DNA of 64,000 bases from Aeromicrobium sp. CnD17-E. GTDB taxonomy: Bacteria > Actinomycetota > Actinomycetes > Propionibacteriales > Nocardioidaceae. The position numbers were made by a program, and so were the translations under genes. Below the pieces are notes generated by a model. It was not told where the DNA came from. It ran no database searches and was given only the letters and a program-made list of their open reading frames with translations. Shown one piece after another: positions 1 to 64,000 of the stretch. The stretch spans positions 1 to 64,000 of the forward strand of contig NZ_JAMXRU010000007.1 in NCBI RefSeq assembly GCF_024124745.1, given 5' to 3'. Position 1 is the stretch's first letter, and each line of letters opens with the position of its first letter.

Positions 1-2
1 TG

Positions 3-200
3 CGGGCCGTGCCGGCCTGGGCGCTGCGGGCGGTCGGCGTCGTCGACGCCGACGTCCGGGCGATGGCCGAGATGTCCTACCTCTTCACCGAGCCGCTGCT
101 CGTCGACGAGGGCGCGACGATCCTGCCCGCCACCCCCCTCGACGTCGCTGCGGCTGCGGTCGTCGACCTGACGCGTCGGGACGTCGTCGCCGGTCGCTGA
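3..200 (+). CDS. C-terminal fragment of an NAD-dependent epimerase/SDR-type protein (5' end outside the window)
   Basis: The reading frame is open from the window edge and stops at TGA 198-200, so only about 65 C-terminal residues are present. The pattern VPAWALRAVGVVD...RAMAEMSYLFTEPLLVD... resembles the tail of extended SDR/NAD-dependent epimerase proteins, where an arginine-rich VRELAEMRYQF-type helix is followed by a short strand and a final ATPLDEAL-like helix. No catalytic motif is visible because the Rossmann core lies upstream. The family call rests on that tail alone. Confidence 0.5.
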   Translation, partial: RAVPAWALRAVGVVDADVRAMAEMSYLFTEPLLVDEGATILPATPLDVAAAAVVDLTRRDVVAGR

Positions 201-233
201 GACCCGCGCGGACGACGTCCCGCGACCGGGCGG

Positions 234-992
234 TCAGACCAGCTTGCGCACGACACCGCGCGGCGCGTACTTCATGACCTGCCCGAGCGGGACCCAGGGC
301 CACGCCGGGGTCGCCGCGGTGTCGACCTCCTTCTGGATGGCCTTCACCATCGAGCGGACGCCGGTGGCGGTGTCGACCATGAGTCGCTGCTCCTGCTCGA
401 CCTGCTCGTTCATCTCCGAGGCGATGTACCCGGGGAAGAGCGTGGTGACCGCGATGTCGAGGCCCCGGCGACCGACGAGGTCCATCCGGATGCCCTCGGC
501 CAGGTGCGCGATGCCGGCCTTGGTGGCGGCGTACGACGTCATCGAGCCGGGCATCCCGCGCATCGCCGACAGCGAGGAGATGACGACGAGGTGGCCGGCC
601 TTGCGCTCGTAGAAGTGCGCCATGGCGGCCTCGCACTGCGCCATCGCGGCGATGAAGTTGGTCTGGGCCGTCTCCTTGTTGGCCTCGAACTTCCCGGTGC
701 CGATGCGTCCGCCCTTGCCCAGCCCGGCGTTGACGATGACGCGGTCGAGCCCGCCGAGGTCCTGGATGGCCTGGGCGAAGACGTCGAAGACCTGGTCGTG
801 GTCGTTCACGTCGAGCGCGTGCACGACTACCTGGACGTCGGGGTGCGCCGCGGTGATCTCCGCGGCCAGGGCCTCGAGCCGGTCGACGCGTCGTGCGGTC
901 AGCGCCAGGGAGTGGCCCTGGGCCGCGAGCTGGCGGGCCATCTCGGCGCCGAGCCCCGAGCTGGCACCGGTGATGAGCACGTTCGTGCGCAC
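234..992 (-). CDS. SDR family oxidoreductase
   Basis: A 252-residue classical short-chain dehydrogenase. TGASSGLGAEMA near the N-terminus is the TGxxxGxG cofactor loop, VNAG follows at about residue 88, and the SYAATKAG block holds the catalytic Tyr-x-x-x-Lys with SSLSAM supplying the serine. It starts at GTG 992, one base after the stop of the upstream SDR gene (994-1809), so the two form an operon on the minus strand. The arginine in ALTARRVDRL after beta-2 suggests NADP(H). The C-terminal part matches membrane-associated actinobacterial SDRs acting on lipids or steroids, but the substrate cannot be read from the sequence. Confidence 0.9.
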   Translation of the reverse strand: MRTNVLITGASSGLGAEMARQLAAQGHSLALTARRVDRLEALAAEITAAHPDVQVVVHALDVNDHDQVFDVFAQAIQDLGGLDRVIVNAGLGKGGRIGTGKFEANKETAQTNFIAAMAQCEAAMAHFYERKAGHLVVISSLSAMRGMPGSMTSYAATKAGIAHLAEGIRMDLVGRRGLDIAVTTLFPGYIASEMNEQVEQEQRLMVDTATGVRSMVKAIQKEVDTAATPAWPWVPLGQVMKYAPRGVVRKLV

Positions 993-993
993 G

Positions 994-1809
994 TCAGTCC
1001 CTCCGCCCCATGCGCACGGCCGCCTTCGCCATCTCGCGGTAGTACAGCGGCCGCAGGAACCGCTTGGCGGCGTAGGCCAGCTTGCCCTCGCGGTCGGTCA
1101 GGACGATGTGCCGGCCCTTCTCGACCTCCGCGATGACGATGGCGGCGATGTCGGCCGCGGTGCGCTTGGAGCCGTCGATGAGCTTGGCCGCCGACTTCTG
1201 CGCCGACTCGTCCTTGCCGCGCAGCGAGGCGGTCAGGTTGGTCTTGAAGAAGGTGGGGCAGACGACGCTGACCTGGATGCCCGAGGGCTTGAGCTCGTGG
1301 AACAGGGTCTCGCTGAGGGCCACGACGCCGGCCTTGACCGCGTTGTACTCGCTCATCCGCGGCGGGTGGATCAGCCCGGCCGCCGACGCGGTGTTGACGA
1401 TCGTGCCAGCGCCCTGCTGCTTCAGGAGGGGGACGAAGGTCCGGCAGCCGCGCACGACGCCGAGCAGGTTGATGTCGACGATCCACTGCCACTGGTCCAT
1501 CTCCGACAGCTCGATCCGACCACCGGCCGCGACGCCCGCGTTGTTGAAGAGCACGTCGAGCCCGTCCCACGTCTCGACGACGTGGTCGCGCACGGTGCTC
1601 CAGTCGACGTCGGACGTGACGTCGAGCGTCCGGTAGGACACCTCGGGGTGGGCGGCCGAGAGCGCCTGCAGCACCTCGGGGACCTCGGCGTGGACGTCGG
1701 TGGCGAGCACGCGGCACCCCTGCTCGGCCAGCTGGGTGACGAGGGCGAGGCCCAGCCCGGAGGCCGCGCCGGTGACGAGCACGCGCGTGCCCGGGACGAA
1801 GATCGACAT
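994..1809 (-). CDS. SDR family NAD(P)-dependent oxidoreductase
   Basis: 271 residues, first gene of the two-gene SDR operon. TGAASGLGLAL is the cofactor loop, an Asp in VLATDVH after beta-2 suggests NAD(H), FNNAG precedes the core, and YNAVKAG carries the Tyr/Lys pair. The C-terminal extension after the Rossmann core (LRPLYYREMAKAAVRMG) is basic and could bind membranes; that is inference. The ATG lies five bases from a small palindrome (1815-1829) that probably binds a regulator. Substrate unknown. Confidence 0.9.
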   Translation of the reverse strand: MSIFVPGTRVLVTGAASGLGLALVTQLAEQGCRVLATDVHAEVPEVLQALSAAHPEVSYRTLDVTSDVDWSTVRDHVVETWDGLDVLFNNAGVAAGGRIELSEMDQWQWIVDINLLGVVRGCRTFVPLLKQQGAGTIVNTASAAGLIHPPRMSEYNAVKAGVVALSETLFHELKPSGIQVSVVCPTFFKTNLTASLRGKDESAQKSAAKLIDGSKRTAADIAAIVIAEVEKGRHIVLTDREGKLAYAAKRFLRPLYYREMAKAAVRMGRRD

Positions 1810-1814
1810 GCTCA

Positions 1815-1829
1815 GATACTAACGGTATC
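1815..1829. promoter_or_regulatory. Palindromic candidate operator upstream of the SDR operon
   Basis: gatac-taacg-gtatc is a perfect 5-bp inverted repeat with a 5-bp spacer, ending six bases before the ATG of the 994-1809 gene. Read on the minus strand it contains TAGTAT, a plausible -10 element, so a bound repressor would cover the promoter. The shape suits a TetR-type regulator; no regulator gene is adjacent. Confidence 0.4.
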
Positions 1830-1870
1830 CGAAACCTGTCGTCCACGAGGCGGCCCGTCGCGCGACGCGT

Positions 1871-1985
1871 GTGCACAGGTGTGGACGGTGCTGTGCACGA
1901 GTTACACCGGTGTTGTTCACAGGTGTGGACATGCCTGTGAGCGAGTTACACGCGTGTTGTTCACAGCTGTGGGCAACGCTGGGGA
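1871..1985. repeat. Cluster of DnaA-box-like 9-mers in two 44-bp repeats
   Basis: Two copies of TTGTTCACA (1913-1921 and 1957-1965) lie exactly 44 bp apart. Each is followed after two bases by an inverted partner: TGTGGACAT at 1924-1932 and TGTGGGCAA at 1968-1976. A further TGTGGACGG lies at 1880-1888. The preceding GAGTTACAC and GTGTTG blocks are also repeated. All resemble the actinobacterial DnaA box TTGTCCACA and its complement. The cluster fills most of the 203-bp gap between the SDR and rhomboid genes, about 48 kb from oriC. Confidence 0.55.
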
Positions 1986-2012
1986 GAACGACAGAGATGT
2001 GATTCAGCGCAC

Positions 2013-2861
2013 TCAGCCCAGCAGCTGCTGGGAGCGCACCACGACCGCGAGCACCACGACCGCCCACAGGAGGGCGAAGGCCGCCACCTGCACGAGCGTG
2101 CGACGGGTCCGCGGACCGTACGCGAACACCGCGCCGAGGAGCACGCCGGCCACGAACCCGCCCAGGTGGCCCTGCCAGCTGACCGGGCCGAGGAAGCCGA
2201 TGGCCACGTTCACGGCCAGCAGTGCGAGCAGGCCGCGCACGTCCTCACGCGCCCGGAGCATGAACAGCAGCGCCATGCCGAACAGGCCGAACACCGCGCC
2301 CGACGCGCCCGCCGTGCCGCTCAGCGGCGCCGACAGCCACAGCACGAAGACGCCGGAGACGACGGCGGTGGTCACGTACGCCGCGATGAAGCGCACCGTG
2401 CCGAGCTTCCGCTCGACGAGCGGGCCGAACAGGTAGAGCGCGTACATGTTGAAGAGGATGTGCAGGGTCCCGAGGTGCAGGAACGCCGACGTCAGCAACC
2501 TCCACCACTGCCCGTCGGCCACGCCGACCGGGTACATCGCACCCTGCTGGTACAGCGGGCTGCGCAGGTCACCGGTGAGCAGCTGCACGACGTAGACGAC
2601 GACGTTGATCCCGATGATCACCAGCGAGACGGCGCCCTCACGCGTCTGCAGCGCACCGCCGGCGACCGTGCGCGGCAGCCGCACCGACCTCGCACCGCGC
2701 TGGACGCACTCCGGGCACTGGAAGCCGACGGACGCGTCGTCCATGTCCTGCGTGCAGATGGGCCGCTCGCACCGCTGGCAGGTGATCAGCGCCTCGCGGT
2801 CCGGGTGGCGGTAGCACCGGGGCGCGCCGTCGGGGCGCGACCCCGGTGCCGTTCCGGTCAT
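2013..2861 (-). CDS. Rhomboid family intramembrane serine protease with N-terminal zinc-finger-like domain
   Basis: 282 residues. Residues 16-52 carry Cys16, Cys28, Cys31, Cys36, Cys49 and Cys52 with nearby His, a small zinc-binding domain like those fused to many actinobacterial rhomboids. A multi-helix membrane domain follows. GASGAVFG contains the nucleophile Ser187, WQGHLGGFVAG the catalytic His232, and HILFNMYALYLFG is the conserved helix-2 motif. It would cleave transmembrane segments of unidentified substrates. It starts one base after the stop of the upstream cyclophilin gene, so the two are co-transcribed. Confidence 0.93.
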   Translation of the reverse strand: MTGTAPGSRPDGAPRCYRHPDREALITCQRCERPICTQDMDDASVGFQCPECVQRGARSVRLPRTVAGGALQTREGAVSLVIIGINVVVYVVQLLTGDLRSPLYQQGAMYPVGVADGQWWRLLTSAFLHLGTLHILFNMYALYLFGPLVERKLGTVRFIAAYVTTAVVSGVFVLWLSAPLSGTAGASGAVFGLFGMALLFMLRAREDVRGLLALLAVNVAIGFLGPVSWQGHLGGFVAGVLLGAVFAYGPRTRRTLVQVAAFALLWAVVVLAVVVRSQQLLG

Positions 2862-2862
2862 G

Positions 2863-3387
2863 TCAGCCGCGGTCGATGGTGACCTTCTCGATCACCACGG
2901 GCTCGACGGGACGGTCGAAGCCGTCCGTCGGCACCGCGGCGATCGCGTCGATCACCTTCTGGCCGGCCTCGTCGGCGACCTCGCCGAAGATGGTGTGCTT
3001 GCGGTTCAGCCAGTCCGTGGGGACGACCGTGATGAAGAACTGCGAGCCGTTCGTGCCCGGCCCGGCGTTGGCCATCGCCAGCAGGTAGGGCTTGTCGAAG
3101 CGCAGGTCGGGGTGGAACTCGTCCTCGAAGGTGTAGCCGGGGCCACCGGTGCCGGTGCCGAGCGGGTCGCCGCCCTGGATCATGAAGTTGCTGATGATGC
3201 GGTGGAACGTGATGCCGTCGAAGAACGGACGGGTGGCGACCTGGCCGGTGGCGGGGTCGAGCCACTCCTTCGTGCCCTCGGCGAGGCCGACGAAGTTCTC
3301 GACCGTCTTGGGGGCGTGGTCGGGGAAGAGCCGCACCACGACGTCGCCGTGGTTGGTGTGCAGGGTGGCGCTCAGCGGGGAAGACAC
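2863..3387 (-). CDS. ppiA: Peptidyl-prolyl cis-trans isomerase, cyclophilin type
   Basis: 174 residues with no signal peptide, hence cytoplasmic. The core FHRIISNFMIQGGDP contains the catalytic arginine, NGSQFFIT the substrate groove, and HTIFGEV the C-terminal signature. GTG 3387 is preferred because AAGGA lies five bases upstream and the protein then begins just before the first strand (SATLHTNHGDVVVRLFP), as in actinobacterial homologues. An upstream in-frame ATG (3447) would add an unconserved arginine-rich leader. It assists folding by isomerising X-Pro bonds and leads the operon with rhomboid. Confidence 0.93.
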   Translation of the reverse strand: MSSPLSATLHTNHGDVVVRLFPDHAPKTVENFVGLAEGTKEWLDPATGQVATRPFFDGITFHRIISNFMIQGGDPLGTGTGGPGYTFEDEFHPDLRFDKPYLLAMANAGPGTNGSQFFITVVPTDWLNRKHTIFGEVADEAGQKVIDAIAAVPTDGFDRPVEPVVIEKVTIDRG

Positions 3388-3493
3388 GTCAGTCCTTCGG
3401 GGGGATCGTGCGGGACGGGACCTTGACATCTTCCCACGACCCGACAACTGGGGCCGGTCGACGCACCGCGACGCGAGACGGCCTGCCGCCCGC

Positions 3494-3499
3494 TAGCGT
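3494..3499 (+). promoter_or_regulatory. -10 element of a leaderless promoter
   Basis: TAGCGT followed by exactly six bases and then the ATG at 3506. In actinobacteria this spacing places the transcription start on the first base of the start codon. It supports the reality of the 40-codon gene that follows. Confidence 0.5.
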
Positions 3500-3505
3500 G
3501 GGCCC

Positions 3506-3628
3506 ATGCGAGAGCACCCCGTCCGTCTGGTCCTGGCCCTGCTCGCCGTCGTCGTCGGCATCGTCGTCGCGCGGAACCTCACCGCCGACCGCGGTGGCGT
3601 CTACGACCCGGCCGAGGCGGGCCGGTGA
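3506..3628 (+). CDS. 40-residue single-pass membrane peptide, coupled to the crotonase gene
   Basis: MREHPVRLVLALLAVVVGIV opens a short protein with a positively charged N-terminus, one hydrophobic helix (about residues 7-22) and a polar tail ending YDPAEAGR. It has its own leaderless-type -10 box. Its TGA (3626-3628) overlaps the GTG start (3625) of the enoyl-CoA hydratase-like gene as GTGA, so translation is probably coupled. No family is recognised. Orientation is likely N-in/C-out by the positive-inside rule. It could be a membrane anchor or a leader peptide for the next gene. Confidence 0.6.
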   Translation: MREHPVRLVLALLAVVVGIVVARNLTADRGGVYDPAEAGR

Positions 3629-4407
3629 GCGCGCCCCGCGTCGACGTCACGCGCGTCGACGACGTCGCCGTCGTGACGTTCAGCGCGCCCCCGGTGAACC
3701 TGTACTCCCTCGAGCTGCACGACGCGTTCGACACCGCGCTCGACGCGGTCGAGGCCGACCTGCCCCGAGCGCTCCTGGTCCGCGCCGAGGGCACGTTGGT
3801 CTCCGGCGGTGTCGACGTCGCCCAGTTCCACGACCGGAAGACGCAGGAGGACACCAAGGACCTCTACGACCGGATGATCGAGCTGCCCGACCGCATCGCG
3901 GCGCTCGACGTCCCGACCTTCTTCGCCGCCCACGCGCTGACGCTCACCTGGGCGCTGGAGGTCGCGCTCGCCTGCGACGTCGTGCTCGCCAGCGAGAAGG
4001 CGAAGTTCGGCCTGGTGGAGCGGGTCATCGGCCTGACCCCGACGATGGGCGGCACGCAGCGCCTCGCGCAGCGCGCCGGCGTCGGCCGCGCCAAGGAGGT
4101 CGTGCTCACGGGCGAGCTGTTCGACGCCGCGACCTTCGAGCGCTGGAACGTGGTCAACCGGGTGCTCCCGGTCGACGGGTTCGACGACGCGGTGCTCGAC
4201 GTCGTGCGGCAGGTCGCGGTCGGTCCGACGCAGGCGTTCGGCGCGGCCAAGCGGATCCTGCGTGCCTACGAGACCGGCGGCGTGCCCGGCGCGAACGAGG
4301 TGACGACGCAGATCGCGTCGGCGCTGTTCGCGACCGAGGACCTGCAGCACGGCATGGAGTCGTTCCTGCAGGACGGCCCCGGTCGGGCCAGCTTCACCGG
4401 CCGCTGA
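3625..4407 (+). CDS. Enoyl-CoA hydratase/isomerase (crotonase) family protein with altered oxyanion loop
   Basis: 260 residues with the crotonase fold: an N-terminal strand pair (VAVVTFSAPPVNLYSLEL), the CoA-binding loop LVSGGVDVAQF, and VERVIGLTPTMGGTQRLAQRAG. Both positions equivalent to the two catalytic glutamates of rat crotonase appear kept (ALEVALACD and VERVIG). The usual GGG before the first, which helps form the oxyanion hole, is replaced by TWA (TLTWALEVALACD). The ring may therefore act on an unusual acyl-CoA or have reduced hydratase activity. It is coupled to the 40-aa gene upstream and converges on the DUF3817 gene with a 3-bp gap. Confidence 0.85.
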   Translation: MSAPRVDVTRVDDVAVVTFSAPPVNLYSLELHDAFDTALDAVEADLPRALLVRAEGTLVSGGVDVAQFHDRKTQEDTKDLYDRMIELPDRIAALDVPTFFAAHALTLTWALEVALACDVVLASEKAKFGLVERVIGLTPTMGGTQRLAQRAGVGRAKEVVLTGELFDAATFERWNVVNRVLPVDGFDDAVLDVVRQVAVGPTQAFGAAKRILRAYETGGVPGANEVTTQIASALFATEDLQHGMESFLQDGPGRASFTGR

Positions 4408-4410
4408 GGC

Positions 4411-4749
4411 TCAGCGAGACGCGGCGAGGCCGTCGTGCTCGGCGCGCAGCACCCGCGTCGTGCGGCGCTCGGCCCAGAAGCTGACGAACGGGATCGTGGC
4501 GAGCAGCATCGTCGTGATCGTGAACGTCGGCGACCAGCGGTGCCGGCTGGCGAGGATCGCGATCAGCACGAGCAGCGCCATGAAGAGGAAGCCGTGCACC
4601 TGGTCGATGACCAGGAAGACGTCCTGGTGGCGGTTCCACCAGGAGCCCTCGTCGGTGAAGATCTTGCCGAAGAACCCGGCGAACACGACGAGCAGGTTCA
4701 CGCCCACGACCCAGGCGAGCACCCGGTAGGCGACAGCGATGCGACTCAC
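4411..4749 (-). CDS. DUF3817 domain membrane protein
   Basis: 112 residues, three predicted membrane helices, with the family hallmark KIFTDEGSWWN...FLVIDQVHGFLFMALL. DUF3817 proteins are small actinobacterial membrane proteins, often found near cytochrome oxidase assembly or central metabolic genes; their role is unknown. The GTG start overlaps the stop of the SURF1 gene (GTGA), so it is the last gene of the glyA-SURF1-DUF3817 operon. Confidence 0.85.
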   Translation of the reverse strand: MSRIAVAYRVLAWVVGVNLLVVFAGFFGKIFTDEGSWWNRHQDVFLVIDQVHGFLFMALLVLIAILASRHRWSPTFTITTMLLATIPFVSFWAERRTTRVLRAEHDGLAASR

Positions 4750-5564
4750 GGGGCCAGGCTATCGACGGGGTGGTCGTCGGGCCGACGCGCCGTCGTGTGT
4801 CGCGCCCGCGCCTCCTCGACCTGGTCGCGACACATCCGCCACCACAGCGCGACGGCGAACACCGCGAAGACCCACCACTGCAGCGCGTAGGCGAGGTTCT
4901 TGAGCCCGACCGTCCACGACACGTCGGGGTCGGGCGGGTCGACGGGCGTGCCGAAGCCGGGGGTCGGGTCGCCCGACCCGGCGAACGCGGTCCACTCCCG
5001 CACGAGCCCGTAGCCCGACCACAGGCGGTAGGGCAGCTCGTTGACCAGCGACGGCGTCGTGATCGAGGTCGTGACGCGGTCGGCGTCGAGCGGCAGGCCA
5101 CCGCCCTGGCTCGGCTGCAGCACCACGGCGAGGTTCACGTCGCCGGACGGCACGGGCGGCAGCTCACCGGGGGCGTCGCTCGAGCCGCGCACGACGAGGA
5201 GGGCGCCGTCGGAACCGTCGACCAGGAAGGGCGCCACGAGCCAGGTGCGACCGCCGCTGATCTCGCCGCGGACCCACACCTGTTGGTCGGCGGGGGCGAA
5301 CCGTCCCTGCACCGTGACCCGGCGGTCCTGCAGGTCGGCCGCGAACGGACGTCCGAGACCCCAGACCTGCTCGATCGGCGCCGGCGCGGCGGCCGCCGAC
5401 TCGCGCACGGCGTCGCCCTGGCGCGACTCGTACGCGCCGAGCTGCCAGAAGCCACCGGCCACGCACAGCGCGACGGCGACGACCGCGAACAGGTGCAGCG
5501 GCGTGAGCCGCAGCCACAGCCGCGCCGTCGACGGCGGGCTGGTGGCTGCGGCAGGCTCGGGCAC
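4746..5564 (-). CDS. SURF1 family cytochrome oxidase biogenesis protein
   Basis: 272 residues. The N-terminal helix (LTPLHLFAVVAVALCVAGGF, about 21-40) is followed by WQLGAYESRQ, matching the SURF1 FQLGRWQ-type start of the soluble loop. The loop contains VTVQGRF and RTWLVAPF, and the C-terminal helix (YALQWWVFAVFAVALWW) returns across the membrane. SURF1 helps assemble haem a3 into cytochrome c oxidase. GTG 5564 lies two bases after the glyA stop, so it is probably translated by coupling; no Shine-Dalgarno sequence is visible. Confidence 0.88.
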   Translation of the reverse strand: MPEPAAATSPPSTARLWLRLTPLHLFAVVAVALCVAGGFWQLGAYESRQGDAVRESAAAAPAPIEQVWGLGRPFAADLQDRRVTVQGRFAPADQQVWVRGEISGGRTWLVAPFLVDGSDGALLVVRGSSDAPGELPPVPSGDVNLAVVLQPSQGGGLPLDADRVTTSITTPSLVNELPYRLWSGYGLVREWTAFAGSGDPTPGFGTPVDPPDPDVSWTVGLKNLAYALQWWVFAVFAVALWWRMCRDQVEEARARHTTARRPDDHPVDSLAP

Positions 5565-5566
5565 GG

Positions 5567-6841
5567 TCAGGAGGTGAACGGCGTGAGGTGCGGGTACAGC
5601 GGGAACCGCTCGGCGAGGGCGGTGGTGCGCTTGCGCAGGCCCTCGACGTCGAGGTCGCCGGGCGTGAGCGCCTCGGCGATGACGTCGGCGACCTCGCGGA
5701 ACTCCTCGGCGCCGAAGCCGCGGGTGGCCAGCGCGGGCGTGCCGATGCGCAGGCCCGACGTGACCATCGGCGGACGCGGGTCGTTCGGCACCGCGTTGCG
5801 GTTGACGGTGATGCCGACCTCGTGGAGGCGGTCCTCGGCCTGCTGGCCATCGAGCTCGCTGTCGCGCAGGTCGACGAGGACGAGGTGCACGTCGGTACCC
5901 CCGGACAGCACCTGGATGCCGGCCTTGCGGGCGTCGTCGGCGAGCAAACGCTCGGCGAGGATCTGCGCGCCCTCGATGGTGCGCTGCTGACGGTCCTTGA
6001 ACTCCGGCTCGAGCGCCATCTTGAACGCGACGGCCTTGGCGGCGATGACGTGCTCGAGCGGACCGCCCTGCTGGCCCGGGAAGACCGCGGACTGCAGCTT
6101 CTTGACCATCTCGGGGTCGTTGGACAGGATCACGCCGCCGCGGGGACCGCCGAGCGTCTTGTGCGTGGTGCTGGACACGACGTGCGCGTGCGGCAGCGGC
6201 GACGGGTGCAGGCCTGCGGCCACGAGACCGGCGAAGTGCGCCATGTCGACCCACAGGTAGGCGCCGACCTCGTCGGCGATCGCGCGGAAGGCGGCGAAGT
6301 CGAGCTGGCGCGGGTAGGCGGACCAGCCGGCGATGATGACCTTGGGGCTGTGCTCACGGGCGAGCGTGCGCACCTCCTCCATGTCGACCAGGCCGGAGTC
6401 GTCGACGTGGTACGGGACCACGTTGTACAGACGCCCGGAGAAGTTGATCTTCATGCCGTGCGTCAGGTGCCCGCCGTTGGCGAGGTCCAGACCCATGATG
6501 GTGTCGTCCTTGCGCGCGATGGCGTGCAGGACCGCGGCGTTGGCGCTGGCGCCCGAGTGCGGCTGGACGTTCGCGTACTCGGCGCCGAACAGCTGCTTCA
6601 ACCGGTCGATCGCGATCTGCTCGACCTCGTCGACGACCTCGCACCCGCCGTAGTAGCGCTTGCCCGGGTAGCCCTCGGCGTACTTGTTGGTGAGGACGCT
6701 GCCCTGCGCCTCCAGCGCGGCGACCGGCGCGAAGTTCTCCGACGCGATCATCTCGAGCGTCGTCTGCTGACGGGCGAGCTCGGCGTCGAGGAGACGCGCG
6801 ACGTCGGGGTCGAACGAGGCGAGCGACTGGTTGTGGTCCAT
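5567..6841 (-). CDS. glyA: Serine hydroxymethyltransferase
   Basis: 424 residues, the usual length. It interconverts serine and glycine using pyridoxal phosphate and tetrahydrofolate, supplying one-carbon units in the cytoplasm. [16 protein letters not shown] contains the PLP lysine; [15 protein letters not shown] and [13 protein letters not shown] are family signatures. A TACCCT box seven bases before the ATG suggests a nearly leaderless transcript. It leads the operon with SURF1 and DUF3817. Confidence 0.98.
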
Positions 6842-6848
6842 GGGTACC

Positions 6849-6854
6849 AGGGTA
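6849..6854 (-). promoter_or_regulatory. -10 element for glyA
   Basis: On the minus strand TACCCT stands seven bases before the glyA ATG, giving a leader of about one base. The structured DNA just upstream (6869-6937) is therefore not part of a glyA leader, which argues against a riboswitch. Confidence 0.4.
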
Positions 6855-6868
6855 GTCGGCCGTCCCCT

Positions 6869-6937
6869 CCCCGCGTTCTGTTGGGTTGATGACGGTTTCT
6901 GGGCGAGAAACCGTCGCCAACTCCACGAAACGCGGGG
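6869..6937 (-). terminator. Nested hairpins between the devR-like gene and glyA
   Basis: An outer 9-bp stem pairs 6869-6877 (ccccgcgtt) with 6929-6937. Inside it a perfect 10-bp stem, gacggtttct (6891-6900) with agaaaccgtc (6906-6915), closes a 5-base loop. It begins 14 bases after the response-regulator stop and probably ends the devS-devR-like transcript. There is no long T-run, as is usual in high-G+C actinobacteria. Confidence 0.55.
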
Positions 6938-6951
6938 ACCGCGGGTGGGGG

Positions 6952-7602
6952 TCAGGCGTCGCCGGCGAGCCCGTGCTTCTCGGCGAGCACGGCGGCCTGG
7001 GTGCGGCGCTGCAGGCCGAGCTTGGAGAGCAGCTGGGAGACGTAGTTCTTGACCGTCTTCTCGGCGAGGTACATCTCGGCGGCGATCTGGCGGTTGGTCA
7101 TGCCCTGGCCGATGAGCGAGAGGATCTTGCGCTCCTGCGGGGTCAGCTCGGCGAGCGGGTCCTTCGGCGCGGGCGCGTTGCGGATGCGCTCCAGCACCTG
7201 GGCCGTGACCGCCGGGTCGAGCAGCGACCCGCCGGCCGCGACCTGGCGCACGGCCTGGACGAGGTCGTTGCCGCGGATCTGCTTGAGCGCGTAGCCGGCG
7301 GCACCGGCCATGATCGCCGAGAACAGGGCCTCGTCGTCGTCGAAGGAGGTCAGGATGATGACGTTGACCTCGGGGTGCGCGGCCCGCACGTCGCGGCAGA
7401 CCTCGATGCCCGAGCCGTCGGGCAGGCGGGCGTCGAGGACGGCGACGTCGGGGAGCAGGCGCGGGATCGACGCGAGCGCGTCGGCGGCCGTGCCGGCCTC
7501 GCCGACGACCGTCAGACCCTCCTGCGCCTCCAGGAGGTCGCGGATGCCGCGGCGCACGATCTCGTGGTCGTCGAGCAGGAAGATCCGGATCGGCTCGGAC
7601 AT
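6952..7602 (-). CDS. DevR/DosR-like NarL-family response regulator
   Basis: 216 residues. The receiver domain has the acidic pocket (LLDDHE), phospho-acceptor Asp in [13 protein letters not shown], and the Thr and Lys switch residues in ILTSFDDD and ALKQIRG. A linker leads to a LuxR/NarL helix-turn-helix ([20 protein letters not shown]... [20 protein letters not shown]). Length, [10 protein letters not shown] and the C-terminal helix closely match mycobacterial DevR. It lies 29 bases after the cognate kinase. In mycobacteria this pair responds to hypoxia, NO and CO; that role is inferred by family. Confidence 0.85.
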
Positions 7603-7631
7603 GACAGGTTCACTACCTTCCGTCGCGGACG

Positions 7632-9254
7632 TCACGACATCTCCTGGGGGACGCTCCAGCGTATCTGCAGACCGCCGTGCGAGGGCTCGGAGAACTCGCA
7701 GGTGCCTCCGAGGTTCTGCGCCCGGTGGCGCATGTTGCGCAGGCCGTTGCCGAAGGGCTGCTCGGGGTCGAGGCCCAGCCCGTCGTCGGTCACGGTGAGC
7801 ACGATGCCGTCGGTGACGTCGAGGTCGATGGTCACCTCGCCTGCGTGGGAGTGCCGCACGATGTTCGAGAGCATCTCCTTCAGCACGGCCGTGAGCTGCT
7901 CGGCGACGATGTCGGGCACGACGCTCTCGACGGGGCCGTGCGTGTCGACGACCGGACGGTAGCCGAGCATCCGCTCCGCCTCGCCGACGATCGCGTCGAT
8001 CTCGAGACGCAGGTTGGCGGGCACGGACGGCGAGCTGAGGTCGAAGATCGTGCGCCGGATCTCCTTGATGGTCTGGTCGAGGCCGTCGACGGCGTCGGAC
8101 AGCCGCTCGCCGACCTGCGGGGTCACCGAGGCGGAGATGCTGTCGAGGGACAGGCCGATCGCGAACAGCCGCTGGATGACGAGGTCGTGCAGGTCGCGAC
8201 CGATCCGCTCGCGGTCCTCGAGGATGGCGAGCTTGGCCTGCGACTCGCGCGCCCGGACGACCTGCATGACGAGCGCTGCCTGCTGGGTGAAGCCGTACGG
8301 CAGCTCGGGGTCCAGGCTCCACGACGACGGCGGCTGCCCGGCGAACCAGCCCATGACGATCACCGCGGTGCCGTCGTCGAAGTGCAGCGGGTGCGCCTGC
8401 ACGGCCTGCAGGCCGGGGAACGCCGCCAACGTCTCGTCGTCGATGCGGGTGTCGTCGAGGACGTCGTCGAGCACGACCGGTGCGTGGGTGCGGACGACCT
8501 CGCGCAGGAAGGGGATGTCGACGTGGTGCCCGCTCGGGTCGGGCTCGATGCCGGTGGAGGCGGCCACGACGAACAGGTGCTCCTCGGTCGGCACGACGAG
8601 AGCCGCGGCTCCGGCCTCGGACACCTCGCAGATCCGGTCGACGATGAGCTGACTGGCCGCCTGGCGCGAGATCGGCCGCAGGAGCGCGTTCGCCACCTCC
8701 GTGGTGGCCCTCAGCCAGCGGCGCTGCCGCTCGCTCTCCTCGTAGAGGCGCACGTTCTCGACGACGACGCCGGCGGCCGCCGCGATGGTGACCGCGACCT
8801 CCTGGTCCTCCGCGGTGAAGCCGCCGCCGCCGATCTTGTCGGTGAGGTAGAGGTTGCCGAAGACGGTGTCGTGCACCCGGATGGGCACGCCGAGGAACGA
8901 CGTCATCGCCGGGTGGAGGTTCGGGAAGCCGACGCTCTCCGGGTGGTCGCCGAGGTGCTCGAGCCGCACGGGCCCCGGGTGGTCGATCACGAGACCCAGC
9001 AGTCCCTTGCCCTCCGGCAGGCGGCCGATGAGGTCCTGGTGCTCCTGGTCCAGGCCGTGCACGGCGAACGTGCCCATGCGGTGCGACGACGGCGAGTCGA
9101 GCACGCCGAGGAAGCCGTATGTGGCGCCGACCAGCTCGCTCGCGGAGTCGACGATGCGCTGCAGCACGTTGTCGAAGGACAGGTCCTGGGACAGCCCGAC
9201 CACCGCGTCGAGCAGGTGGCTCTGACGCTCGGCCCCGACTCCTGGCTCACGCAT
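7632..9254 (-). CDS. GAF-domain sensor histidine kinase, DevS/DosT-like
   Basis: 540 residues starting at ATG 9254 (GGAGGGAG upstream). Order: GAF-A (about 15-165), GAF-B (about 175-325), HisKA_3 dimerisation domain with the phospho-accepting His in ERIGRDLHDLVIQRLF, and HATPase_c with TDDGLG. In GAF-A the segment FPNLHPAMTSFLGVP keeps a His (about residue 114) aligned with the haem ligand of mycobacterial DevS, so it may sense O2, NO or CO directly. No transmembrane segment is seen, so it is cytoplasmic. First gene of the operon with the regulator downstream. Confidence 0.87.
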   Translation of the reverse strand: MREPGVGAERQSHLLDAVVGLSQDLSFDNVLQRIVDSASELVGATYGFLGVLDSPSSHRMGTFAVHGLDQEHQDLIGRLPEGKGLLGLVIDHPGPVRLEHLGDHPESVGFPNLHPAMTSFLGVPIRVHDTVFGNLYLTDKIGGGGFTAEDQEVAVTIAAAAGVVVENVRLYEESERQRRWLRATTEVANALLRPISRQAASQLIVDRICEVSEAGAAALVVPTEEHLFVVAASTGIEPDPSGHHVDIPFLREVVRTHAPVVLDDVLDDTRIDDETLAAFPGLQAVQAHPLHFDDGTAVIVMGWFAGQPPSSWSLDPELPYGFTQQAALVMQVVRARESQAKLAILEDRERIGRDLHDLVIQRLFAIGLSLDSISASVTPQVGERLSDAVDGLDQTIKEIRRTIFDLSSPSVPANLRLEIDAIVGEAERMLGYRPVVDTHGPVESVVPDIVAEQLTAVLKEMLSNIVRHSHAGEVTIDLDVTDGIVLTVTDDGLGLDPEQPFGNGLRNMRHRAQNLGGTCEFSEPSHGGLQIRWSVPQEMS

Positions 9255-9496
9255 GGACGACTCCCTCCGCAGCGAGGATAGGGGCGGCACCGGCTTCGTG
9301 GGGCGAGTTGGCGAGAACCGGATGGACACGAGGGACACGAGTCACGACGACGCGGACCATGACGCCCGACGCCGCGGTCGTCACCGAAACGCAACCTGTG
9401 CAGGGGTTCTCGTCACCGTCGGACGCGACTAGCGTGCCAGCACACGACGCCCGGGCCCTTCGACGGCCCGGTCACACCTGCTCAGGAAGGCAGCGC

Positions 9497-11080
9497 ATGC
9501 ACATCCATCGGGGGGCGGCCGCCGTGGCTGCCACGACTCTCGCCGGCCTGGCGCTCGCGGCGTGCGGCGCCGGGAACACCGGCGACACGGACGCCGGCAT
9601 CCTCGTCGGCACCACCGACAAGGTCGTCTCGATCGACCCGGCCGGCTCGTACGACAACGGCTCCACGCAGGTCCAGACGCAGGCGTACCAGTACCTGATG
9701 AACTTCCCTGCGGGAAGCACGGACCTGACGCCCGACGCCGCGGAGTCCTGCGACTTCGAGACGCCGACGGAGTACGTCTGCACCGTGAAGGACGGCCTGA
9801 CGTTCGCGAACGGCAACGAGCTGACCGCGTCCGACGTCGCCTTCTCCTTCCAGCGCATCGTCGACATCAACGACCCCAACGGTCCCGCCTCGCTGCTCGG
9901 CGCCATGAAGAAGGTCGAGGCGCGCGACGACTCGACGGTCGTGTTCACGCTCGCCGCGCCGAACGACGTCACGTTCCCGCAGGTGCTCGCGACGTCGGCG
10001 GGACCGATCGTCGACGAGGAGACCTACCCGGCCGACAAGGTGCTCGACGACGCCGCGGCCGTGAAGGCGCAGGGCTTCTCCGGTCCGTACACGATCGGCA
10101 GCTACAAGAAGAACGAGCTGGCCGAGTTCACGCGCAACAAGGACTACGACGGTGCGTTCGGCACGCCGAAGAACGACGCCGTGACGCTGACCTACTACGC
10201 CGACGCCAACAACCTCAAGCTCGACGTGCAGAACGGCAAGATCGACGTCGCCTGGCGCTCGCTGACGCCCACCGACATCGCCAGCCTCGAGAAGGCCGAC
10301 GGCGTCACCGTCCACAAGGGCGACGGCGGCGAGCTGCGCTACATCGTCTTCAACCTCAAGACCATGCCCGGCGACGACGACGCCCAGAAGACGGCCATCC
10401 GCCAGGCCGTCGCGAGCTCGATCGACCGCGACGAGCTGTCCGAGCAGGTCTACAAGGGCACCTACACGCCGGCGTACTCGGCCGTGCCGGAGGGCCAGAC
10501 GGCCGCGACCGAGGCGTTCAAGGAGCTCTACGGCGAGAAGCCCGACGTCGACAAGGCGAAGGCGTTCCTCGACGAGGCCGGCGTGGCCACCCCGGTCGAG
10601 CTGAACCTGCAGTACAACCCCGACCACTACGGCTCGAACTCCGACCAGGAGTACGCGATGGTCAAGCGCCAGCTCGAGGCGACGAAGCTGTTCACGGTCA
10701 ACCTGCAGTCGACGGAGTGGACGACCTACTCCGAGGAGCGGGTCAAGGACGCCTACCCGATGTACCAGCTGGGCTGGTTCCCGGACTTCCCGGACCCGGA
10801 CAACTACCTGACGCCGTTCTTCGCGCCGAACAACTTCCTCCAGTCGCACTACGAGGACAAGACGACGACGAAGCTGCTCGACACCGAGCGCACCGAGTCC
10901 GACGCCTCGGCCCGGGCGAAGACGCTCGGCGAGGTCCAGGAGCGAGTGGCTCAGCAGGTGCCGATCCTGCCGCTGCTGACCGGCTCGCAGGTGGCGGTCT
11001 CCGGGGACGACGTCGAGGGCGTGGACGACACGCTCGACGCGTCGTTCAAGTTCCGCTTCGCGTCCCTGTCGAAGGGCTGA
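9497..11080 (+). CDS. ABC transporter substrate-binding lipoprotein, family 5 (peptide/nickel)
   Basis: 527 residues. The ATG at 9497 follows AGGAAGG and opens a lipoprotein signal, ending in the lipobox LALAAC, so the mature protein is lipid-anchored outside the membrane. The body is SBP_bac_5: KDGLTFANGNELTASDVAFS is the family signature, and NDKDYDG and YPMYQLGWFPDFPDPDNY are typical of oligopeptide binders. It delivers substrate to the permease and ATPase genes downstream (11165-14952). A TAGCGT at 9430-9435 is a candidate -10 for the operon. Confidence 0.93.
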   Translation: MHIHRGAAAVAATTLAGLALAACGAGNTGDTDAGILVGTTDKVVSIDPAGSYDNGSTQVQTQAYQYLMNFPAGSTDLTPDAAESCDFETPTEYVCTVKDGLTFANGNELTASDVAFSFQRIVDINDPNGPASLLGAMKKVEARDDSTVVFTLAAPNDVTFPQVLATSAGPIVDEETYPADKVLDDAAAVKAQGFSGPYTIGSYKKNELAEFTRNKDYDGAFGTPKNDAVTLTYYADANNLKLDVQNGKIDVAWRSLTPTDIASLEKADGVTVHKGDGGELRYIVFNLKTMPGDDDAQKTAIRQAVASSIDRDELSEQVYKGTYTPAYSAVPEGQTAATEAFKELYGEKPDVDKAKAFLDEAGVATPVELNLQYNPDHYGSNSDQEYAMVKRQLEATKLFTVNLQSTEWTTYSEERVKDAYPMYQLGWFPDFPDPDNYLTPFFAPNNFLQSHYEDKTTTKLLDTERTESDASARAKTLGEVQERVAQQVPILPLLTGSQVAVSGDDVEGVDDTLDASFKFRFASLSKG

Positions 11081-11088
11081 CGCAGGAG

Positions 11089-11119
11089 GAGGGGGTGGGT
11101 CCGTCGGACCCACCCCCTC
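11089..11119 (+). terminator. Strong hairpin between the binding-protein gene and the permease genes
   Basis: A perfect 14-bp G+C-rich stem (11089-11102 with 11106-11119) with a 3-base loop starts nine bases after the binding-protein stop. In ABC importer operons such a hairpin usually stops part of the transcription or protects the upstream mRNA, so more binding protein than membrane complex is made. Confidence 0.7.
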
Positions 11120-11164
11120 TCGCGTGCCCGCCCGTCCGACCTCCCTCCACTCCTGAGGAGCCGC

Positions 11165-12259
11165 ATGTCTTCCGCCGAGGTGCTCGCCGCCGGCGAGCCG
11201 CCCACCCCCGTCCCGGCCGCACCGTCGGGCTCGCGTCGGGGCCTGCCACCGCTCGCGCGCTACCTGCTCGTCCGGCTGGCGCTCGTCGTGCCGATGATCT
11301 GGGTGCTCGTCACCCTCGTGTTCGTGCTGCTGCGCGTGATCGGCGACCCGATCACGGCGGCGCAGGGCGGGCGCCTGACGCCCGAGCAGATCGCCGAGCG
11401 CAAGGCCGAGGCCGGCCTCGACCGCCCGCTCCTCGTGCAGTACTGGGAGTACCTGTCGGGCCTGCTGCACGGTGACTTCGGTCGGTCGCTGACCGACAAC
11501 CAGCCGATCTCGGAGGTGCTGCGCGTCAACGGCGCGGCGACCCTCGAGCTGTCGTTCTACGCGCTCGTCGTCGCGTTCGCCGTCGGTGTGCCGCTCGGCC
11601 GACTGGCGGCGCGCTACCGCGACCGGCTGCCCGACGTGGCCCTGCGGCTGTTCGCGATCGTCGCGTACGCCGCGCCGGTGTTCTTCGTCGGTCTGCTCCT
11701 GAAGCTGGCGTTCACGCCGTTCGGCTGGCCGTCGTCGGGACGGGCGTCGACCTCGACGCTCCTGACCCTCGAGCAGGTCCACCCGCGCACCAACATCCTG
11801 CTCGTCGACGCGATCCTGTGGGGCGACCCGAGCTACGTGCTGGAGGTGCTGCAGTACGCGCTGCTGCCCGCGCTGGCGCTGGGCCTGCTCACCGGCGGTG
11901 TGTTCCTGCGCCTGGTGCGCATCAACCTGCTGCAGACGATGCGCGCCGAGTACGTGACGTCGGCTCGGGCGCGCGGCATGGCCGAGGGTCGCGTGATCCG
12001 CAAGGTCGCGTTCCGCAACGCCCTCGTGCCCGTGGTGACCGTGATGGGCATGCAGGTCGCGATGCTGCTGGCCGGTGCGGTGCTGACGGAGACCACCTTC
12101 GAGTGGAAGGGCATCGGCTACGCGCTCGCGGAGTACCTGAAGGCCCGCGACTTCCTCGCCGTCCAGGGCATCGTCACGGTGATCGCGCTCGTGGTGTGCG
12201 TGGCGAGCTTCCTGATCGACGTGATCGTCGCGCTCGTCGACCCGAGGGTGCGGTTCTGA
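11165..12259 (+). CDS. ABC transporter permease, DppB/OppB type
   Basis: 364 residues. After a proline-rich cytoplasmic N-terminus (1-30), the first helix (ARYLLVRLALVVPMIWVLVTLVFVLLR) and the remaining membrane segments match the DppB family, with the EAA loop ARARGMAEGRVIRKVAFRNAL contacting the ATPase. It pairs with the permease domain of the fusion protein downstream to form the channel for peptides or a related solute. Its TGA overlaps the ATG of the next gene (TGATG at 12257-12261). Confidence 0.92.
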   Translation: MSSAEVLAAGEPPTPVPAAPSGSRRGLPPLARYLLVRLALVVPMIWVLVTLVFVLLRVIGDPITAAQGGRLTPEQIAERKAEAGLDRPLLVQYWEYLSGLLHGDFGRSLTDNQPISEVLRVNGAATLELSFYALVVAFAVGVPLGRLAARYRDRLPDVALRLFAIVAYAAPVFFVGLLLKLAFTPFGWPSSGRASTSTLLTLEQVHPRTNILLVDAILWGDPSYVLEVLQYALLPALALGLLTGGVFLRLVRINLLQTMRAEYVTSARARGMAEGRVIRKVAFRNALVPVVTVMGMQVAMLLAGAVLTETTFEWKGIGYALAEYLKARDFLAVQGIVTVIALVVCVASFLIDVIVALVDPRVRF

Positions 12260-14952
12260 TGGCGCGCGCAGGAGTGCAGCGCCTCGTCCCGGGTGTCGTG
12301 CGGCAGAGCCACGGCCTGCAGCGGTTCATGCTGCTGCTGGGCTTCGGCCTGGTGCTGCTGTTCGTCGTCGTCGCGGTGTTCGCACCGTGGATCGCCCCCT
12401 ACGGCTTCGACGCCGACCGCACCAGCGACGGCGTCGTGTTCGGCGCGCAGCAGGCACCGTCGTCGTCGCACTGGTTCGGGACGACCGTCGGCGGCACCGA
12501 CGTGTTCTCGCGGGTCGTGTACGGCACGCGGACGGCGATGATCGTCATCGCGCTGGCCGTGGTGCTCTCGAGCGTCGTGGGCGTGCCCCTGGGGCTCGTG
12601 TCGGGCTACGTCGGCGGTGCGCTGGACCGTGTGCTGGTGCTGGTGATGGACGCGCTGTACGCGTTCCCGTCGCTGCTGCTGGCGATCGTCGTCTCGATCG
12701 TGCTGTCGGGAGGGTCGAGCGGGGCCTTCGGCGGCATCATGTCGGCGGCGTTGTCGATCACCGTGATCTTCGTGCCGCAGTACTTCCGGGTCATCCGCAA
12801 CGCGACGTTGTCGGTGAAGACCGAGCCGTACGTCGACGCGGCGCGCGTCGTGGGGGTGCGGACCCCGCGCATCATGTTCCGGCACGTGTTCAGCAACGTG
12901 GCCCAGAACCTGCCGATCATCGGCACGCTCAACGCGTCGGAGGCGATCCTGACGCTGGCGGGCCTGGGCTTCCTGGGCTTCGGCATCGAGCCGTCGGCGG
13001 CGGCCGAGTGGGGCTACGACCTGAACAAGGCGCTGCCGGACGCGACCAACGGGATCTGGTGGACGGGCGTCTTCCCGGGCCTGGCGATCGTGCTGGTCGT
13101 GCTGGGCGTGACGCTGGTGGGCGAGAGCCTCAACGACGTGCTGAACCCGTTGCTGCGCACCCGTGCGGGCGACGGCTCCGAGAGCGAGATCCAGCTCGAC
13201 GACGACGCGGCCGCTACCGTCGCCGAGGACGTGCCGACGGACGTGCGCCGTGCGGCGGTGCTGTCGTTGTCGGACCTGTCGGTCTCGTTCAGCACCGACG
13301 CGGGGCGGGTGCGCGCCGTGCGCGACCTGTCGTTCGACGTGGCACCCGGCGAGGTGCTGGCCGTGGTGGGCGAGTCGGGCTCGGGCAAGTCGGTGACGGC
13401 TCGCGCCGTCCTCGGGCTGCTGCCCTCGACCGCGTCGGTCGAGGGGTCGGCGGTGCTGCGCTCGGGCGACGGTCCGGGCGACGGGCGGCGGACCGGCCCG
13501 GCGGGGGTGCCGGGCGACGGGCGGCGAAGCAGCACAGAACGTGAGCTCGTGGGCCGGAGCCAGCGGGAGCTGCGCTCGGTCCGTGGCGACGAGGTGTCGA
13601 TGGTCTTCCAGGAGCCGTCGACGGCTCTCGACCCGGTGCGCACGGTCGGCTGGCAGATCGTGCAGGGCATCCGCGCGCACCGGTCGGTGAGCGCCAAGGA
13701 GGCGCGGGCGCGGGCGGTGGAGCTCCTGGAGCTGGTCGGGCTGCCCGACCCGGAGCAGCGGGTCGACTACTACCCCCACCAGCTGTCGGGCGGGCAGAAG
13801 CAGCGGGTGGTGATCGCGATGGCGATCGCGTGCGACCCGGACGTGATCGTGGCCGACGAGCCGACGACGGCGCTCGACGTGACGGTGCAGGCGCAGATCC
13901 TCGACCTGCTGCTGAGCCTGCGCGACCGGCTGGGGACGGCGATCGTGCTGATCACCCACAACATGGGCGTCGTGGCCGACGTGGCCGACCGCGTGGTGGT
14001 CATGTACCGCGGCCGTCTGGTGGAGACGGCGCCGGTGGACCGGCTGTTCGCCGAGCCGCGGCACCCGTACACGCGGGCCCTGCTCGACGCGGTGCCACAC
14101 CTCGGCCGCGAGGACGGCCCGGAGCCGGTCGACCCGTCGAACGAGGTGGTGCTCGACGTCGACGACCTCGTCGTCGAGTTCGCCGGACGGCTCGGCCAGC
14201 CGGCGTTCACGGCGGTCGACCACGTGTCGCTGCAGGTGCGGCGCGGCGAGGTGCTCGGCCTGGTCGGGGAGTCGGGGTCGGGCAAGTCGACGATCGGTCG
14301 CACGGCGGTCGGGCTGCAGCAGCCGACGAGCGGCACGGTCTCGGTGTCGGGGACGGTCGTGTCGGGGCTGTCGGACGCCCGACTGCGGCCGCTGCGCTCG
14401 CGGTTCGGGTTCGTGTTCCAGGACCCGGCATCGTCGTTGAACCCGCGGATGAGCATCGGCGACTGCATCGCCGAGCCGCTGCGGGTGCAGACGGACCTGT
14501 CGTCGGCGCAGGTGGACGCGAAGGTGGCGTCGTTGCTGGAGTCGGTGCAGCTGCCGGCGTCGTACGCGGCGCGGTTCGGTCACGAGCTGTCCGGTGGTCA
14601 GCGTCAGCGGATCAGCCTGGCGCGCGCGATCGCGCTCGACCCGGACCTGCTCATCGCGGACGAGCCGACGTCAGCGCTCGACGTGTCGGTGCAGGCGACG
14701 GTGCTCGAGCTATTCGCCGAGCTGCAGCAGCGGGTCGGGTTCGCGTGCCTGTTCATCAGCCACGACCTGGCCGTCGTCGACTCGCTCGCGAACCGGGTGG
14801 CGGTGCTGCAGCACGGTCGGCTGGTGGAGCAGGGGTCGCGCGAGGACGTCCTGCGGCGTCCGCAGGAGGCGTACACGCAGCGCCTCATCGCCGCCGTCCC
14901 CGTCCCCGACCCGGCCGAGCAGCGTCGCCGGCGCCCCACCCCGATGCCCTGA
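12259..14952 (+). CDS. Triple fusion: DppC-type permease, DppD-type ATPase and DppF-type ATPase of a peptide ABC importer
   Basis: 897 residues in one uninterrupted frame. Residues 1 to about 300 are a DppC-like permease with EAA loop near 188 (EPYVDAARVVGVRTPRIMFR). ATPase 1 follows: Walker A GESGSGKS near 370, signature LSGGQKQR near 508, Walker B VIVADEPTTALD near 528. ATPase 2: Walker A GESGSGKS near 670, signature LSGGQRQR near 776, Walker B LLIADEPTSALD near 796. Normally these are three genes. An acidic linker (about 308-325) separates permease and ATPase 1. Between Walker A and the Q-loop, ATPase 1 has a glycine/arginine-rich insert (about 394-434) with an internal repeat. With the binding protein and DppB it makes a complete importer. 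Confidence 0.93.
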   Translation: MARAGVQRLVPGVVRQSHGLQRFMLLLGFGLVLLFVVVAVFAPWIAPYGFDADRTSDGVVFGAQQAPSSSHWFGTTVGGTDVFSRVVYGTRTAMIVIALAVVLSSVVGVPLGLVSGYVGGALDRVLVLVMDALYAFPSLLLAIVVSIVLSGGSSGAFGGIMSAALSITVIFVPQYFRVIRNATLSVKTEPYVDAARVVGVRTPRIMFRHVFSNVAQNLPIIGTLNASEAILTLAGLGFLGFGIEPSAAAEWGYDLNKALPDATNGIWWTGVFPGLAIVLVVLGVTLVGESLNDVLNPLLRTRAGDGSESEIQLDDDAAATVAEDVPTDVRRAAVLSLSDLSVSFSTDAGRVRAVRDLSFDVAPGEVLAVVGESGSGKSVTARAVLGLLPSTASVEGSAVLRSGDGPGDGRRTGPAGVPGDGRRSSTERELVGRSQRELRSVRGDEVSMVFQEPSTALDPVRTVGWQIVQGIRAHRSVSAKEARARAVELLELVGLPDPEQRVDYYPHQLSGGQKQRVVIAMAIACDPDVIVADEPTTALDVTVQAQILDLLLSLRDRLGTAIVLITHNMGVVADVADRVVVMYRGRLVETAPVDRLFAEPRHPYTRALLDAVPHLGREDGPEPVDPSNEVVLDVDDLVVEFAGRLGQPAFTAVDHVSLQVRRGEVLGLVGESGSGKSTIGRTAVGLQQPTSGTVSVSGTVVSGLSDARLRPLRSRFGFVFQDPASSLNPRMSIGDCIAEPLRVQTDLSSAQVDAKVASLLESVQLPASYAARFGHELSGGQRQRISLARAIALDPDLLIADEPTSALDVSVQATVLELFAELQQRVGFACLFISHDLAVVDSLANRVAVLQHGRLVEQGSREDVLRRPQEAYTQRLIAAVPVPDPAEQRRRRPTPMP

Positions 14953-14956
14953 CGTC

Positions 14957-15056
14957 GTGGGAGATTCCCAGGTCGACCTGGGAATCTCCCACCAGGCACG
15001 GTTTCCCGCGGTTTGCCCGGAAAGCTTTCCGGGCCTATCGAAGATTCCCGTGCCTG
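14957..15056. repeat. Double-palindrome module 1
   Basis: 14957-14992 is a perfect 36-bp palindrome centred on GGTCGACC. 15015-15034 is a perfect 20-bp palindrome centred on AAGCTT. The second sits inside a larger stem in which caggcacgg (14993-15001) pairs with ccgtgcctg (15048-15056). It begins five bases after the ABC fusion gene, so it may end that transcript, but its size and symmetry exceed an ordinary terminator. Confidence 0.75.
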
Positions 15057-15070
15057 GCTGACGTGCAGGA

Positions 15071-15163
15071 AGATTCCCAGGTCGACCTGGGAATCTCGCG
15101 CCGCGCACGGTTTTCTGCGGTCCGCCCGGAGAGCTTTCCGGGCGGACCGCAGATTCCCGTGCG
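15071..15163. repeat. Double-palindrome module 2, diverged tandem copy of module 1
   Basis: 15071-15096 repeats the inner 26 bp of the first palindrome exactly. 15115-15152 is a 38-bp palindrome with one mismatched pair, whose core (cccgga..tttccggg) matches module 1. cgcacgg (15104-15110) again pairs with ccgtgcg (15157-15163). The order of parts is the same as in module 1, so the pair arose by tandem duplication. The motif GATTCCC recurs at each boundary. It ends 30 bases before the MpaB-like gene. Confidence 0.75.
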
Positions 15164-15193
15164 AAGTTCGTCAGCTCGGCGAGACTGGAGGGC

Positions 15194-16054
15194 ATGGACC
15201 TCGACGTGCGGGACCGGCTGGGGCGGATGATCTTTGCCCGGGTCGCGGGTGACGAGGGACCGCAGCGGCGTGAGCGGATCATGTTCGCGCCGGGGCCACG
15301 GCGCTTCGGGCCCGACTCGGCGATCGCGACGGTGCACGGCGACGCGTCGATGTTCGTCGGTGGCATCCGGGCGCTGCTGCTGCAGTCGCTGCACCCGCTG
15401 GCGATGGCCGCGGTCGACCAGAACTCGGGCTTCCGCGGCGATCCGTGGGGTCGGCTGCAGCGCACGAGCGGGTTCCTCGCCGTGACCACGTTCGGGACCG
15501 ACGCCGACGCGACGCGCGCCATCCGGGGTGTGCGTGCCGTGCACGAGACGATCACCGGGGTGGCGCCGGACGGCCGGCCCTACCGCGCGTCGGACCCGCA
15601 CCTGCTGCGCTGGGTGCACGTCGCCGAGATCGACAGCTTCCTGCGGGCGCACGACCGGTACGGCCGGCGTCCGCTCGACGACGCCGGACGCGACGCGTAC
15701 GTGGCCGAGGCGGCCGTGGTGGCCCGCGAGCTCGGGGCGAGCGACGTGCCCACGACGGTCGCGGAGCTCGACGCGGCACTCGCCGCGTTCCGTCCGGAGC
15801 TCGCGAGCACGACGGCGGCACGGCGCACGGCCCGCTACCTGCTGGTGCACCCGCCCGTGCCGCTCGCCGTCCGCGTGCCGTACGGCGTGCTCGCGGCGGC
15901 GGCGGTCGGGCTCATGCCGCGCTGGACGCGCTGGCCGTTGCGTCTGCCGTACCTGCCCGTCGCCGAGGCGAGCGCCGTACGCATCGGGGGCGAGGTCGTC
16001 ACGCGCTCGATCCGATGGGCCATGACACCGCCGGAGCGCCCGCCGACCCCGTGA
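15194..16054 (+). CDS. Oxygenase MpaB family (DUF2236) protein
   Basis: 286 residues. LLLQSLHPLAMAAV and RWVHVAEIDSFL each provide a conserved histidine of this haem-binding family, which includes fungal MpaB and bacterial latex-clearing proteins. Arg and Trp residues around GDPWGRLQRTSGF are also typical. No signal peptide is evident, so it is probably cytoplasmic or membrane-associated. The likely chemistry is oxidative cleavage of a hydrophobic substrate, which cannot be specified. ATG 15194 is preceded by GGAGGG. Confidence 0.85.
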   Translation: MDLDVRDRLGRMIFARVAGDEGPQRRERIMFAPGPRRFGPDSAIATVHGDASMFVGGIRALLLQSLHPLAMAAVDQNSGFRGDPWGRLQRTSGFLAVTTFGTDADATRAIRGVRAVHETITGVAPDGRPYRASDPHLLRWVHVAEIDSFLRAHDRYGRRPLDDAGRDAYVAEAAVVARELGASDVPTTVAELDAALAAFRPELASTTAARRTARYLLVHPPVPLAVRVPYGVLAAAAVGLMPRWTRWPLRLPYLPVAEASAVRIGGEVVTRSIRWAMTPPERPPTP

Positions 16055-16150
16055 TGCCTCCCTGCGGTTGCGGGACGCGGCCAGTCCCGGGATGCTGTGG
16101 ACCTCTGTGTGTTCCACCATGGGGGAGTCGTCTGCGAAGGGGAACCTGAC

Positions 16151-16564
16151 GTGAACAAGCTGTTCATCGCGGCTGCCGGCGTCGCCGGCTACGTGCTCGG
16201 CACGCGCGCCGGTCGCGAGCGCTACGACCAGATCCGCACCCAGACCCAGAAGGTCTGGAACTCACCGACCGTCCAGAGCGGTGTCGACCACGCGGCCGAC
16301 GCCGCCAAGAGTGCCGCCAGCGCAGCCGGCTCGGCCGCCGCCGACGCGGCCTCGTCGGCCGCGAGCGCCGCGGGCTCCAAGGTCGCCGACGTCGTCAAGG
16401 GCCACGGCTCGGACGACGCTCGCGTCTCGACCGACCCGGCCGACGCCTCCTACGACGTCGACGCCGCCCTCGCGGAGGCTGACACCGAGGTCACGTCGGA
16501 GCGGCCCGCCAACAACCCGCCGACCGCCGCCGACCTGGCCGAGCCGCGGACGAGGCGCCTGTGA
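16151..16564 (+). CDS. YtxH-like small membrane-anchored protein
   Basis: 137 residues from GTG 16151 (GAAGGGGA upstream). A short hydrophobic N-terminal segment with the glycine motif GYVLGTRAGRERYDQI is followed by a long alanine/serine-rich helix (about 45-85) and an acidic disordered tail. This architecture is common in actinobacterial proteins encoded next to Holin-X and DUF3618 genes, as here. The alanine-rich part probably forms a coiled coil at the membrane. The function is not established. Confidence 0.75.
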   Translation: MNKLFIAAAGVAGYVLGTRAGRERYDQIRTQTQKVWNSPTVQSGVDHAADAAKSAASAAGSAAADAASSAASAAGSKVADVVKGHGSDDARVSTDPADASYDVDAALAEADTEVTSERPANNPPTAADLAEPRTRRL

Positions 16565-16950
16565 CCTCCCCGTCGGACGAGTCGACCGGACGGCTGATCG
16601 CGCAGGCCACCGAGGACATCTCGACGCTCATCCGCGCGGAGATGCAGCTCGCCAAGGACGACCTCGCCCAGGCGGGCAAGCGCGTCGGCGTCGGCGCGGG
16701 GCTCTTCGGCGCCGCGGGCGTCATCGCCCTGTACGGGCTGGGCGTGCTGATCAGCGCCGCGGTCCTCGGCCTGGCGAACGTCACCGATCCGTGGCTCGCC
16801 GCCCTGGTCGTGGCCGTCGTGCTGTTCGCGGTCGCCGGTGTGGCCGCCCTCCTGGGCAAGCGGAACGTCACGAAGGTGACCCAGGCGCCCGCCGCCCGGG
16901 TGGAGAGCGTGCAGGCCGACGTGGCCGCCGCGAAGGGAGATCACCCATGA
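16561..16950 (+). CDS. Actinobacterial Holin-X (DUF1469) family membrane protein
   Basis: 129 residues. The N-terminal amphipathic helix (LIAQATEDISTLIRAEMQLAKDDL) and two membrane helices (about 48-75 and 83-104) define the family. Despite the name, these are chromosomal envelope proteins rather than phage lysis proteins. GTG 16561 overlaps the stop of the upstream gene (GTGA), and its own TGA overlaps the ATG of the next gene, so the three are translationally coupled. Confidence 0.85.
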   Translation: MTSPSDESTGRLIAQATEDISTLIRAEMQLAKDDLAQAGKRVGVGAGLFGAAGVIALYGLGVLISAAVLGLANVTDPWLAALVVAVVLFAVAGVAALLGKRNVTKVTQAPAARVESVQADVAAAKGDHP

Positions 16951-17150
16951 GCGACCGCGCCCGCCTCGAGGCCGAGATCGACGCGACCCGCGAGCACCTC
17001 GCCGAGACCGTCGACGCGCTCGGCGACAAGCTCGACGTGAAGGGACGCGCCCAGGAGGCCGTCGCCGAGGCCGACAAGGGCCGTATCGCGATCCTCGCCG
17101 GCGCCGCCGTGGCGGCCGTCGTCGGCATCGTGCTCCTGCGTCGCGGCTGA
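16947..17150 (+). CDS. DUF3618 family protein
   Basis: 67 residues. LEAEIDATREHLAETVDALGDKLDVK is the DUF3618 core, a charged helix, followed by one C-terminal membrane helix (IAILAGAAVAAVVGIVLLRR). The ATG overlaps the preceding stop (ATGA). DUF3618 proteins commonly end Holin-X operons and may form a membrane-associated complex with the two upstream products; no biochemical role is known. Confidence 0.85.
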   Translation: MSDRARLEAEIDATREHLAETVDALGDKLDVKGRAQEAVAEADKGRIAILAGAAVAAVVGIVLLRRG

Positions 17151-17152
17151 GC

Positions 17153-17644
17153 TCAGTCCGCCCGCACCCGGTCGACGAACTCCAGCACCCGCAGACGCAG
17201 GTCGTCGACGCGCAGGTCGGGCGCGCCGGTGACCGACTTCTCGTGCGCCTTGAGAGGTCGGCGCACCCGCGTCCAGCAGGCGAGGTCGCCGCAGACGTAC
17301 TGGCCGACCGTGTCGCCGGCGCGTCCGCGCGGCCCGGCACGGCGCGCCACCACCAGCCGTGCGGTCGACGTGCCGTCGTCGGTGCGGCACCAGTCGCAGA
17401 GCGTGGTGCGGGCCGGACCGATCGAGTCGGCCAACCTCAGCTCCACGCCGACGGGCTCGTCGACGATCTCCTCGCCGAGCACGACGTAGGCCCGCAGCGG
17501 TGCCTTCGGGTCGATCCAGCCGAGGTAGTCACGCTCGTCGAGACGCTCCGGCGGCCACGGCGCCGGGAGCGTCATCGTCGCGATCCGGCTCTTGGTGCTG
17601 TTGACGATGCTGGCGCGCACCTGGCGCGGGTCGAGCGGCTGCAT
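17153..17644 (-). CDS. FBP family treble-clef zinc-finger protein (EF-G-binding type)
   Basis: 163 residues from ATG 17644 (GAGGAGGG upstream). The N-terminus (PLDPRQVRASIVNSTKSRIATMTLP) and the zinc ligands CDWC and CGDLAC define the FBP C-terminal treble-clef domain, related to FusB, which binds elongation factor G and rescues it from fusidic acid. Here it may modulate EF-G release from the ribosome. It diverges from a TetR gene across two overlapping palindromes, which suggests repression by that regulator. It converges on the DUF3618 gene with a 2-bp gap. Confidence 0.8.
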   Translation of the reverse strand: MQPLDPRQVRASIVNSTKSRIATMTLPAPWPPERLDERDYLGWIDPKAPLRAYVVLGEEIVDEPVGVELRLADSIGPARTTLCDWCRTDDGTSTARLVVARRAGPRGRAGDTVGQYVCGDLACWTRVRRPLKAHEKSVTGAPDLRVDDLRLRVLEFVDRVRAD

Positions 17645-17667
17645 GGTCCCTCCTCGCGACGTCACTG

Positions 17668-17696
17668 TGCCTAATATTGTTAGGCATCAACCTAAC
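17668..17696. promoter_or_regulatory. Two overlapping palindromic operators between the FBP and TetR genes
   Basis: TGCCTAA-tattg-TTAGGCA (17668-17686) is a perfect 7-bp inverted repeat. GTTAGG-catcaa-CCTAAC (17679-17696) is a second perfect repeat that shares the TTAGG half-site. They lie 24 bp upstream of the FBP start and 30 bp upstream of the TetR start, in the only AT-rich stretch of the gap. This is a typical layout for TetR autorepression and control of the divergent gene. Confidence 0.75.
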
Positions 17697-17713
17697 ATAC
17701 CCAGGCGCGCTGG

Positions 17714-17719
17714 TAGGGT
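17714..17719 (+). promoter_or_regulatory. -10 element of a leaderless promoter for the TetR gene
   Basis: TAGGGT followed by six bases and then GTG 17726. The operators at 17668-17696 would cover the -35 region. Confidence 0.5.
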
Positions 17720-17725
17720 CGTGAC

Positions 17726-18310
17726 GTGCCCCGAGCCGGACTCTCCACCACCGCCGTCCTGACGGCGGCCGCCGACCTCGCCGATCGCGAAGGCCTCGAC
17801 GCGGTGACCCCCTCCGCCGTCGCCCGGTCGGTCGGCGTGCGGACACCCAGCCTCTACGCCCACGTCGCCGGGGCCCAGGCGTTGCTCGACGGGGTGACCA
17901 CCCTGGCCCTGGAGGAGCTGGCCGATCGCGGGACCGAGGCCCTCGCCGGCCGTTCCGGTCGCGATGCCCTCGTCGCGCTCGCCGACGCGTACCGGCTGTA
18001 CGCGTCACAGCACCCCGGCCGGTACGCCGCGAGTCGACGCGGGACCGACGCCAGCGCGCGCTCCGTCACCGCGGGCCGCCGACACGGCGACCTGCTCGCC
18101 GCCGTGCTCCGCGGCTACCCGGTGCCGGAAGGGGAGATCGTGCACGCGACGCGGCTCGTCGGCGCGGCCGTGCACGGCTTCGTCACCTTGCAGGCCTCGG
18201 GCGCCTTCGACCACAGCGATCCGTCGGCCGACGTCAGCTGGCACCGGGTGCTCGACGCCGTCGACGTCGCCCTGCGCGGCTGGCCGGGAGCGCGCAGCAC
18301 CGACCACTGA
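17726..18310 (+). CDS. TetR/AcrR family transcriptional regulator (WHG-type C-terminal domain)
   Basis: 194 residues. The N-terminal helix-turn-helix is TPSAVARSVGVRTPSLYAHVAG; the C-terminal ligand-binding half (RYAASRRGTDASARSV... RLVGAAVHGFVTLQASGAFDHS) matches the TetR_C_33/WHG group. GTG 17726 fits the leaderless promoter. It probably represses itself and the divergent FBP gene through the adjoining palindromes. The ligand is unknown. Confidence 0.9.
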   Translation: MPRAGLSTTAVLTAAADLADREGLDAVTPSAVARSVGVRTPSLYAHVAGAQALLDGVTTLALEELADRGTEALAGRSGRDALVALADAYRLYASQHPGRYAASRRGTDASARSVTAGRRHGDLLAAVLRGYPVPEGEIVHATRLVGAAVHGFVTLQASGAFDHSDPSADVSWHRVLDAVDVALRGWPGARSTDH

Positions 18311-18328
18311 GCGCCGAGCAGGGAGGGC

Positions 18329-18967
18329 CTAGTGGCCCCGGTCGATCCACTCCTGCAGGTGCGGCGCCTCGTCGCCGATGCGCGTGTCGTCGCCGTGACC
18401 GGTGTGCACGACGGTCTCCGCGGGCAGCGTCAGCAGGTGGTCGCGGATGGAGTCGACGATGGTCTCGAAGCTGGAGTAGCTCCGCCCGGTCGCGCCCGGG
18501 CCTCCCTGGAACAGGGTGTCGCCGCTGAACAGGACGCCGAGGTCCTCGGCGTAGAGGCACGTGCTGCCGGGCGAGTGGCCCGGCGTCGCGATGGCGCGCA
18601 GCGTGCTGCCGGCGACCGAGAAGGTGGTGCCGTCGACGAGGTCGTGGTCGGGCTTGGCCTCCTGGCCGTGCTCGGCCTCCCAGAGCATCGTGTCCGCGGG
18701 CGGGAACCAGATGGGTGCGCCGGTGAGCTCGCGCAGCCGCACCGAGGCGTTGAGGTGGTCGTTGTGCCCGTGCGTGAGCACGATGGCCAGGACGGAGCGC
18801 CCGTCGACCGCCGCGGCGATGGCGTCGGCGTCGTGCGGGGCGTCGACGACGACGACCTCGCTGTCGTCGCCGACCAGCCAGACGTTGTTGTCGACGTCCC
18901 AGCTGCCGCCGTCGAGCTCGAACTGGCCCGACGTGACGACCTTCTGCACCTGTGCTGCCGGGGACAT
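18329..18967 (-). CDS. MBL-fold metallo-hydrolase (thioesterase-like), partner of MscR
   Basis: 212 residues with the metal ligands of the family: THGHNDHL (HxHxDH), TPGHSPGS, FSGDTLF and the late HTGHGDDT. Its ATG shares one base with the MscR stop (TGATG), so the two are coupled. In actinobacteria this pairing suggests hydrolysis of the S-formylmycothiol made by MscR, returning formate and mycothiol. That role is inferred from context and family. Confidence 0.88.
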   Translation of the reverse strand: MSPAAQVQKVVTSGQFELDGGSWDVDNNVWLVGDDSEVVVVDAPHDADAIAAAVDGRSVLAIVLTHGHNDHLNASVRLRELTGAPIWFPPADTMLWEAEHGQEAKPDHDLVDGTTFSVAGSTLRAIATPGHSPGSTCLYAEDLGVLFSGDTLFQGGPGATGRSYSSFETIVDSIRDHLLTLPAETVVHTGHGDDTRIGDEAPHLQEWIDRGH

Positions 18968-20055
18968 CAGATCATCACCACAGAGCGGAGGACGTCGCCG
19001 TGGTGCATCTTGTCGAACGCCGCCTCGACGTCGTCGATCCCGATGCGCTCGGTGACGAAGGCGTCGAGGTCGAGCCGACCCTGGCGGTAGAGGTCGACCA
19101 GCATCGGGAAGTCGCGGCTCGGCAGGCAGTCGCCGTACCAGCTCGACTTGAGCGAGCCCCCGCGTCCGAAGACGTCGATGAGCGGCACCTCGGGGATCTT
19201 CATGTCGGGGGTGGGCACGCCGACCAGGACGACGGTGCCGGCGAGGTCGCGGGCGTAGAACGCCTGCTCCCACGTCTCGGGGCGCCCGACGGCCTCGATG
19301 ACGACGTCGGCGCCGAAGGTGTCGGTGAGCTCCTGGATGGTCTCGACCACGTCGTCCTTCGACGCGTCGACGACGTGCGTCGCGCCGAGCGCCTTCGCCT
19401 GCTCGAGCTTGCGCGGGTCGAGGTCGACGGCGATGATCTTGGCCGCGCCGGCGAGCCGGGCGCCGGCCACCGCGGCGATGCCGACGCCGCCGCAGCCGAT
19501 GACCGCGACCGAGTCGCCGCGACCCACGCCGCCGGTGTTGATGGCGGCACCGATGCCGGCCATCACGCCGCAGCCAAGCAGGCCGACGGCAGCCGGGTCG
19601 GCCTCGGGGTCGACCTTGGTGCACTGCCCGGCGGCGACCAGGGTCTTCTCGGCGAAGGCACCGATGCCGAGCGCGGGGGAGAGCTCCGTGCCGTCGACGA
19701 GCGTCATCTTCTGCTCGGCGTTGAACGTGGCGAAGCAGTACTGCGGGCGTCCGCGTCGGCACGCGCGACAGTCGCCGCACACGGCGCGCCAGTTCAGGAC
19801 GACGAAGTCGCCCGGCGCCACCTCGGTGACGCCCTCGCCGACCGACTCGACGACGCCGGCGGCCTCGTGGCCGAGCAGGAACGGGAACTCGTCGTTGATG
19901 CCGCCCTCGCGGTAGTGCAGGTCGGTGTGGCAGACGCCGCAGGCCTGGACCGCGACCACCGCCTCGCCGGGACCCGGGTCGGGGACGACGATGTCCTCGA
20001 CGGTGACGGGCGCGCCCTTGCTGCGGGCGACGACGGCCTTGACGGTCTGCGGCAT
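18967..20055 (-). CDS. mscR: S-(hydroxymethyl)mycothiol dehydrogenase
   Basis: 362 residues of the zinc-dependent alcohol dehydrogenase class III group. [14 protein letters not shown] carries catalytic zinc ligands, [15 protein letters not shown] the four structural cysteines, and [12 protein letters not shown] the NAD fold. It oxidises the spontaneous adduct of formaldehyde and mycothiol. Length and motifs match mycobacterial AdhE2/MscR. ATG 20055 is preceded by AGGAGGA. Its presence implies mycothiol as the cell's low-molecular-weight thiol. Confidence 0.92.
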
Positions 20056-20193
20056 GCGGTCCTCCTGGTGCTGACGTGCGGACACCACGACGCTATCGGG
20101 TCGCGAGGACACCTGCTCGGGGTGCGGCCGGGGTCCGGTGGACCTACCGTTCAGGCACCGACGCGACCCGCGCGTCCGGCGAAGGGGCCCACC

Positions 20194-20268
20194 ATGCGCA
20201 TCCTCCTGATCATCCTCGTCATCCTGGCGATCATCTACGTCGCACAGCTGGTCCTGAAGAAGCGTTGA
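20194..20268 (+). CDS. 24-residue hydrophobic peptide
   Basis: [20 protein letters not shown] and a KKR tail form one membrane helix with basic ends. GAAGGGG lies seven bases before the ATG, and the codons match the genome. It stands alone between mscR (divergent) and the PGPGW gene. No family is recognised. The product could be a membrane microprotein. Coding status rests on the ribosome site and composition only. Confidence 0.5.
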
Positions 20269-20321
20269 CCGCTGTTTCCCCTCGCTCGGTAGGCTCTGGC
20301 GACCGACGACGAGAGGACGAC

Positions 20322-20786
20322 ATGGGCGTCATCCACCACGGCAAGACCATCGCGCTGGAGATCCTCGGCTGGCTCATGGTCCTGCTGGGCATCGCCGCCA
20401 TCTTCCTGCCCGGGCCGGGCCTGCTCCTGCTGTTCGGCGGGCTCGCCCTGCTGTCGCAGCGCTACGAGTGGGCGCGGCGTCGCGTCGAGCCGGTCAAGGA
20501 CGCAGCCCTGCGCACGGCCGCCCAGGGCGTGCAGACGTGGCCGCGCATCCTCGCCTCGCTGGCCGGCGTGGTGTGGCTCGTCGGCCTCGGCATCGTGTGG
20601 GGCCTGCGACCGCCCGCGCCCGACTGGTGGCCGCTGCGCGACTCGTGGTGGCTGCTGGGCGGCTGGGGCACGGGAGCCACGCTCATCGTGTCGGGCCTGA
20701 TCGCCCTGGCGACCATCGTCTACAGCTTCCGCCGCTTCCGCGGCCGCTCGATGGACGACGTCCGCCGCGAGATCGCCGAGACCTGA
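20322..20786 (+). CDS. PGPGW/TIGR02611 family transmembrane protein
   Basis: 154 residues. [26 protein letters not shown] is the family signature: a proline-glycine turn between two helices. Two further helices follow (about 76-98 and 118-138). GAGAGGA precedes the ATG. Members are small membrane proteins of unknown function found across Actinobacteria. Confidence 0.85.
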
Positions 20787-20787
20787 G

Positions 20788-20810
20788 CCTGCCGGGAGGT
20801 CCCGGTCAGG
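20788..20810. terminator. Weak bidirectional hairpin between convergent genes
   Basis: cctg.ccggg pairs with cccgg.cagg around a short loop with one mismatch, between the stops of the PGPGW gene and the acetyltransferase gene. It overlaps the acetyltransferase stop codon. Confidence 0.3.
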
Positions 20811-21150
20811 CGGGCCAGTCGACGAGGTCGTCGAACCGACCCGCGTGCTTGCGGAGCCAGCTCGCGACGTACGGGCAGTGCGGGACGATCCGCAGGCCCG
20901 ACGCGCGGACGTCGTCGAGCGCGTAGGCGACGAGCACGGACGCGAGGCCGCGTCCGCCGTAGGCCTCGTCGACCTCCGTGTGCAGGAAGTCGCGCTGCAC
21001 GCCCGCGCCGTTCCCCTCCAGGTCGCGGTAGTCGGCGTGGCCGATGACGGTGCCGTCGTCCAGGAGCTCGTAGCGCTGCTGGACGGGGGCGTGGCGCACG
21101 ACGACCACGCGTCCCTCGTCATCCTGGTGCTCGGTGGGGGGCAGGCTCAT
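20806..21150 (-). CDS. Small GNAT (GCN5-related, Acetyltransf_CG) family protein
   Basis: 114 residues. The acetyl-CoA loop is EAYGGRGLASVLVAYALDDVR, followed by GLRIVPHCPYVASWLRKH, the hallmark of this short YidJ/YjdJ-like subfamily. Substrates of this group are unknown. It lies 26 bp downstream of the pirin gene on the same strand and may share its transcript. Confidence 0.88.
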   Translation of the reverse strand: MSLPPTEHQDDEGRVVVVRHAPVQQRYELLDDGTVIGHADYRDLEGNGAGVQRDFLHTEVDEAYGGRGLASVLVAYALDDVRASGLRIVPHCPYVASWLRKHAGRFDDLVDWPA

Positions 21151-21176
21151 CGAAGGTCCTCTCGTCGGGTGCGCGG

Positions 21177-22166
21177 TCAGCCGCGCGGTCGGATGCGGGC
21201 GTTCGGGAGGGCGGGTGCCGGCAGGGGAGCCTCCGGGTCGCCCTCGGGCAGCCCGAACGGTCCGTCGGAGCCCTCCCCGGCCTGCTTGCCGTCGATCTCG
21301 GCCTGCCACGCGGCGCGGTACTCGACGACGTCGTCGTGGCTGCGGCCGACGAAGTTCCACCACATGACGATCTGCTCGCCGAAGGGGGGCCCGCCGATGA
21401 GCAGCACCCGGCTGTCCTCGGTCGCCCGCAGGGTGATGCGGTCGCGACCCGGCGCCAGGTAGCCGAGCTCGTCCTTCGCGACGGGGTCGGTGTCGGCCAG
21501 CACGGCGCCGGTGTCGACGAGCACGCCGTGCTCGAACGTCGGGTCGACGTCGAGCTCGAGGACGGTGCCCCGCTCGAGGCGCAGCTCCGCGCCGAGCAGC
21601 GGCGTGTGCGTGACGACGGGGGAGGTGGATCCGAGCAGGCTGCCGAGGAAGACCTGCGCCGACCACGCGCCCTCCGCAGTGCGGCCGTCGACGGTCGGCG
21701 GGGCGTAGTGCTCGAAGGTCTTCTCGACGAAGCGGGCGTGCTGCGGCAGCGCCACCCAGAGCTGGGCGCCGTGCAGCACGGTGGTGTCGGCAGTGGACCG
21801 CTCGGAGTGGCTGATGCCGCGCCCGGACGTCATGAGGTTCAGCTCGCCGGGCCGCACGTCGGCGTGGAAGCCGGCGCTGTCGCGGTGCTCGACGGTGCCC
21901 GAGAACAACCAGCTGACGGTCTGCAGCCCGGTGTGCGGGTGCGGCGGGACGTCCATGCCGCCGGTCTCGGACACGTCGTCGGGACCGTAGTGGTCGAGGA
22001 AGCACCAGGCGCCCACGAGCGACCGCTCGCGCTGGGGGAGCGTGCGCCGGACGGTCATCGCACGGGGTCCGCCGAGCGGCACGTCGCGCGGCGTGAGGAC
22101 CTGCAGACCGGCCGGCGCGTCCGCGCCGCAGACCATCTCGTCGGGCGAGGTCTCGGTGTTGCTCAT
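21177..22166 (-). CDS. Pirin family protein
   Basis: 329 residues, bicupin. PPHPHTGLQTVSWLFSGTVEHRDS and LMTSGRGISHSE contain the metal-binding histidines and glutamate of the pirin N-terminal domain; the C-terminal cupin is the pirin_C domain. Bacterial pirins include quercetinases and redox-dependent modulators of central metabolism. Which applies here is unknown. Confidence 0.92.
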   Translation of the reverse strand: MSNTETSPDEMVCGADAPAGLQVLTPRDVPLGGPRAMTVRRTLPQRERSLVGAWCFLDHYGPDDVSETGGMDVPPHPHTGLQTVSWLFSGTVEHRDSAGFHADVRPGELNLMTSGRGISHSERSTADTTVLHGAQLWVALPQHARFVEKTFEHYAPPTVDGRTAEGAWSAQVFLGSLLGSTSPVVTHTPLLGAELRLERGTVLELDVDPTFEHGVLVDTGAVLADTDPVAKDELGYLAPGRDRITLRATEDSRVLLIGGPPFGEQIVMWWNFVGRSHDDVVEYRAAWQAEIDGKQAGEGSDGPFGLPEGDPEAPLPAPALPNARIRPRG

Positions 22167-22236
22167 GGTCGTCCGGCCCTCCTGCTGCGGTGGCTGGCCA
22201 CCCTGCGGCAGCCGACGCGGCCAGCGTATCCCCGCG

Positions 22237-22242
22237 TAGGCT
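22237..22242 (+). promoter_or_regulatory. -10 element of a leaderless promoter for the DUF3152 gene
   Basis: TAGGCT, six bases, then GTG 22249. It fixes the start codon of the following gene. Confidence 0.5.
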
Positions 22243-22248
22243 GGTCGG

Positions 22249-23073
22249 GTGACGCAGCGTGATCCCGGACCCCCGCGTCGCCCCGACCCCGACGCGGTCG
22301 GGCGGCACCGGGTCCCGCGCGCCCGCACCGTGCGCCGCGGACGCGTGGCCGCACTCGCCGCGTCGCTGCTGGTGACGCTCGTCGTGGTCGTGCTCTCGGC
22401 GGTCCGGCCGTCGCCCGAGGAGCGGGTGGCGACCGAGGACACCGCGTCGACCTGGGGCACCGAGGCCACGCTGCCGACCGTCACGCCGTCCCCCTCGCCG
22501 TCGCCGTCGGGAACGTCGTCGACAGCCCGTCGCTCGGCCGAGGTGGAGCCCACGACGTTCCCGCAGTCTGGCGCCGGCACGTTCCGCACGGCAGCCGTCG
22601 TCGACGTGGCCGGCTCGGGCGGCGGCCGCGACCGCACCTACACGGTCGAGGTCGAGAAGGGACTCCTGCAGGACCGGGCGACGTTCGCGCGCGACGTGGC
22701 GCGCGTGCTGGGGCACGAGCGCGGCTGGCGCACCGACGGCTGGTCGTTCACGCAGGTGGCGCGCAACCCCGACGTGCGCGTCATGCTCGCGAGCCCCGAC
22801 ACGGTCGACCGGCTGTGCGCGCCGCTGCTCACCCGCGGCGAGGTGTCGTGCCGCAGCGGTGACCGCGTGGTGCTCAACGTCAAGCGCTGGGTGCGCGGCG
22901 TGACGTACTACGGCGACGACCTGACCGGCTACCGCACCTACCTCGTCAACCACGAGGTCGGGCACGCGCTCGGCAAGTACCACGTCGGGTGCCCCGCGCC
23001 GGGCGCCAAGGCGCCCGTGATGCTGCAGCAGAGCAAGGGACTCCAGGGCTGCGTCAAGAACCCCTGGCCCTGA
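22249..23073 (+). CDS. DUF3152 protein, metzincin-like zinc peptidase candidate
   Basis: 274 residues. An arginine-rich cytoplasmic N-terminus (1-31), one membrane helix (about 33-50), a Ser/Thr/Pro-rich stalk, then the extracellular DUF3152 domain. NHEVGHALGKYHVGC near residue 229 matches the HExxHxxGxxH zinc site of metzincins, with the third histidine in place. Four cysteines in the domain could form disulphides. It is probably a membrane-anchored exported protease; no activity has been shown that I know of. Confidence 0.85.
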   Translation: MTQRDPGPPRRPDPDAVGRHRVPRARTVRRGRVAALAASLLVTLVVVVLSAVRPSPEERVATEDTASTWGTEATLPTVTPSPSPSPSGTSSTARRSAEVEPTTFPQSGAGTFRTAAVVDVAGSGGGRDRTYTVEVEKGLLQDRATFARDVARVLGHERGWRTDGWSFTQVARNPDVRVMLASPDTVDRLCAPLLTRGEVSCRSGDRVVLNVKRWVRGVTYYGDDLTGYRTYLVNHEVGHALGKYHVGCPAPGAKAPVMLQQSKGLQGCVKNPWP

Positions 23074-23116
23074 TCCGACCGCTCCAGCGTTCTCGACCGG
23101 CGCCGGGCCCGCATGA

Positions 23117-23149
23117 CACCGGGCCCGGCGGAAGGCGCCGGGCCCGGTG
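23117..23149 (+). terminator. Terminator hairpin after the DUF3152 gene
   Basis: A perfect 14-bp stem (23117-23130 with 23136-23149) closes a 5-base loop, 43 bases after the stop codon. There is no T-run. Confidence 0.7.
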
Positions 23150-23152
23150 GGC

Positions 23153-23213
23153 GTCGGACGGTGCAGTTGGGAGTCTCGTCCACGATCCCGAGTGCGAGAC
23201 CGCACCGTCCGAC
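23153..23213. repeat. Second stem-loop in the DUF3152-CDF gap
   Basis: gtcggacggtgc (23153-23164) pairs perfectly with gcaccgtccgac (23202-23213), and an inner gtctcg/cgagac pair (23173-23178 with 23195-23200) fits inside. It follows directly on the terminator and faces the end of the CDF gene, so it may serve the opposite strand. Confidence 0.5.
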
Positions 23214-23314
23214 GTCTCGACCGTCGCACGGCGTGCCGCGGCCACCCGACAGCCCGGCGGGCACCTCCGTACTCCTGCGCCTCGTTTCCGTAGACCTCGA
23301 CGCGGGGTCTGCGG

Positions 23315-24229
23315 TCACCAGTCGACGCTGTGGCACTCCGGTGCGCGACATCCCTCGACCTGGAGGGTGGCGTGCTCCACGTGGTGCCGCTCGCGGAGCA
23401 CCGTGCGCGCGTCGGCGAGCACCCGGTCGAGCGCGGCCGGGCCGGTGCTCGCGCCGGCGGCCACCAGGTGGGCCGTCGCGACGTTCATGCCCGACGTGAG
23501 GACCCAGACGTGGAGGTCGTGCACGTCGTCGACCCCCTCGACGGCGCGCAGGTCGGCGACGACGGCGTCGACGTCCATGCCGTCGGGCACGTGCTGGCCG
23601 AGGACGGCGAGCACCTGGCGCGCGAGCACCACCGCGCGGACGGCGACGAACACACCGATCGCCAGCGCCACCACGGTGTCCCACCACGTGGAGCCGGTGG
23701 TCGCGACCAGCACGCCGGCGACGACGACCCCGACCGATCCGGCCGCGTCGGCCACGACCTCGAGGTACGCGCCGCGCACGACGAGCGACTCACCTGCGCC
23801 CGCGTTCAGCAGCACGAGCGAGACGACGTTGACGAGGAGGCCGAGGACGCCGACGACGATCATCGGGCCGGTCTGCACGTCGACCTGGGAGCCGATCCGC
23901 GAGACCGCCTCGACGGCGACGTAGACCGAGACGCCGAGCATCACGAGCACGGCGAACCCGGACGCGAAGACCTCGGCCCGGTAGGAGCCGAAGGTGCGGC
24001 GTCCGGTGCGGTCGGTGCGGGTGGCGATGCGCGTGGCGGCCAGCGCGGCACCGAGCGTGACGACGTCGGCGGCCATGTGGCCGGCGTCGGAGAGCAGCGC
24101 GAGCGACGACGCGAGCAGCCCGTACACGAGCTCGACGACGAAGAACGCGGCGACGAGCGCGAACACCACCGCGAGCCGTCCGCGGTGCCGCTGGCTGGCG
24201 GGTCCGCCGTGACCGTGACCGTGGCCCAT
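23315..24229 (-). CDS. Cation diffusion facilitator (zinc-type) transporter
   Basis: 304 residues. A His-rich N-terminus (MGHGHGHGG), six membrane helices, and the two metal-site motifs LLSDAGHMAADV and LEVVADAAGSVGV (HxxxD and DxxxD) define a CzcD/ZitB-type proton-coupled metal exporter. The second site has Asp-Asp instead of the His-Asp of zinc-selective CDFs, which may broaden selectivity. The C-terminal cytoplasmic domain includes HDLHVWVLTSG. It is coupled to the ArsR regulator upstream (TGATG overlap). Confidence 0.92.
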   Translation of the reverse strand: MGHGHGHGGPASQRHRGRLAVVFALVAAFFVVELVYGLLASSLALLSDAGHMAADVVTLGAALAATRIATRTDRTGRRTFGSYRAEVFASGFAVLVMLGVSVYVAVEAVSRIGSQVDVQTGPMIVVGVLGLLVNVVSLVLLNAGAGESLVVRGAYLEVVADAAGSVGVVVAGVLVATTGSTWWDTVVALAIGVFVAVRAVVLARQVLAVLGQHVPDGMDVDAVVADLRAVEGVDDVHDLHVWVLTSGMNVATAHLVAAGASTGPAALDRVLADARTVLRERHHVEHATLQVEGCRAPECHSVDW

Positions 24230-24624
24230 CAGCCGACCTCCTCCGGTGCGGCGAGCCCGACCAGGCGGGCTCCGGTGGCGAGCAGCTCGTCCGTGGCCTC
24301 GGGGTGGGCCAGCCGGTAGTAGGAGGAGCGGCCCTCGTGACGGACGTCGAGGAGCCCACAGTCGCGCAGGCAGGCGACGTGCGCCGAGACGGTCGACTGC
24401 GCCAGTCCGAGGTGGGCGGTCAGCTCGACCACCCGGTGCTCACCGAGCTGCAGGTGGCGCAGGATGCGCAGCCGGCCGGGGTCGGCCAGGCCGTGGAACA
24501 GCCGAGCGGCGACGACCGAGCCGTCGGCCCCCGTGAGCTCGGCGTGCCGGTGACCCTCGTGCTCCCGCGGTGCGTCGTGCCCGCGGGCGCGGTAGCCGTC
24601 GCCGCTGTGGTGATTGATCGCCAT
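24229..24624 (-). CDS. ArsR/SmtB family metal-responsive regulator
   Basis: 131 residues. A His-rich N-terminus (residues 5-28) precedes the winged helix: LADPGRLRILRHLQLGEHRVVELTAHLGLAQSTVSAHVACLRDCGLL. HVACLRDC places Cys and His on the recognition helix, and H109 with nearby acids could form an alpha-5 type site. As first gene of the operon with the CDF exporter, it probably represses both until excess metal binds. Confidence 0.9.
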   Translation of the reverse strand: MAINHHSGDGYRARGHDAPREHEGHRHAELTGADGSVVAARLFHGLADPGRLRILRHLQLGEHRVVELTAHLGLAQSTVSAHVACLRDCGLLDVRHEGRSSYYRLAHPEATDELLATGARLVGLAAPEEVG

Positions 24625-24756
24625 TCGTCGATGATAACGCCGCTGGGCGCTGCTGGCGAGACCGCGGTGACCCGTGGGACCCCGGTCGGCTCGTCCGTCG
24701 TCGGGGCCGGCTGGCCGCCGGACCCGCCGCGCGCACCGGCACTCAGGCCGCGGCTA

Positions 24757-24772
24757 CTACGATGCGTCGTAG
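24757..24772. promoter_or_regulatory. BlaI/CopY-like operator upstream of copC
   Basis: CTACGA-tgcg-TCGTAG is a perfect palindrome, extended on the left to TACTACGA. It closely resembles the TACTAC-type inverted repeats recognised by BlaI/CopY-family repressors in actinobacteria. It lies 40 bp before the copC GTG. No BlaI gene is adjacent, so the regulator would act in trans. Confidence 0.5.
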
Positions 24773-24811
24773 CCGTCGACCGCATCCTGCGGTCGCCCCA
24801 GGAGGTCTCTC

Positions 24812-25369
24812 GTGCGCTCGTTCGTCCTCGGTCTCGTCGCGACCGTCGCCCTGCTCGCCGCTCCGTCGTCCGCGCTGGCCCACGCGTCGGTCGAGTCGTC
24901 GGACCCGCAGGACGGCGCTGCGCTGACGGCGCTGCCGGAGACGGTGTCGATCACGCTGAGCGAGGACGTGGGCAGCGGCGCCGTGCTGCGCGTGCTGACC
25001 TCGTCGGGCACCCGCCTGGACGACGGAGACGTGACCGTCGCCGGACGTCGCGTCCTCGTGGGGGTCCGCCCGGGCGAGGCGGCCGCCGGCTCCTACCGGA
25101 TCGTCTACCGCGTCGTGTCGGCCGACGGGCACCCCGTCAGCGGCGAGATCCCCTTCACCGTCAAGCCGTCGACCGACGGTGCGGGCACGTCCGGCACCAG
25201 CTCGACGCCGGGCTCCCAGGACGACGTGACCGTGACCGACGTCGAGGACGACCCGTCCCAGAAGTGGGCGCCGCTGTGGGTGATGGGCTTCCTCGTCATC
25301 TCCTCCGGTCTGCTCATCTACATCGTCAAGGCCGGGCTCACGTCGTCGGCCAAGGAGGACGAGGACTGA
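24812..25369 (+). CDS. copC: CopC-domain copper-binding protein
   Basis: 185 residues from GTG 24812. A signal peptide (to about 23) ends at ALA, leaving AHASVESSDP, whose histidine is a copper ligand; DGHPVSGEIPF supplies another. One C-terminal membrane helix (about 152-172) anchors the domain outside the cell. The usual partner CopD is not adjacent. It probably handles Cu(II) at the surface. Confidence 0.9.
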   Translation: MRSFVLGLVATVALLAAPSSALAHASVESSDPQDGAALTALPETVSITLSEDVGSGAVLRVLTSSGTRLDDGDVTVAGRRVLVGVRPGEAAAGSYRIVYRVVSADGHPVSGEIPFTVKPSTDGAGTSGTSSTPGSQDDVTVTDVEDDPSQKWAPLWVMGFLVISSGLLIYIVKAGLTSSAKEDED

Positions 25370-25390
25370 CGCGCGCCGCGTCGGTCCCGG

Positions 25391-25999
25391 TCAGAGCCAG
25401 CCGTTGGCCTCGGCCACCCGCACCGCGGCGGCCCGGTTCTCGCCCCCGGTCTTGCCGATCGCGGCCGAGAGGTGGTTGCGGACCGTGCCCTGCGACAGGT
25501 GGAGGCGTTGCGCGACGACCGCCACGCTCGCACCGTCGCGGGCGGCGCGCAGCACGTCGGTCTCCCGCTCGGTGAGGGGCGAGTCGCCGCTGACGAGGCT
25601 GTCCGCGGCCAGGGTGGGGTCGACGACGCGCAGGCCCGCGTGCACCCGGCGCACGGCGTCGGCGAGCTGTGTGGCGGGCACGTCCTTCACGACGAACCCC
25701 GACGCACCGGCCTGCAGCGCCCGCCGCAGGTAGCCCGGCCGACCGAAGGTGGTCACGACCAGCACCCGCGTCCCGAAGCCGGCCGCGACCACGGCGCGGG
25801 TGGCCTCGATGCCGTCCAGGCCCGGCATCTCGATGTCGAGCAGCGCGACGTCGGGGCGGTGCTCCCGGACGGCGTCGAGCACGTCGGCGCCGGAGCCGAC
25901 CTCCGCGACGACGTCGAGGTCGTGCTCCAGCGACAGCAGCGCGGCGAGCGCACCGCGGACCAGGGCCTGGTCGTCGGCGAGCAGCAGACGGATGGTCAC
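25391..25999 (-). CDS. NarL/DesR-like response regulator
   Basis: 202 residues. Receiver: LLLADDQ, phospho-Asp in VALLDIEMPGLDGIEA, VVTTF, and FVVKDVP with the conserved Lys. The helix-turn-helix is LTERETDVLRAARDGASVAVVAQRLHLSQGTVRNHL. GTG 25999 overlaps the kinase stop (GTGA). It is the last gene of an operon with an ABC exporter and its kinase, which it probably controls. Confidence 0.92.
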   Translation of the reverse strand: MTIRLLLADDQALVRGALAALLSLEHDLDVVAEVGSGADVLDAVREHRPDVALLDIEMPGLDGIEATRAVVAAGFGTRVLVVTTFGRPGYLRRALQAGASGFVVKDVPATQLADAVRRVHAGLRVVDPTLAADSLVSGDSPLTERETDVLRAARDGASVAVVAQRLHLSQGTVRNHLSAAIGKTGGENRAAAVRVAEANGWL

Positions 26000-27114
26000 G
26001 ACGCGTCCCTCCCCACGCGCAGGCTGAGCCCGGGCTCGAGCGAGCGCACCACGACGGTCGCACCGACCGCTGCGGCCCGTTCCCGCAACCCGGCCAGGCC
26101 GTGGCCACCGGCGGAGCCCTCGTCCAACCCGCGCCCGTCGTCGCGCACCTCGACCGCCCGGGCGTCCACCGTGACGGTGCACCGACGTGCGGCGGCGTGG
26201 CGCACGACGTTCGTGACGCCCTCGCGGACCGTCCATGCGAAGAGGTCGCGCAGGTCGCTGGGGACGTCGTCGACCGTGCCCGGCAGCGACGCCTCGACGT
26301 CAGCCGCGGCCAGTGCCGTGCGGGCCCGGGCGATCTCGCCGGGCAGGGTGATCTCGCGGTAGCCCTCCACGGCGCGACGGACGTCGGCGAGCGCGTCGCG
26401 GCCGAGCCGCTCCAGGTCGCCCACCTCGGCCTGGGCCCGCAGGCGGTCAGCAGGGTCGCCCGACTCGAGCAGACGTCGGGCCAGCTCCGCCTTGACGGTG
26501 ATCACCGTGAGGGAGTGGCCGAGGATGTCGTGCAGGTCGCGGGCGAAGCGCGTCCGCTCGTTCTCCACGGCCAGCTCGGCGTTCTCGGCCTCGGCGATCA
26601 GGAGCTGGGCGTTGCGGCTGATCAGGGCACGGACACCGAAGATCGCGACCGACCCGGCGAGGACGGCGAAGGCGAGCCCGGCCTGGCTGCCCCAGTCCTC
26701 GAGCGCCCCGAGACCGAGGGAGCCGACGACCGCGCCCACGACGAGCACGGCGGCCACGACGGGTCGGAAGAGCAGGACGCCGGAGATCGCGACGTAGACC
26801 ACGCACGCCATGCCGACCTCGCCGAGGAGGGCCACGTCGGCGGCGCACAGCGCGACCAGCCCGACGAACAGACCGAGTGCCTGCGCCGGCGGCGGCGTCC
26901 GGTCGGCCATCCAGCGCTCGCGGCGCGCCTGCCACCAGATGAGCATGTAGAGCGAGGCGAACAGGACGGTCACGACCAGACCGCCGACCCCGGCCGCCCC
27001 GTCGCGGCGCGCCCAGGCCGCGAGCAGCGGGTCGCCGAGGAAGAACAGCCAGATCAGCGCGAACCACGGACCGTAGCGCCCCGTGGGGACGGCGACGGTC
27101 CGTGGCGTGCTCAT
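25996..27114 (-). CDS. DesK-like sensor histidine kinase
   Basis: 372 residues. Four to five N-terminal membrane helices (to about 165) lack a large extracellular domain, so it senses signals within or near the membrane. ERTRFARDLHDILGHSLTVI carries the HisKA_3 phospho-His; VREGVTNVVRHA and DDGRG are the ATP-binding motifs. In this family the neighbouring ABC exporter often acts as part of the signal path. Stimulus unknown; lipid state or antibiotics are typical. Confidence 0.9.
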   Translation of the reverse strand: MSTPRTVAVPTGRYGPWFALIWLFFLGDPLLAAWARRDGAAGVGGLVVTVLFASLYMLIWWQARRERWMADRTPPPAQALGLFVGLVALCAADVALLGEVGMACVVYVAISGVLLFRPVVAAVLVVGAVVGSLGLGALEDWGSQAGLAFAVLAGSVAIFGVRALISRNAQLLIAEAENAELAVENERTRFARDLHDILGHSLTVITVKAELARRLLESGDPADRLRAQAEVGDLERLGRDALADVRRAVEGYREITLPGEIARARTALAAADVEASLPGTVDDVPSDLRDLFAWTVREGVTNVVRHAAARRCTVTVDARAVEVRDDGRGLDEGSAGGHGLAGLRERAAAVGATVVVRSLEPGLSLRVGRDAS

Positions 27115-27131
27115 GTCGGGCAGCGTACGGC

Positions 27132-27908
27132 TCACCCGCGGGCCGTGTCCCTGCTCATCCGCCAGGCCGCACCGCCCACGAAGACGACCAGCCACGCGAC
27201 GGCGTTGACGACCGCGTACCAGGGCAGCTCGCCCGTGAGCGGTGCGCGGCTGATCTCCGCCACGCCGAACATCGGGGTGAGCGACGCGACGTGCCACAGC
27301 GCGCTGCCCTCGGTGATGGGGATGAACAGGTTGCCGAGGAAGGCGAACAGCGCGAGCCCCGGCCCGAGCAGCTGCATGGCGTTCTCGCCGGGCACGACGT
27401 AGCCGACGAACAGGCCGAGGGCGGCGAACACGAAGGAGCAGAGCAGGGCCAGCAGCGCACACGCCAGCCACCGCCCGGTCGGCATCTCCGCCCGACCCTG
27501 CGCCACTGCGGCGACGTTGACGACGCCGACCGCCAGCGCGCCGAGCACCAGGGCGCAGGCAGCCTTCGTGGCGATGTACGCGAGCGGGTGCAGCGGTGTC
27601 AGGCGCAGCTGCCGCGACCAGCCGACCGACCGCTCGAGCGCGACCGACGAGCCCGCCGACGCGGTGGTCAGCGCGGCGCCGTAGAGCGCCATCGAGACCA
27701 TCACGTAGGCCGACACGTTGCCGTGCCCGACGCGCTCGTCGCCGCCGCTGCTGCCCGCGAAGGCGAAGAAGAGTGCTGCGGGGAACAGGAGCGAGAAGAA
27801 GACGGTGCGCCGGTTGCGCAGCATCCGCCGCAGCTCGAGCGTCAGCAGGACCCGGTTGAAGCCCCCGAGTCGAGGGGCCGGGCGGGTGGCGTCGGTGGCG
27901 GTGCTCAT
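27132..27908 (-). CDS. ABC-2 type transporter permease
   Basis: 258 residues, six membrane helices, with the family start RVLLTLELRRMLRNRRTVFFSLLFP. ATG 27908 overlaps the ATPase stop (ATGA). With the ATPase it forms an exporter, probably of a lipid, peptide or drug. It lies 17 bp before the kinase gene. Confidence 0.9.
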   Translation of the reverse strand: MSTATDATRPAPRLGGFNRVLLTLELRRMLRNRRTVFFSLLFPAALFFAFAGSSGGDERVGHGNVSAYVMVSMALYGAALTTASAGSSVALERSVGWSRQLRLTPLHPLAYIATKAACALVLGALAVGVVNVAAVAQGRAEMPTGRWLACALLALLCSFVFAALGLFVGYVVPGENAMQLLGPGLALFAFLGNLFIPITEGSALWHVASLTPMFGVAEISRAPLTGELPWYAVVNAVAWLVVFVGGAAWRMSRDTARG

Positions 27909-28852
27909 GCGGGGGTCCTCTCGTCGGCGCCGGTGAGGCTCAGGAACGCGTCCTCGAGGCCCCGCCCGACGATCTCCAGGTCGCGTGCGGTGGTGCGGGT
28001 GAGCAGGTGGCGGGCCACGGCGTCGGAGTCGGTGCCGTGCACGACGACGCTGCTGCCCCGCACGTCGACGCCCTCCACGCCGGGCAGGGCGGCGATCTCG
28101 GCGACCATCGCGTCGTCGACGTCGGGGCAGGTCGCCCGCACGGTGCGGCCGACGGCACGGGCCTTGATCTCGGCCGCCGTCCCGTCGGCGACGATGCGAC
28201 CGCCGCTGACGAGCACGATCCGGTCGGCGTAGGCGTCGGCCTCCTCGAGGTAGTGGGTCGCGAACATGACGGTGCGGCCGTGCCGCGCGTCGTCGCGGAT
28301 GGCGCTCCAGAACGTGCGGCGTCCCTCGACGTCCATGCCGGTCGTGGGCTCGTCGAGCAGCAGCAGGTCGGGGTCGCTGAGCAGGGCGAGCGCGAACCGC
28401 AGGCGCTGCTGCTCACCACCGGAGCACAGCCCGACCCGGCGGTCCGCGAGCGCCGTCAGCCCGGCGCGCTCGAGCACGTCGTCGACGTCGCGCACGTGGG
28501 TGAAGAGGCTGCGCACGTAGCGGACCGTCTCGGCGACCGTGAGGTCCTTCAGCAGCCCGCCGCTCTGCATGACCGCGGCGACCCGGCCCTGGCCGACGGC
28601 CTCGCGCGGGTCGAGGCCGAGCACGTGGACCGTGCCGGACGTGGGTCGAGCGAGGCCGAGGACCATGTCGAGGGTCGTGGTCTTCCCGGCGCCGTTGGGG
28701 CCGAGGAAGGCCACCACCTCGCCGGGGCGGACGACGAGGTCGATGCCGCGCACGGCCTCGACGTCGCCGAAGGAGCGACGCACCTGCTGCAGGCGCACCG
28801 CGTCAGATCGGGTCGTCGCGGACCGCGGCGACAGGGTGCTGGTCTGGTTCAT
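27905..28852 (-). CDS. ABC transporter ATP-binding protein (DrrA/CcmA type)
   Basis: 315 residues. Walker A GPNGAGKTTT near 55, Q-loop MQSGGL, signature LCSGGEQQRL, Walker B LLLLDEPTTGMD, switch His in ATHYLEEAD. The C-terminal domain (about 225-315) matches drug-exporter ATPases. The signature starts with CSGGE rather than LSGGQ, a mild variation. First gene of the four-gene DesKR-exporter operon. Confidence 0.92.
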   Translation of the reverse strand: MNQTSTLSPRSATTRSDAVRLQQVRRSFGDVEAVRGIDLVVRPGEVVAFLGPNGAGKTTTLDMVLGLARPTSGTVHVLGLDPREAVGQGRVAAVMQSGGLLKDLTVAETVRYVRSLFTHVRDVDDVLERAGLTALADRRVGLCSGGEQQRLRFALALLSDPDLLLLDEPTTGMDVEGRRTFWSAIRDDARHGRTVMFATHYLEEADAYADRIVLVSGGRIVADGTAAEIKARAVGRTVRATCPDVDDAMVAEIAALPGVEGVDVRGSSVVVHGTDSDAVARHLLTRTTARDLEIVGRGLEDAFLSLTGADERTPA

Positions 28853-28941
28853 GCCTCGAGCATGGTCCGCGCGGCGGGTCCGGTCCCGGATCGCGCGTCA
28901 CGACCTCACCGTGACGGATGTCAGGGGTCCGCCCCGCCGGG

Positions 28942-30825
28942 TCAGCGGCGCAGGAACCGCTCGAGCAGCGGGCCCGCGGTGGCCGAGCCGGAGTCGCCGT
29001 CCGCGACGAACACGGCGACGGCGAGGTCGCCCTGCGTCGCGATCATCCAGGCGTGCGTGCGTGGTGGCTGGTCGTCGCCGTACTCGGCGGTGCCGGTCTT
29101 CGCCCGGACCGGGCCGCCCGGCACGTCGCGCAGGAACGCGCCACTGCCGTCCGTGACGACGGCGCGCATCAGTCCGGCGAGGCTCCTGGCCTGCGCGCGG
29201 GTCACGGGCTCGTCGGGTCCCGGCGCCTGCTCCAGCCGCCGGTCGGGCAGGAGCACCGGCGTCACCGTGCCACCGTGCGCGACGGAGGCGGCCACCACGG
29301 CCATGGCCAGTGGGGAGGCCTCCACCCGGCCCTGGCCGATGACCGACGCCGCGCGCTCGGTCCCGTCGGCCCGCGTCGGGACCTGCCCGAGGAACGCAGG
29401 GATCCCGAGGTCGACGTCCCGGCCGAGTCCGAGCCCGGCCGCCGCGGCCGCGAGCTCGTCCTGCGGTGCTCGCTCCCGCTCGGCGATCATGGCGGTGTTG
29501 CAGGACTGGGCGAAGGCGGTGCGCAGTGGGACGTCGCCGAGCGCCGACGCGGGGTAGTCGGAGTAGTTCGTGAACCGTCGGCCGTCCACGGTCAGGGTCG
29601 GGGTGCACGGCACCCGGCTGTCCGGGGTGAGGCCGGAGCGCAGGAGGGCCAGGGCCGTCGCGACCTTGAAGGTCGAGCCCGGCGCGTACCGGCCCGTCAA
29701 CGCCGTGTCGGCACCGTCGCCGCCGGGGCCGCTGGAGACCGCCAGCAGCGCACCCGTCGACGGTCGGATCGCGACGATCGCGCTGGCCGGACCGACGTCG
29801 GCGAGGATCCGGTCGGCCGCACCCTGCAGGTCGGGGTCAAGCGTGGTGCGAAGCGGCTTCCCGGCCTTCGGGGCGCTGGAGAAGAGTCGCCGGGACTCAG
29901 TCTCGGGGTCGTCGTCGACGGCGAGGACCTCGAGGCCCGGGGTGCCGCGCAGCTGCTCGTCGTAGCGCGCCTGCAGCCCGGACAGTCCCACCTGGTCGCC
30001 GGGCCGGACCGCACCGTCGGACTTCTCGACGACCTCCGCGGTGGCCTCGCCGACGGTGCCGAGCAACGGCTGCCCGAACGCACGCGTCGGGGCCAACGGC
30101 AGGGTGCCCTCGACGGCCAGCGACCCGGGGATCGCGGCGAGCTCCTGCCGGGTCGGCACGTCGCCGTCGGCGCGCAGGACGAGCCCCTCGACGAACGCCC
30201 GGTCGCCGGCCGCCTCGACGCGCGCACGGTAGGCGCCGGGGTCGATGTCGAGCAGCTGCGCCATGCGCTGCGCCGACGTCCCGGCCGCGTCGGACCCGAC
30301 GGCCGTCTTGTCGATCCCGACCCGCACGACCGGTCGAGCCGTCACGAGAGGCGCGTCGTCGACGCCGAGCACGTCGCCCCGCTCGGCCGGCGTCGTCCGC
30401 GCCGCGAGCGTCTCGCCCTCCCTGACCGGTGCGACGACGGACGGCTCCCACCGCACGCGCCAGGTGCCGTCCTGCTGCACGAGGGTCGCGGTGGTCTCGT
30501 ACGACCAGGTGGACCCGCCGATCGTCCACCGGTGCTGGAGCTCGGCCGTGGCAGAACCGTCGTCCTCCTCGACGGAGGTCACCTCGACCTGGCGCCTCCC
30601 ACCGACGTCGGCGACGACCCGTTCGAGGTCGGCCTGGTGGCGCGCGCCGTCTCCCGTGGTCGGCACCGACGTGACGTCACCCTTCGACAGCCCCTCGGCG
30701 AGCGCCCGGGCCGGATCCTCGGGGTCGGGCCCGCCCAGGCTGCACCCGACCAGGACCCCGGCAGCCACCAGCGGGCCGGCAGTCGCGGCGACGATGCGGA
30801 GACGGGCTGGACGACGCTGACGCAT
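28942..30825 (-). CDS. Penicillin-binding protein with MecA_N domain (class B transpeptidase)
   Basis: 627 residues. Lipobox VLVGC at 24-28 predicts a lipoprotein instead of the usual N-terminal helix. Residues 35-150 form an NTF2-like MecA_N domain, then a dimerisation domain, then the transpeptidase: STFK with nucleophile Ser384, SCN at 441-443 and KTGTAEY at 576. It crosslinks peptidoglycan outside the membrane. Low-affinity PBPs carry the MecA_N domain, so beta-lactam tolerance is possible but not shown. Confidence 0.92.
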   Translation of the reverse strand: MRQRRPARLRIVAATAGPLVAAGVLVGCSLGGPDPEDPARALAEGLSKGDVTSVPTTGDGARHQADLERVVADVGGRRQVEVTSVEEDDGSATAELQHRWTIGGSTWSYETTATLVQQDGTWRVRWEPSVVAPVREGETLAARTTPAERGDVLGVDDAPLVTARPVVRVGIDKTAVGSDAAGTSAQRMAQLLDIDPGAYRARVEAAGDRAFVEGLVLRADGDVPTRQELAAIPGSLAVEGTLPLAPTRAFGQPLLGTVGEATAEVVEKSDGAVRPGDQVGLSGLQARYDEQLRGTPGLEVLAVDDDPETESRRLFSSAPKAGKPLRTTLDPDLQGAADRILADVGPASAIVAIRPSTGALLAVSSGPGGDGADTALTGRYAPGSTFKVATALALLRSGLTPDSRVPCTPTLTVDGRRFTNYSDYPASALGDVPLRTAFAQSCNTAMIAERERAPQDELAAAAAGLGLGRDVDLGIPAFLGQVPTRADGTERAASVIGQGRVEASPLAMAVVAASVAHGGTVTPVLLPDRRLEQAPGPDEPVTRAQARSLAGLMRAVVTDGSGAFLRDVPGGPVRAKTGTAEYGDDQPPRTHAWMIATQGDLAVAVFVADGDSGSATAGPLLERFLRR

Positions 30826-30932
30826 GACGGCAGTAGACCAGCCTGGACCAGCAGGGTCGAGGACGACGCGCGGCAGGCTGCACTGGGCCCTGTTCAGGTT
30901 GTCCGCAGGTTCGCGTCCCTACGGTCCGACCC

Positions 30933-31769
30933 ATGACGACGCGCACCTTTGCCGCCACCAAGGTCCCCTCCGTCCTGGCGACGTTCTGGGTGGTGAAGCT
31001 GCTCACCACCGGCATCGGCGAGACCGGGTCGGACTACCTGGGCACGGTGAGCATCCCGCTCGCCGCAGCCATCGGCGTCGGCGGCTTCGCCGTGGCGCTG
31101 TGGACGCAGCTGCGGGCCGACCGCTACCACCCGGTCCGCTACTGGACCACGGTGCTCGCGGTCGCGGTGTTCGGCACGATGATCGCCGACGGTCCGCACG
31201 TCGTCCTCGGCACGCCCTACTGGGTCGACTCGCTGGTCTACCTGGTGCTGCTCGGTGCGGTGCTCGCGTGGTGGCGGCGCAACGAGGGCACGATCTCGGT
31301 GCACTCGATCACGACCGCACGGCGCGAGCGCTTCTACTGGGGCGTCGTGCTGCTGACGTTCGGGCTCGGCACCGCGCTCGGCGACGCAGCCGCGGTCGAC
31401 GCCGGCCTCGGCTTCGTCTGGTCGATCCTCGTCTTCGGGGTCGCCATCCTCGTGCCGTGGGGTCTGCGGCGCGCGGGCCTGAACCCGACCGTCGCCTTCT
31501 GGTCGGCGTACGTGATGACCCGCCCGCTCGGTGCGTCGGTGGCCGACTGGCTCGGCAGGGGGACGAGGGACGGCGGGGTCGGCTGGGGCACCGGGCCCGT
31601 GACGCTCGCCGGTCTCGCGCTGTTCGCCGGGCTCGTCACGTTCCTGGCCCTCACCCACCGCGACGTCGACAGCGCCGTCGACAGGGCCGTCGACCGGGAG
31701 ACGGGCGATGCCGGCGCCAGCGGTACCCCTGTCGACGACACCCCGCGCGACGCCGTCCCGCAGCGGTGA
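30933..31769 (+). CDS. COG4705-type membrane protein
   Basis: 278 residues with about eight membrane helices arranged as an internal duplication: WVVKLLTTGIGETGSDYL in the first half matches WGVVLLTFGLGTALGDAA and YVMTRPLGASVADWLG in the second. The repeated polar T-x-G-E/D motifs inside helices suggest a transport site. The family has been linked to metal or organic cation traffic, without proof. A TACGGT box lies seven bases before the ATG. Confidence 0.75.
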   Translation: MTTRTFAATKVPSVLATFWVVKLLTTGIGETGSDYLGTVSIPLAAAIGVGGFAVALWTQLRADRYHPVRYWTTVLAVAVFGTMIADGPHVVLGTPYWVDSLVYLVLLGAVLAWWRRNEGTISVHSITTARRERFYWGVVLLTFGLGTALGDAAAVDAGLGFVWSILVFGVAILVPWGLRRAGLNPTVAFWSAYVMTRPLGASVADWLGRGTRDGGVGWGTGPVTLAGLALFAGLVTFLALTHRDVDSAVDRAVDRETGDAGASGTPVDDTPRDAVPQR

Positions 31770-31792
31770 CCTCCAGGGTCGCGCACGGCTCG

Positions 31793-31798
31793 TAGCAT
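31793..31798 (+). promoter_or_regulatory. -10 element of a leaderless promoter for the acetyltransferase gene
   Basis: TAGCAT, six bases, then GTG 31805. Confidence 0.5.
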
Positions 31799-31804
31799 CG
31801 CGGT

Positions 31805-32278
31805 GTGTCCCCCTCCGTGCGCCTGGTCCCGATGACCGCCGAGCAGTTCCCCGCCTATCGCGAGCTGGCCGAGCGGGAGTACGCGGAGAACATCGAGGCG
31901 GCGGGGATGATGCCCGAGGAGGAGGCCCGCCGGAAGGCCGCCGACGACTTCGCGAGCTCCCTGCCCGACGGGGTCGACACCGCGGACCACGAGCTCTGGA
32001 CCGCGTGGGACGACGACCACGAGGTCGGCATGCTGTGGCTCGGGTTCACCGAGCGGTCCGACGGGCTGGTCGCCTTCGGGTACGACTTCATGGTCACCGC
32101 GGAGCAGCGCCGTCGGGGCTACGGCCGGGCGATCATGGAGGCGGCCGAGCAGGTGTGTCGCGACCGCGAGGTGGTCGAGGTCGGGCTGTCGGTGTTCGGC
32201 TTCAACTCCGGCGCCAGGGCGTTGTACGAGCAGATGGGGTTCGAGGTCACCATCCTCCAGATGCGCAAGCGCCTCTGA
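31805..32278 (+). CDS. GNAT family N-acetyltransferase
   Basis: 157 residues. The acetyl-CoA site is EQRRRGYGRAIMEAAEQVCRDR, and GLSVFGFNSGARALYEQMGFEV is the C-terminal signature. Start GTG 31805 agrees with the leaderless promoter. The acceptor substrate is unknown. Confidence 0.9.
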   Translation: MSPSVRLVPMTAEQFPAYRELAEREYAENIEAAGMMPEEEARRKAADDFASSLPDGVDTADHELWTAWDDDHEVGMLWLGFTERSDGLVAFGYDFMVTAEQRRRGYGRAIMEAAEQVCRDREVVEVGLSVFGFNSGARALYEQMGFEVTILQMRKRL

Positions 32279-32517
32279 GCCGGCCGGCCGCGCCCCACCA
32301 GGAAGGCCTCCTGCTACGGAGGCGCCCCGACCCCGCTACTGGTCCTGCGCCGGCGACCACGGCGACGTGCTGAGGCCTCGAGAGCCGCCGACGCCAGGGA
32401 ACGCCGGAGACGTGTCTGCCGGCACAGGTCGAGGACGTCGACCTCCAAGACGCCGGAGTCCTACAGTTTCTCCAGCGGTGCCGGGACGAGCTCGGCACCC
32501 ACAGTTCGGGGGAACTC

Positions 32518-33993
32518 ATGACACGAAAGATGATGGGCTGCGTCGCGGCCATCGTGACCGCGACGACAGCCGCCGGCATCGTCGGGCTCGGCACCACGAG
32601 CGCGTCGGCACGCGACGGGGCACCGACGGTCGCCGCCGCCGACTCCTACGCCCGGCACCACGGCGCACCGCGCGCGGACCTGCGGCTCGACCGCACCGTC
32701 CAGGTGCCCGGCGGAAGCGTCGCGCACTTCCAGCAGTACCTCGCCGGCAAGCCGGTGATCGGTGCCGAGGTCGTCGTCCAGCTCGACGCCCGCGGGAAGA
32801 TCCACGGCACCACCGGCGCCGTCACGTCGGCGCCGCGCAGCGTCACGGCGGCACCCGCACGGACGGAGGCGAGCGCCGAGCGGACGGCCAAGGCGTCGCT
32901 GCGCAAGGCCGGAGCGGCGGAGGTCGACGCGACCGCAGCCGCCGCGACCGACCTCGCCTGGTACGACGCGGGCCTGTTCAAGGGGGCGCCGTCGAGCGGG
33001 GCCGTGACGCTCGTGCACGACGTCGAGGTGACGCCGACCGCGGTCGACGCCGTCGGCGGTCGGGTGCTCGTCGACGCGAACGACGGCACGCCGGTCTACA
33101 CCGAGACCACGCAGCGTGAGGCGACCAACCGTCGGGTGTGCGACGCCCGCAACCAGTACGTCACCAACCTCGACTGCCCGAGCCCGGTGCGGACCGAGGG
33201 GTCCGCGGCCAGCAGCGTCTCGGAGGTCAACGTGGCCTACGACCAGCTCGGTGCGACGTCGTCGTTCTACAGCAGCCGGTTCGGGTACGACCTGACGACG
33301 CAGATCGGCGGCGGAACACTGCGGGCGACGGTACGCGCCTGCTACCGCGACTCCGGTGGCGACTACGGCTGCCCGATGGAGAACGCGTTCTGGACGGGAC
33401 GCAGCATGGTCTTCGGCCAGGGCTTCGCCTCCGCCGACGACGTCGTCTCCCACGAGCTGACGCACGGCGTCATCCAGAACACCGCGGACCTGGTGTACTC
33501 CTACGAGCCCGGCGCCATCAACGAGTCGATGGCCGACGTGTTCGGCGAGTTCGAGGACCTCGACAACGGCACCGGCACCGACACGTCGTCCGTCCGGTGG
33601 CTGCTCGGTGAGGACCTGCCCATCGGCGCGATCCGCGACATGCGCACGCCCGAGCGCGGGAACCAGCCCTCGTCCTACCGCGGCCAGTACTGGCAGAGCG
33701 GCTCGAGCGACAACGGCGGTGTCCACACCAACTCGGGCGTCGGCAACAAGGCGGCGTTCCTGATCACCGACGGCGGGACGTTCAACGGCCAGACCATCAC
33801 GGGTCTCGGTCAGGCCAAGGCCGAGCAGCTGTACTGGCGGACGCTCAACGCGCTGACGAGCTCGGCCAACTACGCCCAGCTGGGCCAGACGCTGAGCTCC
33901 TCGTGCTCGGCCCTCGCCTCGAGCGGGACCGCCGGGTTCACGTCGAGCGACTGCCAGCAGGTCGGCAAGGTCGTGACCGCTACGCGGATGTAG
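32518..33993 (+). CDS. Secreted M4 (thermolysin) family metallopeptidase
   Basis: 491 residues. A Sec signal peptide (about 1-31, ending SASA) is followed by an FTP/PepSY-type propeptide (to about 200) that acts as inhibitor and chaperone. The catalytic domain has HELTH at 312-316, the third zinc ligand Glu336 in INESMADVFGE, and the active-site histidine in GGVHTNSGVGNKA. It is a zinc endopeptidase released to the medium for protein degradation. A strong intrinsic terminator follows. Confidence 0.95.
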   Translation: MTRKMMGCVAAIVTATTAAGIVGLGTTSASARDGAPTVAAADSYARHHGAPRADLRLDRTVQVPGGSVAHFQQYLAGKPVIGAEVVVQLDARGKIHGTTGAVTSAPRSVTAAPARTEASAERTAKASLRKAGAAEVDATAAAATDLAWYDAGLFKGAPSSGAVTLVHDVEVTPTAVDAVGGRVLVDANDGTPVYTETTQREATNRRVCDARNQYVTNLDCPSPVRTEGSAASSVSEVNVAYDQLGATSSFYSSRFGYDLTTQIGGGTLRATVRACYRDSGGDYGCPMENAFWTGRSMVFGQGFASADDVVSHELTHGVIQNTADLVYSYEPGAINESMADVFGEFEDLDNGTGTDTSSVRWLLGEDLPIGAIRDMRTPERGNQPSSYRGQYWQSGSSDNGGVHTNSGVGNKAAFLITDGGTFNGQTITGLGQAKAEQLYWRTLNALTSSANYAQLGQTLSSSCSALASSGTAGFTSSDCQQVGKVVTATRM

Positions 33994-34636
33994 CGGGACG
34001 GCTGAGGGGATCGCCCGTACCGCCTGCGCGGTGCGGGCGATCCTTTCGTCCACGGTCCTGCCCTGAGGTGTCCACGTACGTGCTGACCGCGAACCTCGGC
34101 GCGAGGGCGTCGAACATCTCCTGCTCGGCACGCACCCGCGCCAGGACCTCCGGCGCGGCAGTGGCGCCGTGACCGACGAACTCGCGCCCCGCCGTGACGC
34201 CGGCGTACGCCGCGTCGGCGAAGACGTCGACGGGGGCGCCGTGCGGGGCGTCGAGGCCGGACAGGCCCGTGGCCACCGCGGGCGGAGCGAGCTCGGTGAC
34301 CCGGACGGCGGTCCCGGCGAGCGCGTGGCGCAGGGTGAGCGTGTAGCTGTGCAGGGCCGCCTTCAGCGCGGAGTAGAGCGGCGCGAAGGGCTGGGGGACG
34401 AAGGCGCCTCCGGAGGTGACGTTGACGACCTGTGCGGGCGTGCCGCGACGGACCAGGTGCGGGACCAGCAGGTGGTTGAGGTGGACGGGGCCGCTGAGCA
34501 GCACGTGCAGCTCCTCCTCCCGCACCGACCACGGGTCGTGGTCGTCCGCGAGGGCGACCCGGCGCTGGATCCCCGCGTTGTTCACCACGACGTCGACGTC
34601 GGGCAGGACGTCGAGCACGTGGTCGTTCCTGGTCAC
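33980..34636 (-). pseudogene. Truncated SDR gene (DltE-like), broken at the island boundary
   Basis: The frame encodes the second two-thirds of an SDR: VVVNNAGIQRRVAL, NVTSGGAFVPQPFAPLYSALKAALHSYTLTLRHAL with the Tyr/Lys pair, and VTELAPPAVATGLSG. The N-terminal TGxxxGIG cofactor half (about 65 residues) is absent. The frame begins in the last codons of the adjoining JAB-E1 gene (GTG 34636 lies within its GGGTGA end). The 3' end also runs through the M4 gene's terminator and into that gene by 14 bp, so the native stop seems lost too. It cannot bind cofactor and is probably a remnant left by island insertion. Confidence 0.75.
34008..34046 (+). terminator. Intrinsic terminator of the M4 peptidase gene
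   Basis: ggatcgcccgtaccgc (34008-34023) pairs with 34028-34043, sixteen positions with one G-T wobble, closes a 4-base loop and is followed by TTT. It starts 14 bases after the stop. Confidence 0.8.
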
Positions 34637-36000
34637 CCGACGAGGCTGACGCGCCGATCTCCGGCCAACAGGCGACCCTCCATGCTGCAGGCGCTACCGG
34701 TCGTGTACTCGAGCGTACGACGAGTCTGCAGGCTAAAGATGTGCTGAATCGGTGGGCCGACCTCCCAACGCCTGGCGGCAGTCAGCACGACGAACTGCTC
34801 AAGAAGTCCGGCGATGACCGTCGCGCTGAACGCGGCAACGTTCGGAGCGCCGTCTTGGCTCTGGCGTCCGGCCTGCTCCAGGTACCCAGGGTTGTCCAGG
34901 AGGCCCTGCCGTTCGAGGGTCACCTCCGACATGTTGATCTGTCGGGAGCAAGCGAGGCAGGGATTTCCGGGCACAACCGTCTGGAATCGTGCGCTGGCAC
35001 GCAGGATTCCACCCTGTGGATGGGGAGCGAGGTCGAGGCCGCCGTCGATGACCGGGATGAGATCGGCATACGCGATGGAACTGAGCACGGCACGGGGCCA
35101 GGGCCTGTCGACACAAGAAAAGATGACGTCGTAGTCGAGGGCAGCCGCTACCCCCTGCTGTGTGCACAGGCTGAAGGCGTGCTGTTCGACCGTGAACTCG
35201 TCGGCCGTGGCGGCACGTCGGGCGAGGCGGGCGGCGACAGCGACCTTCCTGCGACGCAGTCGAGCGTCCCATCGGGTCGCGCCAACGAGCCGGTCAAGGT
35301 TGCGGCGCTCCACGACGTCGGCGTCCATGACCCCGACATGCTGAACGCCGGATGCCGCGAGGCGCAGCGCGACGTCGAGCCCGACACTGCCGACTCCAAC
35401 GACGAGGACCTTGAGACGAGCCATGTCAGCCTGCGCAGCTTCGCCCCAGGCCGAGACAGTGCGAGCCTGTGCGGCTTGCGCGGCGGGCTTCGGGACGAGC
35501 GCGTCGTTCCACGACACCTCGAGGCGGCCGCCCACCACCCGCACCGACTCGCTCCACGTCGGCTCGGTCGTGTCCCACGACCGTGCCGACCAAGCTCCGT
35601 CGCCACCAGCCAGCGTGAGCCCGATGAGCGGAAGGCCTGTCACCTCGCGGACCAAGGTGGCGTAGGAGCGCTCAGCGTCGTGGTCGTACCGACTGAGTTG
35701 CTGCCAACCGCGTCCTCGCGGGTGGCTGTGCAGGATGGCTAGGCCGCGCCCTGCCGCTGCTGCGGCCGTAGCCTCACGGAGGACGTACTCGCCGCGGATT
35801 GTTGCGTTGCCGTGGACGATCCGGTCCTCGCGTCCTGGCAAGAGGACATCATCGATCAAGTGTGTGACGCGCCGCGCCCCGGTCGACACAGAGTAGGTGG
35901 CAAGACAGATGTCCTCGTCGCCATCTGGCCGCAACAGGTGGCTCCGGAGAGCCGTGTTGAGTTCAGCGGTCATCGCGACTGACAGCGACGCCCCGGTCAC
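34633..36000 (-). CDS. JAB/JAMM peptidase fused to an E1-like (ThiF) activating enzyme
   Basis: 455 residues from GTG 36000, which overlaps the E2-like stop and has GGGGAGG upstream; ATG 35973 is an alternative. Residues 30-150 are a JAB domain: His91, His93, Ser103 and Asp106 fit H-x-H-x9-S-x2-D, with Glu71 or Glu76 as general base. Residues 185-430 are an E1/ThiF domain: GVGSVG at 202-207, DADVVERRNLDR at 226-237, a Lys near 252, and CLAC at 348-351 with Cys438 as possible zinc ligands. It should adenylate the C-terminus of the beta-grasp protein encoded two genes upstream, and cleave precursors or conjugates. Last gene of the three-gene operon. Fused JAB-E1 proteins are known from genome surveys of prokaryotic ubiquitin-like systems. 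Confidence 0.85.
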   Translation of the reverse strand: MTGASLSVAMTAELNTALRSHLLRPDGDEDICLATYSVSTGARRVTHLIDDVLLPGREDRIVHGNATIRGEYVLREATAAAAAGRGLAILHSHPRGRGWQQLSRYDHDAERSYATLVREVTGLPLIGLTLAGGDGAWSARSWDTTEPTWSESVRVVGGRLEVSWNDALVPKPAAQAAQARTVSAWGEAAQADMARLKVLVVGVGSVGLDVALRLAASGVQHVGVMDADVVERRNLDRLVGATRWDARLRRRKVAVAARLARRAATADEFTVEQHAFSLCTQQGVAAALDYDVIFSCVDRPWPRAVLSSIAYADLIPVIDGGLDLAPHPQGGILRASARFQTVVPGNPCLACSRQINMSEVTLERQGLLDNPGYLEQAGRQSQDGAPNVAAFSATVIAGLLEQFVVLTAARRWEVGPPIQHIFSLQTRRTLEYTTGSACSMEGRLLAGDRRVSLVG

Positions 36001-36362
36001 AGCGCCTCCCCAAGGACGCCGCGCACGTGAGCCAGCCAGACGTGGATGGCGGGACGGTCGGTGTCCCACTGGCCGGTGTCCCGCGAGTGACGCCTCCAGC
36101 CGGGCGGGCAATACTGCCCATCTGCGTTCGTCGCGGCGAACTCGACGTCGTCCTTGAGGTGCACCCAGTGCGGCGGCGCGGCCGGCCACCCTGCGAGCTC
36201 CGCGACCGTGACGCCAGTACGAACCGTCTGGCCGGCGAAGGCGCCGGCGACTGGGACGAGGTCGTAGTAGACGACGTCCCCGTCTCGCTCGGGGCGTAGA
36301 CCCTCTCGGTGGAGGTCGGCGACGAAGCCGTCCGCGCCGTCCGTCACGGTCGTGGTGGACAT
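35997..36362 (-). CDS. E2-like protein (Prok-E2_E-type) of a ubiquitin-like system
   Basis: 121 residues. WVHLKDDVEFAATNADGQYCPPGWRRHSRDTGQWDTDRPAIHVWLAHVRGVL matches the C-terminal half of Prok-E2_E proteins, where a W..WSRH block is followed by W.PG.D and a His-containing last helix (written here only as description of residues 66-117). Cys85, just before PPGWRRHSR, is the only cysteine and would be the thioester residue if it acts as an E2. It starts two bases after the UBL stop and is overlapped by the JAB-E1 gene, so all three are co-translated. The family call is by motif memory, so moderate. Confidence 0.68.
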   Translation of the reverse strand: MSTTTVTDGADGFVADLHREGLRPERDGDVVYYDLVPVAGAFAGQTVRTGVTVAELAGWPAAPPHWVHLKDDVEFAATNADGQYCPPGWRRHSRDTGQWDTDRPAIHVWLAHVRGVLGEAL

Positions 36363-36364
36363 GG

Positions 36365-36601
36365 TCAGGCGACCGGGGCGCTGTGTCGGACGGTGACGAA
36401 TCGGTCCCCGTCGTCGATGTCGACGACCTTGCGATCCTTGTACGTCTTGGTCTCGCCGTTGCGCTTGACCTTCGCGAGGTCGTACTCGTCCGGGTTGAGA
36501 CCAGCGAGACGGAGAAGCTGAGCGGCCTCCTGGTCGTCGTCGCGCGTCTCGTACTGAGTGCCGTCGATGGTGAAGTGGATCTTCTTCCGCTTCTCGTTCA
36601 T
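36365..36601 (-). CDS. Ubiquitin-like beta-grasp protein (single multiubiquitin-type domain)
   Basis: 78 residues. The pattern IHFTIDGTQYET...EAAQLLRLAGLNPDEYDL...VDIDDGDRFVTV matches one unit of the Multi_ubiq beta-grasp family: two strands, a helix, then the LAG..P..Y.L turn and a final strand. It ends in PVA, without the Gly-Gly of ubiquitin, so any conjugation must use another C-terminal residue or follow trimming. AGGAGGA precedes ATG 36601. First gene of the operon with the E2-like and JAB-E1 genes; that context supports the call. Confidence 0.72.
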   Translation of the reverse strand: MNEKRKKIHFTIDGTQYETRDDDQEAAQLLRLAGLNPDEYDLAKVKRNGETKTYKDRKVVDIDDGDRFVTVRHSAPVA

Positions 36602-36634
36602 GGAAGTTCCTCCTGTGAGTTGTCCTACGGGCTA

Positions 36635-36667
36635 TTGCAAGGTCGGTACCGCTGGTCTACCTTGCAA
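36635..36667. promoter_or_regulatory. Inverted TTGCAA repeat 1, UBL operon promoter region
   Basis: TTGCAAGGT (36635-36643) pairs with ACCTTGCAA (36659-36667), perfect 9-bp arms with a 15-bp spacer, 34 bp upstream of the UBL ATG. Probably bound by the divergently encoded XRE protein. Confidence 0.6.
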
Positions 36668-36692
36668 AGGTGACGCTACCCGGGTTTGTTCG

Positions 36693-36724
36693 ACATTTGC
36701 AACCTATTCGACTCTTGCAAATGT
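36693..36724. promoter_or_regulatory. Inverted TTGCAA repeat 2
   Basis: ACATTTGCAA (36693-36702) pairs perfectly with TTGCAAATGT (36715-36724), with a 12-bp spacer. Together with repeat 1 this gives four TTGCAA sites within 90 bp, in the most AT-rich stretch of the island. On the minus strand the TTGCAA at 36697-36702 could also serve as a -35 box. Confidence 0.6.
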
Positions 36725-36886
36725 TCGCGACGCCTTCTCGCACCGCGAGTAGCGACCGGCCGACACGAGGCCGATGAGCCGAAAGCGCTGCAACTGCAGC
36801 ACCGAGACGCGTGACGCGTCGCCGCCAGTTCCGTCTCGGGACTTTGGTCACAACTTCCCAAACTTCGCTCAACGCCAGGAACGTGA

Positions 36887-37252
36887 ATGTCCGAACGCGC
36901 AACCTTCGACCACGACAGCTTCTTCTCCGCCATTGACAAGACCCGAGCCAGCGAATCCAAGACATGGCGACAAGTTGCACTCGAAGCCGGGGTCAGTCAG
37001 TCCACTCTGACCCGACTTGCCCAAGGAAAAAGGCCCGATGTGGACAGCCTCGCCGCCCTCGTGTCATGGGCGAGGCTCAACGCCAACGACTTCGTACTAG
37101 CTCCCGACGACCCGGACGCCGAGACACCAACCGTGGCACGCATCGCCACGTTCCTTCGCGCAGATAAGAGCCTCAGCCCCGAAGCAGCCCGCGCGCTCGA
37201 GACGGTAATCGAGGCGACATACGCCGCCGTGGGCGGCGGGAAGAAGCTCTAA
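36887..37252 (+). CDS. XRE family helix-turn-helix regulator
   Basis: 121 residues. SKTWRQVALEAGVSQSTLTRLAQGKRPDVDSLAALVSW (about 24-61) is a Cro/C1-type helix-turn-helix. The C-terminal half is helical and may dimerise. It is read away from the UBL operon across the TTGCAA sites and lies six bases before the ImmA/IrrE gene. The pair resembles repressor-antirepressor modules of mobile elements, in which the peptidase cleaves the repressor on induction. Confidence 0.88.
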   Translation: MSERATFDHDSFFSAIDKTRASESKTWRQVALEAGVSQSTLTRLAQGKRPDVDSLAALVSWARLNANDFVLAPDDPDAETPTVARIATFLRADKSLSPEAARALETVIEATYAAVGGGKKL

Positions 37253-37258
37253 GTCGCG

Positions 37259-37834
37259 GTGGCCTCCTACAAGCTCCCGGGTGCCTTCACGAAGATGGCC
37301 GAGGAACTCGCCCTCGAGATCCGCGATGAACTTGGCCTTCGGCCCTCCGACCGCCTTCGTCCGCTCGAACTCCTCGAGCACCTCGATCTGCCCGCCATGC
37401 CAACTTCCGCACTGATCGCTCTCGCGCACCCAGGGATCGCGGACGCGGTCGAGTTGCTCGCGAAGAACGGGAGTTTCTCGGCTCTCACTGTGTTCCGGGG
37501 CACCGAGCGTCTCGTCGTCTTCAATGACACGGCGACGGCAGGCCGGCAGGCCGCCGACATCACGCATGAAGCAGCCCACGGACTGCTCCTCCACGAGCCG
37601 ACAACCGCGATCGACGAGTTGGGCTGCCGCGCGTGGGATGACCGCGTCGAGGCGGAGGCAACCCACCTCGGCGCGTGCCTACTCATTCCGGCTCGCGGCG
37701 TCCGCTACTGGGCAAAGGTCGGCAAGGGAATCGACGAGATCGCGCAGCACTTCGGCACGAGCATCGAACTCGCGCGGTGGCGGTACAACATTAACGGCGG
37801 CCGGCGCATCGCCGCCAGCAGTTCTCGGCGTTAG
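37259..37834 (+). CDS. ImmA/IrrE family metallo-endopeptidase
   Basis: 191 residues from GTG 37259. ITHEAAHGLLLH gives the HExxH zinc site (His103, Glu104, His107), and VEAEATHLGACLLIP holds the third ligand (Glu131 or Glu133) in the family's typical block. It likely cleaves the XRE regulator encoded just upstream, which would release the UBL operon. No ribosome site is obvious, so coupling to the XRE gene is probable. Confidence 0.9.
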   Translation: MASYKLPGAFTKMAEELALEIRDELGLRPSDRLRPLELLEHLDLPAMPTSALIALAHPGIADAVELLAKNGSFSALTVFRGTERLVVFNDTATAGRQAADITHEAAHGLLLHEPTTAIDELGCRAWDDRVEAEATHLGACLLIPARGVRYWAKVGKGIDEIAQHFGTSIELARWRYNINGGRRIAASSSRR

Positions 37835-38230
37835 TCCGAGGTTGAGGCAGGCGCTGTCCACTGACGAACAGCGACGACGCCTCGCACCGGCTCTGCAGAT
37901 TGGGTAGCCGGCGGGACGACTCTCAGGCGCCGGTCGACTCGATCAACTCGGTGACGCGAGCTCTCGCAACTTCCTCACCTAGCCACTGGATGACCCTCAC
38001 GACAGAATCGACGTCGAGAAGGACCGCGGCGACAAACGCGACGCCCACGACGTCGCGGGCGCGGCGAGGCGCGGCACGGAGCAACGGCGGCACCCACTCG
38101 ACCCACGACATGTCGCCATTCTGAACGCGAGCACCGACACCTAACTCACAGACGCGCGCATCCAGGTTCTGGCGGACCGTGCGCACCTTGGGCGAGGGGT
38201 AAGACCCGCCGACGGCATCGAGGCCTTCGG
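37835..38230. other. Distal end of the island, up to tRNA-Ala
   Basis: This 396-bp stretch between the ImmA/IrrE gene and tRNA-Ala holds one possible small minus-strand gene (37923-38111) and otherwise no convincing feature. No integrase, transposase or terminal repeat is visible, and no copy of the tRNA-Ala 3' end was found at the other island edge near 34.6 kb. Confidence 0.6.
37923..38111 (-). CDS. Possible 62-residue membrane protein at the island end
   Basis: [20 protein letters not shown] is followed by a hydrophobic stretch (VVGVAFVAAVLL, about 21-32) and a charged helix ending ELIESTGA. The hydrophobic segment is short for a full membrane span. No good ribosome site precedes ATG 38111. 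No family is recognised. It could be chance. Confidence 0.25.
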   Translation of the reverse strand: MSWVEWVPPLLRAAPRRARDVVGVAFVAAVLLDVDSVVRVIQWLGEEVARARVTELIESTGA

Positions 38231-38303
38231 TGGAGCTGAGGGGACTCGAACCCCTAACCCCCTGCTTGCAAAGCAGGTGCGCTACCAATTGCGCCACAGC
38301 CCC
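38231..38303 (-). tRNA. tRNA-Ala (anticodon TGC)
   Basis: 73 bases read on the minus strand: acceptor GGGGCTG pairs with CAGCTCC, anticodon stem-loop CTGCTTTGCAAGCAG with TGC in the loop, and T-arm GGGGTTCGAGTCCCC. CCA is not encoded. It borders the accessory island. Confidence 0.95.
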
Positions 38304-38311
38304 TCGCGGGA

Positions 38312-38431
38312 TCAGACCGAGTCGGTGGCCTGCTCCCAGGTGGTGCGGGTGGCGGCGGTCCCGTCGTCGCGACGAGCCACGGCCCACAGCACCCCGAGCG
38401 CGGCGAGGACGACCGCGAGAAGCTTCTTCAT
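38312..38431 (-). CDS. DLW-39 family peptide
   Basis: 39 residues: an N-terminal hydrophobic helix (MKKLLAVVLAALGVLWAVAR) and an acidic tail ending WEQATDSV. Length, place beside gyrA and the tail match the DLW-39 family, although the name-giving DLW is TTW here. It lies between tRNA-Ile and tRNA-Ala on the same strand, so it is probably released from a common transcript. Function unknown. Confidence 0.75.
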   Translation of the reverse strand: MKKLLAVVLAALGVLWAVARRDDGTAATRTTWEQATDSV

Positions 38432-38457
38432 CGCCGTCCTCCTCGGGCGTCCGGTGG

Positions 38458-38532
38458 TGGGCCTAGCTGGACTTGAACCAGCGACCTCTTCCTTATCAGG
38501 GAAGCGCTCTAACCGAGCTGAGCTATAGGCCC
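38458..38532 (-). tRNA. tRNA-Ile (anticodon GAT)
   Basis: 75 bases on the minus strand: acceptor GGGCCTA pairs with TAGGCCC, anticodon arm CTTCC-CTGATAA-GGAAG, T-arm GCTGGTTCAAGTCCAGC. CCA is not encoded. It follows DUF3566 by about 70 bp. Confidence 0.95.
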
Positions 38533-38605
38533 GCAACAGCGATGAACTCTACCCCACGCCCGGGCGACCGGGCGAACCGGGGGCAGCACCGCCGGAGTTC
38601 GCGGA

Positions 38606-39442
38606 TCAGTGATCCGTGAACGTCACCTCGATGCCGCCCAGCAGCTGGGCGGCGAGGTTGTACAGGTGGGCGGCGATCGTGGCGATCGCCGTCATCAGCA
38701 CGACGTTGACCGCGCTGAAGATCAGCGTGAGGCCGACGAGGCGACCCAGGCCGAGGTAGTCGGTGAGGTCGAAGCTGCCGGCGCTGTCGGACAGCACGTT
38801 GGAGACCGTGCCGTTCAGCTGGTCCCAGATGCCGGTGAGGTCGAGGACCACCCAGAAGATGGTGACCGCGACGACCGAGACGATCATGAGGGCGACCGAG
38901 ACGACGAACGCCAGACGGGTGACCGACCACGGCTCGACGTGCGTCAGCCGCAGCCGGGCCTGACGACCCGACGCCGACGCCGCTGCCGGCGAGGCGGAGG
39001 CCTTCGGCTCGTCCTTGACGGCAGGGATGACCGCCGTGCTGTCGGGCGACTGCGACGTGGTGCCGGCGTAGTCGGCAGCGGTGGGGGTCTTCTCCCGGGC
39101 CGCCGCACCCTTCTTGGCGGGGGCCGACTTCTTGGCAGGGTCGGGCCGGCCGACCGGGCTCGGCGTCGCCTTCTTCGCCGTGCTGGGACCGTCGGTGGAC
39201 GGCTTGGACGCCGCAGGCTTCGCGGGCGAGGCGCTCCCCGACGTCGAGCCGCTCGGGCGACCACGGCCGGAGGCCGGGCGGGCGGGACCGGCGGGACGGC
39301 GGTTCGCGCCGCCCTGCGTCGCGTCCTTGCTGCCACCGACGGGCTTGCCGTCACGGTCGAGGCGCGGGATCTGCTGCGTCCGCGCGGCGTCACCGGCGCC
39401 CGAGCTGGGTGCCCGGTCCTGAGGCTTCTGCTGGTCGCTCAC
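38606..39442 (-). CDS. DUF3566 membrane protein
   Basis: 278 residues. A long Ala/Lys/Pro-rich disordered N-terminus (to about 165) leads to the conserved part: [26 protein letters not shown], an extracellular loop, and a second helix [31 protein letters not shown]3566 genes follow gyrA in most actinobacteria, as here (ATGA overlap). The role is not known. Confidence 0.92.
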
Positions 39443-42057
39443 TCGTCGTGCCCCTCGTCAGTCGTGTCAGTGACCTCGGTGCCCGTCTCGTCGGGCGTCA
39501 CCGGGTCCACCGTACCGGCCGGGGCGTCGTCGGCCTCGCTGTCCGGCTCCGCCGCGCCGCTCAGGTCGGTGTTCCGTGCGATGGTCACCACCCGGTCGTC
39601 GCCCTTGAACTTCACGAAGGTGACGCCCATCGTGCCGCGACCCTTGGCCGGCACGCCCGCCACCTGGCTGCGCGTGACCTGGCCCCCGGCGGTGACGGAG
39701 ATGACGTCGTCGGAGTCCTTCAGCACCAGTCCGCCGACCAGCTCGCCGCGGGCCTCGGTGATCTGCATGGCCTTGATGCCCAGGCCGCCGCGGCCCTGCA
39801 GGCGGTACTCGTCGATCGAGGTCTTCTTGGCGTAGCCGCCGTCGGTGACGGTGAAGACGTAGAGCCGGTCCTCCTCGGGCACGTCCTCGACGGCGACGTC
39901 GGCGTGCTCGTGCCGGATGACCGTCATGGAGAGGAGCGCGTCGTCCTCGCGGAACTTCATGCCCGTGACGCCGGACGTCGCGCGACCCATGGGCCGCAGC
40001 TGGTCGTCGTCGGCACGGAACCGGATGGCCTGCGCCTTCTTGCTGATGAGCAGCAGGTCGTCGTCGGGTCCGGCGATGTCGGCGCCGATGAGGGCGTCGT
40101 CCTCGTCGCGGAAGTTGATCGCGATGACGCCGGCCTGGCGCGGGCTGTTGTAGTCGGCCAGCCGGGTCTTCTTGACCAGGCCCTTGCGGGTGGCGAGCAC
40201 CAGGTAGGGCGCCTGGTCGTAGTCGCGGATGGCGAGGACCTGCGCGATCTCCTCGTCGGGCTGGAAGCTCAGCAGCCCGGCCACGTGACCGCCCTTGGCG
40301 TCGCGGCCGGCCTCGGGCAGCTGGTAGGCCTTCGTGCGGTACACGCGGCCGGCCGTCGTGAAGAACAGGATCCAGTGGTGGGCCGTGGTGGGGAACAGGT
40401 GCTCGACGAAGTCGCCGTCGCGCAGCTGCGCGCCGCGCACGCCCTTCCCGCCGCGACCCTGCACCCGGTACTGGTCGGTGCGGGTGCGCTTGGCGTAGCC
40501 GCCGCGGGTGATGGTGACCACGACGTCCTCGTCGGGGATGAGGTCCTCCATCGACAGGTCGCCGTCACCCGGGACGATCGGCGTGCGGCGGTCGTCGCCG
40601 TACTTGTCGACGATCTCCGCCAGCTCCTCGCTGACGATGGCCCGCTGACGCTCCTCGCTGGCGAGGATGGCCTTGAAGTCGGCGATCTTGGCCTCGAGGT
40701 CGGCGAGGTTGTCGATGATCTTCTGCCGCTCGAGGGCCGCGAGGCGACGCAGCTGCATGTCGAGGATCGCGCGCGCCTGCAGCTCGTCGATCTCGAGCAG
40801 CGCGATCAGGCCGTCGCGCGCCTCCTCGACGGTGGGGCTGCGGCGGATGAGCGCGATGACCTCGTCGAGCGCGTCGAGCGCCTTCACGAGACCACGCAGG
40901 ATGTGGGCCTCGGCCTCGGCCTTCTTGAGGCGGTAGGCGGTGCGCCGCTGGATGACCTCAATCTGGTGGGCGATCCAGTGCGTCACGAACCCGTCGAGCG
41001 TGAGCGTGCGCGGCACGTCGTCGACGAGCGCCAGCATGTTGGCGCTGAAGTTCGACTGCAGGTCGGTGTGCTTGTAGAGGTTGTTGAGCACGACGCGAGC
41101 CACGGCGTCGCGGCGCAGCTCGATGACGATGCGCATGCCGGCACGGTCGGACGACTCGTTGCGCAGGTCGGAGATGCCCTGGACGCGGCCGGCGTTGACC
41201 AGGTCGGCGATCTTGCGCATGAGCGCGTCGGGGTTGACCTGGTAGGGCAGCTCGGTGACGACGAGCTGGATGCGACCCTTCGTGTCCTCCTCGATGTTGA
41301 CCACGGCACGCATCTGCACCGAGCCGCGGCCGGTGCGGTACATGTCCTCGATGCCGCGCGTGCCCACGATGAGGCCGTGCGTCGGGAAGTCGGGGCCCTT
41401 GACGCGCTCGATGAGCGCCTCGAGCAGCTCGGCCTTGCCGGCGTCGGGGTGGGCGAGCGCCCACTGGACGCCGTCGGCCACCTCGCGCAGGTTGTGCGGC
41501 GGGATGTTCGTGGCCATGCCGACCGCGATGCCGGCCGAGCCGTTGACGAGCAGGTTGGGGATGCGCGCGGGCAGCACCGTCGGCTCGGAGGAGCGGCCGT
41601 CGTAGTTGGGCTTGAAGTCGACGGTGTCCTCGTCGATGTCGCGCACCATCTCCATGGCGATGGGCGCGAGCTTGCACTCCGTGTACCGCATGGCGGCCGC
41701 CGGGTCGTCGCCGACGGAGCCGAAGTTGCCCTGGCTGGCGATCATCGGCGCCCGCATGACCCACGGCTGGGCGAGCCGGACGAGGGTGTCGTAGATCGCC
41801 GTGTCGCCGTGCGGGTGGTACTGACCCATCACGTCACCGACGATGCGGCTGCACTTGGAGAAGCCGCGGTCGGGACGGTACCCGCCGTCGAACATCGCGT
41901 AGAGCACGCGCCGGTGCACCGGCTTGAGCCCGTCGCGGACGTCGGGCAGGGCCCGCGACACGATGACGCTCATCGCGTAGTCGATGTAGGACCGCTGCAT
42001 CTCGTCCTGCAGCTCGACAGGCTCGATGCGGTCGCGCTCGATGGGGGTGTCGGTCAT
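39439..42057 (-). CDS. gyrA: DNA gyrase subunit A
   Basis: 872 residues. [27 protein letters not shown] opens the breakage-reunion domain; AAMRYTE holds the catalytic tyrosine; QGRGGKGV is the GyrA box of the C-terminal DNA-wrapping domain. In the quinolone region, [10 protein letters not shown] has Thr where E. coli has Ser83. With GyrB it supercoils DNA. It lies 55 bp after gyrB. Confidence 0.98.
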
Positions 42058-42112
42058 GTGTCGGTTCTCGTTTCAGGAAGGCGTCGCGGGAGCGGGTGGG
42101 CGGCCGGACGGC

Positions 42113-45206
<3,094 letters not shown>

Positions 45207-45236
45207 GACGGGTCGGGTCGCATTCTCGCCGGTGGG

Positions 45237-45330
45237 GTGGTGCGCGGCCTGCGGTCGTCGTGACCGCGCTGGTGCGATGCCTGCGGGGGTCTCGTCCTGC
45301 TGGTGCGCGGCCGCAGGGGGCTTGTGCCTG
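45237..45330. repeat. 31-32-bp tandem repeats
   Basis: Three diverged units start at about 45237, 45269 and 45300, each beginning (C/G)TGGTGCG and continuing with a G-rich stretch. A partial fourth unit follows at 45331. The same CTGGTGCG start occurs on the other strand at the end of the right arm. Confidence 0.6.
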
Positions 45331-45496
45331 CTGGTGCGCTGCCTCGGCCTGCGCTGGGGGCGGTCTCCGAAAGGGCCTCGACCGGCAGCGGGCCTGGGGG
45401 TGGCTCCGGGTCTCGGGGTCTGGCCCGCGCTCGCCCTTGGACGCATGATTCTTCGTTGGTGCGTTCTGGAGCCACGGTTCTTCGTTGGTGCGTCCT

Positions 45497-45548
45497 ATCG
45501 GTGGATCTGCAACCGCAGGAGCGCTCCTCCGGTTGCAGATCCACCGAT
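45497..45548. repeat. 52-bp palindrome
   Basis: Symmetrical about 45522/45523 (GAGCGCTC centre) with a single mismatched pair. The arms run through GGTGGATCTGCAACCG and its complement. Confidence 0.85.
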
Positions 45549-45568
45549 GGCGAGCGCGGGGCGGCAGG

Positions 45569-45610
45569 GATTCTCCCTTCGCGTGGAACGGTCCACGAGA
45601 AGGGAGAATC
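45569..45610. repeat. 42-bp palindrome
   Basis: GATTCTCCCTTC (45569-45580) and cgtgga pair with the right half, with one mismatch and a 4-base centre. Its ends (GATTC...GAATC followed by TCGCG) resemble the palindromes at 14957 and 15071. Confidence 0.8.
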
Positions 45611-45670
45611 TCGCGTCACCCCAACGCAAAGGGCACCCACGATTTCTCATTCGAGCGTTCAAGGCCGAAC

Positions 45671-45712
45671 GCTTCTGCGTTCACGACGGGATCCCGTCGC
45701 CAACGCAGAAGC
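45671..45712. repeat. 42-bp palindrome
   Basis: GCTTCTGCGTT (45671-45681) pairs with AACGCAGAAGC (45702-45712), and CGACGGGATCCCGTCG forms the centre; two pairs between them mismatch. Confidence 0.8.
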
Positions 45713-45905
45713 CTTGGCCCTCCCGCACACGAACGCAGCATCGTGCGTCCCCAGCACCCACCCGCAGCCCGAGACCCCGGACCAGCGCGCCCGCCAGCCA
45801 CCCGGTCGAGGCCCCTTTCGGAGACCACACCCAGCGCGAGCCGAGGCAGCGCAGCAGCGGGACGAGACCCCCTGCGGCAGCGCACCAGTAGCCCAGGCCC
45901 AGCGA

Positions 45906-46424
45906 TCAGCCGTACGTGTCCCGCGGACCGCGACCCTTGACCGACCGGGGGCCGCGCTTCCAGGAGGGGGCCTGGGGGCCGCGGACCTCGATGCGGAGGA
46001 CGGCGCCGTCGCCGAGCTCCTCGTTGAGGCGGGCGACGAGGCGGGGGGCGAGCAGGCGCAGCTGGGTGGCCCACGCCGTGGAGTCGGTGGTCACGTGCAG
46101 GACCGCGTCCTCGTAGCCGTCGACGGTCGAGTGGCGGGCGACCTCGGGGCCGACGATGGAGGCCCAGTCGGTGAAGACGCGCTGTGCCGACAGCCGGTCG
46201 TCCCAGCCCTGCTGGCGGACGAGTGCGCCGAGGGCGTCGGCGACCGTCGTCGGGTCCTCCCGACTCTTGCGGCGGCGAGGGGTGGAGCCGTCGGTGCGTC
46301 GACGACGGGGACGCAACGGAGCGCCCGTCCCGCGGTAGCTGTCGGCGATCTCGCGGGCCAGGCCGAGCGGGTCGTCGGAGTCGGGCGGCTCGGTCCCGTC
46401 GTCGTCGGGTGGGGTGCCGGACAC
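45906..46424 (-). CDS. DciA/DUF721 family protein
   Basis: 172 residues from GTG 46424, one base after the recF stop. The disordered acidic N-terminus leads to the DUF721 core LGALVRQQGWDDRLSAQRVFTDWASIVGPEVARHS...LHVTTDSTAWATQLRLLAPRL. Members (DciA) help load the replicative helicase in bacteria lacking DnaC. Its place after recF near oriC fits that role. Confidence 0.88.
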   Translation of the reverse strand: MSGTPPDDDGTEPPDSDDPLGLAREIADSYRGTGAPLRPRRRRTDGSTPRRRKSREDPTTVADALGALVRQQGWDDRLSAQRVFTDWASIVGPEVARHSTVDGYEDAVLHVTTDSTAWATQLRLLAPRLVARLNEELGDGAVLRIEVRGPQAPSWKRGPRSVKGRGPRDTYG

Positions 46425-46425
46425 C

Positions 46426-47559
46426 TCAGGCCTCCGTGACCTTGCCGGCGTGCACGTCGAAACGGTGCCCGGCGAGAGCCGTGGGCACGTCGTCCGCGAC
46501 GGCCGCCGTGACGAGCACCTGCTCCGCATCGCCCACGAGCTCGGCGAGCTGCTCGCGACGACCCTCGTCGAGCTCGGCGAAGACGTCGTCGAGGATCAGC
46601 ACGGGGTCGTCGCCGTCGTCGTCGCGCAGGAGGGTGAACGACGCGAGACGCAGCGCGAGTGCCAGCGACCACGACTCACCGTGGCTGGCGTACCCCTTCG
46701 CGGGGAGCTCGCCGATGGCCAGCTCCACCTCGTCGCGGTGCGGTCCGACGAGCGTGACCGCCCGGTCGAGCTCGTCACGTCGACGCTCCTCGATGCCGGC
46801 GAGCAGCGCCTCGCGGACGCCCGCCGGACTCTCGTCGTCAGCGACGACGGACCCCCGGTAGCTGGCCGTGACGTCACGACGCTCGGGAGCGGCGCGCGTG
46901 GCGACCGTGCGGTAGGACTCGACGAGGAACGGGGCGAGGTCGTGCAGCAGGGCGATGCGGGCGGCGACGATCTCCCCGCCCAGCGACGCCAGCTTGTCGT
47001 CCCAGATGTCGAGAGTCGACAAATCTACTTGTCGGTTTGTATATCTGGTGGAGCGCGCCGACTTCAGCAGCGTGTTGCGCTGGCGCAGCACGCGCTCGTA
47101 GTCGGCCTTGACGCCCGCGAGGCGCGGCGTGCGCAGCACGAGCAGGCCGTCGAGGAAGCGCCGACGGTCCGACGGGTCACCCTTCACGAGGGCCAGGTCC
47201 TCGGGCGAGAAGGTCACCGTGCGCAGGACGCCGACCAGGTCGCGCGTGCGCGGCAGCGCCGCTCGGTTCACCCGCGCCCGGTTGGCCCGACCGGGCGTGA
47301 TCTCGAGCTCGAGCAGCGCCGTGCGGTCACCACGCACGACCTCGGCCCGCACGACCGCTCGCTCCGCACCCGCCCGCACGAGGGGGGTGTCGGACGAGAC
47401 GCGGTGCGAGTCGAGCCGGGACAGGTAGTCGATCGCCTCGACCAGGTTCGTCTTGCCCTGGCCGTTCGCCCCGACGAACGCGGTCGGCCCGGGCTCCAGC
47501 GCGATCTCGACCTCGGGGTAGGACCGGAAGTCGTGCAGCGAGAGGCGGGCGACGCGCAT
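46426..47559 (-). CDS. recF: DNA replication/repair ATPase RecF
   Basis: 377 residues. Walker [14 protein letters not shown], signature [15 protein letters not shown] region, Walker [13 protein letters not shown]. It acts with RecO and RecR to load RecA at gaps. The codons at 47015-47050 (around [16 protein letters not shown]) are strikingly AT-rich (AGA, TAT, ACA, CAA, GTA, TTG) against the rest of the gene, though the encoded [11 protein letters not shown] is conserved. Confidence 0.97.
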
Positions 47560-47562
47560 GCG

Positions 47563-48483
47563 TCAGGAGTGGTCGGCGTCGAGGTCGGCCGGCGCGTGCC
47601 CGGTCTCCTCGGCCGCCTGCACGGCGTGGCCGCCGAACTGCTGACGCATCGCGGCGACCGCCTGCATGGCGGGCGACTCGTCCTGGCGCGAGACGAACCG
47701 CGCGAACAGCGACGCGGCGATCGTCGGCGCCGGGACGGCGTGGTCGATCGCGGCCTCGACCGTCCAGCGACCCTCGCCCGAGTCCTCGGCGTACCCGCGG
47801 ATCTTCGACAGGCCCGGGTCGTCCTGGAGCGCCTTGACGAGCAGGTCGAGCAGCCACGAGCGGACGACGGTGCCGACCCGCCAGGAGTCGAAGACGTCGG
47901 TGACGTTCTCGACGAGCTCGGCCTTCTCGAGCAGCTCGAAGCCCTCGGCGTAGGCCTGCATCATCGCGTACTCGATACCGTTGTGGACCATCTTGGAGAA
48001 GTGGCCCGCGCCCACGCGACCGGCGTGCACGAACCCGGACTCGCCCTCGGGCTTGAGGACGTCGAAGACCGGCTGGACCTTCGCGATGTCGTGGGCGTCG
48101 CCGCCGGCCATCAGCGCGTAGCCGTTCTCCAGGCCCCAGACACCGCCGCTCACGCCGCAGTCGACGAAGCCGATGCCCTTGTCGGCGGCCAGCGCCGCGT
48201 GCTTCTCGTCGTCGGTCCAGCGGGAGTTGCCGCCGTCGACGATCACGTCGCCCTCGCCGAGCAGCTCGAGGAGCTCCTCGACCGTGGCACGGGTGATGTC
48301 GCCCGCGGGCACCATCACCCACACGACCTTGGGCGAGGGCAGCTCCTCGACCAGGGCCTGCAGCGAGTCGACGTCGCTGACGTCGGGGTTGCGGTCGTAG
48401 CCGGTGACGGTGATGCCGCCGTTGCGCAGACGGGTGCGCATGTTGCCGCCCATCTTGCCGAGTCCGACGAGTCCGAGGTGCAT
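47563..48483 (-). CDS. gnd: 6-phosphogluconate dehydrogenase, decarboxylating (short type)
   Basis: 306 residues, the short NAD-type GntZ/YqeC form lacking the long C-terminal helix domain. GLVGLGKMGGNM binds cofactor; DGGNSRW, CGVSGGVWGLENGYALM and HFSKMVHNGIEYAMMQ contain substrate and catalytic Lys/Asn residues. It makes ribulose 5-phosphate, CO2 and NAD(P)H. Its place between dnaN and recF is typical of actinobacteria. Confidence 0.95.
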   Translation of the reverse strand: MHLGLVGLGKMGGNMRTRLRNGGITVTGYDRNPDVSDVDSLQALVEELPSPKVVWVMVPAGDITRATVEELLELLGEGDVIVDGGNSRWTDDEKHAALAADKGIGFVDCGVSGGVWGLENGYALMAGGDAHDIAKVQPVFDVLKPEGESGFVHAGRVGAGHFSKMVHNGIEYAMMQAYAEGFELLEKAELVENVTDVFDSWRVGTVVRSWLLDLLVKALQDDPGLSKIRGYAEDSGEGRWTVEAAIDHAVPAPTIAASLFARFVSRQDESPAMQAVAAMRQQFGGHAVQAAEETGHAPADLDADHS

Positions 48484-48529
48484 GGAGGTCCCTCCAGGTG
48501 ACGACGTGTGGTGCGGTGCGGTGGGCGGG

Positions 48530-49672
48530 TCAGCCCTGGAGACGCACCGGCATGATCAGGTAGCGGAACGCGCCGTCGGGCGCGTCACCGATCTCGCGGA
48601 CGCCGGAGATGGCGGCCGGCTTGGTGTGCTGGGTGAACGCGAGGTGCACGACGGGGTCGGACATGACGCCGAGACCCTCGAGCAGGTAGCCGGGGTTGAA
48701 GCCGATCGAGATGTCGGCGCCGTCGATGGTGGCCTCGATCGACTCCGACGCCTGCGCGTCGTCGCCGCTGCCGGCCTCGAGCAGCACCTGGCCGTCGGAG
48801 AACGTCAGCCGGACGGGCGTGTTGCGCTCCGCGACGAGCGAGACGCGCTTGACGGCGTCGACCAGGTCCGACGTGCGCACGTGCGCGACGGTCTCGGACT
48901 GCGCCTGGAAGAGCTGGCGCACCCGCGGGAAGTCGCCCTCGAGCAGGCGGGTCGTGGTGCGGCGGGTGCCGTTGCCGACCGTGCCCTCGAAGCCGATGAG
49001 ACCGTCGCCGGTCTCGCCCGAGGAGATGGCGATGGTGATGTCGGAGCCGGAGACCAGGGACCGCGCCGTCTCGCCGAGCACGCGGGCAGGTACCAGGGCG
49101 TGGCCGGAGGCGTCGCTCGCCTCGGGCGACCACTGCAGCTCGCGCAGGCTGGCGCGGAAGCGGTCGGTGGCCATGAGGGAGATCGTCGAGCCGTCGATCT
49201 CGAGCCGGACGCCGGTGAGCAGGGGAAGCATCTCGTCGCGACCTGCGGCAGCACTCGCCTGCGCGACGGCCGTCGCGAACTCGTCGGCCTTGATCGTGCC
49301 CGAGGAGGTCGGCATCTGCGGAAGCTGCGGGTACTCCTCCACGGGCATCGTGGAGAGGCTGAACCGTGCGCTCCCGCACGAGACCTGGACCTTGGTGCCG
49401 TCGAGGCTCACGTCGATCGGCTTCGACGGCAGCGACTTGACGATCTCCGACAGCAGCCTGCCCGAGACGAGGGCCCGGCCGTCGTCGGCGACCTCGGCGG
49501 GCAGCGTCGCGCGGGTGGAGGTCTCGTAGTCGAACCCGGACAACGTCAGACCGTCGCCGGCGGTCTCGATCAGGAGCCCGGCGAGGACGGGCACGCTCGG
49601 CCGGGTGGGCAGGCTGCGTGCGGTCCACGCCACGGCGTCGGCGAACGTGTCGCGATCGATGCGGAATCTCAC
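48530..49672 (-). CDS. dnaN: DNA polymerase III sliding clamp, beta subunit
   Basis: 380 residues from GTG 49672 (AAAGG upstream; the in-frame ATG 49693 has none). Three repeated clamp domains; FDYETSTRAT, RFSLSTMPVEEYPQLP and the C-terminal YLIMPVRLQG are family signatures. It dimerises into the ring that tethers polymerase to DNA. Confidence 0.97.
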   Translation of the reverse strand: MRFRIDRDTFADAVAWTARSLPTRPSVPVLAGLLIETAGDGLTLSGFDYETSTRATLPAEVADDGRALVSGRLLSEIVKSLPSKPIDVSLDGTKVQVSCGSARFSLSTMPVEEYPQLPQMPTSSGTIKADEFATAVAQASAAAGRDEMLPLLTGVRLEIDGSTISLMATDRFRASLRELQWSPEASDASGHALVPARVLGETARSLVSGSDITIAISSGETGDGLIGFEGTVGNGTRRTTTRLLEGDFPRVRQLFQAQSETVAHVRTSDLVDAVKRVSLVAERNTPVRLTFSDGQVLLEAGSGDDAQASESIEATIDGADISIGFNPGYLLEGLGVMSDPVVHLAFTQHTKPAAISGVREIGDAPDGAFRYLIMPVRLQG

Positions 49673-50123
49673 GAATCGAGGCCTTTCGGGCATGAGAAGA
49701 CTAGGACTGCATCCTGCCACGGACACGGTGTGAAGCGTAGGTCGGGCGAGACGTCCTGAGGACGTCGTCCCGCTCGTCCACACCCAGGCCGTCCCGTCAC
49801 TCTTGCGGGGGATCCGGACATGTAACTCCCTCGTCGTCGTCGTAGGCGGTGTGGATCCCGTGGACAACCGGCGTCGGCGCTGGTCAGGCGGCGTGTCGGC
49901 CCGTGGACGACCGTGTGGGCGTGCCGTGGACGCACCCCGAGGGGCTGTGCACGTCCGCGCGTCGTTCACACCTCGTTCACACGTCGGTCGCGTCTGTCCA
50001 CCTGAGGTCGAGACTTTCCCACAGTGTCGTCCCCAGGTGTGCATGAAGCCTGCGGGCACCACGCGACGAGGCCGACGTCCCTCGGACGTCGGCCTGGTGG
50101 CTGCGGCAGGTGCCGCGTGGGGG
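49673..50123. other. oriC: Chromosome replication origin oriC (dnaN-dnaA gap)
   Basis: This 451-bp gap is gene-free and rich in DnaA-box-like 9-mers: TCGTCCACA 49774-49782, CGTGGACAA 49859-49867, TCGTTCACA 49962-49970 and again 49973-49981, CTGTCCACC 49994-50002 and TTTCCCACA 50015-50023, plus further GTGGAC/GTCCAC cores. The two spaced 11 bp apart form a direct pair. Location between dnaA and dnaN is the usual one in actinobacteria. No long AT-rich unwinding element is obvious; the best is around 49821-49850. Confidence 0.85.
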
Positions 50124-51671
50124 TCAGTTCTGACGGGCCTGCTGCTTGATGCGGTTCGTCAGCTCCGTGACCTGGTTGTAGACGGCGTGCTTCTCGGCCA
50201 TCAGCTTGCGGATCTTGCGGTCGGCGTGCATGACCGTCGTGTGGTCCCGGCCGCCGAAGTCGGCGCCGATCTTCGGCAGCGACATGTCGGTCAGCTCGCG
50301 GCACAGGTACATCGCGATCTGGCGGGCGAGGACGAGGTCGCGGCTGCGGTTCGTGCCGCACAGCTCCTCGATGGTGAACTCCGAGTAGGCGGCGGTCTGC
50401 GCCAGGATGACGCCGGCGGTGATCTCCGGCTCCTCTCCCTCGGCGACGAGGTCCTTCAGCACGATCTGCGCGAGCTGGAGGTCGACCGTCGCGCCCTGCA
50501 GGTTGGCGTAGGCCGTGGCGCGGATGAGCGCACCCTCGAGCTCGCGGATGTTCGTCTGCACCTTGCTGGCGATGAACTCGAGCACGTCGGCCGGTGCGGT
50601 GAGCTTCTCGATCGCGGCCTTCTTGCGCAGGATGGCGATGCGGGTCTCGAGGTCCGGCGGCAGCATCTCGGTCTGCAGGCCCCACTCGAACCGGTTGCGC
50701 AGCCGCTCCTCGAGGGTGCGCAGGTTCTTCGGCGGGCGGTCCGACGTCATCACGATCTGCTTGTTGGCGTTGTGCAGCGCGTTGAAGGTGTGGAAGAACT
50801 CCGTCTGCGTCGACTCCTTGTTCTCGAGGAACTGGATGTCGTCGACGAGCAGCACGTCGATCTCGCGGTACTTCTGGCGCAGCGCGGCGGTCCGGTTCTC
50901 ACGGATGGCGTTGATGACGTCATTGGTGAACTCCTCGCTGTTGACGTAGCGCACGCGCGAGGAGGGGTAGAGGTTCAGGACGTAGTGGCCGATGGCGTGC
51001 AGGAGGTGCGTCTTGCCCAGTCCCGAGTCGCCGTGGATGACCAGCGGGTTGTACGCCTTGCCGGGTGCCTCGGCGGCCGCGACCGCGGCGGCGTGGGCGA
51101 AGCGGTTCGACGAGCCGATGACGAAGTTCTCGAACAGGTACCGAGCGTTGAGCCGCGCCTCGTGGGCGCTGGTCCGGCGCTGCACCGGGTCGGGCTCCTG
51201 GGCCCAGCTCGGGACGAACTCGTCGACGTCGATGTCGTCGCCGTCCTCCTCAGGCGCCGGGGGCACCACGGAAAGTGGATGTGTCGACTTGTCGTCATTT
51301 TGCGGTCCCGGTGCCTGCGGCGCGGTGTTCTGCGGGCCGGCGGGGTGCGGACGGTCGTCGGCCTGCGACGTCGTGGAGGACGGGCGGTCCCGCGCGCGGT
51401 CGGTGAGCGACGGCTCGATCGTGACGACGAGCCGGACCTGCTCGCCGAGGTGCGACGAGAGCGCGTGCTCCAGGGCGGGGCGCACGCGGGACTCCAGCTG
51501 CGCACGGCTCAGGTCGTCGGGGACGCCGACGATGAAGATCCCCGGGTGCCGGCTGATCGGCTCCGCGCTGTAGACCCAGACGCGGGCACCGTTCGACAGC
51601 GTCGAGACGGCGTGGTCCCACGCCGTGGAGAGCTCGAGGTCGTCCGAGGTCTGCCCTGAGGCGTCGGTCAT
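50124..51671 (-). CDS. dnaA: Chromosomal replication initiator protein DnaA
   Basis: 515 residues from ATG 51671 (GGGAG upstream). Domain I (1-90), a long variable linker (90-185), AAA+ domain with Walker A GDSGLGKT and Walker [14 protein letters not shown], and domain IV with the DnaA-box-binding [14 protein letters not shown]. It opens oriC and responds to ATP state. Confidence 0.98.
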
Positions 51672-52015
51672 GCAGGTCTCCCGAGGGGTCGCGTGGTCCA
51701 CAGAGTTGTCCACACGGTGTGCATCCAGCTACCCGCTGGTCCTGCGCTGTGGAAAAAGGCGCAGAGCGGCGACGCTAGCAGCGGTCGCGAGGTCGTTTCA
51801 AGCGGGTTGGGAAGATTGCAGCAGTGCGCTCGGCGTGTCGCGTGGACCGGTTGGTCGCAGGTAGCCTATGGGGCGGGTTTGACCACGCTCCGACCGCCCC
51901 GTACCGTGGAGCAGTCGTGCAACACGACCGTTGCCGCATGCCCACGACCGAGATCTTCGCCGTGGGCGAGCGGTGGCCGTCGATCCCCGGCCCGAATCGT
52001 CGAAGGACCAAACTC
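51672..52015. other. dnaA-rpmH divergent gap with DnaA boxes
   Basis: 344 bp without genes. TGGTCCACA (51694-51702) and a consensus TTGTCCACA (51706-51714) lie just upstream of dnaA, with TGTGGAAAA at 51748-51756, so DnaA probably represses its own gene. The rest carries the rpmH promoter and leader. Confidence 0.75.
51879..51907 (+). promoter_or_regulatory. rpmH promoter
   Basis: TTGACC (51879-51884), 17-bp spacer, TACCGT (51902-51907). It gives a leader of about 100 bases before the GTG at 52016. Confidence 0.6.
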
Positions 52016-52153
52016 GTGAGCAAGCGTACGTACCAGCCGAACAACCGTCGTCGCGCCAAGAAGCACGGCTTCCGCCTGCGCATGCGCACGCGTGCGGGCC
52101 GCGCCATCCTGGCCAACCGTCGCCGCAAGGGCCGCGCGAACCTCTCCGCCTGA
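52016..52153 (+). CDS. rpmH: 50S ribosomal protein L34
   Basis: 45 residues: [20 protein letters not shown] and [19 protein letters not shown], almost invariant in bacteria. It starts at GTG 52016 and precedes rnpA by three bases. Confidence 0.98.
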
Positions 52154-52156
52154 GCC

Positions 52157-52534
52157 GTGCTCGGGCGGCCCCACCGCATGCGTGAGGCCGGTGACTTCAA
52201 GGTCGCCGTCCGCCGCGGGGTGAAGGCGTCGTCGCCGACCCTCGTCGCGCATCTCTCGATCGGAACCGACGGAGACACCTCCGTCGGTTTCGTCGTGTCC
52301 AAGGCCGTGGGGCCGGCCGTCGTGCGCAACCGCGTCAAGCGTCGTCTGCGGCACCGCGTGCGCGACCACCTCGAGCACGGGGCGCTCGCCTCGGTGCCCG
52401 CGGGGTCCCGGCTCGTGGTGCGGGCGCTGCCCCGCGCGGCGTCCGTCGACGGTCCGACGTTGTCGGCCGACCTCACGGACGTGCTGACCTCCGCGGTCGA
52501 GAAGGCGGAGCGTCGGGGCGGGGTGCGTCGGTGA
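52157..52534 (+). CDS. rnpA: Ribonuclease P protein component
   Basis: 125 residues from GTG 52157. [23 protein letters not shown] is the RNR motif that binds RNase [12 protein letters not shown] precedes it. It supports 5' maturation of tRNAs. Its stop overlaps the yidD GTG (GTGA). Confidence 0.96.
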
Positions 52535-52848
52535 GGACCGTGCTCGTCTCACTGCTCCGGGCGTACCGGTTCGCGATCAGCCCGCTGTACGGCCAGGTCT
52601 GCCGCTACTACCCGACCTGCTCCGCCTACGCGCTCGAGGCCGTCGAGACGCACGGCGCCGCTCGCGGGTCGTGGCTCGCCGCACGACGTGTGTGCCGGTG
52701 TCATCCTTGGGCTGCCGGCGGCGTCGACCCGGTGCCGCCACGCCGCGGCACCGAGATCACGCCCGAGGACGAGCAGCATCCCTCTGAACCTCCCGTCGCC
52801 GCGGCGACGGTCACCCCCACCCCTGGAGAACCATGTTCGACTTCCTAG
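52531..52848 (+). CDS. yidD: Membrane protein insertion efficiency factor YidD
   Basis: 105 residues. [34 protein letters not shown] and [17 protein letters not shown] contain the four conserved cysteines of the family (read as description of positions 8-73). A Thr/Pro-rich tail overlaps the yidC start by 16 bp. It is thought to assist YidC. Confidence 0.93.
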
Positions 52849-53804
52849 GTTCGATCGGCTCGGCCATCATGACGCCGCTGTACTACGCGGTGTCCGGCGT
52901 GCTGCTCGTCTGGCACGAGATCTTCACGCGGCTCGGCCTCGACCCGTCGGGCGGGTGGTCGTGGGCGCTGGCGATCGTCGGCCTGACGGTGACGATCCGC
53001 GCGCTGCTCATCCCGCTGTTCGTCAAGCAGATCAAGAGCAGCCGCAACATGCAGCTGCTGCAGCCGCACATCAAGGAGCTGCAGAAGAAGTACGGTCACG
53101 ACCGGGAGCGCCTGGCCCAGGAGCAGATGAAGCTCTGGAAGGAGCACAACACCAACCCGTTCGCGTCGTGCCTGCCGCTGCTGCTGCAGATGCCGGTGTT
53201 CTTCGCGCTGTTCCGCGTGATCGACCAGGCCGCCAAGAACGGTGCCGACGGCGCCCGCGGCTTCATGACGGCCAAGCTGGCCGAGGAGCTGCAGGACGCG
53301 GTGTTCCTCGGCGGCCGCATCGCCGACACGCTCGTCAGTGCCACGCACGTCGAGACGCGCATCATCGCGGTCATCATGGTGCTGACGATGTGCGCCACGC
53401 AGTTCATCACGCAGCGTCAGCTGATGAGCAAGAACATGCCGCCGGACGCGCTGTCGGGACCGTACGCCCAGCAGCAGAAGCTGCTGCTCTACGTGCTGCC
53501 CGTGGTCTTCGCCGTCGGTGGTATCGCCTTCCCGGTGGGCGTCCTGATCTACTGGACCACCTCGAACTTCTGGACCATGGGCCAGCAGTTCTACGTCATC
53601 CGCAACAACCCTGCGCCGGGGACGCCGGCGTTCAAGGCGAAGCAGGAGCGCGACGCGAAGCACGGCAAGAACGTGCCGGAGGACCCGCTGAAGGAGATCG
53701 AGAAGCCGCACCCCGGTCTGCAGCGCAACCAGCCGAAGAAGCAGACGCGCAACCAGCGGACCTCCGGGTCCAAGCCGAGCCCGAACAAGAAGAAGAGGAA
53801 GTGA
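52833..53804 (+). CDS. yidC: Membrane protein insertase YidC
   Basis: 323 residues, five membrane helices of the Oxa1 core. [20 protein letters not shown]-like [19 protein letters not shown] holds the conserved Arg in the hydrophilic groove; [28 protein letters not shown] is the cytoplasmic coiled hairpin. The lysine-rich tail may contact ribosomes. It lacks the large periplasmic domain of Gram-negative forms. Confidence 0.96.
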
Positions 53805-53811
53805 TCCGGTC

Positions 53812-54285
53812 ATGACCGACGCTGCGAAGCTGGAGGCCGAGGGCGACATCGCCGCGGACTTCCTCGAGGAGCTGCTCGACATCGCCGACCTCGATGGCGA
53901 CATCGACATGGACGTGGAGAACGACCGCGCGTCGGTCTCCGTCGTCGGTGGCGGCCTGGACCACCTGGTAGGTCGTGGAGGTGAGGTGCTGGAGGCGCTG
54001 CAGGAGCTGACCCGCCTGGCCGTGTACCGCGAGACGGGTGAGCGGAGCCGGCTGATGCTCGACGTCGGTGGCTTCCGGGCGCAGCGCCGCGTCGCGCTGG
54101 AGTCGGTGGCGGCGGGCGCGATCGAGCGGGTCCGCTCCGGTGAGGCCCGTGTGGCGCTCGACCCCATGAGCCCGTTCGAGCGGAAGGTCGTCCACGACGC
54201 CGTGGCGGCTGCCGGACTCTCCAGCGAGTCCGAGGGCGCCGACCGGAGTCGTCACGTCGTCGTGCTGCCGGCGGCGGACGCCTGA
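53812..54285 (+). CDS. khpB: KhpB/Jag RNA-binding protein (KH-R3H)
   Basis: 157 residues. KH-like domain with VVGGGLDHLVGRGGEVLEALQELTRLAVYR and the C-terminal R3H domain with PFERKVVHDAVAA (Arg and His). The N-terminal Jag_N part is absent, as in other actinobacteria. It lies between yidC and rsmG and likely binds RNA with KhpA. Confidence 0.93.
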   Translation: MTDAAKLEAEGDIAADFLEELLDIADLDGDIDMDVENDRASVSVVGGGLDHLVGRGGEVLEALQELTRLAVYRETGERSRLMLDVGGFRAQRRVALESVAAGAIERVRSGEARVALDPMSPFERKVVHDAVAAAGLSSESEGADRSRHVVVLPAADA

Positions 54286-54292
54286 GGTCCGC

Positions 54293-54916
54293 ATGAGTGT
54301 TTCACGTGAAACACCCCCGCCGCCCTCCTCGGCTGCGGGGGTGTTCCATGACCAGCTGCCTCTCATGACGCAGTACGCGGCGATCCTCGCGAACGACGGC
54401 GTAGAGCGCGGGATGATCGGTCCTCGCGAGGTCCCCCGTCTGTGGGACCGCCATCTCGTCAACAGCGGCGTGGTCGTGCCCCGACTCCCCGCCGGTGCCA
54501 CCGTGGCCGACGTCGGATCGGGTGCGGGACTGCCTGGTGTCGTCTGGGCGATCGCCCGGCCGGACCTGAAGGTGACGTTGATCGAGCCGCTGCTGCGCCG
54601 GACGACCTTCTTGCAGGAGGTGGTCGACGAGCTCGAGCTGGCCAACGTCGAGGTGCTCCGTGCCCGCGCCGAGGACGTCGATCGTCAGTTCGACGTGGTG
54701 ACGGCGCGCGCGGTGGCCGCTCTGGAGAAGCTCGCGAAGTGGTGCATGCCGTTGGTCGCACCCGGTGGGGTGCTGCTCGCGCTCAAGGGCCAGTCGGCGA
54801 CGGACGAGGTGAAGGATGCCAAGCGCACCCTCGGACGTCTCGGGGCGACCGCTACGCTGATCCGGACGTACGGTGATGTCGAGATTCCGACCACCGTGGT
54901 GGAAGTGTCGAAGTGA
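54293..54916 (+). CDS. rsmG: 16S rRNA (guanine-527-N7) methyltransferase
   Basis: 207 residues. RDPRLWDRHLVNS-type RLWDRHLVNS, the SAM loop VADVGSGAGLPGVVWA, and VTARAVAALEKLAKW define RsmG. The N-terminal VSRET is encoded by a parS site that overlaps the start. Loss of RsmG gives low-level streptomycin resistance in many bacteria. Confidence 0.96.
   Translation: MSVSRETPPPPSSAAGVFHDQLPLMTQYAAILANDGVERGMIGPREVPRLWDRHLVNSGVVVPRLPAGATVADVGSGAGLPGVVWAIARPDLKVTLIEPLLRRTTFLQEVVDELELANVEVLRARAEDVDRQFDVVTARAVAALEKLAKWCMPLVAPGGVLLALKGQSATDEVKDAKRTLGRLGATATLIRTYGDVEIPTTVVEVSK
54298..54313. promoter_or_regulatory. parS: parS site 1
   Basis: TGTTTCACGTGAAACA, a perfect 16-bp match to the bacterial parS consensus. 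It lies inside the first codons of rsmG, and ParB loads here. Confidence 0.97.
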
Positions 54917-55980
54917 CGACCCTCGCCCGGACCGGGCGGGGCATGTTTCACGTGAAACGAGGTCCTGTGAGCGCTGACGACAAGCAGACCCCTGGCCCGT
55001 CGACGCCGCTGAGCTCGGTGGCCTCAGGCGCGGCACCGGCGTCGAGCTTCACGTCGTCCGAGCCGGACCAGCCGTTCGACACCCCGCTCGCCCGCGAGGC
55101 GCGGGACCACGTGGACCTCGCCCGTCGGGCGCGCAGCACGACCCAGCTTCCCCGTCCCGACCGCACGCGGATCTTCGTCGTGGCCAACCAGAAGGGAGGG
55201 GTCGGCAAGACGACCACGGCGGTGAACGTCGCTGCGGCCCTCGCCCAGAAGGGACTGCGCATCCTGGTGGTCGACCTCGACCCGCAGGGCAACGCGTCGA
55301 CGGCGCTCGACATCGCGCACACCGAGGGGACGCCCGGGGTCTACGAGGCACTGGTCGAGGACGTCCCCCTCTCCGAGCTCGTCCGGCCCGCGCCACAGCT
55401 GCCGGGCATCACGGTGCTCCCCGCGACCATCGACCTGGCCGGCGCCGAGATCGAGCTCGTGTCGCTCGTGGCGCGTGAGACCCGCCTGAAGAAGGCGCTC
55501 GCTGCCCACCTGGAGGAGCGCGAGCGAGCTGACGACCGGATCGACTACGTCGTCATCGACTGCCCGCCGTCCCTCGGTCTGCTCACCGTCAACGCGCTGG
55601 TCGCCGCGCGCGAGGTGCTCATCCCGATCCAGTGCGAGTACTACGCGCTCGAGGGCCTGGGCCAGCTGGTGCGCAACATCGAGCTCGTGCGCGCGCACCT
55701 CAACCAGGACCTCGAGATCACCACCATCCTGCTGACGATGTTCGACGCACGCACGCGCCTGTCCGCCGGCGTCGCCGAGCAGGTGCGCAGCCACTTCGGC
55801 CCGAAGGTCCTGGCCACCGCGATCCCGCGCTCGGTCCGGATCTCCGAGGCACCGAGCTACCAGCAGTCCGTCCTCACCTACGACCCGGGCTCGTCCGGTG
55901 CGCTCTCCTACCTGGAGGCCGCCCGTGAGATCGCGCAGGCGGGGACGTCCGACCCGACCACCAGCGAGAGGGGCGCCTGA
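54913..55980 (+). CDS. parA: Chromosome partitioning ATPase ParA
   Basis: 355 residues from GTG 54913 (overlaps the rsmG stop); ATG 54943 and GTG 54967 are in-frame alternatives, since the first 70 residues are poorly conserved. The deviant Walker [25 protein letters not shown] and [10 protein letters not shown] are diagnostic. It moves ParB-parS complexes after replication. Confidence 0.96.
54944..54959. promoter_or_regulatory. parS: parS site 2
   Basis: TGTTTCACGTGAAACG, 15 of 16 positions of the consensus, within the 5' part of parA and 646 bp from site 1. Confidence 0.93.
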
Positions 55981-56879
55981 TGGCACCACGTCGTGGACTC
56001 GGCCGAGGGCTCGAGTCGCTCATCCCGTCGACCCCCGCCGAGGCGAAGGAGTCCGGGCTGCAGGAGGTCCAGGGCGCCCGCTTCGCCGAGCTGCCGCTGG
56101 ACGCCGTCGTCCCGAACCCCCGACAACCGCGTCAGGTCTTCGACGAGCAGGACATGGCCGAGCTCGTGCACTCGATCCGCGAGGTCGGCCTGCTGCAGCC
56201 GGTCGTGGTCCGCGAGACGGCGCCGGGTGCCTACGAGCTGATCATGGGGGAGCGTCGGTGGCGTGCCTCGCGCGCGGCGGGACTCGAGACCATCGGCGCC
56301 ATCGTGCGCGACACGACCGACGAGGACCTCCTGCGCGACGCGCTGCTCGAGAACCTTCACCGGTCGCAGCTCAACCCGCTGGAGGAGGCCGCCGCCTACC
56401 AGCAGCTGCTCGACGACTTCGGCTGCACCCAGGAGGAGCTCGCCGACCGCATCGGTCGCTCGCGCCCCCAGGTGACCAACACGCTGCGCCTGATGAAGCT
56501 GCCGCCTGCAGTACAGCGCCGGGTCGCGGCCGGCGTGCTGTCCGCCGGGCACGCTCGCGCGCTGCTCTCGGTGTCGCACCCCGAGGTGCAGGACCGGTTG
56601 GCTGCACGCGTCGTCGCCGAGGGCATCTCGGTGCGTGCGCTGGAGGAGATCGTGAAGTTCGGCGACACCGGAGACCCGGCCACCTCTCGGTCGCGCACCC
56701 CCGGCCGCACGGTCTCCGCTCCCCGCCTGGCCGACCTCGCCGCACGGCTCTCCGAGCGCTACGACACCCGCGTCAAGGTCGATCTCGGCAAGGCCAAGGG
56801 CAAGATCACCGTCGAGTTCGCGACCATCGACGACCTGGAGCGGATCGTGGGTCTGATGGACCCGCCGCGGAACCATTGA
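55980..56879 (+). CDS. parB: Chromosome partitioning protein ParB
   Basis: 299 residues. [21 protein letters not shown] and [13 protein letters not shown] form the CTP-binding N-terminal domain; [18 protein letters not shown] is the parS-binding helix-turn-helix; the C-terminus dimerises. The ATG shares one base with the parA stop (TGATG). Confidence 0.97.
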
Positions 56880-56948
56880 TCGACATGTCGACAAAGCGAT
56901 AGATCGTTTTGGTGGTCCGCGTCGGCACCTGCGGTGCTCCACATACGA

Positions 56949-56979
56949 CGAAGCCCCGGTGCATCGCACCGGGGCTTCG
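56949..56979. terminator. Terminator after parB
   Basis: cgaagccccggtgc (56949-56962) pairs perfectly with 56966-56979 around a 3-base loop. It lies between the convergent parB and trxA genes and may act in both directions. Confidence 0.8.
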
Positions 56980-57007
56980 ACGCTTGCCAGGTTTCGATAC
57001 AGAGGGA

Positions 57008-57077
57008 ACCGGCTTCGCCGGTGAGACCACTCAACCTGCCTGAACCGCTCGCGCGCTACGCGCGCTCGGGTTCAGGC
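57008..57077 (-). terminator. Hairpins at the end of trxA
   Basis: gcctgaacc (57038-57046) pairs with ggttcaggc (57069-57077) and an inner gcgcgc stem closes the loop; it includes the trxA stop codon. A second small stem, accggc-ttc-gccggt, lies at 57008-57022. Confidence 0.55.
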
Positions 57078-57395
57078 ATACTCCGAGAGCTCGTTGAGGA
57101 TCGCGGACTTGGGGCGGACGCCGACGATCGACTTCACGACCTCGCCCTTGTAGTACAGGTTCATCGTGGGCAGGCCGGTGACGCGGTAGTCGCTCGGCGT
57201 CTTCGGGTTGGCGTCGGCGTCCATCTTGACGATGGTGAGCGCCTCGCCCTTCTCGGACGCGATCTCCTCGAGGATCGGCGCGAGCTGACGGCACGGGCCG
57301 CACCAGCTGGCCCAGAAGTCGACGAGCACGGGACCGTCGGCCTGCAGGACCTTCTCGGCGAAGTCGGCGTCGGTGACGGGGGTGATCTCGGGCAT
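57072..57395 (-). CDS. trxA: Thioredoxin
   Basis: 107 residues, WASWCGPCRQLAP active site near 31, cis-Pro in TGLPTMNLY. AAGGAG precedes ATG 57395. It lies 40 bp after trxB and receives electrons from it to reduce cytoplasmic disulphides. Confidence 0.97.
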   Translation of the reverse strand: MPEITPVTDADFAEKVLQADGPVLVDFWASWCGPCRQLAPILEEIASEKGEALTIVKMDADANPKTPSDYRVTGLPTMNLYYKGEVVKSIVGVRPKSAILNELSEYA

Positions 57396-57435
57396 GGGGT
57401 TCTCCTTCAGCGGATGGGGGTCGTGGGGATCGGGG

Positions 57436-58434
57436 TCACTCGGCCCACTGGGCCATGGCGACGTCGGGTGCGGGCTGACCGGCCTGCTCGCGGTCGGCGA
57501 GGAAGCGCTCGGCGTCGAGGGCCGCAGCACACCCGGTGCCCGCGGCGGTGATCGCCTGGCGGTAGGTGTGGTCGACCAGGTCGCCGGCGGCGAAGACGCC
57601 GGACAGGTTCGTGGCCGTGCTGCCCTGCTGGACCAGCACGTAGCCCTCGTCGTCGAGGTCGACCTGACCGGTGAGCAGCTCCGAGCGCGGGTCGTGGCCG
57701 ATCGCGATGAACAGGCCGGTCGCGTCGAGGTCGCGGGTCTCGCCCGTGACGGTGTCGCGCAGCGTCACCTTCTCCAGACGGCCCTCGCCGTGCAGCTCGG
57801 CGACCTCGGAGTTCCAGGCGAACTCGATCTTCTCGTTGGCGATCGCGCGGTCCTGCATGATCTTGGACGCGCGCAGCTCGTCGCGACGGTGCACGAGCGT
57901 CACCTTCGACGCGAAGCGGGTGAGGAACGTGGCCTCCTCGACGGCGGAGTCGCCGCCGCCCACGACCACGATGTTCTGCTCACGGAAGAAGAAGCCGTCG
58001 CACGTGGCGCACCAGCTGACGCCGTGGCCCGAGAGCTCGTCCTCGCGGGCCACGCCGAGCTTGCGGTAGCCCGAGCCCATGGCCAGGACGACGGCGTGCG
58101 CACGGTAGGTCGTGCCGTCGGCGAGCGAGACCGACTTCACCTCGCCGGTGAGGTCGACCGACGTGACGTCGTCGGCGATCAGCTCGGCGCCGAAGCGCTC
58201 GGCCTGCGCGCGGAAGTTGTCCATCAGCGCCGGGCCCATGATGCCCTCGGGGAAGCCGGGGAAGTTCTCGACCTCGGTCGTGTTCATCAGCGCGCCACCG
58301 GCGGTGACCGAGCCCTCGAAGACGAGCGGGGCGAGGTTCGCGCGGGCCGCGTACACGGCTGCGGTGTAGCCCGACGGGCCGGAGCCGATGATGATCAGGT
58401 TGCGGACGTCATTGGCGGACGACTCAGTGCTCAT
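57436..58434 (-). CDS. trxB: Thioredoxin reductase (NADPH)
   Basis: 332 residues. FAD-binding [18 protein letters not shown], redox-active CATC in [16 protein letters not shown]-binding [12 protein letters not shown], and the late [10 protein letters not shown]. Homodimeric flavoprotein feeding TrxA from the next gene. Confidence 0.97.
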
Positions 58435-58525
58435 GGGTGCCTTCTCGTAGACGGTCTTGCTCTGCTCAACGCAGTCTAGGTGGGGATCATTCCGCTGCCC
58501 GACCAGAGCGACGGGGGCAGGATCG

Positions 58526-60106
58526 TCAGCGTCGGCCCTTGAGGCTGATCTCGCGGACGTCGCCCTGGAACTCGCCGGGACCCACCTGCGGCAGGGCCCT
58601 CAGCCACACCACGACCCGGCGGGTGATGGTGTTCGCCGGGAACGTGACGGTGACGTCGGTGCCGGCGTCGTCGAGCGTCGCGATGCGGCGCAGGTCGCGC
58701 AGGCTGCCCGGGACCTCGCCGCCGGGGCTCGTCGCGTAGACGGTGAGCGCGGTGCCGGCTCCGCCGAGGAGGATCCGCATCGAGTCGACCTCACGCGGCC
58801 CACCCAGGTCGACCACGAGTCCCACGCCGTCCTTCAGGCCACCGAGGTCGGCACGGCGGTAGTAGGTGCTGGTGCGCCAGCCCGTCTCGGGGTTGCCGTC
58901 GACGGCGAGCCCCACGTCCTCGGGGTTCTCCTGCCCGTCCTGGCCCTGCGGGTCGAGGTCGCGCACCGACGCGATCCCCAGGGTGCGGGCCGGCGCCTCC
59001 TCGGTGGCGACGGCGGCGGTCGGCGGTCGGCGGTCCTCCCCGGTGAACCGTCCCACGGCGAAGGCCAGCAGCCCGACGACCGCGAGCGTGAGGACCACGC
59101 CGGCGAGGACCAGCTTGCGGTCGCCGCCCGCGGTGGCACGCCTCGCGCGGTGGACGCTGCGCTCGAACGTGGTGGGCGGGGCCGGCTCGAAGGCCTTCGG
59201 CCGTCGTCGGGGCGGCTCCAGACCGGGCGGCGTGCCCTCCGGCACGATGACGGGGTCGAGGCGCAGCAGGTCGGGCGAGGAGATGTGCAGCGGGCTCGGG
59301 TCGTCGACGTCGGCCTCGTCCTCACCCGTGAGCCGCAGCGCGCGACCGATGTCGGCGGCCGTGCGCAACGGCGTGCGGTGGTTCAGCGGCGGACGCCCGA
59401 GGATCCGGTCGACGACGGCGTCGACGTCGCGGGACACGCCGGCGCGGACCTGACGGGGTCGCAGGAGCTTGCCGCCCTCGGCCGGCGCGGCGCGCAGCCC
59501 GTCGACGCCGACCCCGGGCCAGCGGGCCACGAGGCACGCGTACAGCAGCTTGCCGAGGGCCTCGACGTCCATCTGCTCGTACGCCCGCAGGTCCTCGAAG
59601 GTGTCCTGGTGGCCGGCCGGCGCCAGAGCGGTCGCGACGCCGAGGCCGACGATGCGCACGGCCCCGGTCTGCTTGAGGAGCACGTGGTGCGGCGTGAGGC
59701 GGCGGTGGAACAGGTTCTTCTCGTGGGCGTGCGCGAGGGCCTCGGCGACCTCCGCGACCACCGTCGCGGCTCGTCGGTTCGGCAGCGGCGACTGGCGCAG
59801 CAGCTGGTCGAGCGGGAACGCCCGCGCCCACTCCCGCACGATGACGTGGTGGTCGTGGTCGGCCTCGACGAGGTCGAGCACGCGGAGGAACCGCGGGTCG
59901 GTGACCGACGTGGACTGGCGGGCCGCCTCGAGGAAGTTGTCGGCGCGCGGGTCGTCGCTCGGGACCATCTCGATGCCGACGTTGCGTGCCAGCACGCGGT
60001 CGTGCGCGCGCCACGTGGCCGACCCGAGCTTCTCCGTGACGAGGTCCTGCAGCACGTAGCGACCGTCGAGCACGTCACCGGCGCCCAGGGCCCGCCGCTC
60101 GCTCAT
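58526..60106 (-). CDS. Membrane pseudokinase with extracellular discoidin-like domain (MviN C-terminal type)
   Basis: 526 residues. 1-270 follow the Ser/Thr kinase fold, but the key residues are lost: VGIEMV has Glu where the ATP lysine should be, [11 protein letters not shown] replaces HRDLKPxN, and IVGLGVAT replaces DFG. A membrane helix (about 340-362) leads to an extracellular beta-sandwich with [16 protein letters not shown] and a late VVVWLRALP, as in discoidin-like domains. The same layout forms the C-terminal part of mycobacterial MviN; here no MurJ domain is attached or adjacent. It may recruit a FHA protein in cell-wall control (inference). Confidence 0.82.
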
Positions 60107-60172
60107 CGTCACCTCTTCCGTGTGCGGTCCATCGTAGGCCGACGGACCCCACGGCGCCCGCACCCCGAGCGG

Positions 60173-60610
60173 TCAGCCGACGAGGAAGCCGGGTGGCGGG
60201 GCGGCCGGTGTGATGAGCAGCGTCATGCCGGCCTCGGCCGGGGTGCGGTCGGCCTTGCGGTGGTTGCACCGCAGGCACGCCGCGACGGCGTTCTCCCAGG
60301 TGAGCGCACCGCCGCGGCTGCGCGGCAGCACGTGGTCGACGGTCTCGGCGCGTCCGCCGCAGTAGGCGCACATCTGGTCGCGGGCCTTGACGGCCGACTT
60401 CGTGCACAGGTGCCCCCGCCGGTGCCGCCAGCGGGTGACGACGTAGCGCACGAGCCGCAGGACCTTGGGCTTGGGGAACGGGCCGAAGGTGCCCTCGGCC
60501 TCCTCCTCGATGACCGCCACCTCGCGCACCAGCATCTTGATGGCGTGCCGCAGGGACACGCGTTGCAGCGGCTCGTAGCTGGCGTTCAGGACCAGGACGT
60601 GCTCGGCCAT
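60173..60610 (-). CDS. HNH endonuclease family protein
   Basis: 145 residues. CAYCGG, VDHVLPRSRGGALTWENAVAACLRCNHRK are the HNH core with two CxxC zinc pairs. The N-terminal LVLNASYEPLQRVSLRHAIKML is typical of stand-alone actinobacterial HNH proteins. Not linked to any mobile element here; a housekeeping or repair role is likely. Confidence 0.88.
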   Translation of the reverse strand: MAEHVLVLNASYEPLQRVSLRHAIKMLVREVAVIEEEAEGTFGPFPKPKVLRLVRYVVTRWRHRRGHLCTKSAVKARDQMCAYCGGRAETVDHVLPRSRGGALTWENAVAACLRCNHRKADRTPAEAGMTLLITPAAPPPGFLVG

Positions 60611-60689
60611 GGGCGGACCCTTTCCACGGCCAGAGTATCCGCCACGCCCGACATCGGGGCGTGAAGCGCCGGTGTCGCGTCGGTGAAGG

Positions 60690-61022
60690 TCAGATCACCC
60701 AGACCAGACCGGCCGCCGACGGGACGAGCGAGAGCAGGACCCACGGCCACGAGAGGACCGGCCGTGCGGCCAGGATCGCGCGCACGGCGACGCTGATGCC
60801 GATGGCGAGGAACGCCGACATGACGACGAGGATGACGGCCCCGCTCTGCCGGCCCTGGCGGGCGATGACGTCGGCCACGACGACGAGGCCGACGACGCCG
60901 TGGATCGCGACGACGAAGAAGCAGATGGCGGTCGTCCGGCGGCGCACGACCTGCAGCGCGCGGGTCTCCTCGGCCGACATGGTGCGGGCCGAGGGGCGGG
61001 GCTGCGAGCCGTGGCTGCTCAT
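60690..61022 (-). CDS. Small membrane protein, function unknown
   Basis: 110 residues. After a polar N-terminus (1-30), three hydrophobic helices (about 31-52, 60-80 and 88-109) are predicted. No family recognised. It lies 19 bp after the YihY/BrkB gene on the same strand and probably belongs to its transcript. Confidence 0.6.
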   Translation of the reverse strand: MSSHGSQPRPSARTMSAEETRALQVVRRRTTAICFFVVAIHGVVGLVVVADVIARQGRQSGAVILVVMSAFLAIGISVAVRAILAARPVLSWPWVLLSLVPSAAGLVWVI

Positions 61023-61041
61023 GGCAGCAGCCTAGGAGCCG

Positions 61042-62118
61042 TCAGTCGTCGCGGGTGGAGCGGCCCAGCGCCGCGCCGAGCAGCGTCCCCAGCCCGAGGC
61101 CCACGACGAGCGGGCGTACGTAGCCCACGTCGACGGGCTCCTCGTCGAGGTCCGCGGCGTCAACGCGAGCGGCCTGCGCCTCGTCGTCGGCGTCCTCCAG
61201 CTCGGCGAGCTCGGCGAGCGTGGACTCGTCGGTGCACGCCCACGAGATCCCGTACATCACCAGGCGGGAGAAGAAGTAGATCCAGACCACCAGCGTCAGG
61301 GCGATGGCGAGCGAGGCCACCGGCACCGAGCTGGCACCGCGCAGCACGAGGCTCGCGAACTGCTTGATGAGCTCGAAGCCGACGGCGGCGAACAGGGCGC
61401 CGCGCCAGAGCGCGTGCTCGGGCAGGTCGGGCTTCGGCAGCAGGCGGAAGATCGCCCAGAACAGCACGGTGCTGACGGCGACGCCGACGACCACCGACAG
61501 CAGCGTCAGGAGGACGGCGCCGACCGGTCCGGGCAGTCCGACGAGGTCGAGCAGGAACGAGCCGAGGGCGACGGGCAGCCCGCCGACGGACACCGAGAGG
61601 AGCAGGATGAAGCCCAGGACCACGAGCGTGACCAGGTCGGTCCCCTTGGCCTTCACGAGGTTGCCGGTCTCGGACGTGGGCAGGTCGAGCATCTGGTTGA
61701 GCCCGTCGCGCAGCCCGCTCACCCAGTTCAGGCCCGCGTAGAGCGCGGTGAGCAGGCCGACGGTGTAGATGGCGGGCGCGTTGGACGCGATCTCGGTGAG
61801 GGCGATGCGTCCGGGCTCGGGGTCGACGGAGACGATGCCGGGCAGCACCCCGCTGAGGGCGTCGACGAAGTCCTGCTGGGCGCCGGGGTAGATCTCCGAC
61901 AGCTGCCCCACGACCGCGAAGGAGACGGCCAGGAGCGGGAAGAAGCTGAGGAAGCCGAAGTAGGTGGCACCGCCGGCGGCGAGGTTGCCCCGGTGCGCGC
62001 CGTAGTGGTCGAGGGTGCGGATGACGTGGGCGAGCACGGGGTGCCAGCCCGCGATCCGGTCCTTGATCCCGGGCTTGGACTCCTCGCCCGACTCCGTCCG
62101 CTCCCCGTCGCCGCTCAT
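61042..62118 (-). CDS. YihY/BrkB family inner membrane protein
   Basis: 358 residues, six to seven membrane helices. LAAGGATYFGFLSFFPLLAVSFAVVG near 45-70, YAGLNWVSGLRDGLN, and LVVWIYFFSRLVMYGISW are family signatures. Once annotated as RNase BN; now regarded as a putative transporter. An acidic cytoplasmic tail is present (about 300-325). Confidence 0.9.
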   Translation of the reverse strand: MSGDGERTESGEESKPGIKDRIAGWHPVLAHVIRTLDHYGAHRGNLAAGGATYFGFLSFFPLLAVSFAVVGQLSEIYPGAQQDFVDALSGVLPGIVSVDPEPGRIALTEIASNAPAIYTVGLLTALYAGLNWVSGLRDGLNQMLDLPTSETGNLVKAKGTDLVTLVVLGFILLLSVSVGGLPVALGSFLLDLVGLPGPVGAVLLTLLSVVVGVAVSTVLFWAIFRLLPKPDLPEHALWRGALFAAVGFELIKQFASLVLRGASSVPVASLAIALTLVVWIYFFSRLVMYGISWACTDESTLAELAELEDADDEAQAARVDAADLDEEPVDVGYVRPLVVGLGLGTLLGAALGRSTRDD

Positions 62119-62233
62119 GGCTCGACCCTAGGAGGAAGCGCGGGTCGGGGCCAACCGGCCGGGTCTTCTGGGGTGCAGGCCGACCGGCTCTCCGCTAGAC
62201 AGGTCACGAAACATGATCGACACCTCTCCTCCC

Positions 62234-62239
62234 TAGGGT
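62234..62239 (+). promoter_or_regulatory. -10 element for the ATP-grasp operon
   Basis: TAGGGT followed by seven bases and GTG 62247. It favours 62247 over GTG 62238, which overlaps the box. Confidence 0.45.
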
Positions 62240-62246
62240 GGCCCCC

Positions 62247-63796
<1,550 letters not shown>

Positions 63797-63797
<1 letters not shown>

Positions 63798-64000
63798 TGC
63801 TGAGCCGGATCGCGGAGTCGTTGTTCTGGATCGGCCGCTACCTCGAGCGTGCGGACGACACCGCACGGATCCTCGACGTCCAGCTGCAGGTGCTGGTGGA
63901 GGACCCGGCGATCGACGAGGCGGCGTCGTGCCAGCAGCTCCTGTCGGTGATGGGGGTGGAGGGCCACACGGGTGCGGTCAACCGGTGGACGATCCTCGAC
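63797..64000 (+). CDS. Alpha-E domain protein (cut by the window end)
   Basis: The first 68 codons are present. MLSRIAESLFWIGRYLERAD is the alpha-E family start. Partner of the ATP-grasp gene upstream. Confidence 0.92.

Follow-up and report, generated by a model that had tools for sequence, protein, structure and literature searches.

Bub conjugation is cysteine-free and of the ester type, and structures of the Citrobacter proteins BubA, BubB and BubCD have been deposited (PDB 9ea4, 9ea5, 9ea8, 9eae and 9eav). Bil operons (BilA-D), likewise composed of a bacterial ubiquitin-like protein (Ubl), an E1, an E2 and a JAB protein, encode E1 and JAB on separate genes and rely on cysteine chemistry. 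To our knowledge, ubiquitin-like modifiers end in glycine almost as a rule. A printed exception, the cGAS protein of type II CBASS, lacks the beta-grasp fold; its last residue is Gly or Ala, and it is conjugated through that end in an E1/E2-type reaction (Cap2/Cap3; PMC10097602, in excerpt), with E2 and E1 on one chain (PMC12355090, in excerpt). As to function, a 2025 review sees phage defence as the apparent main role of such systems (PMC12687455, in excerpt), and according to a 2026 paper protection against phage has yet to be demonstrated for Bub (PMC13373217, in excerpt).

The gene order considered here was listed by Iyer et al. in 2006 as operon type 6e (PMC1779556), in which one to three Ubl domains are encoded in a neighbouring gene, JAB lies N-terminal to E1 on one chain in most cases, a separate E2/RWD-like gene occasionally intervenes between Ubl and E1, a metal-binding fourth protein is present and the E2 was read as lacking a catalytic cysteine. 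The multiubiquitin cassette of Synechocystis pSYSX, with a DUF6527 protein and a two-domain modifier ending in Glu-Gly, places a divergent pair of HTH and M78 genes before modifier, E2 and JAB-E1 (PMC4963859, in excerpt).

Results

A Bub-related operon with the type 6e layout

The window, i.e. the whole 64,000-nt stretch of Aeromicrobium sp. CnD17-E DNA that was analysed, contains at 34633-36601, on the minus strand, three coupled genes for a beta-grasp modifier, an E2-like protein of UBC fold and a JAB-E1 fusion. The features of the locus are:

36365..36601, minus strand: ubiquitin-like modifier (BubA-like), 78 aa, one beta-grasp domain, C-terminus ...SAPVA
35997..36362, minus strand: E2-like protein (BubB-like), 121 aa, UBC fold, with invariant Ser93 and subclade-specific Cys85
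34633..36000, minus strand: JAB-E1 fusion (BubCD-like), 455 aa, JAB at ~aa 8-142 and E1/ThiF at ~aa 180-376, C-terminal tail shortened
36887..37252, plus strand: HTH repressor-like protein (CapH-like), 121 aa, divergent (HTH_3 E=1.1e-5; PADLOC capH E=1.6e-4)
37259..37834, plus strand: ImmA/IrrE (M78) metallopeptidase (CapP-like), 191 aa, HEAAH motif (Peptidase_M78 E=9.7e-12; PADLOC capP E=4.4e-8)
36635..36724, no strand: operator-like element, two TTGCAA-based inverted-repeat pairs (arms from 36635/36659 and 36693/36715)
33980..34636, minus strand: short-chain dehydrogenase (SDR) without its N-terminal part, marking the left junction of the insertion (the adh_short match begins only at profile position 70)
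34626..38165, no strand: inserted or replaced stretch of 3,540 bp, comprising the operon, the regulator pair and ~330 bp (BLASTN against sister genome G060)

Two bases separate the modifier stop from the E2 start, and a GTGA overlap joins the E2 gene to that for JAB-E1, which runs from a GTG start at 36000 to a stop at 34633. An earlier note on this DNA had placed frames of 78, 121 and 455 aa here and a regulator pair beside them; all are present, the pair as divergent HTH and M78 genes, and so are the residues it had singled out, namely the single Cys85 and the W89-R-R-H-S93-R94 block of the 121-aa protein and H91-x-H93-x9-S103-x2-D106 together with GVGSVG/RNLDR in the 455-aa protein.

The note's view that JAB and E1 share one chain was borne out: the 455-aa protein carries a ThiF domain (E=4.9e-27), and its best PDB sequence match, Citrobacter BubCD 9ea4 (phmmer E=9.7e-20), covers both parts, with Pfam Prok-JAB giving no score on this protein. 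The same alignment overturns the claim that the layout differs from Bub and, with it, any reading of the layout as new relative to Bub. In an Enterobacter relative of BubCD, Prok-JAB and ThiF share a chain, and pSYSX shares the gene order. PADLOC gave a score to nothing but the E1 part among the three products of the window's operon, as it did in two Bub operons. Across 91 E1 rows (L043, with a broken frame, is missing), the JAB residues E29, H91, H93, S103 and D106 and the ATP-site residues are near-invariant, and all are kept in the window. Position 392 is Ser in 80 of these rows and Cys in five, which provides a lead, though only a lead, to an E1 acyl acceptor.

The modifier and the E2 could likewise be tied to Bub, as to which the earlier note had predicted a beta-grasp and a UBC fold. 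The modifier matched Multi_ubiq at E=5e-4 (20.6 bits, below the Pfam cut-off of 24.5), and its confident model (mean pLDDT 88.3) found its best fold matches in the bacterial multi-ubiquitin proteins 8u38, 9cd2 and 9d59, the first named Ubl-BilA by its depositors; Citrobacter BubA 9ea8_B ranked 15 by Foldseek and 6 by VIA. Its profile matched a BubA-type profile with a probability of 97.0% (E=1e-10, an E-value for one pair). The 121-aa protein had no Pfam match, Prok-E2_E included, and its UBC fold is drawn from model and profile comparison. Here, the model (mean pLDDT 93.6) best matched Citrobacter BubB 9eae_C (Foldseek E=0.012, TM 0.49; VIA Z 8.0), and hhalign of the E2 profile against the BubB set gave a probability of 97.8% (E=8.8e-13, again for one pair). 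At E 0.001, Pfam recognized Prok-E2_E in 8/40 E2s (one being L030, of the BubE set) and Multi_ubiq in 8/36 modifiers.

The window shares with Bub a JAB-E1 fusion, a BubB-type E2 with the W-S-R serine and a multi-ubiquitin-type modifier, with homology to BubA, BubB and BubCD throughout, and HTH/M78 regulators adjoin some Bub operons as well. It differs in that no BubE/DUF6527 was found, in a modifier that ends in Val-Ala without a nearby Gly, in the E2 that Prok-E2_E leaves unmatched and in having separate genes for modifier and E2, which are fused in Citrobacter koseri and Enterobacter. From type 6e it departs by the absence of the metal-binding fourth protein, and from Bil by carrying JAB and E1 on one chain.

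Probable horizontal acquisition of the operon

In a BLASTN comparison with the sister genome G060 the alignment breaks at window positions 34625 and 38166, and G060 has 666 bp where the window has 3,540 bp. The insertion lies between a tRNA-Ala and the cut SDR gene, whose start is intact in G060 and whose N-terminal part is missing in the window. The operon was probably acquired horizontally. No JAB-E1 protein match occurred among 50,697 phage records at E 0.001, and no phage origin was seen.

A broad lineage apparently without BubE

To place the operon among its relatives, we compared 92 loci with a JAB-E1 relative. They include 80 genome loci, the best 80 of 117 confirmed relatives, which are biased to the window's clade because the search for them relied on two peptide patterns taken from eight relatives. 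The Bub comparison set consists of 14 plasmid operons, hand-chosen among the matches listed. The neighbourhood search proposed in the earlier note recovered the same company: beside the JAB-E1 relatives, an E2 was found in 90/92 loci and a modifier in 88/92 (L029, from a haloarchaeon and on a long branch, had neither by profile).

A DUF6527 protein, which we take to be BubE, was present in 1/92 loci, the Rhizobium operon L030, and, L030 apart, in none of the 86 loci with 1 kb of downstream sequence. The search used one seed at first and then a four-sequence profile, with which the only other row was L084 (E 0.17-0.43). By comparison, 13 of the 14 Bub operons had a clear DUF6527 and one, L149, a weak match (E=0.0068) that was nevertheless counted in the BubE set. 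In the window's genome no DUF6527 match exceeded the cut-off and a single weak one was seen (E=0.21); such matches mean little, since 7/14 control genomes also gave matches, one of them over the cut-off.

In the second tree, one branch with support 100 separates the BubE-less clade from the BubE set. This tree omits L029, L054, L103, L139 and 13 near-copies; the first omits L054 and L103 and includes L139, a further DUF6527 operon outside the modifier comparison. Members of the lineage occur in records titled from at least 10 phyla, names that may be wrong given that many records are MAGs. What is new is the BubE-less lineage, the kind of operon itself being already described, and with DUF6527 not found, the mechanism of Bub may not apply here.

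Ala/Ser-ended modifiers and an invariant E2 serine

The window's modifier ends in HSAPVA, without a Gly-Gly end and without the tail glycine that is a trait of the 14 compared Bub operons (tails read by eye). The last two residues are Val/Thr-Ala/Ser in 77/82 unfused modifier genes; one row, L086, ends in RE and may represent a wrong frame. An end in Ser, which abolished conjugation in type II CBASS (PMC10097602, in excerpt), occurs here in 25/82 modifiers, and 18 of these 25 have a Gly five or six residues from the end, as do all eight TA-ended ones. That the Ala/Ser end merely follows from overlapping start and stop codons was rejected: ATGA/GTGA is found at the stop in 40/83 unfused modifier genes, and the last Ala uses all four codons and the last Ser five.

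Among the E2s, Ser93 is invariant (90/90) and aligns, profile to profile, with the Ser of the BubB WSRH motif, itself present in 9/9 BubB-type sequences. The earlier note had given weight to Cys85 as an E2 mark; this does not hold across the family, as only 25/90 E2s have it, and Cys85 was rejected as a family-wide nucleophile. These are 25 of the 27 E2s of the window's subclade, against 0/63 others; the type 6e E2, by comparison, was read as lacking the cysteine. Outside the subclade the column holds Leu, Phe, a gap or other residues. Within it the two members lacking Cys85 are L031, the nearest relative by tree path, which has Val, and L036.

An HTH/M78 pair next to TTGCAA repeats

An HTH protein and an M78 peptidase beside an immune-type operon form the CapH+CapP arrangement. 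CapP is activated by ssDNA and cleaves CapH, and CapW or CapH+CapP was reported for 219/544 Bub operons (PMC13373217, in excerpt). In our set, an M78 gene lies upstream in 63/78 loci (3.2 kb available there) vs downstream in 2/79. Four of the window's five TTGCAA sites fall within 36635..36724; first-order simulations gave four or more in 0/2000 runs, for a motif picked after being seen, and at least two 9-bp arm pairs in 1.2%. Ten relatives were checked over the 250 bp that precede the modifier gene, and no TTGCAA was found there; scans of 36500-37000 for promoters and terminators found none. The divergent pair with its TTGCAA repeats suggests induced expression.

Discussion

We consider it quite likely that the locus is a horizontally acquired, Bub-related conjugation operon of type 6e, belonging to a broad BubE-less lineage and working broadly as follows, the folds, gene order, conserved ATP-site and JAB residues and insertion site being read from sequence or model. 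The HTH protein would repress the operon by binding the TTGCAA repeats until the M78 peptidase, sensing DNA damage, cuts it. The E1 domain would then adenylate the C-terminal Ala of the modifier, which would pass to the E2 with no E1 cysteine conserved beyond the zinc-like and core positions. The acceptor on the E2 would most likely be the invariant Ser93 or, alternatively, Cys85 in the window's subclade. Finally, the modifier would be placed on targets and removed by the JAB domain, which in modifier-E2 fusions probably frees the Val-Ser/Ala end. The putative role is likely a stress or phage response.

More tentatively, and with the odds somewhat against it, we propose that this widespread lineage operates without BubE and that its modifier is activated at a C-terminal Ala/Ser rather than Gly and passed to the invariant E2 serine, next to which a cysteine appears in one subclade rich in actinobacteria. 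Alternatively, the JAB part or another peptidase could cut the modifier back to an internal Gly, the Val-Ala/Ser end being a discarded tail. Such trimming is possible in the 49/82 unfused modifiers with a Gly among the last eight residues, 16 of which end in GGVA, and some BubE-type modifiers do carry a tail beyond the Gly; yet 33/82, among them that of the window, lack a Gly in this stretch, conservation is higher at the last two residues than at the Gly, and Val-Ser/Ala-Asp marks the joint in 5/5 modifier-E2 fusions, making this a rather unlikely explanation. Somewhat less probable still is that Cys85 occupies the canonical catalytic position in the 27-member subclade and forms a thioester, Ser93 being structural. 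Its retention in nearly all members keeps cysteine chemistry possible there, and a weak UBE2F profile match (E=0.47, read by eye) puts on the Cys85 column a residue that we take to be the UBE2F active-site cysteine. Against this stand the two Cys-less members, the variability of the column across a family in which Ser93 never changes, and a window E1 without any Cys between C351 and C438. That the three genes instead serve a ThiS/MoaD-like sulfur-carrier or cofactor pathway without protein conjugation, as a ThiF/MoeB-like E1 domain might suggest, is highly improbable: the annotated genes of ten plasmid neighbourhoods include none for thiamine or molybdenum cofactor, an E2-fold gene accompanies nearly every JAB-E1 relative, and the window's modifier has no Gly-Gly end.

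Two further alternatives concern this copy and its surroundings. The E1 tail, cut at the insertion junction, measures 7 aa vs 37-88 aa in the other 26 subclade members, and the JAB-E1 stop lies 8 bp from the junction, so this copy may be impaired. We doubt that it is a mere remnant that no longer works, as all three frames are open, the JAB and ATP-site residues are retained and tails of 5-8 aa also occur in four members from other parts of the family; the short tail may also stem from a misassembly at the junction. Less plausible by some way is that the HTH/M78 pair acts as a toxin-antitoxin module which maintains the cassette and does not regulate the operon. A 2016 survey read the Synechocystis pair in this manner and located 70% of Multi_ubiq proteins next to loci of this kind (PMC4963859, in excerpt), but the capH/capP model matches, the divergent position with operator-like repeats and the regulation of other immune operons by CapH+CapP (PMC13373217, in excerpt) argue for a regulatory pair.

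Read as a conjugation operon, the locus bears on its family in several ways. Beta-grasp modifiers that end in Ala/Ser, many of them without a nearby Gly, raise the question of what the E1 pocket accepts. The invariant serine makes serine as an E2 acceptor a testable question, and the Cys85 subclade with its two Cys-less members is a natural setting in which to compare serine with cysteine chemistry at the E2. Finally, the absence of BubE here provides a way to ask what BubE does where it is present.

Operon identity and distribution

The three coupled minus-strand genes proposed in the earlier note, together with their motifs, were all confirmed on the window sequence, and they are accompanied by a divergent plus-strand pair:

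36365-36601, minus strand: modifier, 78 aa
35997-36362, minus strand: E2-like protein, 121 aa
34633-36000, minus strand: JAB-E1 fusion, 455 aa
36887-37252, plus strand: HTH protein, CapH model match (E=1.6e-4)
37259-37834, plus strand: M78 peptidase, CapP model match (E=4.4e-8)

Pfam searches matched the 455-aa protein (E1) to ThiF and the modifier, under the cut-off, to Multi_ubiq, and named no family for the 121-aa protein (E2). The top PDB sequence match of E1 was BubCD of Citrobacter (residues 8-399 aligned, E=9.7e-20), the JAB-E1 protein of the bacterial ubiquitination-like system Bub, in which BubA is the modifier and BubB the E2. Structure models, proposed in the earlier note as a check, ranked Bub-type and multi-ubiquitin proteins at the top. 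The E2 model (31 sequences, pLDDT 93.6) placed Citrobacter BubB first in Foldseek, weakly (E=0.012, probability 0.99, TM 0.49), with nothing matching at E 0.001; in VIA, BubB (Z 8.0, rmsd 3.6, 109 aligned) and the following rows are tied, since the TSG101 UEV domain comes next at Z 7.2, followed by eukaryotic E2s. The best fold matches of the modifier model (36 sequences, pLDDT 88.3) were the bacterial multi-ubiquitin proteins 8u38 (named Ubl-BilA by its depositors), 9cd2 and 9d59, Citrobacter BubA ranking 15 in Foldseek and 6 in VIA (Z 8.6; top row Z 11.3). Profile comparison linked E2 to nine BubB-type sequences (E=8.8e-13) and the modifier to seven BubA-type sequences (E=1e-10), both being single-pair E-values; Prok-E2_E was matched by 8/40 E2s and Multi_ubiq by 8/36 modifiers at E 0.001. 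By these sequence, fold and profile matches, the operon is therefore related to Bub and to the type 6e operons of Iyer et al. 2006 (PMC1779556).

Scanning genome contigs by means of an eight-sequence alignment yielded 80 loci (the best 80 of 117 confirmed relatives); adding the window, ten plasmid loci and one more locus that shares the gene order gave a set of 92. Profile searches detected E2 in 90/92 and the modifier in 88/92, with one modifier domain in 58, two in 29 and three in 1. Record titles assign the loci, many of which come from MAGs, to Actinomycetota, Chloroflexota, Acidobacteriota, Gemmatimonadota, Bacteroidota, Pseudomonadota, Planctomycetota, Myxococcota, Spirochaetota, Omnitrophota and Lloydbacteria. 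A survey of 58 genomes (57 relatives plus the window's own) turned up a nearly full-length JAB-E1 match in two, the window's and one further genome (51% identity in the latter); any other match covers about half of the protein at most. The operon is genuine and conserved, and its kind is already known. In a haloarchaeal plasmid operon (L029), the JAB-E1 relative is preceded by two small genes that neither the E2 nor the modifier profile recognizes, possibly a more distant form.

Insertion site

Because homology to the sister genome G060 ends at 34625 and restarts at 38166, 3,540 bp in the window occupy the place of 666 bp in G060, which hold an SDR gene start and part of a 160-codon ORF (MarR-like by eye). 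A tRNA-Ala gene lies 63 bp past the right edge. The left junction is 8 bp away from the E1 stop, and the tail of E1 measures 7 aa versus 37-88 aa in the other 26 members of the window's subclade, a 27-member branch of the JAB-E1 family; either the gene was trimmed by the insertion or the contig is wrong at the junction. The surroundings comprise:

28942-30825: penicillin-binding protein, transpeptidase and dimerisation domains
30933-31769: DUF347-repeat protein (four repeats)
32518-33993: M4 (thermolysin-type) metallopeptidase carrying a propeptide motif, adjoining the insertion
33980-34636: short-chain dehydrogenase gene, N-terminal part missing (start present in G060), left so by the insertion
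38229-42057: tRNA-Ala, tRNA-Ile, DUF3566 protein and gyrA, adjoining the insertion; chromosomal core region

Putative divergent regulators

An M78 peptidase gene lies at most 3.2 kb upstream in 63/78 loci (divergent in 49 of the 63) and downstream in 2/79. On neighboring genes, a 2016 paper states that 70% of Multi_ubiq proteins adjoin the same kind, termed toxin-antitoxin (PMC4963859), and a 2026 paper states that 219/544 Bub operons adjoin CapW or CapH plus CapP and that phage protection by Bub has yet to be demonstrated (PMC13373217). An antiphage function of the operon would be a guess. Four of the five TTGCAA sites in the 64-kb window fall inside 86 bp between the divergent genes, forming two inverted pairs. 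The motif was absent from the 250 bp upstream in all ten relatives checked, four of which carry other 9-bp inverted arms; Synechocystis has TTGCAA twice.

Catalytic residues

Across 91 E1 rows (L043 left out), the JAB residues E29 (89/91), H91, H93 and D106 (90/91 each) and S103 (78/91; Asn in 11) were conserved, and G202, D226, D228, N234, R237, K252 and D298 of E1 were invariant. Of its conserved cysteines, C296 (89/91), C348 (91/91), C351 (90/91) and C438 (88/91), we take the last three to resemble zinc ligands, as in ThiF/MoeB. The window's E1, like 33/91 rows, has no Cys between C351 and C438; where one is present, it is mostly at position 434, four residues before C438. Position 392 is Ser in 80/91 rows and Cys in five (L021, L022, L032, L045, L048), where it could be an acyl acceptor or a neutral swap. 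In E2, Ser93 was found in 90/90 rows, Arg94 in 82/90 and Trp89 in 83/90. The Cys85 column held Cys in 25 rows, Leu in 30, a gap in 14, Phe in 13 and others in 8, Cys occurring in 25/27 rows inside the subclade and 0/63 outside.

Modifier ends and the lineage without BubE

The 82 unfused modifiers (L030 excluded) end in VA (44), VS (23), TA (8), TS (2) or, once each, VG, VT, VV, VE and RE; VA terminates 27/27 in the subclade. Five modifier-E2 fusions carry V-S-D (4) or V-A-D (1) at the joint. Counting against a reading as Ala/Ser ends, 49/82 have Gly within the last eight residues: 16, all inside the subclade of 27, end in GGVA, and Gly sits five or six residues from the end in 18/25 Ser-ended and 8/8 TA-ended modifiers. 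The remaining 33/82, the window's among them, have none there. A paper on CBASS cGAS describes a C-terminal Gly or Ala and loss of conjugation with Ser (PMC10097602).

DUF6527, the BubE protein, was found in 1/92 loci, the Rhizobium plasmid L030; of the 87 loci with at least 1 kb downstream, L030 included, it was found in 0/86 once L030 was set aside. For comparison, 14 Bub plasmid operons were selected among the matches listed, with DUF6527 by annotation (L030, L136, L137, L138, L141, L144, L146, L147, L148), by profile (L140, L142, L143, L145; E at most 1.5e-23) or by a weak match (L149, E=0.0068). Read by eye, their modifiers carry a terminal or near-terminal Gly (EG, DG, NG or PG), some of them extended beyond it; the Gly of NGE is residue 229 in an Enterobacter and 230 in a C. 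koseri relative, and the PDB 9ea8 construct spans BubA 155-229. In an E1 tree of 88 rows, all 14 fell on one side of a single branch (SH-aLRT support 100, quick search; root position not fixed), a split equaled by 0/500 label shuffles and seen in a first tree with five such rows.

A mostly title-level literature search found no title on a BubE-less lineage or Ala/Ser ends, and the novelty of both points is unproven because the two defining Bub papers lay outside that search. The combination of no BubE found, an Ala/Ser end and an invariant Ser marks the operon as a variant worth testing.
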